From Sabellastarte sp. h YS-2021 (taxonomy: Eukaryota; Annelida; Polychaeta; Sabellida; Sabellidae), in assembly GCA_964017235.1 (NCBI GenBank), contig OZ024940.1, forward strand, positions 30,870,573 through 30,934,572: a stretch of 64,000 nt of DNA, written 5' to 3'. The translations under genes and the position numbers were made by a program. The notes below the pieces were generated by a model. The model made no database searches, was not told the origin of the DNA, and saw only the letters and a list, made by a program, of their open reading frames with translations. Shown here piece after piece: positions 1 through 64,000 of this stretch (position 1 is the stretch's first letter; every line of letters begins with the position of its first letter).

Positions 1-997
1 AGAAAAATTGGCTATCTGCAATACTTTTAGAGGTAATTCGCATTTACTCATTTTGAGTAGGTGAGTAATTAGCTATGGGTCTGAAACTTCACCAAGTGAA
101 AGCTCTCCCAAAAGTAGGTGAATGATTAATTTGAGAAAAATTGGCTATCTACAATACTTTTAGAGATAATTCGCATTTACTCATTTTGAGTAGGTGAGTA
201 ATTAGCTATGGGTCTGAAACTTCACCAAGTGAAAGCTCTCCCAAAAGTAGGTGAATGATTTATTTGAGAAAAATTGGCTATCTGCAATATTTTTAGAGAT
301 AATTCGCATTTACTCATTTTGAGTAGGTGAGTGATTAGCTATGGGTCTGAAACTTCACCATGTGAAAGCTCTCCCACAAGTAGATGAATGAGTTATTTGA
401 CAAAAATTGGGTATCCGCAATACTTTTACAGATAATTAGCATTTACTCATTTTGAGTAGGTAAATAATTAGCTATGGGTCTGAAACTTCACCATGTGAAA
501 GCTCTCCCAAAAGTAGGTGAATGAGTTATTTGAGAAAAATTGGCTATCTGCAATACTTTTAGAGATAATTCGCATTTACTCATTTTCAGTAGGTGAGTAA
601 TTAGCTATGGGTCTGAAACTTCACAGAGTGAAAGCTCTCCCAAAAGTAGGTGAATGAGTTATTTGAGAAAAATTGGCTATCTGCAATACTTTTAGAGATA
701 ATTCGCATTTACTCATTTTGAGTAGGTGAGTAATTAGCTATGGGTCTGAAACTTCACCAAGTGAAAGCTCTCCCAAAAGTAGGCGAATGATTAATTTAAC
801 AAAAATTGGCTATCTGCAATACTTTTAGAGATAATTCGCATTTACTCATTTTGAGTAGGTGAGTAATTAGCTATGGGTCTGAAACTTCACCAAGTGAAAG
901 CTCTCCCAAAAGTAGGTGAATGAGTTATTTGAGAAAAATTGGCTGTCTGCAATACTTTTAGAGATAATTCGCATTTACTCATTTTGAGTAGGTGAGT
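1..997. repeat. 133-bp satellite array (family A)
   Basis: About 7.5 head-to-tail copies of a roughly 133-bp unit. The phrase GGTCTGAAACTTCAC recurs at about 78, 211, 344, 478, 610, 744 and 876. Units differ by scattered substitutions (for example ACCAAGTG versus ACCATGTG), so the array is homogenised but not identical. It begins mid-unit at the window edge and so continues to the left. Each unit contains GAGTAGGTGAGTAATTAGC and CCCAAAAGTAGGTGAATGA, which align with parts of the 155-bp satellite at 8690-12080. Noncoding: no frame stays open through the units. Confidence 0.95.
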
Positions 998-1990
998 AAA
1001 ATGGCCGCCATTTTTGGCAAGACAAAATTTTTTTGAAAATTGGCATGGCTACTCTGCAGATATACCCTGTGGATCAAAAATTTCGTCGAAATCGCTCTAT
1101 CTTGCAGGGTTTTCGAGATATAAGCATTTTTATGTTTTGCAATTTTTGCGAAAAATTCGAAAATTCAAAATGGCCGCCATTTTTGGCGAGACAAAAATTT
1201 TTTCAAAATTGGGATAACTACTCTGCAGAGATACCCTGTGGGTCAAAAATTTTGTCGAAATTGCTCTATCTAGCACGTTTTTGGAGATATAAGCATTTTT
1301 GTGTTTTGCAATTTTTGCGAAAATTTCGAAAATTCAAAATGGCCGCCATTTTGGACGAGACAAAAATTTTTTGAAAATTGGGAAAACTACTCCGCAGAGA
1401 TACCCTGTGGGTCAAAAATTTCATCGAAATCGCTCTATCTAGCACGGTTTTCGAGATATAAGCATTTTTGTGTTTTGCAATTTTTACGAAAATTTCGAAA
1501 ATTCAAAATGGCCGCCATTTTTGGCGAGACAAAAATTTTTTGAAAATTGGGAAAAGTACTCCGCAGAGATACCCTGTGGGTCAAAAATTTCATCGAAATC
1601 GCTCTATCTAGCACGGTTTTCGAGATATAAGCATTTTTGTGTTTTGCAATTTTTACGAAAATTTCGAAAATTCAAAATGGCCGCCATTTTTGGCGAGAGA
1701 AAAATTTTTTGAAAATTGGGAAAAGTACTCTGCAGAGATACCCTGCGGGTCAAAAATTTTGTCGAAATTGCTCTATCTAGCACGGTTTTTGAGATATAAG
1801 CATTTTTGTGTTTTGCAATTTTTGCGAAAATTTCGAAAATTCAAAATGGCCGCCATTTTGGACGAGATAAAATTTTTTTGAAAATTGGGAAAACTACTCC
1901 GCAGAGATACCCTGCGGGTCAAAAATTTCGTCGAAATCGCTCTATCTAGCACGGTTTTCGAGATATAAGCATTTTTGTGTTTTCCTTATT
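998..1990. repeat. 169-bp satellite array (family B)
   Basis: About six head-to-tail copies of a 169-bp unit, each starting with the palindrome-like AAAATGGCCGCCATTTT (about 998, 1167, 1336, 1505, 1674, 1843). It abuts satellite A without a spacer. Because 169 is not a multiple of three, each unit gives a short open frame in a different phase, which explains a ladder of overlapping 80-codon frames on the plus strand. These are artefacts of periodicity, not genes. The central palindrome contains GCCGCCATTTT, which resembles the YY1 binding consensus known from animals; whether anything binds is unknown. Confidence 0.95.
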
Positions 1991-2308
1991 TGGAAAATTC
2001 GTAATGATTAATTAATCATTAATTACTCGGCCATTTCTTGACCAATCAATGCCAAAATCTAATGATTTCCAGATTTTAATAGAATGAATGTATTTGCCAA
2101 GTTTCAGGTGAATTGATAAAATTGCTTTCAAGTTATCATCCGGACAAGCTTCCCCATCGAAAAAAGACATTTTTGGTCATGTGACCTCTCTGATTGGTTG
2201 AAATGTCACTGCAGCATATTCAAAAAAATTCCCCAAGGCTACTGCCTAAACCTGCCAAATTTGAAAAGAATCCGCCTAACGGTTACAGAGTTATAAGGAA
2301 AACAAAAT
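1991..2308. other. Non-coding stretch after satellite B
   Basis: AT-rich sequence without an open frame. It contains the palindromic TAATGATTAATTAATCATTA near 2003. It reads like the flank of a dispersed repeat, but no second copy was found in the window. No gene is supported. Confidence 0.5.
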
Positions 2309-2361
2309 GCGGAGCCGGCGGAGCCGGCGGAGCCGCCGGAGCCGGCGGAGCCGGCGGAGCC
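2309..2361. repeat. GC-rich 9-bp minisatellite (GGAGCCGGC)n
   Basis: About 53 bp made almost only of GGAGCCGGC repeats with one GGAGCCGCC variant, an abrupt GC-rich patch in AT-rich DNA. It lies just left of the hairpin at 2384-2405 and may belong to the same repeat element. Confidence 0.9.
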
Positions 2362-2383
2362 TGAAGCTCTCCCATACACAAAC

Positions 2384-2405
2384 AAGCGTCCCTTGCGGGA
2401 CGCTT
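2384..2405. repeat. Perfect hairpin, 9-bp stem
   Basis: AAGCGTCCC, then loop TTGC, then GGGACGCTT: a perfect 9-bp stem with a 4-nt loop, followed by AATAAGG. It comes after the satellite arrays and GC-rich minisatellite. A hairpin near a 3' end is typical of Helitron-like elements, several of which carry internal tandem repeats in molluscs. No matching left end can be seen here, so the element identity is inference. Confidence 0.6.
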
Positions 2406-2637
2406 AATAAGGTACTTGTAGATGACACATTTAAATATACCAAAAAGCAAAAGTTTAATCAGATCTTCATCTCATGAAATAATCTTAACCATTTAAACTG
2501 TCAGAAAAACTCTTCCAACTGAAAATGCTCTGGGTCCTGAGTTCGAATCCATATTTCATTCAACATGTGGAGTGATGCAATGAGGAGCCTGTCCCAATAG
2601 GAATCTAACCTTTTTGAAAGGGAGGTCCTCAGTGATA

Positions 2638-2766
2638 GTTGGTCAGCAAGTTTGGCATCTAATCACAGGCTGCCACCTCTGTGTGTGGGTTCAACTCCCA
2701 CAAGTGACAAATCCTGAGGACCTGTCCCCAATATGACCCTGGCTGTTGAACGGCACATAAAAAGTG
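2638..2766 (+). mobile_element. tRNA-derived SINE, family C, copy 1
   Basis: A polymerase III B-box-like GGTTCAACTCC (2688-2698) follows a tRNA-like region, then CTGAGGACCTGTCCC and TATGACCCTGGCTGTTGAAC. The same block recurs at 63378-63500 with a few differences. Just upstream (2530-2600) is a second B-box-like segment (GAGTTCGAATCC) followed by GAGGAGCCTGTCCCAATAG, suggesting two related SINE pieces in tandem. No intact tRNA cloverleaf is formed, so it is not a tRNA gene. Confidence 0.75.
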
Positions 2767-3150
2767 TTTTCACTTTTTTGTTAGTTTTACCTTCAAAGGA
2801 TTAAAATAGTTTACTCGCCAATAAAATTCAAACCAGTTTCATTCAGCAGGAGAGATGACAATGGAATTATGGCACTATTAAAGTTGGTTTCTTGATTTTC
2901 TGTAAAAATATACAATATAAACTTCCACACTAACTTTTATATACAACAGTCTGCTGTTTTTTTTATGTGGAGATTAAGCATTATAGAAGCTGGTTAGAAT
3001 TACAATCATATTTGTTATTATCAACATACATAAGCATACAGCTACTTGGCTGGATAACTTGGCAGCAGCCTCGCTTTGGCACACAATTTGAGTAAGCAAT
3101 AAATTTCAATTTCTTAACCAATAAGAATCTAAAAAGTGTAATTTGTAATA

Positions 3151-3850
3151 AGTGGATGGACAAGAAGACTTGTTCGATTAATTATCATCGACAGTGTACA
3201 CCTTCCACTGTGGCCTAGAGTGATTACCACACTCGTCTAGGAACACAGAGGACGTGGGTTTCAAACCCAGGTACAGGCAGATACATAGTGACTCGGATGA
3301 CCACTTAAAATGGCGGTCCTCTGTCATTGGGTCCTATCTCCAGTGGCAGGCTAAAGAACCTCAGGGACATTGATAAATGATCATCCTTGAGCCTCTGTCT
3401 TTCAGTTAGGGGAATGTCTGTCAATAGAGAGCTTGTGCAAACAGGATGGGTCAAATAGTGTTTTGAGGCCTGTACTAATGAAGACATTGCGTGGAATATA
3501 AATATACAATAGAAATATAATCACAATAAATCCCCGATTGTTTCTAATAATAGATTATTCAGCTTAAATCTTGACTTTCTATATATATATCTTTAAAACA
3601 GAATTATATTTAGGCAGTTTTATTTGATAAACTGATAAGCTCTGTCCCTACTTGTTGGTTTACGTTTACCACCATATTGACAGGAAGTGAGGATTTTCAG
3701 TAGATGCTAACATTGATGACTTGGACTGACATAATATTTCTCCCTGAAAAGTGTTTCATGCTATAATGATAAACAATAACCTGAAAAAATTAATTCTGAT
3801 TCGATCGTCAGTTGTAAAAATCGAACATTAATTGACTATGAAAATTGGTT
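3151..3850 (-). mobile_element. MITE family E, copy split by a SINE
   Basis: The ends of this element (about 3151-3202 and 3531-3850) match, in reverse, the copies at 6900-7270 and 16440-16745. Shared landmarks are GATTAATCG next to a CACTGTC/GACAGTG block, a TCTAATNATNGATTATT block and a CATATTNACAGGAAGTG block. SINE family B lies between the GACAGTGTACA and GATTGTTTCTAAT segments, so the SINE inserted after the MITE. No coding sequence. The superfamily is not clear because the outer ends are decayed. Confidence 0.6.
3203..3530 (+). mobile_element. tRNA-derived SINE, family B, copy 1
   Basis: A-box-like TGGCCTAGAGTG (3211-3222) and B-box-like GGGTTTCAAACCC (3256-3268) in the order and spacing of a polymerase III promoter. 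A conserved body follows (ACATAGTGACTCGGATGACC, a CAGTGGCAGG block, CTTGAGCCTCTGTCTTTC). Reverse copies lie at 36425-36720 and 39075-39395. It interrupts MITE family E. The tail is AT-rich (AATATAAATATACAATAG). Confidence 0.85.
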
Positions 3851-4770
3851 GCAATTCTATTGTGTTGACTGATCACGTGCCCATTTGGGGACAATGATTT
3901 CGAGCTGGCCTTAAATTCTGGCGTTAAATACATTTATAAGCATTGCCTTCTTCAATAAATACTTTAATCAACAGGAAGTGACATTAAATCACACAAAACA
4001 AGCGAACGCATAAAGACTTTATCTTCTGACCTAATTACAAAAAACAAAACGGATATTTTTAAAATGTATCAAATTTCTCTTTGCCAGAGAAGTGACACAA
4101 TTAAATTTAGCATTTGCGGGAAGTGTTAATAAGAGATATAACTTTGAAGGATTCACGTCTGTCTTCAAGTTTCTGTTTATTGCAATATGTGAGTCACTGT
4201 CTTTTTGGTCTCCCCAAGTTTTATCTAAATTTGATTTGCTCTCGTTTAATTCTGACTCGGGGAATGATAAGATTAAATTTAAATACTATTAAATAAGATT
4301 AATAAATCTTGTGTCACCAAAACTGTCTGTGGGATCGACTGTCAAAATTTCTAACAAGTCATTTCCTTTCTAAAAACACGTTCAAGCAAGACTTCCTCCA
4401 TGAAGAGGGTTATGGCCCTGTAATAGGCTACTAATAGCTTCCATTGCGGTTGTATCTGTATGTATTTGACGATGTTGTCATGGCACCGAAAAGAAAAGCT
4501 TGTACCTGAGTGGTACATGTTGAAGTACAAGCCAAGTTTTTCCCCCACGAGTTGTGTGAAATGCCAAACAAGGACATCCTACATAAATGTAAATCCCAAG
4601 TAAAGTACCCCTTCATTAGGGTAACCCCTAAGGTACCAGAATACAGATCGGACTGACCTACAACCTAAAATACACGAGGCTATTCAGTTGTACCCCATGA
4701 CTCCAGTAAGAAATGGCCAAGACTTGGTATAAGCTACCTTAAGGTTACCACAACCCAGCAGGCATAATTT

Positions 4771-5013
4771 TAATTTATTTTTATTTATTTGGGGTTTTAC
4801 GTCGCTTTCAACACTGTACAGGTCATATCACGACGGGTAGTTGGAAGGGCAGAGGAAACCAGTACCTAGAGTTCGCTAGGGTTCTGTAATAACTGTAAAC
4901 TGCCGACCAACGGCAAGCAACTACCAGCTTTCCCACTTGAGCCCGTGCAGGGATCGAACCCCGGCCTCAGAGGTGGGAGGCGAGAGTGTTACCACTCTGC
5001 CACCGTGGCCCCT
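4771..5013 (-). mobile_element. tRNA-derived SINE, family A, copy 1
   Basis: Read on the minus strand it begins GGGGCCACGGTGGCAGAGTGG, has B box GGTTCGATCCC, and ends in a GACGTAAAACCCC tail with (AAATA)n. The head resembles tRNA-Gly(CCC): the CTCGCCTCCCAC string matches the anticodon arm of that tRNA. Flanks ATAATTTTAATTTA and ATAATTTATTTTAAA look like a degraded target duplication. Two more copies are at 5151-5390 and 13523-13755. Confidence 0.88.
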
Positions 5014-5150
5014 ATAATTTATTTTAAAATTCTGTATATAACTACAACGCTCATTGCATCACAAACTTTTGTAATTTTGCCACACAAAAACAACAATAGG
5101 TACTCACGACGATTAACACTATGATACTTATGCTATGGGCTCATATACTA

Positions 5151-5390
5151 GCAGGGGCCATTGGTGGCAGAGTGGTAACACCGACGCCTCCCACCTCTGA
5201 GATCAGGGTTCGAATCCTGGCCTGACCTCAAGTGGGAAAGCTGGTAGTTGCTTGCCATTGGTCGGCAGTTTACAGTACAGAACCTTGACACCAACTGTAT
5301 GTACTGGTTTCCTCTGCCCACAAAACTACCCGTCGTGATATGACCTGTACAGTGTTGAAAGTGACGTAAAACCCCGAATAAGTAAATGAA
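5151..5390 (+). mobile_element. tRNA-derived SINE, family A, copy 2, with target duplication
   Basis: Full-length copy with A box TGGCAGAGTGG (5165-5175) and B box GGTTCGAATCC (5208-5218), then the family body (GTCGGCAGTTTACAGTACAG, CGTCGTGATATGACCTGTAC) and tail ACCCCGAATAAGTAAATGAA. It is bracketed by a perfect 10-bp duplication TCATATACTA at 5141-5150 and 5391-5400, as expected for LINE-driven retroposition. It lies 137 bp from an inverted copy (4771-5013), so the pair can form a large hairpin. Confidence 0.93.
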
Positions 5391-5734
5391 TCATATACTA
5401 TTAATCATCTTCATTTGTAATATATTTTTTCCCATGTGTCATTTGGGAAGTTTTCCAATGATGTTGCCATTTATAATTAGAATTGCATGGTAAAAACAGG
5501 GCCTAGGGAAGGCTATTCTGTTGGCTAAGGAAGTGGACCAAAGTTCACCTGTCCACTGATTACTAATGTCGTTTTTGTGTGAAGGTTATTATACGACAGA
5601 GGTATGGACGATCAAGAGTCCCAAACAAACTCATTTTTGCGTATAAAAGAGGGACTTTCTTTGTTGTACTGGGAAAAATAACAACATTGTTTGAATTCAT
5701 TACTTTTATCTGCACAATAGTCTGCCATTGATAT

Positions 5735-5905
5735 AAGACTTTTTTTTATCTGGACAAGCTGGGGGAATGAAACTGTTCAGATAAAAGAAGGTTCATAAAA
5801 TAGAAGAGGTATTTTAGTGTATAAAACAATAGAGAAATACAAAATGTGAGAGTGGAAATGAGTTCATAAAATTGAATATTTGGATAATAGAATACCTTTA
5901 AGTAT
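5735..5905. repeat. Dispersed repeat G (GGTTCATAAAATAGAAG)
   Basis: Contains GTTCATAAAATAGAAGAGGT, GTGAGAGTGGAAATGAGTTC and ATTGAATATTTGGATAATAG, a string of motifs that recurs at 16745-16900, 18485-18660, 42690-42905 and 56575-56755. Several copies are bordered by CTGAACAGGCTGAGAGAGT-like sequence. Within copies the block is often repeated twice at about 100 bp. Noncoding; possibly the inside of a pogo-type MITE, because the phrase TATTATCC is shared with those. Confidence 0.7.
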
Positions 5906-6214
5906 ACTTAGGAACCTTAATCATGTTTATGAGCAAGCAGCCAAGACTTAATTTGGCATCTCTGCACTAAAATCGACCAAATTGGGGGGGCGGGTGTATT
6001 TGGGGTTCTCTTTTATGTGGGCAAAGAAAAAGTTCCTGTATTATGTTGGTAATACTCTAACAAATAACACAATTGGCAGCACTTTGGGCCTGCAATTATC
6101 GCCGGTTTCAAGAGCTAAAGACAGTGCTACTGGTTTCCTAAACCTAGACGAAATGAAAGAAAAACCCTGATGATATTTACCGTAACATATCAAATATTTG
6201 TGCCCGAGTGATAA

Positions 6215-6510
6215 AGAGGGGTATGACAAGTACAAATACTTGGGGGTTGGCTGCTTGTAGATGAAATTTCGGCTTCACATCGAGCCCTTGCAAAGTTTAG
6301 TATGACCCTGACAGGAAACAATATACAATATGGTCGCTCCCACAAAAGGAAAAAGATATATATAAAGATCAAAGCCTTGAATCGTTGGAATTAGCTGATG
6401 TCACATTTATATGAAATAGTGACTATCGTGTCAAAAATGGGGCATCATGTGATTTAATGTCAGTAAAGTGGATTATTTATGTTTTATTACCCCAAAAGCA
6501 TCAACCTTTG
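6215..6510 (+). mobile_element. hAT-type MITE family 1, decayed copy
   Basis: Starts GAGGGGTATGACAAGTACAAA and follows the order of blocks in the intact copy at 38393-38786 (CATCGAGCCCTTGC, AAGTTTAGTAT, CAGGAAACAA, GAATTAGCTGATGTCA, GATTTAATGNCAG). The right-hand terminus is not recognisable. Noncoding. Confidence 0.75.
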
Positions 6511-6657
6511 ACCTTGTGTAGGCATTGCCGTATTTACATGGCCAAAATCAGGTCATTGAAACTTAGGGAAGGTTCGGTAACTCCTGTGTCTTGATAATAC
6601 TCCAATTCACTTACACGGGTGGACTGAGTCCTACAGACAGTACAGTACAATGGACAG

Positions 6658-6795
6658 TAGGGATGGGTCCAGTAGGTCCTGTGTCTCAGTATCGAGAACA
6701 CTTTACTGAAATACCGTGGTAAGACTTTACAACCACCACTTTGCTTGTGAACAGATATAATGGAAGAAAGAGTTTTGGCTTTTGATTCTTCATAA
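6658..6795 (+). mobile_element. hAT-type MITE family 3, left-end fragment
   Basis: Begins TAGGGATGGGTCCAGTAGG and matches the first 130 bp of the complete element at 48527-49015 (TTTTACAACC/TTTACAACCACCACTTTGCT, ACAATGGAAG blocks). The rest is missing. Confidence 0.65.
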
Positions 6796-6899
6796 AGTAT
6801 TTCTTTATAATTTCGGAAAGCTCTGTTTTATCTTATCAACCCTTCTCTTATCTGAACACAATCCCACTCCCCCAGCCTGTTCAGATAATTGAGAACTCG

Positions 6900-7270
6900 C
6901 CCCAAAAATTCAGGGTCGATTATTCGTCCATTTTTCCGACCGATGATCGACCCCGAATCGATTATTTTACTCCATTGTTAGCCATTAATTAAGAAACACT
7001 TTCCGGGATAACGTATAGGTCAATTTGGTAAGAATAACGGTGTTCCGACATTTACAATCTACCAAAAGTACCCACTTCCTGTAAATATGGCGGTCGATAT
7101 AAACACACACAAAATCCATGACAAATCTGTCAAAAAATATGTGGATATTGAGAAAAATAAAGTAAGATTTAAGCTAAATAATCGATCATTAGAAAACGTT
7201 TGTAACCGACCGCGATTGTGCACTGTCACCGACGATTAATCGAGCACACGTCTAATTGTCCATCCACTAT
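6900..7270 (+). mobile_element. MITE family E, copy 2
   Basis: Shares GGTAAGAATAACGGTGTTCC, CACTTCCTGTAAATATGGCG, AATCGATCATTAGAAAACGT and GACGATTAATCGAGCACACG with 16440-16745. The left part has GTCGATTATTCGTCC and the right end, read inverted, has GACGATTAATCG-like sequence, but the termini are too worn to assign a superfamily. No coding capacity. Confidence 0.7.
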
Positions 7271-7299
7271 TGATATTGTAATGAAAAATAAACAAAACC

Positions 7300-7869
7300 A
7301 CATTGTATTGAATGAAAACACAGTTACTTTATTGTAGAAAAGTAATTACGACAGAAGCTTTCATCTAGTTCACTTTTTAAAAAAACTTTGTTGTCTTTTT
7401 TCTTTAAAAAAACATTCTTGTTAGAGATCTATTTTCTGTTGAAAAGGGAACAGGATCACGTTACAAAAGGGATTCCAGGACCTCACGCAAGTTTTAATGT
7501 AAATGACATTTCAACAAAAACTATATTTCCATTCATGTTCTTTAATTACTCGGCTCAAGTTTCGTCTTGAAAATGTAAATAAAACAAGAGGAGAGTGCCC
7601 GTGAATGGGCACTGTGTCAGCTGACTGAATGTTTTTGATTTGTGATGGTGATAATGAGAGGAAAGCATAATTATCAGGGAAAGGGCTGTACAGAAATACA
7701 GTAAATGGTAACTGAACAGCATGTCCGAAAGATATTCCGAAGCTGACAGAAAAAAAGGACAAAAAAGTTGTGCCCTGCAAATGGTATTATGAAATAAAGT
7801 AACAAGGTAATTGTTTAAGTGTAAAAAGTAGGTTAAAAATATTTAAAGAAATACTATAAATGCAATATC
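7300..7869. other. Non-coding stretch
   Basis: AT-rich sequence with only short open frames. It contains TGTGTCAGCTGACTGAATG (about 7613), a loose echo of the hairpin at 12501-12528. No gene is supported. Confidence 0.4.
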
Positions 7870-8690
7870 CTCGTTCGACCATGAAGAAGGGGTCCAAAGG
7901 TCAAATCTGACCATACCAAAAGATTTCCAGCCAAAGAATTTAGGATGGTTTACCATCCCAAACCTCTCGGACCAATAATAAGTGAGTCATAGGCACTGTT
8001 TAAGTTTGGCTATCCTTGTTTGACCTTGACGGAGGGGTCCAAGGTCAAATCCGACCACACAAAAAAATTCCCAGCCCATGATTTCCTGTAGCTTGTTTAC
8101 CATCCCAAACCTGTAGGACCAATAATAAGCGAGTTCTAAGCAATTGTAAGTTTGGCTATCCTCAATTGACCTTGAAGGAGGGGTCCCAGGTCAAATCTGA
8201 CCACACCAAAAGAATCCCAGCCCATGATTTCCTATATGTTGGTTTACCATCCCAAACCTCCAAGACCAATAATACGCGAGTTATAAGCACTTTAAGTTTG
8301 GCTATCTTCGTTTGACCTGGAAGGAGGGGTCTAAGGTGAAATCTGACCACACCAAAAGATTCCCAGCCCATGATTTTCTATAGGTTGGTTTTCCATTCCA
8401 AACCTCTAGGACCAATAATAAGCGAGTTATAAGCACTTTTAAGTTTGGCTATCCTCATTTGACCTTGAAGGAGGGGTCCAAGGTGAAATCCGACCACACC
8501 AAAAAATTCCCAGCTCATGATTTTCTATAGGTTGGTTTTCATTCCAAACCTCTAGGACCAATAATAAACGAGTTATAAGCACTTTTATGTTTGGCTATCC
8601 TCATTTGACCTTGAAGGAGGGTTCCAAGGTCCAATCGGACCATATTAACAGATTCCCAGCCCATGATTTCCTACAGGTTGGATACAATGA
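7870..8690. repeat. About 145-bp satellite array (family C)
   Basis: Nearly six tandem units of 142-147 bp. The GACCTTGAAGGAGGGGTCC block recurs at about 7876, 8020, 8166, 8310, 8458 and 8604, followed by AAGGTCAAATCTGACCAC, TTCCCAGCCCATGATTTCC and GGACCAATAATAAGCGAG. The last unit changes at about 8680 into the 155-bp array without a spacer. The units are rich in AGGTCA and its complement TGACCT. Single, more diverged relatives occur at about 20225, 47700-48070 and 52690-52900. Confidence 0.95.
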
Positions 8691-11600
8691 TTTACTCAAC
8701 AGTGAGAACCTGAAAGAAGCTATTGCTCAGCTATGCCATGACATAGAGGTCTGCAATTTCACTATGTTATAGCTGACCAAAACATCTGTGAATAACATAT
8801 TTAACAAAATACTCTAAATGTAATAGTTTTCAAGTTACTACTGATTTACTCAAGAGTGAGAACCTCAAAGTAACTATTACTCAGCTATGCAATGAGCTAC
8901 ATGTCTGAATTTTTGCTCTGTTATAGCTGACCTAAAAGTAGGTGAACAACATATTTAAGCAAAATACTGTAAATGCAATAGTTTTCAAGTTACAACTGAT
9001 TTACTCAATAGTGAGAACCTGAAAATAGCTATTGCTCCGCTATGCCATGAGCTATAGGTCTGTAATTTCACTATGTTATAGCTAACCCAAAAGTAGGTGA
9101 ACAATATATTTTAACAAAATACTCCAAATGCAATATTTTTCAAGTTATAGCCGATTTACTCAACAGTCAGTGCCTGAGAATAGCTATTGCTCAGTTGTGC
9201 CATGAGCTACAGGTCTGTAATTTCACTATGTTATAGCTGACCCAAAAGTAGCTGAATAACATATTTGCACAAATTTCTGTAAAGGCAATAGTTTTCCAAT
9301 TACAACTGATTTACTCAACAGTGAGAACTTCAAAGTAGCTATTACTCAGCTATGCAATGAGCCACAGGTCTGGAACTTCACTATGTTATAGCTGACCCCA
9401 AAATAGGTGAATAACATATTGCAACAAAATACTCTAAATGCAATAGTTTCCAAGTTATAAGTGATTTACTCAACAGTGATAACCTAAAAGTAGCTATTAC
9501 TCAGCTATGCCATGAGCTACAGGTCTGAAATTTTACTATGTTATAGCTGACCCAAAAGTAGGTGAATAACATATTTATACTAAATTCTCTAAATGCAATA
9601 GTTTTCAAATTATAAGTGATTTGCTCAACATTGAGAACTTCAAAGTAGCTATTACTCAGCTATGCAATGAGTCACAGGTCTGGAACTTCACTATGTTATA
9701 GCTGACCCCAAAATACGTGAATAACATATTGAAACAAAATACTCTAAATGCAATAATTTCCAAGTTATAAGCGATTTACTCAACAGTGATAACCTCAAAG
9801 TAGCTATTACTCAGCTATGCCATGAGCTACAGGTCTGAAATTTTACTATGTTATAGCTGACCCAAAAGTAGGTGAACAACATATTTAAGCAAAATACTGT
9901 ACATGCAATAGTTTTCAAGTTACAACTGATTTACTCAATAGTGATGACCTAAAAGTAGCTATTACTCAGCTATGCCATGAGCTACAGGTCTGAAATTTTA
10001 CTATGTTATAGCTGACCCAAAAGTAGCTGAATAACATATTTATACTAAATTCTCTAAATGCAATAGTTTTGCAATTACAACTGATTTACTCAATAGTGAG
10101 AACCTCAAAGTAGTTATTACTCAGCTATGCAATGAGCTACAGGTCTGAAATTTTACTATGTTATAGCTGACCCAAAAGTAGGTGAACAACATATTTAAGC
10201 AAAATACTGTAAATGCAATAGTTTTGAAGTTACAACTGATTTACTCAATAGTGATGACCTAAAAGTAGCTATTACTCAGCTATGCCATGAGCTACAGGTC
10301 TGAAATTTTACTGTTATAGCTGACCCAAAAGTAGGTGAACAACATATTTAAGCAAAATACTGTACATGCAATAGTTTTCAAGTTACAACTGATTTACTCA
10401 ATAGTGATGACCTAAAAGTAGCTATTACTCAGCTATGCCATGAGCTACAGGTCTGAAATTTTACTATGCTATAGCTGACCCAAAAGTAGCTGAATAACAT
10501 ATTTATACTAAATTCTCTAAATGCAATAGTTTTGCAATTACAACTGATTTACTCAATAGTGAGAACCTCAAAGTAGTTATTACTCAGCTATGCAATGAGC
10601 TACAGGTCTGAAATTTTACTATGTTATAGCTGACCCAAAAGTAGGTGAACAACATATTTAAGCAAAATACTGTAAATGCAATAGTTTTGAAGTTACAACT
10701 GATTTACTCAATAGTGATGACCTAAAAGTAGCTATTACTCAGCTATGCCATGAGCTACAGGTCTGAAATTTTACTATGTTATAGCTGACCCAAAAGTAGC
10801 CGAATAACATATTTATACGAAATTCTGTAAATGCAATAGTTTTCCAATTACAACTGATTTACTCAATAGTGAGAACTTCAAAGTAGCTATTACTCAGCTG
10901 TGCCATGAACTACAGATCTGAAATTTCACTATGTTATAACTGGCCCAAAAGTAGCTGAATAACATATTTATACGAAATTCTCTAAATGCAATAGTTTTGC
11001 AATTACAACTGATTTACTCAATAGTGAGAACCTCAAAGTAGTTATTACTCAGCTATGCCATGAGCTACAGGTCTGAAATTTTACTATGTTATAGCTGACC
11101 CAAAAGTAGGTGAACAACATATTTAAGCAAAATACTGTAAATGCAATAGTTTTGAAGTTACAACTGATTTACTCAATAGTGATGACCTAAAAGTAGCTAT
11201 TACTCAGCTATGCCATGAGCTACAGGTCTGAAATTTTACTATGTTATAGCTGACCCAAAAGTAGCTGAATAACATATTTATACGAAATACTCTAAATGCA
11301 ATAGTTTTCCAATTACAACTGATTTACTCAATAGTGAGAACTTTAAAGTAGCTATTACTCAGCTATGCCATGACCTACAGATCTGAAATTTCACTATGTT
11401 ATAGCTGGCCCAAAAGTAGCTGAATAACATATTTATACGAAATTCTCTAAATGCAATAGGTTTTAAGTTACAAGTGATTTACTCAATAGTGAGAACTTCA
11501 AAGTAGCTATTACTCAGCTATGCAATGAGCCACAGATCTGAAACTTCACTATGTTATAGCTGATCCCAAAATAGGTGAATAACATATTGAAACAAAATAC

Positions 11601-12080
11601 TGTAAATGCAATAGTTTCCAAGTTATAAGCGATTTACTCAACAGTGATAACCTAAAAGTAGCTATTACTCAGCTATGCCATGAGCTACAGGTCTGAAATT
11701 TTACTATGTTATAGCTGACCCAAAAGTAGCTGAATAACATATTTATACGAAATTCTCTAAATGCAATAGTTTTGAAGTTATAAGCGATTTACTCAACAGT
11801 GATAACCTAAAAGTAGCTATTACTCAGCTATGCCATGAGCTACAGGTCTAAAATTTTACTATGTTATAGCTGGCCCAAAAGTAGCTGAATAACATATTTA
11901 TACGAAATTCTCTAAATGCAATAGTTTTTAAGTTACAAGTGATTTTACTCATGATGGAAGTTACTGAAAAGCCCAAAAGTAGCTATTACTCACTTAGCTA
12001 TTGAGACAGGCACCCAACTTACTCACCATATTGTAGCTATGAAAAAAGTAGCTGAATAACATATTTTAACAAAATGCTCT
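8691..12080. repeat. 155-bp satellite array (family A')
   Basis: About 21 head-to-tail units of 155 bp. ACTCAGCTATG recurs at about 8725, 8879, 9034 (variant), 9189, 9344, 9499, 9654 and onward. Unit consensus includes TATGTTATAGCTGACCC, CAAAAGTAGGTGAACAAC, AAATGCAATAGTTTTCAAG and CTGATTTACTCAATAGTGAG. It is a diverged relative of satellite A (shared AGCTATG, GGTCTGAAA, CCCAAAAGTAGGTGAAT and CTGCAATA/ATGCAATA in the same order). The last two units (after about 11940) are clearly diverged, typical of an array edge. Noncoding. Confidence 0.95.
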
Positions 12081-12550
12081 AAATGCAACACTTTTCAAGT
12101 TATAAATGATTTTGTGCATAATTTCATGAATTTTAATGCATTAAAAATTATTAAAAAAATTTATTAAAAAAAAAGTAAGACAGATCCAGGTCTCATACTC
12201 ACACAAGAGAATCTACCTGTGGTCTAGTACATATATGCAAGATATGAGAGAAATCCCTGCAATAGTCACTGAGAAAATTGTGATTAAGTGTTGAAATTTT
12301 CACACTTTTGGTGGGGGTACCCCCCTTGCAATGTCTCTAGCAAACAGACGAACAGACAGATTTGCATGCCTTGAGCAATTTTTCATCCTCGATAGATAAG
12401 GTATCTTTTAAAAAAAACAGCACGTCTCTAGGCCTTGTAGTTTTGGAGGAGAAGTTGCGGACGCGTACGCGTACGCCCACGCCGCAGAGTGACGACATAA
12501 TGTCAGCTGACTGACAAGTCAGCTGACATAAAAAGGATGTTTCTGTTCTT
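12081..12550 (+). mobile_element. Candidate Helitron-like right end with hairpin
   Basis: Follows the satellite directly. It has a block with GTACCCCCCTTGCAATGTC and CTCTAGCAAACAGACGAACA, then GTTGCGGACGCGTACGCGTA, then a hairpin: TGTCAGCTGAC (12501-12511), loop of 6, GTCAGCTGACA (12518-12528), followed by TAAAAAGG. Related right ends occur at about 19540-19760 and 57285-57470. A conserved hairpin next to a fixed 3' boundary and attachment to internal tandem repeats fit Helitron/Helentron-type non-autonomous elements, but the left end and the insertion dinucleotide were not identified. Confidence 0.45.
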
Positions 12551-12609
12551 CTCATTCTCCATATTTATTGTGTGCCTTTCGTTTCATAGAAAAATCTAAT
12601 CTAATTTCG

Positions 12610-12765
12610 ACTTTTCATGGGGCCTAAAACAGGCTCCCACTTAATGTCAGATCCCAAACAGACCATTTCAAGCTTTAGAAGCCAACTCATGACTTGCCTA
12701 TTTAGACGAGCTTACCCACCACCACATTATCCTCACCTAGCGGGCACTTACTGGGTTACGATTTT
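12610..12765 (+). pseudogene. L2/CR1-like LINE 3' coding fragment
   Basis: Translated pieces in two frames match the C-terminus of the retrotransposon at 49703-50577: NRLPLNVRSQ, then SFRSQLMTCLFRRAYPPP (compare FRSQLKTYLFRLAYPPP). A stop and a frame change separate them, so it is dead. It joins a hAT MITE family 2 fragment at about 12765. Confidence 0.7.
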
Positions 12766-13016
12766 TGCTTACATTTTCGTCACATAACATCAATTAAAGT
12801 TGTTGTTTTCACTTGAAAACCGAAAATTTACCTCATAATCTATAATATCTGGTTAAATAGAAGACGTTTTTCTTCAAAAGTTTCGTTTCTGGAATCGACT
12901 ATTTGTTTACAGAAGACTTCTAATGGTGGGAACTAAATCTCGCGGTTACTCGAATTCGGGCCGGTTTTCAGAGGGCGAGTACTCGATGCCGTTTTTTTGT
13001 ACCCGTCACAGCCCTA
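12766..13016 (+). mobile_element. hAT-type MITE family 2, right part
   Basis: Matches the right 250 bp of the intact copy at 56821-57200: CACATAACATCAATTAAAG, GGTTAAATAGAAGACG, CAGAAGACTTCTAATGGT, CTAAATCTCGCGGTTACTCG, ending CAGCCCTA at 13016. The left half is replaced by the LINE fragment. Confidence 0.8.
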
Positions 13017-13522
13017 GTTTCTATCATTATTATTATTAAAGCAAACTACAGTTCAAAGGCATATAAAAATAATGTTCTTTTGTAAATCTATATAGTTACA
13101 CCTTAGAATATGTGACCACACGGATTAAGTGCTATAAATTATGTGATATCAGTATATTACTGGGTGATACAATCTTCGCTTTCATTGGAGGAAGTTATTT
13201 ACAGTAGAATTCTGTTAATTGCAACCCCCTTTTAAGTGAAAGTTATACAGCTGTCCCAACTTTGAGAGTTATCATATTTAGACCAAGCAATCTTTTCTTG
13301 AAACAAGACCCTTGGGGCTCTATTTTTCACAGAAGGGTGTGCGAGATTAGTCATAATGGCATGACTATTTGTCACAGCACTGTAAAAATAAGTCGTAACA
13401 GACTTACGACCGAAAAGATAGATCAAGGGTATTTGGGACAGGTGGTTTATAAAATGTTTAGTACTCGAGATGAAGATCTTTGATCACCATTATTACACTT
13501 TTACGACTGAAAACATTATTCA

Positions 13523-13755
13523 AATCATTTATTTATTTGGGGTTTTAATGTCGCTTTTAACACTGTACAGGTCACGGCGGGTAGTTTTATGGGCAGAGGA
13601 AACCAGTACATACAGTTGGTGTCAAGGTTCTGTACTGTAAACTGCCGACCATTGGTAAGCAACTACCAACTTTCCCACAGAGGGACCGGGGTTTGAACCA
13701 CTGACCTCAAAGGTGGGAGTTGAGTGTGTTACCACTGCGCCACTATGGCCCCGTC
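13523..13755 (-). mobile_element. tRNA-derived SINE, family A, copy 3
   Basis: Same body as the copies at 4771 and 5151, in minus orientation: tail side CATTTATTTATTTGGGG at the left, tRNA-like head ending in GTGGCGCAGTGG (read on minus) at the right. A 7-bp TTATTCA at 13516-13522 and 13756-13762 is a probable target duplication. Confidence 0.88.
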
Positions 13756-13759
13756 TTAT

Positions 13760-15256
13760 TCATGTCGTACAACCAATAACAGTATGACGGAGACTATACT
13801 ATTGCGACGGATTGGAGGCAAATTCTTGACAATGAAATGGGGGTACATATAAATATCGGGTTGTTATTGCCATAATTGAAGTTATCTGGAATGGTTTTTA
13901 GAATGTACTTTGAGATTTCAATTGACAGGTTCAGACTGTAGTAAGTAACCCGAGTCGATAACTCATCTTTATAAAATGAGATAATTATTGAGTAATCATT
14001 CCATAAATTGGCTCGATAAATTGAGATAATAATTATCTATGGAATGCCAATTTGAGATGATTGAGAAAAATTATGTAGCTTTATTGAGATAATAGTAAAA
14101 ATGTCAGGCTACTTTCAATAAATATACTTTACCAAAAAAGAAAGTTTTATGAAGAACAAATAACAATATGTATTTTTTCACTAAGAAAATAAGCAAATCA
14201 TTTTAGTATTTTCATAAGTCCAATTGCATACTTTTAACAGGTTATTTTAAACCTAGATACTCACAGGGGGAACAATTATTACAGGAACTTAGAAATCAAG
14301 CAGCAATTTACGTCCCAGAACAAAACATGGCCTTTGATGTATGGAAACATCGCAAAATCACTTCCACAACATCAATCCATTTCGACTGACTTTTCAGATG
14401 CAAAGTCACTTCTCTCCCAGGGACACAAAGAATTTGTCATAACTCAATTCAAAAGGGTTTAAATATTACTCTGCAAAACTGTTGCAAAGTATATTATTCA
14501 GTCTGTTTGCTTGTTTGTTGGTTTGTTTACAGAATGACTCCACAACTACTGCACGGATGGTTATGACATTTTCAGTAAGCATCAAAACTGTCACAAGGAA
14601 GAATTGATTCAAATTTGGGCATGATCAGGTCAATATCGGCCACAAAAGCACTGTAAAAACTGTCTAGGTATCAAATTAAGCTATGATATCGCCATTTTAA
14701 TGCTTAAAATTCACTGATTATCGCCCATGCTACTCCAGTTTTCGACTGAACGTGACTCCGTTCAATCTATCCGAATCCCTGAACGATCTGGCCTGGTTGT
14801 ATGTCCCCCATTGGGTTCGGTACTCAAGCTTCTAGTGTATATTCATATTTTTTGGTTCTTTATTTGGCTGAAATATGAAATAAATAGTAAAAGCTAACTC
14901 TTTATTGCTGATACATAATAAACTGATCTGTAATATGTAATAGTGATTGTGTACTGATCAGGGCGATAATTGAATTATCGGCCCTTAAAAAAAATCTTCT
15001 AAAATCATAATTACTTTGCCATTTTTTTGGCTTCTTTAAGTCTATAGCTTGCTCTTGAATCAATGGATAATTTAATATTTATTTTAAGTCTAAAACACGC
15101 ACGACCAGGGATTTGGCCAAATTAGGGCAGGGGCAATAATTTCAGAGAATACAGTTTGTTTTAAAATAAAAGAGAAATATAAATATTTCTAGGGTGCCAA
15201 ACTATGCATGATGTTTTTCTCCATTTTGATACTGAGGAGAAATGGAAGTGGAGGTT
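13760..15256. other. Non-coding stretch
   Basis: AT-rich DNA with no convincing gene. At 14965-14988 there is an imperfect inverted repeat (GGGCGATAATTGAATTATCG followed by GCCC). Short open frames here lack codon bias or recognisable domains. Confidence 0.5.
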
Positions 15257-15281
15257 GGGGGGGGGGGGGGGGGGGGGGGGG
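15257..15281. repeat. Homopolymer G25
   Basis: An uninterrupted run of about 25 G. Such tracts can form G-quadruplexes and are error-prone in sequencing, so the length is uncertain. Open frames across it would encode polyglycine and are not genes. Confidence 0.85.
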
Positions 15282-15814
15282 AGAAGGAATATTACAAACA
15301 CGTTTTATCCAGAATAAAGCATTCTATCTGGCATCTAAAGGACATCTGGTTAAAGAAGAACGGGGTTATTTTTTTCCCTCGACAAAAGCAATGGGCTTGT
15401 GTAAGTTTGTATTCTACGGGAGTTTATTAGGGCCAGATCTCAAAGTTTGTATATGTTGTTTTCTAACGACCAATTTCCTAATAAGGTAAGACTTTAAGAC
15501 TTAAAAGATAAAGATGTTTTTCTTTTGGTCGACTTACTAATGTGATAAAGAAAAGACAGTTATTAGATCTATTGTAATAAAAATATGATAATTTGAAATT
15601 ACTATCTCCACTTCTCGAAATGTTAAATAGATTTCTGTTTATTTATTAATGATAATTTTATAATTGCCTAATTTCTGATTAATTTATCAATAAATATAGA
15701 TAATTATCTTAAGTAACCGACCCTTAATAAAGTAAATAACTGTCTCAATTTATAGACTTGATTTCTCAACTTAGGATGATGATTTATCCAGTCAAGTTGC
15801 GGAGTTACTACAAC

Positions 15815-15930
15815 TAAAACTCTGTTAAGTGGTATCTCGAGGTTTATCTGAAAAAATACTTCTACTTAATTGGGACTTCCAGTTATCAGGGGTAAAGTAT
15901 TTCAATGGAAAAGACTTCTCTAAGGACTAA
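15815..15930. repeat. Dispersed repeat F (TCTACTTAA ... AAAAGACTTCTC)
   Basis: Contains CTTCTACTTAATTGGGACTT and CAATGGAAAAGACTTCTC. The same about 110-bp module recurs at 19145-19250, 33100-33235, 42245-42390, 44390-44540, 54500-54620, 56400-56470 and 59365-59470 on both strands. Noncoding. Confidence 0.75.
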
Positions 15931-16071
15931 GTAAATTCTACACAATTCTTACTATCTGATTGATTTAGTCAACAATTAGAAAAAAAAATATGTTTTTTTT
16001 GTGTTTTTTTTTGTGTGGCACTTTTATCCTTGTATAGTACAATAATTAGGTGGAGGGGGTGGGGGCGACAA

Positions 16072-16084
16072 CCCCCCCCCCCCC
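16072..16084. repeat. Homopolymer C13
   Basis: C13 follows a G-rich stretch (GGAGGGGGTGGGGG) 20 bp upstream, so the two can pair into a short hairpin. Confidence 0.8.
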
Positions 16085-16191
16085 TTCTAATAGGGATTAT
16101 TAAAGATGATGGGATTTATGTCAGTTCTATGCAAAACCTCCTGAGTAGATCCTAATCACTAAGGGCTGGAGGGGGTGAAGGAAAAAGAAAG

Positions 16192-16245
16192 TTTTTTTTT
16201 TTTGGGGGGGTGGGGGGTGGGTGGGTGTTGTGGGGTGGGTGTTTT
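16192..16245. repeat. T-run followed by G-rich tract
   Basis: A run of about 13 T passes directly into GGGGGGGTGGGGGGTGGGTG. It is one of four T(n)G(n) junctions on this strand (others at 32643, 38273 and 41932). Confidence 0.8.
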
Positions 16246-16439
16246 ATAGAATTTGGGATTAGTAACTGAATTGGTACAGGCAACGTTATGTGGCCATAAA
16301 ATGGGGGCAGGCGGATATATTCCGTGTTTCTAGGGTCGAAAAAGTCACTTGTTAGAATATTGATGGGTGTGGTGTTATTATAAGAATGAGCTTTTTTGTC
16401 TACTTTTTGTCAGAGGTATATTATCATCTGTGTTGGAAA

Positions 16440-16745
16440 CACTTTCCAGGATAAAGTATAGGTCTATCTGGTAAGAATAACGGTGTTCCGACATTTAGAA
16501 TCTACCGAAAGCACCCACTTCCTGTAAATATGGCGGTAGACATAAACAAACTTGAAATTCAAGACAAAACTGTCAGTTTATTAAGTAAAAATACCTAAAA
16601 TATTTTTTAAATATGTGGATATTGATATAAATCAGGAAAGGTAAGATATAAGCTTAATAATCGATCATTAGAAAACGTCAGTGACCAACCGCGATTCTAC
16701 ACTGTCACCGACGATTAATCGAGCACACGTCTAATCGTCCACCCA
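16440..16745 (+). mobile_element. MITE family E, copy 3
   Basis: About 85% alike by eye to 6960-7270: GGTAAGAATAACGGTGTTCC, CCCACTTCCTGTAAATATGG, AATCGATCATTAGAAAACGT, CACCGACGATTAATCGAGCA. It has an extra AT-rich 40 bp in the middle. Repeat G follows immediately. Confidence 0.75.
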
Positions 16746-16900
16746 CTAGTGGAAATGAGGTCATAAAATGGAATATTTGGATAATAGAAGGTTCCTAAAA
16801 TAGAAGAGGTATTTTAATGTATAAAACAGGGAAATGTACATTGTGAGAGTGGAAATAAGTTCATAAAATTGAATATTTGGATAATAGAGGTTTCATAATT
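16746..16900. repeat. Dispersed repeat G, copy 2
   Basis: Two partial tandem units with TTCATAAAATTGAATATTTG and CATTGTGAGAGTGGAAATAA. Confidence 0.75.
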
Positions 16901-17242
16901 AAATTTTCGGATGAATCTATGAATCTACAGTACTAGACTTGTTCTTGAAGCAGCCCACCTGCACTGAAATAAACAAACCCACAAATATACCCCCCCCCCC
17001 CCCTCCCCTTACCCCCAAGCTGACCCTGTTATCACGTTTACAAGTACAATGTGGTTACTTAATGTCTCTAAGAGGGATAAACATCAGCCACTGACTTACC
17101 TATCAGAGTTTCCATCAATTAGCAAGCAAAATATGACAAGAGAAATCAGAAATCCAGTTAATTTTGTACGAGATGTCATGCCATGTTTCCACATGTGCGA
17201 ATAACTTACAATACTCTTACTTTATTATTTCACTTTCCTTAA

Positions 17243-17591
17243 GAAGGCTGTGATAAGTTACCTGAAAAATGCTCCGAATTCCTTAAGAAACCGAGTACAA
17301 ACTGGCGAACCGGGTAACCGAAAAAATATGAAATACAGTATAAATCAATGAAATACTTGGATAAACCTTAGTATCCCGTCAGATTTCTTTTGCTGACATT
17401 AGTTTTTCACCTAATTTTCCTTATTTATACAGATATTTAACATTATTTTTCGTAAGGTTTTGTTTACATCATCCGCCATGTTTGATTCTCTAATACTTCC
17501 ACTGGGTGACAACTAAAACACGGTTACCCGAATTCGGATTCTTTCAAGGCAAATACCTGGAGTCATTTTTCTAACAAAGTCAGAGCCTTAC
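17243..17591 (+). mobile_element. hAT-type MITE family 2, decayed copy
   Basis: Left AAGGCTGTGATAAGTTACC and right GGTTACCCGAATTCGG ... CAGAGCCTTA correspond to the TAGGGCTGTGAACGG and CAGCCCTA ends of the better copies, with the inner GTTTACATCATCCGCCATG also recognisable. Heavily diverged. Confidence 0.55.
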
Positions 17592-18484
17592 TCCTTACAC
17601 ATAGTTATATTATGTAATTCTGGATCCACAGACATAACCCAACCCTAACCCCTAACCCCAAACAAAGGGGGATTTTAATTCCTGAACCCTCCTGATAACT
17701 GAATTCCCACAAATCGGTTTACAAACCGTACAAAAGCATGTACAATTGCTGTGACTGGGTAAGGATTGAAACAATGGCTTAAACGAACATTAAGATAGCT
17801 TTAGAATTTTTAGTTCATAAATGCAAAATCGGATAAGGATTGTAGAAGTTTTGTGAGAAGTTTAAACAGTTTGAATTCATCGGGAAATCATGCAATTCAC
17901 TCATAAACATTATTGAATCCAAACCAAATGTCTCGAAGATTAAGATAGTGGTTTACAAAGCCCCTAAATGAAAATATCAACTTCCCGAACACTCCTGAGT
18001 CCTGAACAGCAAATTTTTCAGGATCGTATATCAGTAAAATCACCATTGTATGACAATGACTTTAGTCTACAAATAATGGCCTTACTGAACTAGTGGGAAC
18101 ATGAGCTTAGCTGAAAGTCACTGGCCACTAAACTGTGGGGTCCCTGATATTGCAGACACACGATTTTATTGGTGGTTTCATAAGGGAAGCTCCCTCCCCC
18201 CCTTCCCCCCCACAAAAATAAGGAAAGATAATAAACAAGTATTCTTAGCCCATTTCAAAGCAAGTCCAATCTGTGCTGCACCAAACTTGTATCATAAACT
18301 TTTCAATAAGCGAGATTGTATATCGATAAAATGAAGTTACACAAGACACTTCAAAGAAATGACCAAATTGGCTTTGAAAATCCCTGGTTATGGGGACGTT
18401 ATATTGGGATGTCCTTTTTAGCGCCATTAAAATTCAAAGCATTTTAACTTTATAATAATTTTTTAATGGAATTACAAATCAAAT

Positions 18485-18700
18485 TTTCAAGTGGAACCTT
18501 CTATTATCCAAATATTCAATTTTATGAACTTATTTCCACTCACAAATTTGTATTTCCCTATTGTTTTATACACTAAAATACCTCTTCTATTTTATGAACC
18601 TTCTGTTTTCCAAATATTCAATTTTATGAACTCATTTTCACTCCCACAAATTTCCATTTCCCAATTGTTTTTTTATTTTAAATGGAAATGAAATAAAAAA
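18485..18700. repeat. Dispersed repeat G, copy 3 (inverted)
   Basis: Two tandem units on the opposite strand from 5735: CTTCTATTATCCAAATATTC, TTATGAACTTATTTCCACTC, AAATACCTCTTCTATTTTAT. A 66-codon open frame here is only repeat sequence. Confidence 0.75.
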
Positions 18701-19144
18701 AAATTCAATCTATCCATGGATCGAAAGTTAGGAAAGGTTAGGAAACTAAGATTTAGGCAGTTTCATTGGGAATTGATACTGTTTCTTGTGACGTGAATCT
18801 AGGTGATGAATCTAATACCCGATAAATATATTTATACTGATACAAAAAGCAACCAATTCCCTTAAACCACCCCCCCACAAAAAAAAATCTTTATAAATCT
18901 CCCCCTCAAACATAGTTATTTATTTCATATTGTTTTTTCTTCTTACGAGGATGGAATTTTCCCAAAGATGCGTCAAGATTTATACGATTGTGACTTTGTT
19001 AATTTCTCCCAAAGGGTTACTGCCAATTTTTTGTTGAGAGATGAAAAAAAGCCCCCACGAGATATGAAAAATTCCCCTCAATTTTAAAATTTGCCATAGT
19101 TGAAAACACCCCAGCTCATTTAGAATTACTGTGAAATTTGTATA

Positions 19145-19250
19145 AGTGAATCTCTGTTATATAGAATCCCCCTTTAAGTAGAAGTAAGTATCAGAGTCCT
19201 TAGAGAAGTCTTTTCCATTGAAACATTTACCCAGTTAATTAGAAGTAGTT
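19145..19250. repeat. Dispersed repeat F, copy 2
   Basis: AATCTCTGTTATATAGAATC, AAGTAGAAGTAAGTATCAGA, CTTAGAGAAGTCTTTTCC, inverted relative to 15815-15930. A second weaker match follows at 19385-19445. Confidence 0.75.
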
Positions 19251-19539
19251 TTATGATGTTGTCAGATTCCAACTGAATGGAACATTCTCGTTGAATTTTT
19301 TTTTCATTTTTGAGCAAGAATGTTTAGCAAATTTCATCCACGGTAAACCTTGTTCTCAAGTGACCAGAAATTTGCTTCGAGGTTAATATTGAATGGAAAA
19401 GACTTCTCAGAAGGATTATCCCCCAGTGAACTCGAGATATTTTACCGCGGTGTCCTCTGGGCACTCTGTCAGCTAACATTTGCAGGGAACTTGTTTAAAT
19501 CAAGGACTTCCGTGGACAGAATGGACAATTACGGCCAAA

Positions 19540-19760
19540 AACAAATCATCTGTATTTAAGAAATTGGAAATTCAATTTCTGGGAATTGATGCAAAGCATG
19601 AAAATTTCAGGCAAGATATATGTTTTAAAACTGTTGTGGGCTTTTTCATATTTTATGTGTAAAATGCGCGTTGTAGTTTTGGCGGAAGAATTGCAGACAC
19701 GGACAGTGTACGACGATGACAAAATGTCAGCAAATTTGTCAGCAGACATAAAAAGGGCTT
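19540..19760 (+). mobile_element. Candidate Helitron-like right end, copy 2
   Basis: Shares GTTGTAGTTTTGGCGGAAGA, GCAGACACGG and TGTCAGCAAATTTGTCAGCA followed by GACATAAAAAGGG with 12440-12540. The terminal stem is shorter and imperfect. Here it is not preceded by the satellite. Confidence 0.4.
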
Positions 19761-19799
19761 GGTGTTTGTGGCTAGTGTTATAATTAACATCAAAAACAG

Positions 19800-20806
19800 C
19801 AGATTTACTGGGAAAGGGCCGACTTAGCGCGTGGGATCAAAAGAGAATTCAATCAAGGGATGGGTTTTTCACAAAAATAGAAAGGTTTTCAATTACGATT
19901 TCTTTCTTAGTTTCAGCATTTACTAGAATTACTAGAGGAATTCTCTACAAAGTTAGCTGAACGTCTAAGGACATTAAAACTAAACTTTGGCAACAGAATG
20001 TTTTAATCCCTTTCGAAGAACGGCTGCAAAGATTCTTCAGTTACTTGCTAATGAAACAAATCAGTTGAAAACTCAAGTCATGAATATAAATGCAAAAAAA
20101 AAAAAGGCAACATTTATATGTCACATATTCAACATTTATTCACTGATTAAATTTCCAGTTATATAAAGTCACAGACCATTGCTTCTTACAAATTTTGGAC
20201 CCAGTGCTGTTCCCATAAACATGGCCTATCTGACCTTGACATTGAGGTCAAAGGTCAAGACTAAACCGAACACATTCTTAGAACTGATTCAATTCAACCA
20301 CAGTAGTCTGAAATCTCTCCCTGTATAAACCACTTTTAGATAAAATATTACCTTACTGGGCTGTACATTTCAATTAAGTTTAAGGATATATGTTCGCAGT
20401 GAGAAAACATGAACATCTTGAAAGGTTTTAAAACCATCTGGTTTGTAAAAACAATGTTTATCCAACAGTGGGAAAGCTAAGTGTTTTGGAAGTTAATTTT
20501 ACGGGTAGTTTTACCAACTTCTATTGCCGATGTAAGAAGAAATATTGTTTCCAGGACATCTCAAAGATTTTTTTTTTTTTCTGTATCTAGAATATGTTTC
20601 AAATCTATCCCAAAATTTAATCACTTCTTCCATTGGTCAGATCTGCCCTACATATAAAAGTTAAGAAAGATTTGTTTATTACTTGTTGAGTTTTCGCGGA
20701 ACCAGAGAGACAAACAAAATAAACACACCCAAAAACATATGAATAACATATTTGAAGGTTACATACTTCCATAAATATTTTCAAAAAGAAAAGGGCACTC
20801 GTAGAC
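19800..20806. other. Non-coding stretch
   Basis: No convincing gene. At 20225-20265 a single satellite C-like block (CTATCTGACCTTGACATTG, GAGGTCAAAGGTCAAGAC) holds several AGGTCA half-sites. Confidence 0.5.
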
Positions 20807-21150
20807 ATAAAATTGCAAATTTAATAAGTAAATTAAATTTTTATAAGTTAATACCCTATCCAATGGACAATTGCTTTACCGGTCGGCGCGACCGGTCCCG
20901 CCAAACGCCAGAAAAAGACGTCCTGTATATAATACCAGCAGGACCGGTCAGTAGTGTGCATTCGCTAGGTGGCGCATCATACTTGCTTCCTGTCTAGACA
21001 GAGTGACGTCAGTTCATCTTTTTCGTTGTCTAAACAGATTTAGATCCCTAGTAAGCTGATAGCGGGGTCGGTTGGGAGGGCCTTGCCTGTCCATTGGATA
21101 GGGTATTAACTTATAAAAATTTAATTTACTTATTAAATTTGCAATTTTAT
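20807..21150. mobile_element. 344-bp DIRS-derived mini-element with 63-bp inverted repeats
   Basis: The first 63 bp (20807-20869) and last 63 bp (21088-21150) are perfect inverted repeats, AT-rich outside and ending inside with CCCTATCCAATGGACA. The inner part (20870-21045) is the reverse complement of the right end of the adjacent 5.4-kb DIRS element (about 26375-26545). The part before the right arm resembles its left end (GGTCGGTTGGGAGG, CTAGTAAGCTGATAG). It is therefore an internally deleted relative, nothing but the two ends. No coding capacity. Confidence 0.8.
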
Positions 21151-21559
21151 TGCGTTAATACATCCTATCCAATGGACAATTGCTGAATAACTACCGCTTG
21201 GTCGGCGGGTAAGTTACTAGGGACTTAGAATGAACTCATAAATGGTAACAAAATTTTTACCCTACGGTCTAGGCTGACTTAGTCAGGAGACCTATAGGTC
21301 CATGGTGGTTACCAGAGCCCGGTTGCCGGGGCTATACCAGCATTGCCCCCCCCCCCCTTCTTACAGACCTGCTCTGAGGTAGGGGAAGAGAGGGATGAGT
21401 TCAGTCCCAGAAGGCAAATAAACCTCCCGAAGGAAGCATGTCAATTAGATTCATGAGCTATTTACACTATGTACATGTATACAAATCTCAATATAAGGGC
21501 TATTTGTGGATCTGCTGAGCAGCCACTACTAGGCCCAAGTAATGAGGCTCTAAATCAGC

Positions 21560-22160
21560 CCCAGCCACATCCTTCAGAACTGTGTGAAGGTGATATATGA
21601 CTTACAGTGGAAGGCTGAGGACTGTTCTAAGGAGACTCCTGACTGGAATGCCTTAGAAGCAGTAAAAGCCCTAACATCATGGGCTTTGACCTGATGCAAG
21701 ACGAGGGCTTACTGGTCAGAGAGCTCATAGCATAGGATCACAGTAGCTTGATCCATGAGGAGATGGTGGCAGGAGAGATGTCCTTGACGACAACTTTCTT
21801 GGAAGGAGACAAAGACCAGCTCCTTGTTATGCCTAAGATCTGAAAAAGGAACCTTGTCAGCTGGTGTAGAACCAGGGAAAGGTTCCAAGAGGGGATGCCC
21901 CTCTTCCCTTGGATCTGTCTATGTGGAAACTATCCAGGAGATCAGTGAGATTTTCATCGTTGCTGACATTAATGGGCAAATTCCCAAATTGTTAACAATG
22001 GCTGGTCTATAGTCATCAATGGTGCCCGGCTGTAACTTCCTGTCTTGAAAAGGTACAAGGGGAAGTCAGCTATAGCTTTTAAAGGTGGTGCCCAGAAGTC
22101 CATCTGATTACTGAGGTACCACGTGTAAAACATATGGTGCACTTGCCTCATAGACTGATC
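21560..22160 (-). pseudogene. DIRS tyrosine recombinase remnant
   Basis: An N-terminal segment (about 21970-22120) reads DFWAPPLKAIADFPLYLF, like the helical start of DIRS recombinases. Further downstream (about 21640-21700) AHDVRAFTASKAF resembles the conserved H-x-x-R box. After it, KSYITFTQF precedes a stop where the family normally has the catalytic tyrosine; an apparent small deletion removes it. Several stops and frame changes lie between. It would have cut and rejoined the circular DNA intermediate during integration; here it is inactive. Confidence 0.65.
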
Positions 22161-22309
22161 TGTTGATCCTCTGGAGGAGCCTCAATTCGAGCTGCCACTG
22201 CCTCAGGGAAGCCCTGCTTCCTTGGTAGCTGGGGCTCTAGGGGCCAGGCATGTAGATTCAGATTTACCAGGTTCCTGTGAAGGGTCTGGTTGAGTAACTG
22301 AGTCAAAAG

Positions 22310-23400
22310 TCAGGCAGAAAGTGCACACAGTGGGATCTGACTTGACATGGTTACCAGGTCCCAGAACCAAGGCATGTTGGACCACCCTGGTGCAATCAGT
22401 ATGAGTTGTTGCACGGGTGGTCCTGCAACTTTCCCACCACTTTGCCCAAGATAGCTGCTGGTGGGAAGGCATATGGGTCCAGGTCCTCCCAAGGTAGACT
22501 GAAGGCATCTACTGCCCAGGTTTGAGGATCTGGAACTGGTGAGACAGAGATGTAGTTGTCGAACCTGGTGGCAAACAGGTCCACTTGAGGATGCTGCCAC
22601 CGGGAGCATATTGCTTGAATACCTCTGGATGGAGGGACCATTTTGTTGAATGGTCTGTCCTAGCCTGGATAGCTTGTCTGCTATCACATTCGGCCGGCTG
22701 TGGATGTGTCGGGTTCTGAGTCACCTGTGTCTGGTACACCAGGTCAGAATTCTCCACAAGAGGGCCAAAAGGGGGTCCGATTCCATCCCCCCTTTATACA
22801 GAAAACCACCATGGGGTTGTCTGTAGCTACAACAGCAATATTGTTCAAGCAGAGGTTTTGGAACTCTTTAGGGCCAAAAGGCCACCTTAAATTCCAGATA
22901 TTAAAGTGTAACTTGCTTCGGAAGGGGCCAGGTTCCCCTTGCAGTGTGTTCCCTTAAGTGAGCACCCCACCCTTCTAAATGCATCTATAAGGATTTGCAG
23001 AGCATATACAGTAGGTGTAATGGTTGACCTTGAAGCACATGGTCTTCCTGCAGCCACGATTTTAGCTGAGGGTGGAGTGAACTGGGATCACCTTTTGGTG
23101 ATTCAGGTACTCTCCAGCTATTTATCAAGTGCCACTGTATCGGCCTGATGAGGAAGGCCACCTATGTGGACGGGCTTTGCTATGGCTGTCAGTAATGCTA
23201 TCAGGGACATGAGCCGCTGGATCGGGCATGTCGATCCGGAGAGAAGTTTCTGGATTGCAGATAACGTCTGCAAATGCTCTAGGGTGGGTCTCACCTTGCC
23301 CTCTTTCAGGCTGAACTGGTAGTCTCTCAAGACAAAGACTTGCTCGAGGTCCAGTTCTAATTTTTCATGATACCATTCAAACTTACTCCTGACACAGAGC
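22310..23400 (-). pseudogene. DIRS reverse transcriptase end and RNase H remnant
   Basis: About 23118-23400 reads VLRDYQFSLKEGKVRPTLEH then a leucine-rich stretch, matching the segment that joins reverse transcriptase to RNase H in DIRS elements. 22310-22700 gives ADKLSRLGQ, HPQVDLFATRFDN, SPVPDPQTWAVDAF, YAFPPAAIL and APGWSNMPWFWDL, the characteristic RNase H C-terminal series of DIRS and related elements, split over three frames. The catalytic palm of the reverse transcriptase is not recognisable, so part may be deleted. It would have copied element RNA into DNA. Confidence 0.8.
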
Positions 23401-24109
23401 TACTAGAGATTGTGTATGTTGGAGACTGGTTTGGTGGGGGCTGGCATTTCCTTGTTGGTTGAAAGGGGTGAGGGAGTATGCAACCTTGAGGTTAGCCACT
23501 CCTCTGGCTGAAGAGAGGTTCATGTGGTTCCTGAAATTCCAGCTGAATCATTTAGGATACTGAACCAAAATCCTGCCTGGAGAACTGGTCAAACTGGTCG
23601 TTTCTGGCAGGGGAGGGTGTGGCCCTCCTGGGAGGTTCATATAAACTTGAGGCTGGCCCCTAGGGTGGCCCAAGTTTGAACCGGAAGGTTGGTGCAAAAA
23701 TACCAGTGTCAACACTGGCGACAGGTTCACTGATCCACACAGTAGGAAACCATCCAAAGGGGATCTGCGACATAAGGTCATTTCCACAGAACCCCACTGT
23801 GGAAACACTAATAGCCATTTATGAACACTGTGACCCCTGATAAATTTCCCATTGCTTCAGTTGTGACAAACCAGAAAAGGGTTGTAATCTTGAGGGAAAG
23901 CTTGAGTTTGCAAACTCATGCCCCTGGTGTCAGCTGACACTGGTCACGAGCTGGGTAAAAAGGCAAGCTAGGTTGGCCAGGATCAATGGCATCTCTAGAA
24001 TAACTGGTACAGCAGACTTCTTGTTGGCAGTATTCTAACCAATGTGGTTGAGTTCCGCATCTCAGTGGCCATTTGGACCCTTAAAAGACTTTGCTGGTCT
24101 GTTAGCCAG

Positions 24110-25700
24110 TCCTGTGGACCTGCCCAGTACCAGGGCCTAACCGGTTATAGGTTAAGCAATGCTCTGTAACCGGTTCCTGGTGGATCCATAGTTCTGCAAA
24201 AAAACTCATTTGAGCTGGCAGAACTGGGCGACTACGTCTCAGCAGAGGTAGGCTTATCTAACAGAACTGCCTTCTTCCTGTCCGTAATGTTGGAATCAGA
24301 AGGTTTTCTCTGTAACCAACACTTCTCAGTAACCGGTAAGCCACTTAACTGGTAATGAACCGGTAAACTGGTGCTTCTGTGTAACCAAGCATTCAGACAG
24401 CCACAGCTCTATCATTATTTGATCACTTGGTGGATCTGGCAATCCGGTAAACTGGTGTTCCAGTTTCAATCAGGTTTCTTCACCGGAATTTCTGTCTATA
24501 AGCCAGACCAGTAGACTCTGTAACTGGCTTGGTATGAAGCTGGAGGTTGTGTAAGCCAGAACCCGTCGGTAGGTTCTGTAACCGGTTGGTTGAGGCAATT
24601 TACTGAAGAACTTCCTGTCTATCTGACTGTCACCGGCAAATCTCTAACTGGTGACCCTGTTGTCCTCACTGGACTTGTTGCCTTAAGTTGCCTTCTGCCC
24701 ATGGGAACAACTGATTTCTCTGTAACCGGTGAGCCTGCTGTCAGCACTGGAATGGTGGGAGCAGCAGATCTCTCTGTAACCAGTAACCTCTGTTAACCGG
24801 TAAATTCTCTCTGTAACCGGTAACCTCTGTAACCAGTGAGCCTGCTGTCAGCACTGGGATGGTGGGAGCAGCAGATCTCTAACCGGTAAATTCTCTCTGT
24901 AACCGGTAAACTCTGTAACCAGTGAGCCTGCTGTCAGCACTGGGATGGTGGGAGCAGCAGATCTCTAACCGGTAAATTCTCTCTGTAACCGGTAAACTCT
25001 GTAACCAGTGAGCCTGCTGTCAGCACTGGAATGGTGAGAGCAGCAGATCTCTCTGTAACTGGTTAGCCTGCTGTCAGCACTGGGATGGTGGGAGCAGCAG
25101 ATCTGTGTAATCAGAAAATTTTCTCTGTAACCGGTAAACTCTGTAACCGGTGAGCCTGCTGTCAGCACTGGGATGGTGGGAGCAGCAGACCTGTCTGTAA
25201 CCGGTAAACTCTCTCTGTAACCGGTAAAATCTGTAACTGGTTAGCCTGCTGTCAGCACTGGGATGGTGGGAGCAGCAGAACTCTGTGTAACCAGAAAATT
25301 CTCTCTGTAATTTCTGCCTGTAAACCGGTCTGGTTGGCTCTGTAACTGGCTAAGGGGAAGCACACTGGTCAATGAGGGCTGTGTAGCCAGCACCCAGTGG
25401 GTAGGCTCTGTAACCGGTATTGTAGGCAGCATAAAATCAGTGGCCTGGACAGCTAGCTGGAGCAACTTTTATAACCGGTTCCCGGTAGGCCCATCCTCTG
25501 TAACCGGTTGGTAGATCTTCTTACTCTCAACCTGCCCCAGTACCCGTACCAAGGTAGGGTCAAAGGGGGGGAGAGGGCTAGCTGGAGACCCCACCGGTAG
25601 TCTGAGCAGAGCTGGTACCGGTAAAATTCAGCACAAGGGGTCTAGACCTGGTCATCTTCTTGCTAGCTGAACCGGTCACACTTGGGGATCTGTGGAGCCA
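24110..25700. repeat. ACCGGT-rich minisatellite inside the DIRS element
   Basis: Dozens of AACCGGT strings. The core (24730-25290) is a tandem array of about 100-110-bp units: CTGTAACCGGTAAACTCTGT, then GAGCCTGCTGTCAGCACTGG, then GATGGTGGGAGCAGCAGATC. Open frames on both strands here are products of the repetition. The same ACCGGT occurs beside the DIRS termini (GCGCGACCGGTCCCG). Confidence 0.85.
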
Positions 25701-26639
25701 CAATTTCTTCTGCTAGCCTTGCCGGTCGTGTATGGAGATCTGTGAAGTCACATGACTGGCACTTCAAAAACACGCAGATTGCAGTGACCAAATGTCATCT
25801 AATATCTTCACACCAACAGGCGAGTTGCTGGATTTCTTCTTGCCAGTTAAAAATGGGTGTTGATTAATAAATGGTCGTCTTCTTCTGATGAAAACTTCTG
25901 TTGAAAAAATACGAGTCCTCCATTGATAAATGCGTATCACGTGACCTCCATAGTTGAATGCGTATCACGTGACCAGGTCTGTGTCACGTGACCAGCATAA
26001 GCTGGAAGTGATGACGTCAGACGATGCATTCTTCTTTCCTTCTAAATTCTTCTCGTCGACATACACGCAGTGTTACTCGACAATGTAGAAATTAATGGAG
26101 GGCGAATCGTGGTAAATATACATTTCTGAACAGAAGAAGGAATGCTGCCAGGACAACACACGACCTCTCACCCACGGCTTCGTCTCGACGACAAGCACAA
26201 AGAAAATCTTCAAAACTGGCCATAAAATGCTGGATACTGCCTCGTTTAAGTCCTGGAAAGGCCATGATATGTAAGTGACACAAAATATATATTTTCAGAT
26301 GAAAATAAGCTTTAAATCCATAGAATAAACCGCGTTTTCTTCAAACTTGGAGATAACTTCAAAACGCGTCTGCACACTACACGCGCCAAACGAAAAAGAT
26401 GAACTGACGTCACTCTGTCTAGACAGGAAGCAAGTATGATGCGCCACCTAGCGAATGCACACTACTGACTGGTCCTGCTGGTATTATATACAGGACGTCT
26501 TTTTCTGGCGTCTGGCGGGACCGGTCGCGCCGACCGGTAAAGCAATTGTCCATTGGATAGGATGTATTAACGCAATAAAATCAGCAAATTGCATCCGTAA
26601 TAAGGAAAACAGGGGAATAACAAAGAATATTTCCCAGTC

Positions 26640-26645
26640 TTTATT
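26640..26645 (-). terminator. Poly(A) signal of the transporter gene
   Basis: AATAAA on the minus strand, about 85 nt past the stop codon ending at 26731. It leaves a short 3' UTR and places the expected cleavage site within about 50 bp of the DIRS terminus at 26580. Confidence 0.6.
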
Positions 26646-26730
26646 TTGATCAAATATGGTACATGGTGTATAATAAATATCAGAAGGGTATGAACACTGT
26701 ATTAGCTATGGCCATAAACATTTTAGGTCT

Positions 26731-28775
26731 TCAATCCTCCCCTATTGGCTTATATTCGTTCTTTTTCCGTTTATTCTGCCAAATGGTCAGTATGGGTGAC
26801 ATCACCACACCAACGAAGACCATCAGAGCGCCCGTCACCTCCAGTGTGTTGGCGTTCCCCGGGTAGAATTTATGCAGAAAGGTTCTCTGGCTAACATAGA
26901 GTATCAGCACCGTGGGCGACGTCCCGACAGACACGTGGGAGACCGGCAGGAAGCAGAAACACACGAACCACAAGATGTCGTTCACAGCGGCCATGAGGGT
27001 GAAGAGAAAGGTGAAGGTCAGGCAGTAAGGGCCTGCGGGCAGACCCCAGTGGCCGTGGTCATGTGACATGCTGAGCAGTGTGAGAAGAATCGAAAGCAGG
27101 CCCTCCTGTACGCTGGTCCAGAAGGTCACCTGGAATGGTAAGGAAAGCTTTATCAGGCCTGTGTCAATTAAAACAGGATTAGGCGCTAGATACTCTGTAA
27201 GGGATTATGGAAAGATATGTCAATATCGATTCAAATAGCAAACTGGATTTCTATATTGTCTTATAAAAATTATTAATTTCAATATTGCTTCCAATTGCTC
27301 ATTCGGTAATGTTTTCAAGATATTGCTGTGGTGTCAAATTTATTTAATCTATATTTAGGCATCATTATTCAGAAACTGAATGATATATCTAATTACTTTG
27401 ACAGCAAGTTTGTCCTAAATTTACAAGAATTCAAGTATAAAGCCAATATACCGACCTGAAATGGGTCGTTGAGGCTGACCAGTTTACTGCAGACGTTACT
27501 GCTTGCACAGGAGCAAAATGCCGACACCAGGACAAGCACGTAGCCAATCAGAAGCTTGCCAATACCATCATTGATATTCACTGACGTCATCTGTGGATTT
27601 CTGGTCTCCATCTGCCTGGCATCATCTGTTTGGTCCAGCATATGAGACGGAACATTCTTTGACCTTTCTCGAAGTTTATTTGATGGAAGTCTCAATGGTG
27701 AAGAGAGCGGGTCCTTGGAATGGGTTGTACCATTAAAGCTTCCTGGAAGTTCTGATGTCATTATTTTCTGTGAGTCATCATGGTCAGTATCTTCTAGAAA
27801 GTCCACTGGATTCGTACGGATGCTTTTTAAATTACCTGGATTTGGACTATCATTGGATATTAATGGCATTGGATTCGTAACAGTTGGTTTTGATTTACCT
27901 TGGCTTTTGGCTACTTGAAAGTTCATTGAGTGCACTGCTATGCCCATAGACGATTGGTCAAGGCTAGTGTAATTACTTGCTTCCACTGTCTTCATTACAA
28001 GAACCTTTGACTCATTTTTGTATGATGAAACATCCTTTCCAGAGTGCATCTGTGTCTCAATTTGTTCAACATCATCCTGTTGGAAATTCATAGGTTGAAG
28101 GAAAGACTTTTCTTGAGGGATCTCTTGGCCAACAGCATCCACCGGAGGAGTCAGAAGAATCTGTACTTCATCTACAGTGTCATTGTGGACCATACACTGG
28201 TGTGGATCTTGTCCATCCATGAGGTCGCATGGTACACAGCCTACCAAGCGGGGATGCAAATGCCATGGCTGGATAAGCAGCAGGATTCCCAAAATAGCAG
28301 GAATTCCAACCAGCATGAACACTCGGGTGACCCTGCCTCTGCACAAGTCAATGCTAATGGTGAGGAAGATGTAACCAGCCACGAAAACCCCATAAACATT
28401 GCCCACGGGCATGTAGGATGCCCCCAGATAGACAAAGACTGCAAAGACGTAGTCCAAGAGGGAGGTGACGGGCGTGAGATACCAGCAATGGTCGAGTCTC
28501 AGACCTTGACCCCTGATGATACACATGACATAGCAGATGACAGCCTGTATGGTGAAGCGGATGATATTCAATTCGAAGATGGAGGTTTTCTTCAGTGACA
28601 GCTGGGCGAATATGCCCGGCGAGAAATCCGAGACATTGAGAAAGATGAGCAGCACATAACCTATGCAGAGCCTCCGTAAGCTGTCATTGTGGGGCACCAC
28701 TGAGCCTGTGGATTTTGGATTGGGGTTTTCACCAGCTATGACAGAAGTGGCTGGGTGATTAGAAGCTGCCATCAT
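26731..28775 (-). CDS. EamA/drug-metabolite-type membrane transporter (SLC35-like), two coding exons
   Basis: Exons 28775-27456 and 27129-26731 join in phase 0. The donor is CAG|GTCGGT, the acceptor is TTCCAG|GTGACC, and the intron is 326 bp. The spliced protein is about 572 residues. Hydrophobic segments lie at about 36-58, 69-88, 101-122, 127-146 and 154-172. A hydrophilic S/N/D-rich loop follows (about 180-405), then a sixth segment (407-430) and four more in exon 2: ten in all, in two five-helix halves as in EamA/SLC35 carriers. Exon 2 continues the second half and ends in basic QNKRKK. Such proteins move small metabolites or nucleotide sugars; the substrate cannot be told from sequence. 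The loop makes it much longer than the usual 300-400 residues. The first ATG pair at 28775 is preceded by a good splice acceptor near 28810, so a 5' exon is likely. Family assignment rests on topology and motif feel only. Confidence 0.75.
27130..27455 (-). other. Intron of the transporter gene
   Basis: 326-bp GT-AG intron. The frame in exon 1 would run on for 20 residues to a stop if unspliced, while splicing joins ...NDPFQ to VTFWTS... and continues an uninterrupted membrane protein. AT-rich, as expected. Confidence 0.75.
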
Positions 28776-28806
28776 GGGTATCTGAACAATATCTTTTGTT
28801 TTGTAA

Positions 28807-28840
28807 CTTCTTAAATTAAAACACAAAAGAGAATGTACAA
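28807..28840 (-). promoter_or_regulatory. Candidate splice acceptor upstream of the first ATG
   Basis: On the minus strand a pyrimidine-rich TTCTCTTTTGTGTTTTAATT runs into TTAAG|AAG about 35 nt before the first in-frame ATG. This suggests a noncoding first exon further upstream (higher coordinates), which cannot be located here. Confidence 0.45.
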
Positions 28841-28929
28841 ACTCTATCAGTTGTTTCCGTTGGCATACTCTGAGTTATTCCACAAGACCAAAAATATCAC
28901 CTAACAAATTTCACTGCACTAAAAACCCT

Positions 28930-31044
28930 TTCAGTGGGTCTCTGATATGTAGAATACCCTATTTAGTAGACATTCAAATGCAAGCATTTTTCTCTCAAAC
29001 TTATGCTGTTATTTGGAAGTTCTGCATAACTAGAAGTTCCAACTTCCATTTAACAGCATTTAACTGTAAATTCCAGTCAAAAAAATAGTTTGAACCCAAC
29101 GGATGAGATCTCTTGGATCTATATTTAGTCCACTTGAAGTACATTGAAACCATATTTAACAACTACACAATTTCCATAAGTCCCAATCAAATTCCAGTGC
29201 CTGGTAATATGCGGCACTTATAAATACTACAGCACGAATTCTGCCCCTGTCTTATACATAATTCACACTTACTCAATAAGCCATCTCATAACGATACTTA
29301 AAATATATAAAAATATAAATCATCACTCCAGCTATTTATATATATTTTTTAATATAATAATAATAATTAATAATGAAAAGTGCCAAATTGATGTAGACAT
29401 CCTTTGACATGCCAAAGTTCAGAAGGGGTAGATCTACCATCAGAAAGTCTCCCGTGATAGCATCCAGTAGGGGAGGGACTACTGAAGTTGAGATGCGCTA
29501 CTCTGAATAGGTAAGTCTTCACTGACATTTGAAGCCAATGACACTATTGTTTGTCGGTCTCTCTGTCTGTTGGTCTGTGTTTCGCGAATACTCCACAAAT
29601 ACTAAACTAACAAATATCTGCCCTTCAGTCTTACCCGCGACCAAAATACTCAGATGAGATGCTACCTGTCAATTAAATCTTTGCCAGCATCGCTATGATA
29701 TAGTGAGAAGTTTAAGCCACCCTCCTTAAAAGAGACTTGTATTTAAGACAAAGAACTTAAGCCAAAAGCTCAGTCTGAGACCTCTCAGTCTATTCTAATC
29801 TAATAAGGACTTTTATAGTATTTAATCTCCATCATCTAACAGATAAGCACAACTATATATAAACATATTGAATAAGAGTTGGTCAAGTAACACAGCCAGG
29901 TCAACCTAGAGAAGAGACAGAGTGGCTGGCTGGCTAAAACCTAGTTCATACTGTACTGGCCTCACGAGATATATACAAGCGCAATCATCGTGGCTTGTCT
30001 GTGGCTCAATGCGTTATGTAGTTCACTGGTATCCATAAGGTTTTGTAAGTGTAAATAAGTTGGGATTTGTAATATAAAAATGCGGACACACCCATTCATG
30101 GGGGGTATTTTCACAGATGTAGCAATGCATCTCCCATGCCTCCACTAGTGCTCCCGCGAGCCGTCAAAGTACTGACTCGAGTTTCATGCATCACAGATGA
30201 ATTAACTTGAGTCAATAACAATATTTTAAAACACCCAAACCTTAAATATATATGCTCTGGTATGCTTCCTTTCATAATAAATTCCCATTTACCGACAATA
30301 TTTGTCATATTTCATTTGCAAAATAAAGATCAACATCCCGCCATATTGATAAATAAAACGGACGTTTCGATTGGTTGTTTTACCAGGTAACATGTATTGG
30401 GGAGAAATCATTGGCTTTGAGTCGTAATATGTAAACTTTTATTGCAACCTTGTACCGCGGCAAGTGGCTCATTTATATATATAAATGTTTTGCAGTACTT
30501 TGAAGGAACTCGAGTTTGCAATAAGATAAACTCACATTCACAACAATATGAAACTCGAGTTGGCCAGTTGTCACGAGAGCACTAGCCTCCACCCCCTACA
30601 ATCAACCCCCTCAATCAACCCCATCATGGTAATTATCCCCATTACACTGTGCCAGTGTTATATGCAAGGTGATAGATCGGGGAAATATGAACGATGTATA
30701 ATTAAGTTCTTCTGCACAATTATTGGGAATGGCTCTTACTGTTTCATACGCCTTCTTGCAGATTAATGCTGACTTGTGAAGGTCTTAAGTGTTTATACTT
30801 GTACATCTTAATCTTAAGAAGGCTGATTTTTAACTGTTTACAAACTCTTTATATATGTGTGTATAAGTATATGTGTATGTATTATTTTTATTGTAAAATA
30901 TGTTGTTGTTTTTTTCGGTGAGATACACTGTAAAATACAAATTAAATATTTATTAAGATATTATTATGATGAAAAGTAAGAGTTCAAAACAGCTCTTGCA
31001 TAATGTAAGTTTAGATTACAGTTTAATCCTGAATAACTTCCTAC
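28930..31044. other. Non-coding stretch upstream of the transporter
   Basis: Holds a weak repeat F relative (28930-29060), AT-rich low-complexity DNA (29285-29380) and microsatellite-like TATATGTGTGTATAAGTATA near 30850. The promoter and first exon of the transporter may lie here, but no distinct signal was recognised. Confidence 0.45.
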
Positions 31045-31335
31045 ACGTACGGTTTCTGAGATATAGTCCGGACAAGATTTTAATGGTCAAGGTTACTACG
31101 GCAAGGTCAAAGGTCAAATGAAGGTCACACCATGACGTTGCACAGCTATACCCCCTAACCAAGGTCGTTACCAAGCATCAACTTCCTACACCTTACTGTT
31201 TCTGAGATATTGCTCTCAGATAGATAAGATTTTAAAGGTCAAGGTCAAAGGTCACATCAAGGTCACACCATGATGTTGAACACCTACCCCCTCTAACCAA
31301 TGTCCCTACCAAGTATCAACTCCCTACACCTTACT
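31045..31335. repeat. AGGTCA-rich tandem repeat, about 135-bp unit
   Basis: Just over two units: CTTCCTACACGTACGGTTTC (31050), CTTCCTACACCTTACTGTTT (31183), CTCCCTACACCTTACTCC (31320). Each has GATTTTAA, GGTCAAGGT, AAGGTCAAAGGTCA and AAGGTCACACCATGA. It resembles satellite C only in its AGGTCA density. Confidence 0.8.
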
Positions 31336-31339
31336 CCAT

Positions 31340-33090
31340 TTACAGGGCAATAAGGACATTTACTAGGTCTGGAACCATCAGTCAAATACATGTTGGTACG
31401 ACCACACAGAATGGCGAGGCCTTAATTTGGGCGATCGGTCATATGTGGCCGGCATTAAGGAAAACACAGTCCTAGGTGTCTAAAAACGTGTTATCTCCAC
31501 CACACAGATAAGATCTATCGAGTGTCGTTTTTTATATATGCCGACCATATTTTTATATCCTCTCTCCAATCACTGAAAAACTCACAACAAACCAATTCCC
31601 TTCCGCCACCCAAAATGCCAATAAATGCAAATTGCAGGAAAATAAACAACGGTGCAAAAAAATGTCTAATAAGTTTTCCCAAGTCCACCCTGAGAAAAAT
31701 ATAATGCAAAATGAGGATCTTACAATGATACTTCATCTTCCTGGTTGAATTATCTGAAATCAATTCTCTGAAGACAATACTGGGCCGTTGGGCTTCCCAA
31801 TATGGTAATTAAACACTTTCTTCATACTTTAAGGTTTGCCTGTGTGGTAAATATATTTGGGATTGTATTCTGCAACAGTTTCAAAGTTAGTTATATTTAG
31901 AGAGTGACTCCACCCCCACCCCCCCACTGGTTTGATTTGACATATGCCTAATTTGGCACAGAATAAACAATAAATTTAATTTATAGCCAATCAAGATTGT
32001 TTATATACAAAACTCTGATAATTTGTAACCTGGATACGGATTGGTCATATGCCAATTTAGGGCCCTGATTTATGAGAAATTGCATTATCACCCACTCCCA
32101 AGCATTTAAAAGCCTCTCTAAAATATGAATCGGTTAATTATTTTCCATCTGGTTCATGCCGGTATCACCGCATATTCTTATCAAAAGAAAATGCTTTATG
32201 TTTATTTAAATCAAGTGTAAATATTGATTTGTGTTGTGCCAAATTAAGATTTCAGTAAAATGCTCTCAATAACTAGACACCAGGCCTACAGACCCATCCC
32301 TAGTAAAAACAATAATTCTGGTTTTTCAATCCACATCCGGATAATGATCATTGTCCCAGATCTCAATCAAGGTTCAGGATCGCCACAGTACAGACAGACC
32401 CCCTACCTTGAATGAAAATATAACCTAGAGCTGATGAACAGAGTTTGTGTTATGCATGTTGATACTGCTGCAAAATCTCAAAAAAAAACAATTTTAGATT
32501 GTCAATCTGGGTCATCTTTTCCGAGGATTGAGTCACAGGTTGTCGCCACCTTTTTGAGTAATTATGACCTTGTTCTGACAGATAGTTTTAGACAAGCAGA
32601 CAGAAAAACAGAAGTAATTACAATACTCTCATTCCTTCCCCATTTTTTTTTTTTTTTTTTTTTGGGAGGGGGGAGAGAGACAAAAAAAAATATTCAGAGT
32701 TTACAGAGCAAATGAATTTGATCGTTGTAAATTAAGTTGACAAATGCTGGTACTTGGTCAACACAGGTGATATAATTTCAAGGCAAATTTGCCGAGGTGA
32801 CAAGTGCTAGAACACACAATATAAAAACCTATTTATACAACACTAATAAGCCAGCCTGGCGGGGAGATATTAGCTGTCTGTCAAACCCCCGAGGGGCTTA
32901 AAACAAACGGCAAAGGTGGTTTTGGGGGGATATTTGGCGACCTCAATTTTGTGTAAATACAGTAACCCCGTCCGACATTGTCAATATTTACCTCTTGTAA
33001 GCAAGTTTCATTTTTTTTTGTTTTCATTAAAAGGCTACAGCTTAATATGTCTGAAGCAAAATTTCTGAGCCACAGTTAAATTTTGTTAAA
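31340..33090. other. Non-coding stretch with a T/G tract
   Basis: No gene seen. At 32643-32672 a run of about 21 T passes into GGGAGGGGGGAGAGAG. Near 32290 CAGACCCATCCCTAG matches the end of hAT MITE family 3. Confidence 0.5.
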
Positions 33091-33099
33091 GGAAGTCTG

Positions 33100-33235
33100 A
33101 AGGGTCCAGACAAAACTATTTCTACTTAACCTGAACTTCCAGATATCAGGGTATGTGTTTCAATGGAAAAGACTTCTCTAAGGACTCTGATATTTACTTC
33201 TACATAAAAGGGGACTCCACTTAACAGAAGTTGTA
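33100..33235. repeat. Dispersed repeat F, copy 3
   Basis: TTTCTACTTAACCTGAACTT, CAGATATCAGGGTA, TTCAATGGAAAAGACTTCTC, GGACTCTGATATTTACTTCT in the order of the other copies. Confidence 0.8.
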
Positions 33236-33239
33236 ATTG

Positions 33240-34410
33240 CTACCCTGTTTTACAAATATACAGGTGCCGCACTCTGAAGCGCCCATGGGCAATGTGACCA
33301 AATATTTGCAAAAGTTGGGGATGGGCGTTTACCAGCCGGGCGTTTCGACAAAATAACCTGAATTTTGGGTAACTGTGTTTTAGCAAATGTCAGCTGGAAG
33401 TAAAATATGCGGTTGGTAAACAAATCTCTGTGAAATAAAATGTAAAATAACTACTTAAATAAGGAAAATCTTTTTGAAAATGGATATTAAGTAAACTGAA
33501 AATCATACGAATTGAAATAAATTCCAAAGGTAAAAAAACTCTGCCATTTTGGGGCGAGAGGGTGGGTGGGGAGGGGCTACTATCTTCACAATTACGGCAA
33601 ATAGAAAAAACTCTTTAACAGCTCAAAAGAATTGTTTCTATAAATAGTAAGAAGATTGTATTTGTTGGAAGGCTATCAAAAAAAAAAAAAAAAAAAAAAT
33701 TACTCACTCATACAAGATTTGGAGCAAATTAACAAAGAATGACAAACAAATGGATCTCACTTGGTGTCTGTTCTCGATACACTGATAAAAAAAAACTTTC
33801 GGCCTCAGGGAAAAAGTACCAAGAGGTGTCTATAACGTTTATTAAGGAGATTTCACAGCTCCCCAGACCAACCAGCCCATTCTCAGAAGGTTACTGGTTC
33901 TGGTAAGACTTAGTTTATATAAATCCAAAGCCTGTTTCTGGGTTTCTGAAACTTAGAAGAAATTAGCTTTTTCTATACATATCATTGAGATGGTAAAAAG
34001 TTAGCCATAAATGTACATGAGCCTTAATTCACACAGGAAATGTAGTTACGAGATGTTTTAAACATAATAAACTTTACTTTGACTCCCCATATCAACTCAA
34101 AATGTCAGTTATTTAATTTTCTAGACCGAAAATGACCTGTCTCAGGTCATGTCGAGGGTATTTTTCTTCAAACTAAAGCAATCCGAGTGGCTATAAAAAA
34201 GGATCGGAATCTACTATGCCTGTCAACTTTGAGCAGACTTACATTTTGAGGTCGGGAGAGGGGTGAGGGGGGGATATTGGTTTACCAAAAATGGAGAAGT
34301 CACATTGGTGTTTAAGACAAAAATGATTAGTACACAATAGCTTTCTGGCATGAATATTACTCTGGGAAAATGTGGATATACTATTTACTGATATAAACTG
34401 GTTAATTTTC
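33240..34410. other. Non-coding stretch
   Basis: Contains GGGCGTT-rich sequence at 33270-33355 that resembles the MITE at 40332-40507, and an A-run at about 33680. No gene seen. Confidence 0.45.
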
Positions 34411-34414
34411 GCAG

Positions 34415-34485
34415 GAATGGAGGTCCTCTGTGTTCCTAGTCTTAGTTGTGTTACCGGCACTACGCCACAGCAACAGATCTTGTCT
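34415..34485 (-). mobile_element. SINE family B, head fragment
   Basis: GAGGTCCTCTGTGTTCCTAG and GTGTTACCGGCACTACGCCA match the tRNA-like head of family B in reverse. The body is missing. Confidence 0.55.
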
Positions 34486-34737
34486 CAAGATTGCTATTCA
34501 CTAGTTTACTAATGGAGTCTATTTCTACTTTCTTTATTATGAAATTTATTATTTCCTACGGTTTCCTGCTAAAATACCTCGATTTAATACACACACACAA
34601 AAAAAAAACCCCAACTTTCTGTTATCCAAACAATAAATCTCCCTCTCCTTGTCTAGAAAACAGAAGTTTTCTCATGACATATTTTGGACATCCCAGGAAA
34701 TCCATTTATTTCTTAAGTTCATCCCATCAGCATCTTT

Positions 34738-34765
34738 CCCCCCCCCCCCCCCCCCCCCCCCCCCC
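34738..34765. repeat. Homopolymer C28
   Basis: About 28 C in a row. Plus-strand open frames across it would code for polyproline and are not genes. The length is uncertain for technical reasons. Confidence 0.85.
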
Positions 34766-35219
34766 AAGCAAACCCACCAATCTCTTTGTTTTGTCGCAGC
34801 TAAGCTGCTAAGTCATGGCGATCACACGGTAATGTGACATCTGGATCTCTGTAGAGCTGTCCACAAAGACGACACATTCTGCCTTTTAATGTCGGGACTT
34901 CCCTTCAAACACACCCCCATTTTGATGCTGTCTAACTTATGGCAGGTTCACAATGCTCCGATTGGTTTTGAGACTCTCTGATCTTAGATCAAACGGGGCC
35001 AAACCAAACGAGGCAAAACATGTTTACCAATGGTTTGATTGTTTGCAAAAACCAAAACAAGATTTTGTGGCTTTGAAATGTACTGATATTTTGCATGATT
35101 ATCAGCAATATAGTGGAACTTAACAACGAGCATACAGACACCATAATTCTATAAAAGTGTGTGATTATTTGGCTAATGAGAACAAGGTCAGGTTTCTGTT
35201 GAAAAATGGATACAAATTT

Positions 35220-35290
35220 ATGAAATTATCGGGTGTAGTATCACCGATGATTAATCGAATGGATTCATCGTCTGCCCACTACCTATCCAG
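35220..35290 (+). mobile_element. MITE family E, terminal fragment
   Basis: GTATCACCGATGATTAATCG then CATCGTCTGCCCACTACC matches the right end of the copies at 7270 and 16745. The preceding 300 bp is too diverged to claim. Confidence 0.5.
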
Positions 35291-35534
35291 GCAAGTCTGA
35301 ACACTGTCCAATGGCATCCCAAGCCAAAACATACAGCCGTTTCTATTATCAAAGACTTGCGCACTCCTTTGAAATTCTATCGATGATGTCAGCAACCCCT
35401 TTCTAGATACCGTAAAAAGGAAGAGCTCCTTTCCTGAGCTAGTTCATATGCAATATATTTTGATAAAGCAAGTCTGCCTGACCCAAATGGTTGGAGAGGC
35501 AGCTCACAGTAGCTGGAGACTAATTCACAATTCC

Positions 35535-35671
35535 GTATTACAAAAGTAAGTAAAAGTAAGTAAAATTACACGATCAAGTTGAGTCGAAAAATCAGCTCAC
35601 GTTTACAGGTGTTTATGCAAAATTCAAGCAGATCTTTGGCTTAATTTGATTTTGATCCCTTTTGTGAATAC
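35535..35671. mobile_element. Short MITE family H, copy 1
   Basis: Inside: CAAGTTGAGTCGAAAAATCA and GCTCACGTTTACAGGTGTTT. The right end GATCCCTTTTGTGAATAC is the inverse of the family's left end. Matches 40731-40851. Confidence 0.65.
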
Positions 35672-35679
35672 AGGCGCAA

Positions 35680-36030
35680 GGAGACCACTTCATACTAGTT
35701 GCATACACGTTTGCGCAAGCAGAAGACCACTTTGAACTGGCTGGAGACCAGTTTATACAGGTACAAGATCATATAACAATGGTTTGAGAACACTAAACAC
35801 TAGCTACACTCCAGTTAAAACAGCAGTTTAAATTGGTTGAAGACCAGTAGCAACTTTTTGAAGACCACTTAAAGTTGGAAATCATCTGACGCAGGTTGGA
35901 GACCAGTTTAAACATGCTAGAAGACCAGTTTCCGTTGATTGGAGACCAGTTTATACAGGGTAAATGCCACTTGGTTGGAGACCACTTAACACTGATTAAA
36001 GATCGCTTCACCCTAATTTGTAAGACTTCT
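35680..36030. repeat. About 30-bp minisatellite (GGAGACCAGTTTATACAG)
   Basis: About ten degenerate units around GGAGACCAGTTT / GAAGACCACTT at roughly 30-bp spacing. Because the unit is a multiple of three, long frames stay open on both strands (for example about 110 codons on minus, 35793-36125), but they encode only the imperfect repeat. Confidence 0.85.
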
Positions 36031-36104
36031 TTACAGCCACCTTTTCTGTTCATTTCCATCTGGACAAACAGTTTAGTTAGGTATTTCTTAAGCACTAATG
36101 ACAC

Positions 36105-36361
36105 AAAAATCCATCTTTTCTTCAAACTTCGAGATCACTTCAAAAACACGTCTGCACACTACACGCGCCAAACGAAAAAGATGAACTGACGTCACTCTGT
36201 CTAGACAGGAAGCAAGTATGATGCGCCACCTAGCGAATGCACACTACTGACCGGTCCTGCTGGTATTATATACAGGACGTCTTTTTCTGGCGTTTGATGG
36301 GACCGGTCGCGCCGACCGGAAAAGCAATTGTCCATTGGATAGGATGTATTAACGCAATAAA
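36105..36361. mobile_element. Solo DIRS terminus
   Basis: About 250 bp nearly identical to the right end of the large DIRS element (26330-26580): GCACACTACACGCGCCAAAC, GACGTCACTCTGTCTAGACA, GGAAGCAAGTATGATGCGCC, ending with ATTAACGCAATAAAA. It has no other DIRS sequence. It sits between two copies of a 23-bp sequence (36082-36104 and 36375-36397, one mismatch). Confidence 0.85.
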
Positions 36362-36424
36362 AAGTTTACTTACTTATTTCTTTAGCACTAATGACACTTT
36401 CAGCATGCATTTTCTATTTTGTAT

Positions 36425-36720
36425 TTGTATTGTATATAGTTATACTTGGCACAATATCTTAAAGGACTCAAAAGTAATATTTGACCCATCCTGACTACAC
36501 AAGTACAGCGCAATCTCTCTAGTGACTGACATCCCCCCCCCGATTAAATGAAAGATAGAGGCTGAGAGATGACCATTTATCAACACCCCTGAGGTTCTTT
36601 AACCTGCCACTGGGGACAGGACCAAATGACAGAGGACCATCATTTTAGGTGGTCATCCCAGCCACTATGTATCTACCTGTACCTGGGTTTGAACCGTCGT
36701 CCTCTGTGTTCTTAGGTGAG
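36425..36720 (-). mobile_element. SINE family B, copy 2
   Basis: Reverse orientation: ACCTGCCACTGGGGACAGGA, GAGGACCATCATTTTAGGTG, CTATGTATCTACCTGTACCT, B box in GGGTTTGAACC. The A-box end is worn. Confidence 0.85.
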
Positions 36721-37234
36721 TATGTTATTGTGCAATTATACTCTTCCCATATTTTGTCAAACTTCCCACAAAAACCAGCACAAAATGAGTCATATCCTAA
36801 AAACGTTTGTTTTTTTTTGCCAGAAATAATATGCAAAAGTTCTAGCAATTTTCTGAATTCATAAATCAAAAAGAGAATAAAGTATTAACCCTGCAATTTG
36901 TCCCTAGGGGTTGGGGTTATCATAATGACACATCTAAGGCTGTATTTCCTGGAAGTTGGGTGGGGGGTTTGGAGGGGGGGTATTTTATCGCACTGTATTC
37001 ATAACAATATGTTTCCATGACAACCCTGTGATCTTCTCATGGTAGCTAATAGATAAAAATGAAGATTTATGATGTCAGACGAAAACAGGGAGTTTTGATG
37101 AATATTGCAGATGAAAGTAAAATGCTCACAGCACAATAATTGAGTGGCTATTTTCATATTTTGCATTCCCAATTTTAGGGTTATGGTCATGCAATTGGTG
37201 CCCAATTTGTACCAAATACTGGTCTGACTATACA

Positions 37235-37505
37235 AGGCATAATTATATAAAGAAAGCATCATTTGGATAAATATACTACCTTGACAACTAGAGCCACATA
37301 GATAGCCATTCATATAGTTATACCAAAATACAGTAGTTTGATAACTAGATTCATATAGACAGCCATCGATATAGCCATACAAAAAACACACTGCCCTGAT
37401 AACTAGAGCCATACAGGCAGCCATCCATAAAGCCACACAGAAGCATACTGTCTTGATCACTAGAGCCTGACACATAACCAAACACACTACCATACAAAAC
37501 AAAAA
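37235..37505. repeat. About 60-bp minisatellite (ACTAGAGCCATACAGRCAGC)
   Basis: About four units at 37275-37470: TTGACAACTAGAGCCACATA, TTGATAACTAGATTCATATA, CTGATAACTAGAGCCATACA, TTGATCACTAGAGCCTGACA. A 169-codon minus-strand open frame (36999-37508) lies over it and reflects the repetition. Confidence 0.8.
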
Positions 37506-38272
37506 CACTTCTGCGATAACAAAGTCAAATCACTTTCAGAGACTTTGCCGTGGATCCAAATCCGGCCCATCGTAATGAGTTTAAAAAATAATTTTACTAA
37601 TTTCAAAGTTGGCATTTTTACAATCCTTTCAAGCAGCTTTAAAGTCATGTCACATCAGGCTCTTACTACATTCTATGTGTTTTCATGAGCTCGGTTCAAA
37701 CCCACGACTACAGAGTTGAAGGTTCAGGGTTTGAGACCAAAATTTGAAGAAAAAAAAATAAAATACCCGCCAATCAGGACCCTTCCGATACTTTCAAAAG
37801 CTATAACATAAAAAGATTGTAAAGCCAGTCATTCGCATAACCATCCACACAGCCATTCAGACACACACACAATGCTACGGTAGCTTTCGCCTTAGACAAA
37901 GAACTGCGCTGCGATGACAGTCACATACTGAATACTGCTGGTGGGATAGAAAACCCTGAACCCCCCCTCAAAATACCCGCCCCCAACCTTATTGTTTTTA
38001 ATCTTGCAATCCTGTACCCCCCACCCCTGCTCCCCAACAATTTAATTGTCATCACACTAGAACCACTGTAGATCCTGCTTTTCAGAGATTATACTACACT
38101 ATCACATTTTTACGATTCTGACAAACTTAATGTACGTTCACATTTATACAATTTGCGATGAGTGATTAACCATTGTTCTTAACAGTTACAAAGTGTTTCC
38201 AAGCATCCAAACACAATTTGTAAGGATTGCAAAGGACTGAAAACTATCGCATTTAAACTGAATATTGTTTGT

Positions 38273-38356
38273 TTGTTTTTTTTTTTGCTTTTTTTTTTTC
38301 CTTTTTTTTTTGTTTTTTTTTGGGGGTGGGGGGGGTGGGGGTGGGGGTGGGGGGTC
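38273..38356. repeat. T-rich to G-rich tract
   Basis: Several T runs (up to 9) pass into GGGGGTGGGGGGGTGGGGGT repeats, the third T/G junction on this strand. It lies 36 bp left of a hAT MITE. Confidence 0.8.
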
Positions 38357-38392
38357 CATATTTGGTCAGTTTTTATTTATTTTAGATAGATT

Positions 38393-38786
38393 TAAGGGTG
38401 TGACGAGTACAAATAATTCGGGTCGATTGCTCGCGGACAAAAAATCGACTCGACATCGAGCCCTTGCGAAGTTTAGTATCCACCATTACAGGAAACAACA
38501 TGCAATATGGCGCCTCCCGTAAACAACAAAAATATAAAGATAAAAGCTTTGAATCGCTTGAATTAGCTGATGTCATCATATAATATACTTAATATTATGT
38601 TAAAAATGGTGGATTATGCGATTTAATGCCAGCAAGGTATGTTATTTCTTTTTTATTTCCTAAAGAACGTAACCGCATCAATAGGTTGTTATATGCACAC
38701 GAGTAGTCGACCCTTAAAATTGGGATCGAATTTTCATAAAATTTGCCTCCCTCGGCGAGTGTCGACTGCTCGGTCGCACCCCTAGA
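38393..38786 (+). mobile_element. hAT-type MITE family 1, intact copy with 8-bp target duplication
   Basis: Ends TAAGGGTGTGACGAG... and ...GGTCGCACCCCTA are inverted repeats. GATAGATT is duplicated at 38385-38392 and 38787-38794. The 8-bp duplication and T/CAGGGGTG-type tips are the signature of hAT transposons. 394 bp, noncoding, containing ATCGACTCGACATCGAGCC and a stem-like CGAGTGTCGACTGCTCGG near the right end. Another full copy is at 60771-61168. Confidence 0.93.
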
Positions 38787-39074
38787 TAGATTGGTTTGTT
38801 TGTTATTGTAAAAATTATTAAAAACCATAATTTATGATGGAAAAGTGAATAATAGTTTATATACACAGAGAAATCTGACTGAATATCCATAATATTTATT
38901 TATGGATATAGACAACATAAACATTAACAGTTTTACAAGTAACCAATATGTTTTTACGTTTTTAGATTCTCAGCACAGTCTCCCGACGTTTTAACATCGA
39001 GACAGTGAGACACCCTATTACATCCTCAGATATAATCCAAATTCACACAAGTTTACCACCTGATTGTATTGTAT

Positions 39075-39395
39075 TGTATTGTGTATTTATATTCAGCGCA
39101 ATATCTCCATATACTACAGGACTCAAAGCACTATTTAACCAATCCGACTGTACAGGTACAGCCCCAACTCACAAGTAACTGACATTCCCCCAACTGGAAG
39201 ATAGAGGCTCAAGGATGACCATTTATCAACCTCCTTGAGGTTCTTTAGCCTGCCACTGGGGATAGAACCCAATGACAGAGGACCACCATTTTAAGTGGTC
39301 ATCCGAGCCACTATGTATCTGCCTGTACTTGGGTTTGAACCCACATCCTCTGAGTTCCTAGACAAGTGTGTTACCCGCTAGGCCACAGTGGCAGA
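39075..39395 (-). mobile_element. SINE family B, copy 3 (full)
   Basis: On the minus strand: A-box-like TGGCCTAGCGGGT, B-box-like GGTTCAAACCC, body, then a tail. Flanking TTGTATTGTA lies on both sides (in a (TTGTA)n tail at the left and at about 39402 at the right), a plausible target duplication. Confidence 0.88.
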
Positions 39396-39894
39396 TACAA
39401 TCTTGTATTGTAATCAGGGTTGTTTGTCTGTCTGTCTGTCCATACATGTAACTCAAAACAGGTCATCAGGTCTAAGTCATTTATTCAAATAGGTGGGGGG
39501 TTAAGGTCAAATCGTGGCTCAGTCCTACTCAAAGATGGTCTGGATGTTGATCTGGATCATGAATCCAGGACTGTTTCTGTGAGGCTCTGTACATTCCTCA
39601 GCCAATATTTGTCATATAGCTGTATTACATCACGAAATCTTAACTTTCTTACCTGTGAATGGAGAAAACTTGGGGCTATAGTTTTCCTGCAGAGGGATGC
39701 ATTTGCATAAAGGCGAGTTCACTTCACATTCAGCTGTACATCAGTCCTTGCGTTTTCCATATTACTTTGCATCTGAAAGAAAAATTAAAAAACAATACAA
39801 CATAAATAAACATAAACAAAAGTTTACATAACCATATACACTTGTAACTTGTAAGACATACATTGAACTAACTTGTCACTTGTCGTTCAGCCCT

Positions 39895-40085
39895 CCAGAG
39901 GCTTCACTGACCGAGTGGTTATTAATGACAAATTTTGGTATTTAATCTTGACTCTCAACTCTGTGGGTGAGGGTTTGAACCCAGCTTATGACACAACGTG
40001 GCATGGGCTGAGGGGCCTGTAATGACATGCCCCACCGCTGTCCCTGTTTATATATACAACAGGTACCTGTGTGAGGAACTGTTAC
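39895..40085 (+). mobile_element. tRNA-derived SINE-like element, family D
   Basis: A box TGACCGAGTGG (39908-39918) and B box GGTTTGAACCC (39972-39982) with about 53 bp between, longer than in most tRNAs and resembling the class II tRNAs (Ser, Leu). The body ends in CCTGTAATGACATGCCCCAC and an AT tail. Single copy here, so retroposon status is inferred. Confidence 0.6.
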
Positions 40086-40331
40086 ATGTCACAGTTTCTC
40101 CATACTAATGAGCATGAATTTCATGAGAAAAATCTGAGAAAGAAAAAAAAGACACCTAGAACGTATGAATTTCCCGCAGACAATTAAAACCTGCCAAGTA
40201 TTTGCTGTTTTCCAATAGTAAATTTGTAAGAGTATTGCTTGAGAACAAATAAGTGGCATCTGCATTTCAGCTCAGCAACCAAAACATAAAGCCTGGGTCA
40301 CAACCATTCTGTGTGGTCCTTTCTGTAAGTA

Positions 40332-40507
40332 CCGTAAATTTCCAAAATAACGCCCCGGTTCAAATAAACGCCTGATACCAAGCACACTGTTTACAATTTA
40401 TAACACTGTTTTTTGCATTTCAAAAGAACGCCTGGTTCAATTTAACGCCTGGTCTGATGCCATTTGAAAATAATTAACGCCCAGGCCATATTTTGAAAAA
40501 AATACGG
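40332..40507. mobile_element. TA-flanked MITE (ACGCC family)
   Basis: Inverted ends CCGTAAATTTCCAAAATAAC / ...TTTTGAAAAAAATACGG between TA dinucleotides (40330-40331, 40508-40509). Inside, AACGCCTGG blocks repeat three times. TA target and short inverted ends suggest Tc1/mariner-type mobilisation. Confidence 0.7.
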
Positions 40508-40730
40508 TATTCACTTTTCGCTTGTGCCACATCTAACTATCCCCACCCCCCACCCATCTCCCCTCTCCAGCGTGTGTGCCTTAATACAGCTTATGTGAGG
40601 ACATAGGAGGTTTTTCACATGGCGAATTATGATTCTACCCAAGGTGGACCAAACTAGACCAAAACATACACAAGCACCTTTGTAGGTTATGTCTCCAGCA
40701 GATTAAGATATGGCCTAGGCATTAGGGTTG

Positions 40731-40851
40731 GTATTCACAAAAGGGATTAAGCTCAAGTTGAGCCAAAAATCGACTCACGTTTACACAAAACTTTATGCTA
40801 AACTTGAGCTGAGTTTTGGCTGGACTTGAGATGGATCCCCTTTGTGAATAC
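40731..40851. mobile_element. Short MITE family H, copy 2
   Basis: Inverted ends GTATTCACAAAAGGGAT and (inverse) GTATTCACAAAGGGGATCC; inside, CTCAAGTTGAGCC is inverse to GGCTGGACTTGAG. 121 bp, palindromic over most of its length. Four bases separate it from the next element. Confidence 0.75.
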
Positions 40852-40855
40852 GATC

Positions 40856-41538
40856 CCAGGGGCCGGATTCACGAAAGGTCTCAAGTCTTAGCCAAATCTC
40901 AGCTGAGCTTTTGCTCAAATCTGAGATTTTAGTCTCAGCTGAGATTCTGCTTAAGTTGAGATTCACGAAAGGAATCTCAGCTAAGACCAAAATCTCAGCC
41001 AAGTTTTCAGTCTGGACCAATCAAAATTAGTGTAACATTTTTTGCTGAGATTAGTGGAAAGTATACACATTTATATTTTACCACTCTACCATATATACTC
41101 ACATTTTAGAATATTTTCAATCAAGCAAAACATTGTCTTTTTACTATAATTTGTACTGACATTCAAAAGAACTGCTTATAACAGCAAAACAAGCCACTCA
41201 TGTAAATTTGTAACGTAAATGTTTATTGTTGTTTTTGTACAAACTCTTAATATATATTCATATTTTGTGTTACAAGTTAAATAATATGTCCTACTTCACT
41301 ATTTTCATTTTGTTTTGTGAATTTTTATTACATATACTCCATTTTATGAAAACTTAAGTCACCCCCTAGGCAGTCTTAGACTTGAGACCAAATCTGAGAA
41401 AAATCTTAGCCTGAGATCTTTTGTGAATCCCAGCTGAGCAAAAGGTCTCAAATCTGAGAAAAATCTAAGAAAAATCTTAGATTTGAGACCAAAATCTTAG
41501 ATTTGAGACTTGAGACCTTTCGTGAATCTGGCCCCTGG
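40856..41538. mobile_element. 683-bp foldback element (family I)
   Basis: Starts CCAGGGGCCGGATTCACGAA and ends with its inverse (one mismatch in the first 33 bp). Both arms contain further short repeats of AATCTGAGA / AATCTTAGATTTGAGAC, so each arm is itself tandem and self-complementary. The middle (41040-41350) is plain AT-rich DNA. No target duplication was recognised. Confidence 0.8.
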
Positions 41539-41929
41539 ACTTTATAAGGTAGGAAGGCAAGTGGTTTTGTGACGAAAGCATTAATGCCTGCAACTGGTGG
41601 GAAACTCCAAGCATTTACGCTAATTGCACAGGTCTAACTAGATAATAACTAAATGATAATAGGGCACTTGACAATAATGATCGTTAGTTGGAGTTTTCTC
41701 ACACGCACTAGAAAAAGAATGGTTGGGGGGAAGTTGGTGGAGGGGGGGGGGGGATAATAAAGTGGGGGGTAGGGGTTATTAACAGACCAAATGTGGGGGA
41801 TAATTTCAGTGGCCCCTAATTGGAGGAAGGTTCGCTTGTCAAGCAACTCTTGACCAAAACACGTCACAAGACCCACACAATATTTACAAGTATTTTAGAC
41901 CTGAAAATTATCCTTACATTTTTCAGAAT

Positions 41930-41931
<2 letters not shown>

Positions 41932-42027
<96 letters not shown>
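41932..42027. repeat. Very long T(n)G(n) tract
   Basis: About 43 T followed by about 53 G with no interruption, the longest homopolymers in the window. Exact lengths are unreliable. The strand asymmetry and the G-run make it a strong G-quadruplex or triplex candidate. Confidence 0.85.
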
Positions 42028-42028
<1 letters not shown>

Positions 42029-42244
42029 TTATATTAAAGTATCAGGAATAAAATTTGAGTTTCAAGGAATGCAAGCTGTAGGTAGTAAAACCCTTTAAGC
42101 AGAAACCCTGTTGAATAGAACTGTCTTTTGAAACAGAAATATAGTCCAAATTTCTAAAATTTCTATCATGAATTATCAGATTTAGAGTATAAATTAATTG
42201 GATTGCTATTGATATAAAACAAAAAAAAAAACAAACAAGAAGTA

Positions 42245-42390
42245 TATTACAATTATCCCTTTTAGCGAATCTCTGTTTGTTAGAATCCCTTTTAAGTAGA
42301 AGTAAATATCAGAAATTCAACATAAATGGGTAAATTTTTCAATGGAAAAGACTTCTTTAAGGACTCTGATATTCTACTTAAAATGGTTAT
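42245..42390. repeat. Dispersed repeat F, copy 4
   Basis: AATCTCTGTTTGTTAGAATC, AAGTAGAAGTAAATATCAGA, then TTCAATGGAAAAGACTTCTT and GACTCTGATATTCTACTT: two half-modules facing each other. Confidence 0.75.
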
Positions 42391-42654
42391 TCTGTCTTGT
42401 TTTGCATCTGGCAAATATTTAGTCACATGGTCAAATTCAAACCAGCCAATCACATTACAGCTTTCACTCAGGCCATGCTTAAAGGTCTGTTGTGCTTATA
42501 ATGTCAACAAAAGCTGTTTACATTTCCAAGCGACATGTTGTCAAAACTACACTGTAAGTAATGAAGCAACAACTGTTGTTATTCACGAAAATATCTTTCC
42601 AGATAATTACAAATCTTTCATCTTTATGGCTTACTTCAGCACAGCAAAATCCCT

Positions 42655-42905
42655 AATATCTGAACAGGCTAGGAGAGTGAGATTGTTTTCAGATAATAGA
42701 AGGTTCATAAAATAGAAGAGGTATTTTAGCGTATAAAAAAATAGTGGAATACAAATTGATGAGAGTGGAAATGAGTTCATAAAATTGAATATTTGGATAA
42801 GAGGAGGTTCATAAATTAGAAGAGGTATTTTAGTGTATAAAACAATAGGGAAATACAAATTTGTGAGAGTGAAAATGAGTTTCGTAAAATTTAATATTGG
42901 AATAA
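42655..42905. repeat. Dispersed repeat G, copy 4
   Basis: CTGAACAGGCTAGGAGAGTG, then two about 100-bp units with GGTTCATAAAATAGAAGAGG and GTGAGAGTGGAAATGAGTTC. Confidence 0.8.
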
Positions 42906-43175
42906 CAGAAAGTTAATGGGCAATACAAATTTTAATCTATATTATTATTATTATTTGTGTTTTGTAGCAGATATGTCACACAGGACTCAACATCAACAAC
43001 CATTCACCAATCTCTATCACTGATTTTTACTGCTTATTTATTTATTTATTTTTAACATAAAACAAACCTTACAGATACCACACAGACTTCTAAGGAACCA
43101 AATTTTCAAGAGCTTACATGATTTTTAATTTATATTTCATTTATTGTCATATAAATATATACATATATATATATA

Positions 43176-43333
43176 CAGCAGAACCTCTATTATCCGACTC
43201 TCTATTATCCAAATTTTCAATTATCCAACCACAAACCCACTCTTACTACTCCATTTAAACCTGTACTTTTTGCCCTTTTATTATCCGACCTAATTGTGAC
43301 TCCTCAAGAGGGTTGGTGATAGAGAAATTACTG
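43176..43333. mobile_element. pogo/Tigger-type MITE, copy 1
   Basis: Starts CAGCAGAACCTCTATTATCC, ends ...GATAGAGAAATTACTG, with TA on both sides (43174-43175, 43334-43335). The interior TATTATCCGACCTAATTGTG and CTCAAGAGGGTTGG matches 54867-55026. CAGTAGAACCTC termini with TA targets are typical of pogo-group elements. Confidence 0.8.
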
Positions 43334-43429
43334 TATATTGTTATACATGTTATGTAAACAATATTGATTGAATGATTGATTAACTGATTGGTTGATTGAA
43401 TGACTGAGGTTGTTAATTACTTTTAACAG

Positions 43430-43560
43430 ATTGTAAAAGGGTGATATCAGGACGGGTAATTAAGTGAATGGAGGAAACCAGTGCATACTAGTTGTTGTCC
43501 AGATTCTGCATTGGACAAAAAAAAACCACCATTGGCTACCTAGAGAGCTTGTAGATTGTA
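43430..43560 (-). mobile_element. SINE family A, badly decayed copy
   Basis: GTGATATCAGGACGGGTAAT, GGAGGAAACCAGTGCATACT and GTTGTTGTCCAGATTCTG follow the order of the family A body; the tRNA-like head is lost. Confidence 0.5.
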
Positions 43561-44389
43561 AAATATATTCTAGTGGAAGTATTCAGTTATGTGTAGATGT
43601 AACAGTGAGCTGTAGCCACTACAGTTTCTGAGAAAACTGACTGTTTTCTTTCAAAACGCCTTTTTTTGCTAAAGAGACTGATTTTACTGTAAGCATTTCC
43701 CGATGGCAAAGCTTGCTCCAACTAATTCCCTTGTACTTTTTTTTTCCTTTGTTAAAAACAGTTCTTGTTACATTTTAGTAGTTTGTCCAAAAAAATTTCT
43801 TCAGAATTAAGGTTTGTTCCTAATATTTAAAAGTTCTCTTACAATTAAACATGCTGGAAATCCAGAAGGACGTAAACTGTCCATTATCACCCACTGCCAC
43901 CGGACTCGAGAATTGTTTTTTCTGCCTGTAATATTCGCCCCCACCCCGATAAAAATGCATCACCCCCGGGGCATTTATACGAATAAATACGATACGTGGA
44001 AACTTTAGACAAAGCCAGTTTTTTTTAAACAGATATTCTTGTTCACAAGCAATGAGTGTTTAAATGTAGCTGTAGTTTTGGTGTAAATATTCTGACAGTC
44101 AATAACTACGCACCAGGTGTCCTACTATTTATGATCAAAGAAATCAGAGCCAACATGCTATTGAAGTGCTGAATGACTTATAAGACAGCTAATTGATTAG
44201 CCTTGTCTTTAGGCGCCCAAAAAAAGTTTTAAAAAGGTAAATATATTTCAAATAAATGTCTGCGGTGGCCATCTTGTTTTTTTTTTCATAAATGAGGCTA
44301 AATTCAGTTGTAGACCAGTTTACGCTCCATTGAATATATCCTGAAAATTGGATTAGGCTACTTTTGTGCTGAGAGCATTAACCTGAAAA

Positions 44390-44540
44390 TATCTCCATTA
44401 AGTATAACTTCAAGGGTCTAGAAAAATCTACTTCTACTTAAGCAGTACTTCCATATATCAGGGTAAAGTATTTCAATGGAAAAGACTTCTCCAAGGACTC
44501 TGATATTTACTTCTACTTAAAAATCAATTCTAGTTAACTG
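44390..44540. repeat. Dispersed repeat F, copy 5
   Basis: ATCTACTTCTACTTAAGCAG, TTCCATATATCAGGGTAAAG, CAATGGAAAAGACTTCTCC, GGACTCTGATATTTACTTCT. Confidence 0.8.
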
Positions 44541-44544
44541 AATT

Positions 44545-45900
44545 ATCAGATTAAAACTGCATTTCCAGCTGTATTTTCGTCAATAATTCTGCGTCGAAAA
44601 ACAGGCTAGATCATTTAATTTCCCCATACATATAAAAGTCTTTGATTTGATTGACTTAAGATAAAAAAAAAATCTATATCCAATGAAATAAATCAAGCAA
44701 TCTAACACACAATTAAAGTCCCATAGAATTGTTCCCCCTCGTGTAAGAAGCCATATGTATAGTGTATATAGATTTTTCCTTTCTGTTGGTACGACTGCTA
44801 ATTCAGAGTTCACTGTGGATATTTTGTGGGAAAATAATGTTTACACACAGTCTTAAGACGTAATGATATTAATAAATAAAACTAAATGTACATTTTCATG
44901 AAGGCGAATTTACCGGCATAGTTGGGTAATACATTTCAAATTTTTACCATTTTACCGACCATCTCTGACGAGGTTGAGTGACTTGAGTCACCAAATCTTT
45001 TGTGAAAATATGACTGTGATTGGTTGCATGATTTTTTTTTGAGTTAGGTGTACAAACAAACAGACAAACTGACCTGTTTACAGTACTCTCAACCCCTTCC
45101 CTTCGGGGAAGAGGGCAGTAGATATTTACCAAATATGGACATAACTGTTCTGTTTACTAATCACAAATTAGAGACACTTTTATCTTGCTTTAGAACGGCA
45201 TACACAAAGTTTTGCCTTTGCAAATCAGTACCTGTAAGTAAAAAATCTTTTTCGTGAAAACGATTTATCATTCCGTGGGAAATAAAAAAAATATTGTAGA
45301 TAGTAAATCTCTAATATGGAAGCAAAGATTAATATACAGTCACTCTAAACAGTGAATCTGTCAGTTAAGTGACAATCGGCTGTTTGACACCCCGCAAAAC
45401 CAACGTGTAACCGAACCCTAGTGACTTGTGAGTGAACGATCGGATCTTTGACATTTAACTCGAGCTAATTAATTAAATAAAACTTGATCTGTCTAAGTTA
45501 CAATCGGGGGTATTGGAGGTGTGTGTGCGCGCGAGTGTGTGTGGGTTATGATGGATTCACACAACTCCCCATGAAATTTGGAGAAAGGGAAGTTTTTTTT
45601 GTACATTATTGATTCCAGAAATTTAGAAATTTGGGGGAAGAATATTTACAAAATCTCATTGCTTTCATAACTAGCTTGAGTTATATTTTTAATTTATCGA
45701 CATAACCCTTTTGGTAACTGATTACTAATTGCAAAAAAAAACACAATTTAGCTTTAGGGCTTTGAAATGTTATATATTTGTCCAATTTATATTTTTATAT
45801 ATATACTTTTAATTCATTTGGAAAGCCTAACATTGCCATGCCTTCAATTCTTTGTGGAGCTGGTCATTTCTACTACAATGATAAAAAATCTTTTGAACAT
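44545..45900. other. Non-coding stretch
   Basis: No gene seen. Holds a short GTGTGTGTGCGCGCGAGTGT microsatellite near 45520 and AT-rich sequence. Confidence 0.45.
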
Positions 45901-45904
45901 TCCT

Positions 45905-45979
45905 GGATCCAGACGGTGATCCAGATCACCCTGTTCTATCTGTGCCATTGTTAACCTTTCCTGAAAATTTCAACATAGT

Positions 45980-46013
<34 letters not shown>

Positions 46014-46078
46014 GTTATTTACGAACAGACAAACACACACTGCTGCTGAAATCATAACCTCCCATGACAGAGGTAAAG
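45905..46078 (+). mobile_element. Dispersed repeat R, probable LINE/SINE 3' end
   Basis: GGATCCAGACGGTGATCCAG, TTTCCTGAAAATTTCAACAT, ACGAACAGACAAACACACAC and CATGACAGAGGTAAAGA recur in order at 55845-55998 and in part at 63665-63850. An end in GGCGGAGGTAA-like sequence is common to retroposons of marine invertebrates; the clade is not certain. A run of about 30 T (45985-46012) interrupts it. Confidence 0.6.
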
Positions 46079-46079
46079 A

Positions 46080-47690
46080 AATGAAAAGCAGAATAAGATA
46101 AGATAGCAGATCCTTAATGTGCCCGGAAGCTGACATATACGACCCTCGATGACCTTAAAACAGCCACATTTGAGGTCAATGCAGCAATATTTGGGCGATT
46201 TTCTTACAGATACGAAAACAAGTGAGTTATATAGTATTTGAAATGACTTTTACAGGTACCTTCCTAAACAGGATGATGGGGGGGGGGGGGGGGGGGGGGG
46301 TCATGTCTCATCAGTGGACACATCAATCATATCGGAGGAATGTGAACACGGTATTAAGTACAATAGTTGTGACAGTAAGCTGTTGAATTTAGCGAGCCTC
46401 ATTCTTTTTTCGAAAAGCAGGCAGCCATTTAGCTATGTAGCTGACAGCTATGCTATGTAGCTATTGCTGTGTGTATGGGTGTGTGTGTGTTTGTGTGTGG
46501 CTGTGTTTGGGTGCCAGTAGCAGACTGTCAGTTACTCAAATGAGCCCCCAGTAGCTTTAAGAAACTTTCTCATACATTGGAATGGATATGTATGTATGCA
46601 TTTTTTTTTTTTTTAACCTTGTGTTGACAAATTTAATTGCTCGTAAAGAAAAAAAAACTGGAGTCAAGATTTGCAATGCAATGGCAGGGATTTCATGTTC
46701 GCTTGACGGATATATATAAAAACAACTAAAGGATACAGGCAGTGTTTGTTTGTTTTAGATAAATATGTTGTCATAATGTAATGGACATCATAGAAGTAAT
46801 AACAACTAGATTGGATTATTTGAGTGAATATATAAAAATGTACTCTTTGGATATATAATTATATTACACAGATTTCACTAAAAATGGAAAAATAATACTT
46901 ATACTGCTGGTAAGTACATATATTAAATATATTTTCTTTTCAGAATTAAACTTTATATACCTACAGGGTACAGGCTACAACTTTATAATGTTTACTTTTA
47001 AAAAAATTGTAGTTTTACAGATAATGCATGACAATATTGCTATGTTTGTTTGTTTTTCTGTCTCACTTTTTGTTTAAATTTTATTTCATACTGTTTACAC
47101 CAGTTTATAATAGTATTTTACAAAAGATTGAATCACAATATTTAATGTCAAATATTTTCCAATATTTTATTATACATTATAAGGTATTTTATATAATTTT
47201 ATTTTCATCACTATAAATTTAAAATCCCCCATGGACTCTAAAATGGTTTCAAACATTTATTAAATATATTTAAACTTTAGTTGCAGAGTATATTTGTTTC
47301 TACTCTTTCCTTTATTCATTTTGATTCATTGAACTTATAGTTTCTAAAATATCTGGTTTTGGCTTTCAACAATGAGATTTTTATGAATTCAGTGTATTTA
47401 AAAATTCAAATTTTCTCTTCAATGTTGAATTATCAATGTGTTGGGAATGACTAGAATAACGAGAGAAAAACATTTTTGCTTACAAGAATGAGTGGCCCTC
47501 ATGAATAATTGGGTTGAGGTTATGTAAATCTGGAGAAAAACAACATCTTGAAAACCAAAAAAAAATAAATAAATCTAGATGTACTTGTAGAGTACAAACC
47601 TCTGCTGGGGGCATTTCTGGAAATCAGGATTAATGTTTTTGGAACCATAATATGGTCCTGGGGTCATCTTCCCAAAAGGTCTTGAAAATA
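46080..47690. other. Low-complexity stretch with G23
   Basis: G23 at 46278-46300, a GT microsatellite (46465-46510), and strongly AT-rich DNA 46820-47400. Short open frames are rich in F/Y/I/N and have no support as genes. Confidence 0.5.
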
Positions 47691-48075
47691 TATCGCTCAT
47701 GAAGACGACCAATATAGTATTCTCACTTGACCTTGAAGCAGATTTCAAAGGTCAAAGATGGCCACATCAAAAGGATCTGTGACTGTGATTTCCAATAGGT
47801 TTTATACAGTCATCCGACACCTGTAGCACTAACAACATGCGAGGTAAAAGATTACTTTTAATTTTGGCAACCTTATTTGACCCTGAAGAAGGGGCCCAAG
47901 GTCAAATCTGACATATGAAAGAATCCAAGCACATAATTTCCCATAAGTTCATTTCAGATCCCAAACAAGAGTGATAATAAGCAATGAATAGACTTTTTTT
48001 AAGTTTGACCAAAATTAGCTGTGTGGGCTACCTTGACCTCGAATAAAAAGCCTCAAGGTCAAATGTCCACATGCA
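47690..48075. repeat. Diverged satellite C-like units
   Basis: CTTGACCTTGAAGCAGATTT, CAAAGGTCAAAGATGG, TTGACCCTGAAGAAGGGGCC, AAGGTCAAATCTGACATATG and CCTTGACCTCGAATAAAAAG at about 130-160-bp spacing, the same motif order as 7870-8690 but well diverged. Confidence 0.7.
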
Positions 48076-48299
48076 TACATTGACGTGGCTTCCAGGTTGC
48101 TGAACCATTTGCCAAAAGATATGAGAACCCTTCAAACTGTTGTTTTGGAAAATTTTATTCAGAAAAAACTCTTTTATTCCAAACAACACTTGATAGGTGA
48201 TACTGATACACATTCAAAAATAATCCACACTTAGCTTTTGAAGATATTGTGGGAAAGATTCTGTGAAAGTGTTAATTATTATTAACTCCAACAGGGTGT

Positions 48300-49173
48300 G
48301 TATGCTAACCAGTTTGTTCGTTTTTTTTTTTATGTGGGGAGGGTCTGACCAAAGGGAAGAAATAATAACTTCTGGGAAAGATCTGAATCCTATTCTGGAT
48401 ACAAAAATAAAAAAAAGATCCTGAATTTTCAAAGAGTCCCATTTTCAGTGTCCTTTCAACCACCCTTTTAGCTCTCTGGTTGACATTACTCCAAAACTAA
48501 CGAGTGGATCTTATGAAACTATTTCTTAGGGATGGGTCAGTAGGCTCGGTATCGAGAGGATTTTACTGAAATACCATGACGAGATTTTACAACCGCTACT
48601 TTGCTTTTGAACACATACAATGGAAGGAAGAGTTAAAATATTAGAAACATACTCAAAATCTGAAGAAATTATAAGCTTTTATCCCCAATTTTCATGCATT
48701 TGCAGACTTTATACAGTACTGGCCATTACATTGAGCAGAACTGCCATGTTTGGTTACGACACTTTATGACTTTCATCTCGCTTGTTAACTCTTATAATTG
48801 AAGGAAAACTTAAAATATTGGGAACAAACAAGAAATATGAAGAAAACATAGGCTTTTACCTGATATTTTGTGCATTTAGGCACTTTTATTGCGATGTCGT
48901 GAAGAGGAACGTCCATGTTTGGTTGGGACGTACTAAAACGCGGAGTCCTGGAATCGGTACGGTTTTGCATTGATGACCTCCTGCTGTACACATTTTTCAT
49001 ATTGACCCATCCCTACTATTTCTGTGGGTGGGGAAGAAGTGTTTACATTTTGGGGGAAAGATCTGGATGATATTCTCAAACAAAAACAAAAAATCCCAAA
49101 CTATAGAAAACGCTCACTGGTGGAGGTCTGAACTCTTCGAGTGCTTTTTAGCTGTTACTCTACTTCAGGTATG
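48300..49173. repeat. Older dispersed repeat (family R1) interrupted by a hAT MITE
   Basis: Left (48460-48526) ATTACTCCAAAACTAACGAG and TTATGAAACTATTTCT; right (49016-49150) CTATTTCTGTGGGTGGGGAA and AAGATCTGGATGATATTCTC. An uninterrupted relative at 57841-58020 runs straight through the equivalent point, so it serves as an empty-site reference. Confidence 0.75.
48527..49015 (+). mobile_element. hAT-type MITE family 3, complete, 8-bp target duplication
   Basis: Inverted ends TAGGGATGGGTCA and TGACCCATCCCTA; perfect duplication CTATTTCT at 48519-48526 and 49016-49023. 489 bp, noncoding, with an inner partial duplication (CTGCCATGTTTGGTTACGAC near 48740 and CGTCCATGTTTGGTTGGGAC near 48910). Confidence 0.95.
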
Positions 49174-49702
49174 ATTATCAGTAGGGCTGTGAACGGTTAC
49201 TCCAGCCTCGATAGACAAGTCTGTCTCTGCTAGGATTTGATAGGACAGGGTCGGTAGCAGATTTTCCATGTCGGTCTCCCGCCAGTGTAAAACCGTACCG
49301 ATTCCAGGATACCGAAACAAATAGCGTTCTAGTATATCCCCAATTGAATAGTCCCGCCAACCGGGAAGTAAGATTCACGAAAAGAAAACGTTGCAGTTCT
49401 GAAAGAATTCACTGTAAAAGTGCTAAAATATATAAAAAATGTGTGATAAAAGTTTGAAATTTTTTCAGATTTGAGGTTTGTTTCTAACATTTTATGTTTT
49501 CTCACAATATTATATACGTTTGTGTAAAATATGCTATATTTCTGCATTTCCACCACATAATATCAATTAAAGTTGTGGTTTTCACTTTAAAAATGTATAA
49601 TTTACTCCATATTCTATAATATCTGGTAAATAGAAGATGTTTTTCTTCAAAAGTTTTGTTTCCAGAATCAACTATTGGTTTACAGAAGACTTCTAAAGGT
49701 AG

Positions 49703-50577
49703 AATTAGAATTAGAATAGAAACATTTATATAGCGCAAAATTGATGCAACATCCTCTAATGCGCTTGAAATCAAAAAGGGAAAGTCGAGGGACGTTCGAG
49801 GTCATGATCCAAGGTTAGCGCCCGCCAGGGAGATGTACTATGGTGGAGGATATGCTAATCTAAACAAGTAGGTCTTTAGCTGACTACGGAAACCTGTTAT
49901 TGTTTGTTGTGATCGTACTGATTGTGGGAGTCTGTTCCATTCTATGGGGGAAGCCACTACAAAACCTCTCCTACCGATGGCCTTTTTGTGAGAGGCTGAG
50001 GAAAGAGAAAGACGATTTCCACGTGTTAGACAACTGGTTTTGATCAAGGATGATAGGTATATGGGTTGAGAGAAATTTATAGCCTTGAAAGTAATTAGAT
50101 TGTACTTAAACAATATACGGTAAGTGATAGGAAGCCAGTGTAGTTTTTGAAGAAAAGGAGTGACATGGCTAGTTCTATCAAGTCTAAAAACAATTCTACA
50201 AAGGGCATTTTGTATCTTTTGGAGTTTAGCAACATTGTACTTACTGATGCCATAAAGTAGGGAATTGCAGTAGTCAAGTCGACTACTGATCATTGAGTTT
50301 GCAAGCAAGGCTGCAGTTTCCACACTGAGGAATTTACGAATACGTCTTAGGTCCTTAAGGTGGTAGTAGCAGGCTCGACACATATTAGTTATGTGGTTGG
50401 AAAAGGTGTTTCCAGAGTCAAAAATTACACCCAGGTTCTTGACTGTATCAGTAGGGGAAATAGAATTTCCGAGAAGTTGAGTTATGGAATTTATTAATGA
50501 GGGACTCTCTGGCTTGTCTATCACCTATTATAATAAATTCAGTTTTCTCGGGATTGAGTTTCAATTTCACGCCAGCT
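49703..50577 (-). pseudogene. L2/CR1-like LINE, 5'-truncated reverse transcriptase remnant
   Basis: A minus-strand frame (50524-49838, about 228 codons) holds TVKNLGVIFDS, SRLDYCNSLLYGISK, LHWLPITYRILFK, EWNRLPQSVRS and FRSQLKTYLFRLAYPPP, the familiar C-terminal part of Jockey-group LINE reverse transcriptases. Just upstream in another frame LKLNPEKTEFIIIGD is readable, so a frameshift lies near 50524; the frame has no ATG. The 3' end is a (TTCTAA)n tail at 49703-49720. It is flanked by AGGTAG on both sides (49697-49702, 50578-50583). Truncated and inactive. Confidence 0.88.
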
Positions 50578-50672
50578 AGGTAGGTACTAAATCTCGCGAT
50601 TAGTCGAATTCGGGCAGGTTGTCAGAGGGCGAGTACTCGGGGCTGTTTTTTAGCAACCGTCCCTGCCCTTAA

Positions 50673-51078
50673 AGGGGAAAGTTTTCGACCCGGGACGAAA
50701 ATCTCCTCAACTTACAAAGATCATACATTTGAAGTCTTCATATACAAATATCAACAAACACCACAGCTTACTGGGATATAACATATCACCTTTGACAGCA
50801 TTGATAAACTCTTCCTTCCAGACTAAAAGGGCATAAGTTCTCGAGGAATTTTGTTACTTGATGCAGTTTTTTTACTGTTTTAAAGTACACAAACTTTATT
50901 TAAATTTTCAACAGCAGATTCCCACATAAGTCCTTCTGTACATGGCAGTTGTTAATTATCTGAGATAAGTGTACATTACAATGCACTTGCCATGCAACAT
51001 GAGTTTGTCTATTGTAGCATCACAATTGACAGTGGAATGAAGGTTCTTAAATGCTCTTTGACCCCTCGACTTTGGGCT
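50673..51078 (+). mobile_element. TTAA-flanked MITE, copy 1
   Basis: 406 bp, starting AGGGGAAAGTTTTCGACCCG and ending ...CTCGACTTTGGGCT, flanked by TTAA at 50669-50672 and 51079-51082. Tips (AGGGGAAAGT / AGCCCAAAGT) are imperfectly inverted. TTAA targets are characteristic of piggyBac-type transposases. It inserted exactly at the right tip of the hAT MITE. Confidence 0.85.
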
Positions 51079-51082
51079 TTAA

Positions 51083-51696
51083 ATTATCAGTAATGTGAAA
51101 ATCGCGCATAAAATCTGCATACATCAAACCGCAAACAGGTGAATGCACCTTTACCCAACAACTGCGGCATTTTTTAGTGACCAGTATTTACACAAAGTTG
51201 TAAATTTAAACAGTTTTTGTAACCTAGTTTAATTTTCTAGAAGTTTTGAAAAGCAACAACATTTTTCTCACGATCTGAGAGATTCCAATTACAACCCTTT
51301 TCCCTCGGTAACAAGTGTTTTCTAGTGTTTTAAACAAGAAAATTCTTTCTTTTTTAACATCTACAGCATGGTTTAGACAGGATGTTTACATAGAGTTGTA
51401 AGTGTGTGTCTGAAATTAAGTTCTCATGTGCCCTGATTTGCCATTGGTGGTTAACAATTTCTTTTTAAACAACTAAAAACCAGTTTCACGAGGTTTCAAC
51501 ATGAACAAACTTGACTGTTTCCATAGATAAAGTGATTCATTTTCAAGTCTGCACACATAAGGCATAATTAAACAAAACAAACAACATTGCGACATATTTA
51601 CATAGGGATTACTTTTAATTTTTTTAAAATTTTTTTATGTCTCCGGACTTTCATGAATTGTGGCGTAGCGAATATCTGTCTCTTCACTGAAGTTAA
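51083..51696. other. Spacer between the two TTAA MITEs
   Basis: No gene. The last 125 bp (51568-51692: TTAAACAAAACAAACAACAT to TCTCTTCACTGAAG) is nearly repeated after copy 2 (52104-52287), including the start of a 5S-like SINE. Confidence 0.7.
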
Positions 51697-52103
51697 AGCC
51701 CAAAGTCGAGGGGTCAAAGAGCATTTATGAACCTTCATTCATCTGTCAAGTGTGATGCTAAAATAAACAAACTAATGTTGCATGGCAAGTGCATTGTAAT
51801 ATACTCCTATCTCAGATAATTAACAACTGTCAGTGTACAGAGGGACTTATGTAGGAATCTGCTGTTGAAAATTTAAATAAAGTTTGTGTACTTTAAAACA
51901 GTAAAAAAACTGCATCAAGTAACAAAATTCCTTGAGAACTTATGCCATTTTAGTCTGGAAGGAAGAGTTTATCAGTGCTGTCAAAAGAGATATGTTATAT
52001 CCCAGTAAGCTGTGGTGTTTGTTGATATTTGGATATGAAGACTGTAAATGTATGATCTTTGTAATTTGAGGAGATTTTCGTCCCGGGTCGAAAACTTTCC
52101 CCT
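51697..52103 (-). mobile_element. TTAA-flanked MITE, copy 2 (inverted)
   Basis: Nearly identical to copy 1 in opposite orientation (AGCCCAAAGTCGAGGGGTCA ... CGGGTCGAAAACTTTCCCCT), flanked by TTAA at 51693-51696 and 52104-52107. The pair forms 406-bp arms around a 0.6-kb loop. A 63-codon minus-strand frame in it is not a gene. Confidence 0.88.
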
Positions 52104-52248
52104 TTAAACAAAACAAACAACATTGCGACATATTTTAATCACGAGCTCCTGCAAGGCTGGTGCTTAAAGGGATCATTTTTTGTTGGTTTTTTTTAAAATT
52201 TTTTTAAAATTTTTTTTTGTTTTTTTTGTCTCCAGACTTTCATGAATT

Positions 52249-52385
52249 GTGGCGTAGCGTGGCGAGTATCTGTCTCTTCACTGAAGTTGAGCAGCAATAG
52301 GCTACATTAGTAACTTAGTACTGGGATGGGTGACCACTTTAGTGCACTATTCGTGTCTCTGATGGCTTGGCAGCTCGCGCTAATA
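52249..52385 (+). mobile_element. 5S-rRNA-related SINE (SINE3-like)
   Basis: CACTGAAGTTGAGCAGCA (52280-52297) matches the A box of 5S rRNA, and TTAGTACTGGGATGGGTGAC (52316-52335) plus C its C box, in the right order and spacing for the internal control region. The 5' end of 5S rRNA and the final stem are not recognisable, so this is a 5S-derived retroposon or relic, not a working 5S gene. A truncated partner lies at 51655-51692. Confidence 0.7.
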
Positions 52386-52389
52386 GACC

Positions 52390-54495
52390 AAAACCCCTTT
52401 CGACCTTGTTTTAAGTTTATTTTCCATAGTTTTCAGCACAAATAAAGTCACACAGTCAGATACGTCACTAAGATAAACATTCTTAGCATACCCAAGTTGG
52501 TGGTTATGCTTCTAGCAGTATGCATTTGTCAAATTGTTTACTAACTCAAAAAGCTACGAACTGATTTTGAGGCAAATTGAGGGAAGTGCTGACTATGGCA
52601 AAATGAACAGATGATTCGATTTCGATGGTGATTCGGATCACTGTCTGGATCTAGGAAGTTGTAAACACTGCTTACGATACAGGGCCTTTTCAGTACGACC
52701 TTGTTTGACCTTGGGTCATTAGTCGAAGATGAAAGCTGACCATTTAAACGGATCTGCCGGCCATAATTTGGTATAGCTTGACATCAGAATTGCCAAACAT
52801 GTACTACCAATAATAACTGAAATATAGAAACATTTATATTTGGCCTGGTAGTTTCTAAGGTCAAATGTCCGCATGCTTGTAGAGGGCATCTACATCTGCT
52901 AAACCTACAACCCATACAGAGATTCAGTCTTTGATAGCTGAAAACCAACCACAGTTTGCTGGTTGAAAGCTGTATACCCAATGGCCGCAATTGCCCTCTT
53001 GTTCACAGCTGTGCTGTAAATTACATTTTATTTTGTCTACGAACCTGTGTGCACTGACAGGAAGGAGTCTTTTTCATGAAAACATTTGTTAATGCATCTG
53101 AAGTCACACTTTAGGAATCTGTTTGATTTCATGGGAAAACTTGTTTCCTTGTAAAACAGTGATCTGTTCTTATAAGCTATGCAATTTACTGCAAGATCTG
53201 AAAGTATCATTTGAGCTGAAATGAAGCTAAACTGTTTTTTCACAGCTGCAAAGGCTATGGTAGCCATTTTGTTTTTCTACAAATCAGCAGTGAGCATGGC
53301 ATTAACATGTGTAAAATTGGGTCATCATATCTGATGTGGTTTTTGCTTTCAGTTTTCAACAAAATGGCCATGACGGCCATCTTGTTTTTTTTTTATTATT
53401 TTAGAATATGTCTAAAATCAATAGCAACAATCAAAGTCTGGATTTTTCGTCCTATTCAATAGCCAGGGGCATATGGAGATGGGGCCTTGGCTTAAACTCA
53501 ATGACAAGGTGGCCATTCACATATAAGACCTCTTTGTTACATTTGGTCACAATATCTGATACGATTTGGCCTTGAAACACTTAGAAACAGTTTCTCAGCA
53601 GACAGCCATGTCGACCATCTTTGCTTTCCAGAAAGCGCCCAAGTGCCGAAAATCCTTATGCAGTAAACTTATATCTAAAAATTACTAACGATTAATTAAT
53701 AAGGTCTTTTTCCCCATTAAACTAGGAGAAACAGTTTTTAAGAAAAATGGCTAAGGTGACAATCTTGTTTTTTAAAATGAGGCTATAAGTAGTTCTAAAC
53801 AAGCTTTTATGCCAGTGTCTACATGGTGACACTTTGGCAAAGCTAAGTTGAAAAGTTTTCCTGTGATAAGAAAATCTCTCTATGCATTACGACGGCAGTG
53901 GCAACAGAACAATGCCTAATGCAATATATCTACTGGATACAAGTTTTAAGACTCATTCATTTGTATTTCACACATAAGACAACTGGTCTAGAACAACAGT
54001 CTAGCGGGCGTACGGGGAGGAAAAACCACAAAAGGTTTCAAATGTTAGCCAAAAACTCCGCTCCGGGGAGCTGGCCAAGAAATAACAACAGAGAAACACA
54101 CGCTGATGTCTTTGAAAACTGACAAAAACCTGTCAGAAAGTGTGGTCTGCATTTGCTGGCGACCTCCATGTTAATTTACATGGAATCAGGGATGAAAGAC
54201 TTGCACTATACTGAGATGGAAGGAGGGGGGAGGGAGTAGTAGAATGAAGTATGCCTGGATTTGACCACTTGTAATCAGAATTCTGGACTAATGAGAGGGT
54301 TGGGAGGGGAGATGGGGGTTGGGTTATCATGTTTGGAGCTCAAGGGCGATTTTGTTGAAAAGGGGGATTGGAAATGTTAGTGGTTTAACACATTTGTAAA
54401 CACAATGGGCCTCTTCATTTCTGATTATGCTGTTGATGTCAATTTAGCATGAATATCTGTAGATTAACAATGCAGTTGTAATCACCTCTTTAAAG
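52390..54495. other. Non-coding stretch
   Basis: Contains single satellite C-like blocks (GACCTTGTTTGACCTTGGGT at 52697, GGTCAAATGTCCGCATGC at 52859) and two similar segments with GTGGCCATCTTGTTTTTTT-like sequence (53370, 53755; compare 44265). No gene seen. Confidence 0.45.
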
Positions 54496-54499
54496 TAAG

Positions 54500-54620
54500 G
54501 CTCTGTTAAGTAGAGTTCCCTTTTATGTAGAAGTAAATATCAGAGTCCTTAGACAAGTCTTTTCCAATTAAAACATTTACGCTGGTATCTGGAGACTATG
54601 CTTAAGTAGAAGTAGTTTTG
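54500..54620. repeat. Dispersed repeat F, copy 6
   Basis: CTCTGTTAAGTAGAGTTCCC, ATGTAGAAGTAAATATCAGA, GTCCTTAGACAAGTCTTTTC, TTAAGTAGAAGTAGTTTTGG. Confidence 0.8.
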
Positions 54621-54750
54621 GTATGGGTTTTTGAGTTAAAGGCTTAACAACTTTGTTTACTTGTTTATTTATTTTAAAAGAAATTGAAAAACACACCCAA
54701 AAAATGTGCAAGTTATTTACATCAATTTTCCCACAACTCATAGTAATATA

Positions 54751-54864
54751 CAGTAGAATTTCTACTATCTGAAATTCTATTATCCGAACATATTTAATTA
54801 TCCGACCTCAAATCCTCTCTCCCAACTCTATTTGAGCTTGTTAGATTATCCAACCTTTCAATTA
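54751..54864. mobile_element. pogo/Tigger-type MITE, truncated copy
   Basis: CAGTAGAATTTCTACTATCT after TA (54749-54750), then family interior up to TTATCCAACCTTTCAATTA, where the next copy begins at a TA. It looks interrupted by the downstream copy with its right end lost. Confidence 0.7.
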
Positions 54865-54866
54865 TA

Positions 54867-55026
54867 CAGTAGAACCTCTCTTATCCGACCCTCTATTATC
54901 CGAATATTCAATTATCTGACCTCAAACCCTCTCTCCCAACTCTATTTGAGCCTGTTACGTTAGTCCTTCTATTATCCAACCTAATTGTTACTCCCCCAAG
55001 AGGGTTGCATAATAGAGGCTCTACTG
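54867..55026. mobile_element. pogo/Tigger-type MITE, complete copy
   Basis: 160 bp, ends CAGTAGAACCTCTCTTATCC and (inverse) CAGTAGAGCCTCTATTATGC, TA on both sides (54865-54866, 55027-55028). The interior CAATTATCTGACCTCAAACC occurs in all copies. Noncoding. Confidence 0.88.
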
Positions 55027-55029
55027 TAT

Positions 55030-55840
55030 TTTCACACCACCTGAAGATAAAACTGCCCAATAGGAATCTTCTTACCAGCATATGCCATATATAAATACAC
55101 ATTTGTGTATGTACGTCGGAAAGGCTAGCGAATGAGTCCCTATCATTAGTTGTCGGACAAACAAGCTGCCTTGTTCAATCAAACACGCCATCACGTCGAA
55201 TTAGTGGACAAAAAGCTCCACTAACCAGCACTAGTGCCAGCAGATTAGAGTTAGGGAGGGGGGCCCATTTGGACACAGCGTGGAGGGGTTATTTCTGGAG
55301 GGGTGGGGAAAAGGGGGGGAAAGGAGGGGAGGGACTTAAAGTAGGATAAATGGTGAGGAGGAAATGTGAAGCATCTAAAAAAGGGACGGTGGCTGACAAA
55401 ATGTTCACCAAAAGTACAAAATTCTTTTTAGAAAATAATAAAATGCCCTAGATTGTAAAGAAATGATGGGTTTTTTGTAACATTCAAAATACTTAGTGAC
55501 TTTGTAAACCCAGAATCTTCAATATTATTGGATAGTACAGCTTAGCTCTTGCTCTGGGAGTCATTAAACGTCAAAAATCTGTATTTCAAGATAAATATTA
55601 GGATTTATATGAATTCACTGAACAGTGACAGAAAGTGTACGATTTACACAATTATCTAAGTGAAATAAGCCTTAAAACGGATTCTAAATATTTAAATTTA
55701 TTTACCAAAGACTATTATTAAGTACTATTAGTTTTCAGTGTAAACTACTGCAATTATAAACAGAATCTCTTGCAGAGTGCATACCTAGACCGAGACCAAA
55801 CACCTCTAACATTACTTAAAAGTGCAATCATGATAAAAAA
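55030..55840. other. Non-coding stretch
   Basis: G-rich patch at 55250-55340 (GGGGGGCCC, GGAAAAGGGGGGAAAGGAGG); otherwise AT-rich. No gene seen. Confidence 0.45.
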
Positions 55841-55844
55841 ATCC

Positions 55845-55998
55845 TTTTCCTGGATCCAGACTGTGATCCGGATCAACTGACCAATATGTAATTATCTATT
55901 CCTCATTCCATTGTTGACATTTCCTGAAAATTTCACCAAAATCTGTTCATAACTTTTCAGGCAAACGCACACCATTAAAAACATAGCCTCTTTGGTAG
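55845..55998 (+). mobile_element. Dispersed repeat R, copy 2
   Basis: TGGATCCAGACTGTGATCCG, TTTCCTGAAAATTTCACC, AAATCTGTTCATAACTTTTC, CCTCTTTGGTAGAGTAAA: same order as 45905-46078 without the T insertion. Confidence 0.65.
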
Positions 55999-56574
55999 AG
56001 TAAATGAATCGATTTTGCCTCTTGGACTATTTTTCCATCCTAAAAATATTTTCGACACATTTTTCTCGGGGGTTATAAAGCATTATCTTTGACTTCAAAG
56101 CATGTTTGCAATAATCAACTTTACTCTTCCTAAATATCATTAAATTAATGAGTTTCTCCCAATGTGTACTCAACTCTGAGGTCCGATAATTGGCTGCGCC
56201 TGTTTAAGTGGGTGATATTTGGGGTTAATAGGTCGTACAGAAGATGAAATGGGTTAATTATTGCCCCCCCCCCTCCCCCGTTAAGTCCACAAGAAAGATT
56301 TCTGATTATGAGTCTAATGTTACATACAAACAGGAAATTATTTATAAAACATGGAAATGGACTGAATTCGATACTATTCTCAGTCGTTGTAGCCTCTTTT
56401 TATAAAGCTCTGTTTTGTAGAATTTCCTATAAAGCAGAAGTAAATATCAAAACACTAAACTCTGTGGGAAAACTGAAATAAATACTTTGTATAGTTTTTG
56501 GTTTGTTTATCAACTGTTACAATAAGTAATCAAGTAAACAAGAAGACTTTCACTCAAGCAAGCCATAACAAAAC

Positions 56575-56755
56575 ACTAAAGTACTTCTTCTATTTTAAGA
56601 ACCTTCTATTATACAAATATTCCATTTTATGAACTCATTTCAACTCTCACAAATTTGTATTTCCCTGTTGTTTTATACACTAAAATACCTCTTCTATTTT
56701 ATGAACCTTCTATTATCTGAACACATTCTTACTCTCTCAGCCTGTTCAGATAAAA
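56575..56755. repeat. Dispersed repeat G, copy 5 (inverted)
   Basis: Two tandem units (AACCTTCTATTATACAAATA, AAATACCTCTTCTATTTTAT) followed by CTCTCAGCCTGTTCAGATAA, as in the other copies. Repeat F sequence (56400-56470) lies just before. Confidence 0.8.
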
Positions 56756-56820
56756 CAGTATTTTTTTTTCTTTACCATAAATAGAAACTATATATTTAAA
56801 TTTTATATAACAATTATTTT

Positions 56821-57200
56821 TAGGGCTGCGAACGGTTACCCGAGCCTCGATAGACGAGTCGGTCATTGCGGGGACTCGAGTCCATTTTAACTACTCAAGT
56901 AGTGATAGTGTATTGTATTATCACCCGCAAAGTGAAACGTTTGTGTAAAATATGCTACATTTTTGCATTTCCGCCACATAATATCAATTAAAGTTATGAT
57001 TTTGGCTTAAAAATGTATACTTGACTCCATATTCTATAATACCTGGTTAAATAGATGAAGTTTTCCTTCAAAAGTTTCGCCACCATTTGTTTGCAGAAGA
57101 CTTCTAATGGTAGATACTAAATCTCGTGGTTACTCGAACTCGGGTCAGTTGTCAGACTGCGGTCATTCGGTGCTGTTTTTTAGCACCCGTTCCAGCCCTA
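56821..57200 (+). mobile_element. hAT-type MITE family 2, complete copy
   Basis: 380 bp, TAGGGCTGCGAACGGTTACC ... CGTTCCAGCCCTA; 8-bp flanks ATTATTTT (56813-56820) and ACTATTTT (57201-57208) differ at one base. The reference copy for the broken ones at 12766, 17243 and 49182. Confidence 0.9.
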
Positions 57201-57284
57201 ACTATTTTAATGCACCAGCAATAATGATGAAAAAGGGTGTCTGGAATTTATTTTTACAAAAAAAAAAAACAAAAAAAAAAAACT

Positions 57285-57480
57285 GGAGGTACCTTACTTT
57301 GAAGTTCTCTAGCAAACAGACATATCCCGATGCCACAAAGATATTTTAGAGCCAGGATAATAACCTATCAGTATTTCTGTAGGCTGTTGCATCTTTGTTG
57401 GAGATGTCGATACACGGACACCAATGCGGCGACATGCTGACAAATTGACAATATGTCAAAGATATTTTTTAACTCTCTGA
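57285..57480 (+). mobile_element. Candidate Helitron-like right end, copy 3
   Basis: GTACCTTACTTTGAAGTTCT, CTCTAGCAAACAGACATAT, then ACACGGACACCAATGCGGCG and GCTGACAAATTGACAATATG follow the order of 12310-12530 with a degraded hairpin. Confidence 0.35.
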
Positions 57481-57840
57481 TTTTGTGGAAAAATAACTTA
57501 ACTCATCACAAGGTCTGACACATCATGACAAGAATGAATTTCCCTTCGTGTGAATATGTCATCATAAAAACGTTATTATAATGGTTTTATCAAAAGATGG
57601 CATTTTCTTCCAGTTCAGACCTAAGAACTTTAGCGATGAATATCTTATTTCAGTTTTGTTTTGCAGCTTAGTCATTATTTTAAATACATCAAAGCATAAC
57701 AACTGTCCAGTAAAATTCACTTTTTCAACCATCGATTTATGACTTAATCATCAGTTTTCATTTTCCATACATTTATCATGGTGTGAAAAGTACTAACAAA
57801 AAAAAAATGTAATTCTCTCTGCAAGTGACGTTATGTTTTT

Positions 57841-58020
57841 GGGTGCGTCTGTCTGTCTGTTTGTGTTTGCAATTACTCCAAAACTAATGAACACACCTTT
57901 ATGAAATCTATTTGTGTGGTTAGGTATGAGCAAAGGGAAATGTGATTAAATTTTAGGGCAAGATCTGGCCAATACTCTGGACACACAAATACCCTGAATT
58001 TTCCATCAGTCCTATTAATG
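57841..58020 (+). repeat. Dispersed repeat R1, uninterrupted copy
   Basis: GCAATTACTCCAAAACTAAT, TTATGAAATCTATTTGTGTG, AGCAAAGGGAAATGTG and AAGATCTGGCCAATACTCTG, continuous through the point where the copy at 48300-49173 carries a hAT MITE. Confidence 0.7.
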
Positions 58021-58099
58021 CAATGGTTTTGTGGTCGAGCTTACTCAAAAGAAGAAAAAAAAACAAAAAAAAACAGCAATATTTGACTGCAATTACAGT

Positions 58100-58380
58100 T
58101 TCGTAGGGAAAGGTCAGTAGATTTTTCATTACGTATCAAAAATAATGCAGTTCTTTCGAAAGAAACTGCTATAGAAGTGCAAAAATATAAAAATAAAAAA
58201 TATGAGATAAAAGTTTATAATTTCTTCAGACTTGAGGTTTGTTTCCAATGTTGTTTGTTTTCTCGCAATATCATGTACTGACATTCGAAAAGCTGGTAAT
58301 GAAGTGTCGTCACAGTATTTAAGTGAATTGGTCTCGATACCGAGATACCGGTGTTACCGACCTTCCCCTTCAATATACGG
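58100..58380. repeat. Repeat shared with 49270-49500
   Basis: ATGCAGTTCTTTCGAAAGAA, GATAAAAGTTTATAATTTC and CAGACTTGAGGTTTGTTTCC recur at 49390-49500 inside the split hAT MITE. GTCTCGATACCGAGATACCG at the end links it to MITE family 3. Probably another hAT-derived piece. Confidence 0.45.
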
Positions 58381-58389
58381 TCCTCCGCT

Positions 58390-60235
58390 TTTTTTACAAT
58401 ATAATAAACGGCAAAAAAAATGCCAGGCCAGTTAATATTGACTGAAAAATGGACAAAATTGATTTATGAAGGGGAAAAATTTAAAAATCCATATATGCAC
58501 AATTGTTCGAACAACACAAAACGCCATATTTCCTATCAAACAAAACTTACAAACAATTTTGGGGCGAATATGAAATCGCTGACCAGAAGATGGAAAACTT
58601 AGAAACACTAACATTTTAGATTAATGAATATGTGTGTGGTTTTGTATATAAACCTCAAATTTGCAGAGCGACGGCAAAATGTCACCCGCAAATAAATACT
58701 AATTAGATTCTCGCACCAGATGGCGGTCAATTTAAAAGAGACAGGAGAAAATGAGATGCTTTTGAGAGATTGCAGATCTCAAATCATGGACGTTAAAAGC
58801 CCGAACTAAACGGGTGTTAAATGGCGGGGCCCTTGAAATTTTAATTAGACCGCTAGATCGGCACAGGGTAATGTTAGAACAAAGATTGTTATCTTGCTGC
58901 TAGGGCAGGGGAATCGGGGGGGGGCATCATGGTTGTTACTATGGCAACTGCCCGGATAGAGTTACATCTGCAAATGTGTACGTGCTGGTGACCAAAAAAA
59001 AAAAATGACAAAAAACAAAAAAAGCAATAGGGGGATTCATACTTTAGCAGGTGAAGGAAATAACATCTGTCACTTAAAACGGAAACGCAATCAGGTAACA
59101 CAGAATCACAGTGCCTCGTTTACAAGTAGCTTGCTTTTTTTAAAACAATTCCGTTTATTTTTGGTAGGGGTGTGGGGGGTGTGGGGGGGGAGGAAGAGTT
59201 GAAGAATGGGGAGGGCTATTTATACTATTGATACACATTTTGAACTTTTTAGTATACAGATGGTTTGGTAATAATTCAGTACATTTTATATTGTATTTAT
59301 TCCATTTCTTTTCACAAATACTGTTAACTTAATAAAGAAGTGGCAACAAACACCCTTAAAATTGGAAATCCTATTTATGTAGAAATAAATATCAGAGTCC
59401 TTAGAAAAGTCTTTTCCATCAAAGAGCTTTCCCTGTATTCTGAAAGTCTTCATTCAGTAGAAGTATTTTTATATTTTTCTTTTATTTTCTTCCACTTAGC
59501 AAGGTTTTAAGTATGTATGAATGCAAAGCCAAACGTATTAGAATTTAATTTACAATTTCAAAGTGGCATTTAAAATCCCTAATCATGGGGGCCATTTATT
59601 GCAAACGTCTACGGTAGATTTGTATCTTTCTAAAATGCCCATCCCTGGATAAAGTGGTTGATATCAATTCTAGTTTAAAGCAACCATAAGAAAGCCATGG
59701 TGACGTGCCTAACATACACAAATGGAAAATGTAAATTAGGGTGGCAACATTTTTATAACCATAAGTACAGGACTTTTTTAAAAGGAGTGTAGGGGGGGTG
59801 GGGAGGGACGGGGTCGTGCTTTTTCAGAAACACTTTTTGAAGCTCATGCAATTGAAAAAGTACAAATCTCTTTTATGCGAACGCCGTGAGAAAGTGAGAA
59901 GGGAACTTTGTAAAATTGGAAATGAGTTCACATACATACTAAAAGCTAATGGTATCCTGATATCGGAATACAGACATGCATAAACTCTTTTGATGCTGAA
60001 TTGTATTTTAACAGGGGACTGTCCTTTCGAGAAGCAGTAAATATTGGGGGGAGGGGGGGGGGGGGGGGACCAATGAGAGCTCAATTCCTCCAATCTCAAT
60101 TTCTTTTTCAAACATCTTTTGTTTGCAGAAAACTGTGTTTATAAAATTGAGAGCTTACTATTCTATGACTGTTCCTACTTTTTTTTGCTGATGGACACTT
60201 CTGAACAATAAAATAGGAAAATATGTTGGATAACT
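58390..60235. other. Non-coding stretch
   Basis: Repeat F at 59365-59470 (ATGTAGAAATAAATATCAGA, CTTAGAAAAGTCTTTTCC). G-rich patches at 58913, 59165-59200 and 60043-60069. No gene seen; short frames lack support. Confidence 0.45.
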
Positions 60236-60239
60236 TCAT

Positions 60240-60770
60240 TGGGTAGTGAGGGATGGAGGGGGGGGGGGATTAATTGATTTGTGTTGTTGAGTCAGGGGGA
60301 TGAGGTTACATCTCTCTAAGTTGTGCAAGTCGATGAAGGTGTTACAGAGTGCTCTCCAAGACAGCTGGCACCACGGGGTGTACCCATACAGACAGCCATA
60401 CACATACAGGTAGACAAACATACAACTATTACATGCTTAAACCCATATAGATAGTGATATTTACAGTCATATGCATATACAATTGTACACATGTACTTGC
60501 ATAGCAACAGGAACAACACAGCCATACACTAGCAGATCCAGGGGGGGTGGGGGGTGGGGGGGTGACCCCCCCAACCCCCCAACCCCCCCCCTAGTTATGG
60601 TATGTCTGATGTGAATCCCCACCTTACTTAAAAGCTGGATCCGCCGCTGCCATACATGTAGTCATACAGATAACCATACACAACCATACATACATCAGTA
60701 CAATAAAGTCTTGAAGAGTAAGATAGGGCCTTACACAGAGCCATATATATAGCCGTGTATGTGTAGCCAT
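60240..60770. repeat. CATACA-type minisatellite and G/C tracts
   Basis: Degenerate ATACAGACAGCCATACACAT / GCCATACA strings at 60380-60530 and 60650-60770, related to the 37235 minisatellite. At 60541-60593 a G-rich tract is followed by a C-rich tract, able to pair into a hairpin. Confidence 0.7.
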
Positions 60771-61168
60771 TAGGGGGGTGACTGAGCAGTTGACACTCGC
60801 CAAGCGAGGCAAATTTCATGAAAATTCAATCCCAATTTTAAGGGTCAACTACGTGTAGTCGTGTCCATATAACAACCTATTGAAGCGGTTACGTTTTTTA
60901 GGAAATAAAAAATAAATAACATAACTTGCTGGCATTAAATCGCATAATCCACCATTTTTAACATAATATTAAGTATATTATATGACGACATCAGCTAATT
61001 CAAGCGATTCAAAGCTTTTGTCTTTATATTTTTGTTGTTTACGGGAGGCGCCATATCGCATGTTGTTTCCTGTAATGGTGGATACTGAACTTTGCGAGGG
61101 CTCGATGTCGAGTCGATTTTTTGTCCGCGAGCAATCGACCCGAATTATTTGTACTCGTCACACCCCTA
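60771..61168 (-). mobile_element. hAT-type MITE family 1, copy 3
   Basis: 398 bp in reverse of 38393-38786 and nearly identical (CAACCTATTGAAGCGGTTAC, TTAAATCGCATAATCCACCA). Flanks GTAGCCAT (60763-60770) and CTAGCCAT (61169-61176) match at 7 of 8 bases. Confidence 0.92.
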
Positions 61169-61227
61169 CTAGCCATACACAGAAGCTATGACTATTCAAT
61201 ACATTTATGTATAATTACGCCTTAGAG

Positions 61228-61611
61228 TAGTGTTGTTAACGGTTTACCGGTATGCGGAATATTGTTTCGTTTTGGTAGAAAAAACGAAATCCGCAAATAA
61301 TGTTTGGGAAATGGTTTTTGAAGACGTTATTATTTTAGGCTTTCTAATGGCCAATACTTCATCAAAACGACAAAACATATACATAATTATTACATATTTT
61401 GTAAAATATGTGACATTTTTACCTTATATTGAGGAAAAATCATTTTTGCATACATAAAAAACATCTCGCGAAAGCCACTTCCATTTACAAGTTATCGCTC
61501 ATGTACACCCGCGAATAATTTTTCAATGCACAGAACAAGCATACGAAATACCGGATTTCGTTTCAAAGCCGCGGTAACCGGTTTTGATTTCTGTAATCGA
61601 TGCCACCACTA
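61228..61611 (+). mobile_element. hAT-type MITE family 4, perfect 8-bp target duplication
   Basis: 384 bp, starting TAGTGTTGTTAACGGTTTAC and ending ...CGATGCCACCACTA; CCTTAGAG flanks both sides (61220-61227, 61612-61619). Inner TTACCGG and GGTAACCGG are inverse. Single copy in the window. A 75-codon frame within is not supported as a gene. Confidence 0.9.
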
Positions 61612-61679
61612 CCTTAGAGTCTATCAATGATGGAGATTAAGCACTATTAAAGTCCATATTAGATTAGATTAGAACCACA

Positions 61680-61860
61680 AACACTGATAACAATACGGCC
61701 ATACTAAATCATGCAGACATACACCCGACACACAGAATCATACAAGGAGTCATATACAAGGCCACACATGCAGACAAATATACAATCATACATTCAGCCA
61801 CGGACCCAAAATACACTACTACACAGTCGTACACTCAGTCACACATGTGGCCACAAATCC
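61680..61860. repeat. CATACA-type minisatellite, second block
   Basis: ATCATGCAGACATACACCCG, GAATCATACAAGGAGTCATA, ACAATCATACATTCAGCCAC, CAGTCGTACACTCAGTCACA: loosely periodic (about 25-30 bp). Confidence 0.65.
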
Positions 61861-61939
61861 AGACTGACAGCACCCAGACAACTACAAGATCTGCCAATTC
61901 GGAGCGAAAAGTGCACAGATGGGAACAATTAGATTTAAC

Positions 61940-62085
61940 GGACATTCTTCAACACCTGAGTAGCTACACACATTCGACATTTAGTCCCTCATCTCTCACC
62001 TCTGGCTTCGTGGGTTTGATCCCGAAAAAAACACATGAGCTGAACTGAAGTGTTGCCCTAATACAACCTTGGCTACATGAAAGTG
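61940..62085 (+). mobile_element. SINE family C-like relic
   Basis: CATCTCTCACCTCTGGCTTC, a B-box-like GGGTTTGATCCC and GTTGCCCTAATACAACCTTG parallel the family C order. Weak. Confidence 0.4.
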
Positions 62086-62089
62086 ACAG

Positions 62090-63370
62090 TTAAAATCCTA
62101 GCTTTGATCCGAGTGCCTTTAGTAGCATCAAAGATAGATAAAGTGACATATTTTTAGCCAAAAGAAAAGAAAAATCTATAGCAATTATTATCCTACACAG
62201 GACCTCATCTGGACAAGTGTAATTGAGCTTAAATAATTTTTTTTTTTATTATTATTATTGCCTTAAGCCTGTGCCACACATCTGCGTTCTGATGGGGCTA
62301 AGAATGTGCTTAAGCACTCGTTCAAAAGTGTTCGGGTAATCGATTATTTGGAGTGGAGAAATCATATCCAATTTGAAAGGCTTTAACTCAGCGATTTTAA
62401 TCAATACATCAATAAGTTTTGTGTCAATTTTGAGTAGCTCATTGCTTGTCTCTGATATGGTGGAAAATTTGATTTGCGGATATCAGAAAATTGTATAGTT
62501 TTGTTGAGAAAAGTGGAAGTTAGCCATAATTAGAACCAAATCTTGTGGATATTGAAGATTCTAGTTATACAGAGTCTACTGTATATAGTGGAAGTAAGCC
62601 ATAACTAGAACCAAATCCTGTGGAAATTAAAGGTTCTAATTATATACAGAGTCTACTCTATATTCTATAATGTATACATTGACGTTAGCCATTACCAGAA
62701 CCATTAATTCTGTGGACATTGAAGGTTTCTGTTAATACACAGTCTGCTGTAACTACAAACATGAGGCTTTTATAATCATATTACAAGCAATCTAGGCAGT
62801 GTTTTCCTGAGTACAGAACAATAAATATGCTTTATACAGCCCAGTATAAAGCAATTAGCTTCTGTGTCCACACCCCAGACACTTACAATATTTAACGTAT
62901 TGTGAAACCATTTTTGTATTGAAAAATATTCTGTGGCTTTTTTTTACTAAAATATCACTTAAGTGTTACAGAAACACTAACCGACATCTCCCTAGTTTGT
63001 AAACAGACAAACAAACGCACATCACCAACAATACAATCTCCTCAATCACTGGGTTTTTATGAAAACTAGTGTTGCGTTGTGAAAAAAAATCAGTGAATAT
63101 TTATCAGTGAATGTTTTCATCGGTTTCCATCGAGGAGAGAAATAAAAACAGGAAATAATCACATGGCGATGAAATTAGGACAGAACTTCAAAGGATTGAT
63201 CTAGGGATTCACAAAAGTCATAAATGTGTTGTGCTTTTTTTTTCTCAAGTTCTTAAGGTTCAAATATATTAACAACATGTTCAGATATGTCTCTTTCAAA
63301 CTAAAGAAAACAATGAGAAAATTTTTGAAAACCGGCCCAGAAATAAGTTGTGGTCATTTCAAACCGAGGT
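62090..63370. other. Non-coding stretch with short internal duplication
   Basis: At 62510-62760 a block of about 70 bp (GAAGTTAGCCATAATTAGAA, CCAAATCTTGTGGATATTGA, AGAGTCTACTG) occurs about three times in tandem. Otherwise no gene seen. Confidence 0.6.
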
Positions 63371-63377
63371 CTCTCTG

Positions 63378-63505
63378 CCTAGTGGGTTAGCAAGTTTGTG
63401 GCATCTAATCACAGGCTGTCACCTCTGTGTGTGGGTTCAACTCCCACAAGTGACAAATGCTGAGGACCTGTCCCAATATATGACCCTGGCTGTTGAACAC
63501 CAATT
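63378..63505 (+). mobile_element. tRNA-derived SINE, family C, copy 2
   Basis: CATCTAATCACAGGCTGTCA, B box GGTTCAACTCC (63434-63444), CTGAGGACCTGTCCCAATAT, GACCCTGGCTGTTGAACACC, almost the same as 2638-2766. Confidence 0.78.
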
Positions 63506-63664
63506 TTGACTTTATCTGCTTATATGCAGATGACAGATACCTTAAAATCTGATAAATGTTGGACATTACTATAGGGTTAGGATACTATAGGATAGGACAA
63601 GAGCACTTGGGGAGCCCATGCCCTCAGCCAAGGAACATAACAATAAGTAAATGGGAAAATACAG

Positions 63665-63850
63665 ATGATATTTTTGTATCCAGATTCCAGACGGTAATCC
63701 AGAATGACACGCTCAAAATTTAATGTGATCCAAATTCGACCAAGACCCATCTTTGGGTTTTTATTCAGGAAGATCCAACCAATGGTATCTGCTGCCAACA
63801 AACCAACAGATGGTCATGAAGATAATATCTCCCTGACAGAGGTAACAAGG
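63665..63850 (+). mobile_element. Dispersed repeat R, copy 3 (partial)
   Basis: GTATCCAGATTCCAGACGGT, AATCCAGAATGACACGC and a terminal CTCCCTGACAGAGGTAACA match the ends of repeat R; the middle differs. Confidence 0.5.
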
Positions 63851-64000
63851 TACGCCATGCCAGATTCAACTTTGTTCTGTGCTAGCCTTTAGAAATTGTC
63901 CTCCAGATATTAGGCTTCATAAAAGACCTCACGATTAGATTAGATCTGGCCATTAGCGGTTGTTTCAACACTCAGTTAGCATTAGCTTTTGTTCTTGGTC

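Follow-up and report, generated by a model that had tools for sequence, protein, structure and literature searches.

What kind of history has left several mobile elements packed into less than 2 kb of annelid DNA, and can the order of their arrival be read? The question is raised by positions 49174-51090 of a 64,000-nucleotide stretch of the genome of Sabellastarte sp. (the window). A preliminary description, made from the sequence alone, proposed a three-layer nest, with a hAT MITE carrying a LINE and a TTAA-flanked MITE. To this locus we applied scripted coordinate checks, alignments, and searches of the window's own assembly (1,785,957,881 bases, 1.79 Gb, in 647 contigs), scoring the best 40 candidates in each search. 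Target duplications and copies elsewhere in the genome bear out the nesting but not the number of layers: 49174-51090 consists of four insertions of common mobile elements, in and beside one another, and a second hAT MITE at 49241-49517 had been overlooked. We consider it nearly certain that this four-element nest is the product of separate, ordinary transposition events. With the outer hAT MITE called hAT-A and the overlooked one hAT-B, its parts are as follows.

49174-49181, no strand: left 8-bp target duplication of hAT-A, ATTATCAG (read by eye and checked by script).
49182-49240, plus strand: left tip of the hAT-A MITE, beginning TAGGGCTG (ungapped alignment to the copy at 56821, 48 of 59 bases identical).
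49241-49517, plus strand: fragment of the hAT-B MITE, with its left end TAGGACAGGGTCGG kept and its right ~93 bp missing (genome matches, family duplications, junction alignment).
49518-49702, plus strand: middle of the hAT-A MITE; its last bases, 49697-49702, are the left AGGTAG of the LINE duplication (alignment, family loci).
49703-50576, minus strand: 5'-truncated LINE, with a 3' tail of AATTAG/AATAG repeats at 49703 (genome copies).
50578-50583, no strand: right LINE duplication AGGTAG, preceded by one extra base at 50577 (script, alignment, family loci).
50584-50668, plus strand: right part and tip of the hAT-A MITE (alignment, family loci).
50669-50672, no strand: left TTAA (script, genome copies).
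50673-51078, plus strand: 406-bp MITE-like TTAA element with ends AGGGGAAAG...CTTTGGGCT (script, genome copies).
51079-51082, no strand: right TTAA (script, genome copies).
51083-51090, no strand: right 8-bp target duplication of hAT-A, ATTATCAG (read by eye and checked by script).

The outermost layer is marked by ATTATCAG, which a reading of 48800-51500 and the coordinate check placed at 49174-49181 and at 51083-51090, as the preliminary description had it. This 8-mer occurs six times on the plus strand of the window and once on the minus strand; for a randomly chosen place in the window, finding an exact 8-mer match no more than ±3 bases away has p=4.7e-4. hAT MITEs are short elements with 8-bp target duplications and inverted ends of the TAGGG/CCCTA type. 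Both hAT-A and hAT-B resemble them in all of these respects.

To characterize the hAT-A family, 30 loci of ~3.2 kb each, the nest included, were fetched from the best 40 of 2073 first-look candidates; the 29 others match at 89-92%. The family is ~390 bp long, with inverted ends TAGGGCTG.../...CAGCCCTA. Of the 29 other loci, 20 have an 8-bp duplication with no more than one mismatch (12 at a length of exactly 390 bp, seven at 371-399 bp, and one, L060, at 775 bp), and the script found no clean duplication at the remaining nine. L060 was paired from the start of hAT-B to the end of hAT-A, and it is the only one of the 29 to contain hAT-B, which lies beside hAT-A. There, one 8-bp target appears three times, in the arrangement ATAATAAG - hAT-B - ATAATAAG - hAT-A - ATAATAAG, and beyond it the 8-mer recurs twice more, at 145-base intervals. 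Across 20 hAT-A copies 370-400 bp long, the majority sequence is TGGTAGGTACTAAATC where the nested LINE lies and CCGTCCCAGCCCTA at the right end.

Two more copies of hAT-A lie in the window, at 56821-57200 and at 12772-13015. The first has the duplication ATTATTTT/ACTATTTT, with one mismatch. When the nest was aligned to it, as the preliminary description had suggested, the left tip agreed (48/59 bases) and most of 49241-49516 was unmatched. The second copy lacks the left part and adjoins a LINE piece on the plus strand at 12656-12724 (region 12656-13015), the protein of which equals the C terminus of the nested LINE in 17 of 23 residues.

The unmatched stretch was identified with a search using 49182-49700 (519 bases) as query. 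Among the best 40 of 4393 candidates, all outside the nest, 39 were 87-90% identical to the query and one was 76% identical. The 39 closer matches are confined to query bases 54-65 to 330-337, about 49241-49517 of the window, and in 30 the match begins exactly at query base 60, window base 49241. At the 29 loci fetched, the equivalent of base 49241 opens TAGG in 27 and TAGA in two, the usual right end is CCGACCCTGCCCTA, and hAT-A sequence was not found. Of the 29, 23 carry an 8-bp duplication with one mismatch or none (19 exact), at lengths of 362-371 bp; the script found none at the other six. hAT-B is therefore a family of 370-bp hAT MITEs with inverted ends and 8-bp duplications, and the nested copy has lost its right end. 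Indeed, alignment shows hAT-A homology up to 49240 and hAT-B from 49241 on. We conclude from the family loci, their own duplications, and the fixed start at 49241 that hAT-B is a separate hAT MITE lying within hAT-A after base 59, and that 49182-49702 is not all hAT-A. The idea that 49241-49517 is a normal inner part of hAT-A was ruled out by the hAT-B genome matches and the hAT-A family loci.

Absent at the nest are the right ~93 bp of hAT-B, its right duplication, and ~58 bp of hAT-A. Because that duplication is missing, the insertion of hAT-B was judged by its left edge alone. At the junction, 49516-49517, the bases AC are common to both partners, which is what an end-joining deletion could leave. 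Rather than having arisen privately at this locus, by insertion and then deletion, the composite of hAT-A and hAT-B might be an amplified chimeric MITE subfamily, of which the nest is one copy; the ends of the two MITEs are alike, and L060 also has hAT-B directly beside hAT-A. However, none of the 40 other matches spans either junction (best 40 of 4393 candidates), and at L060 hAT-B lies outside hAT-A, next to the target duplication of hAT-A. We regard the subfamily as highly improbable, and retain a private insertion of hAT-B into hAT-A with a later deletion.

The LINE was said to be flanked by AGGTAG on both sides, and the script found this motif at 49697-49702 and 50578-50583. A 6-bp duplication is weak evidence when taken by itself (p=3.2e-3 in a chance test of the same form as that for the 8-mer), but it gains weight because in other hAT-A copies the site is single and unbroken. 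At none of the 29 other hAT-A loci (from the best 40 of 2073 candidates) is there a LINE at this site, and none of the 29 holds the TTAA element. Of these 29, L054 and L067 alone contain LINE pieces, which lie about 0.75-0.9 kb off the matched segment. hAT-A members that already hold the LINE, which the preliminary description had named as evidence against its own order, were thus sought in 29 loci without being found.

L2/CR1-type LINEs are characterized by 5' truncation, a short repeated 3' tail, and C-terminal protein motifs. The nested LINE is like them in each of these features, with the motifs drawn from a C-terminal piece of 228 codons only, and by those motifs it may be of the L2/CR1 type. 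The piece is an open frame on the minus strand (49838-50524), and the upstream LINE sequence continues in another frame. Searches of Pfam and PDB with this frame each returned a single weak match, unrelated and short of any cut-off, and lent the L2/CR1 label no support; the LINE protein had no relative in viral_contigs or genome_contigs.

The truncation had also been proposed earlier, and it held. With a 2101-base query covering the whole composite, the 39 other top matches (best 40 of 9733 candidates) cover the LINE part at 98-100%, and all 39 end at the LINE edge of the query. All seven fetched LINE copies continue past 50576 with the same letters, and hence the nested copy is 5'-truncated. 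The copies share a 3' end and differ in their 5' stops: compared with L003, L004 and L008 stop ~50 and ~85 bases further, respectively, and L002 and L007 run on for at least ~250. A LINE piece of fixed length, suggested by the identical match extents, was ruled out since copies run past the LINE edge of the query. The seven copies are ~99.5% identical to the nested one; the family has many nearly identical copies in the genome, which are hence probably recent.

The TTAA element, too, is as first described, with TTAA at 50669-50672 and 51079-51082 and 406 bp between them. The 39 other top matches (best 40 of 1166 candidates) are 95-97% identical to it; 37 span bases 1-414 with both TTAAs, and the remaining two fall one or two bases short at an end. 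All eight full-length copies chosen from these matches have TTAA at both ends beside unrelated flanks. Following TTAA, the ends read AGGGGAAAG and AGCCCAAAG and are partly alike, and they lack the CC[C/T]T motif described for the termini of piggyBac elements (PMC2872659). For this reason we use the name TTAA element and do not claim membership among piggyBac MITEs.

The junction between hAT-A and the TTAA element was found in none of the 39 other matches to a query across it (best 40 of 2693 candidates); all 39 begin at query bases 82-86, that is, at TTAA (base 86) or at most four bases earlier. The insertion had been placed at the junction of the MITE end and its duplication. The position stands, but the sequence is not a simple end plus duplication: the family end CCCTA followed by ATTATCAG predicts CCCTAATTATCAG, and the flanks read CCCTTAA plus TTAAATTATCAG, two bases more. 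A change at the tip before the insertion, or repair during it, could account for the extra bases.

The TTAA element abuts the tip of hAT-A and is not inside it, as would also be seen if it had already been at the target and hAT-A had landed beside it. Such a landing, however, would put the duplication directly at the hAT-A tip, where instead the TTAA element stands between the tip and the right ATTATCAG. That arrangement led us to reject a TTAA element older than hAT-A, the odds of which are extremely small. The outer 8-bp duplication encloses everything, as it would if hAT-A with hAT-B, the LINE, and the TTAA element had moved or been duplicated as one unit. Yet the whole 2101-base query is matched only by the window itself (best 40 of 9733 candidates), and the TTAA element lies beyond the end of hAT-A, so that the ends of hAT-A could not have carried it. 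The probability of a single-unit origin is close to nil, and separate insertions remain our reading.

The window has one more copy of the TTAA element, in opposite orientation, at 51693-52107 including its TTAAs; it agrees with the nested copy at 384 of 406 aligned bases. It sits between copies of a local repeat (region 51560-52300) composed of an identical 32 bp starting with TTAA (51568-51599 and 52104-52135) and an adjoining repeat (51617-51694 and 52197-52288). The repeat copies agree at 120 of 127 aligned bases, with several gaps, and the adjoining part belongs to a repeat dispersed across the genome. The arrangement may be a duplication whose junction coincides exactly with this TTAA element; reversed-ends transposition in maize offers a comparison (PMC3744419).

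Two further hAT-like MITEs were seen in the window. One (48527-49015; 48519-49023 with its perfect 8-bp duplication CTATTTCT) lies ~160 bp left of the nest and has inner sequence similar to hAT-B, and the other, at 60771-61168, has the duplication GTAGCCAT/CTAGCCAT. Positions 52225-52370 resemble, by eye, a sequence derived from 5S rRNA, perhaps a 5S-type SINE; Rfam gave nothing at an E of 1 or better on 51300-52700 and nothing on the window. A plasmid search and a promoter scan of 11 bases gave nothing useful, and a motif search of the literature found nothing related.

hAT-A is older than the other three elements, since all of them lie within it or within its duplication pair. Duplications and genome copies back the order given in the preliminary description, with the hAT MITE first and the LINE and TTAA element later. 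Compared with its closest scored copy elsewhere, hAT-B is 90% identical, hAT-A 92%, the TTAA element 97%, and the LINE, among seven aligned copies, 99.5% (40 top candidates scored in each search). Nearest-copy identity, used here in place of a tree, suggests that the LINE is the youngest and the TTAA element the next youngest; hAT-A and hAT-B would then be older, followed by the TTAA element and finally the LINE. The sequence itself shows that hAT-A inserted at ATTATCAG, that hAT-B begins after the 59th base of hAT-A, that a 5'-cut LINE is in the right half of hAT-A with a 6-bp duplication, and that the TTAA element is between the right tip of hAT-A and the hAT-A duplication. In the history we propose, hAT-B would have entered whole, and a later deletion with two shared bases (AC) would have taken the right ~93 bp of hAT-B, its right duplication, and ~58 bp of hAT-A.

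Nested insertion is an established clock: in TinT, nests of one element in another order transposon activity (PMC3014933). The present nest is like those in its insertions into older elements, overlapping duplications, and an order taken from containment; whereas TinT counts many retroposon nests (PMC3014933), here DNA elements and a LINE are mixed in a single nest. Coral CMITE is a piggyBac/TTAA MITE of ~100 bp, of which CMITE-IN sits at TTAA between direct repeats (PMC2872659). Our TTAA element is likewise short, with TTAA at both ends and a place between direct repeats, but differs from that description in its length (406 versus ~100 bp) and in its ends, AGGGGAAAG/AGCCCAAAG, which do not start with CC[C/T]T (PMC2872659). 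It is very unlikely that later DNA elements in this genome land preferentially where older MITEs have their ends or target duplications: the TTAA element between tip and duplication and the shared target at L060 are examples, but two do not show a preference.

Because they are short elements and a truncated LINE, none of the nested copies is likely to be able to move on its own, and nothing appears to point to a host function. The record is real and its history readable, yet it is ordinary genome debris, a fresh instance of a well-known kind of nesting. The general view of mobile elements is unchanged by it; the locus serves as a clear worked example of how insertion order is read from duplications.
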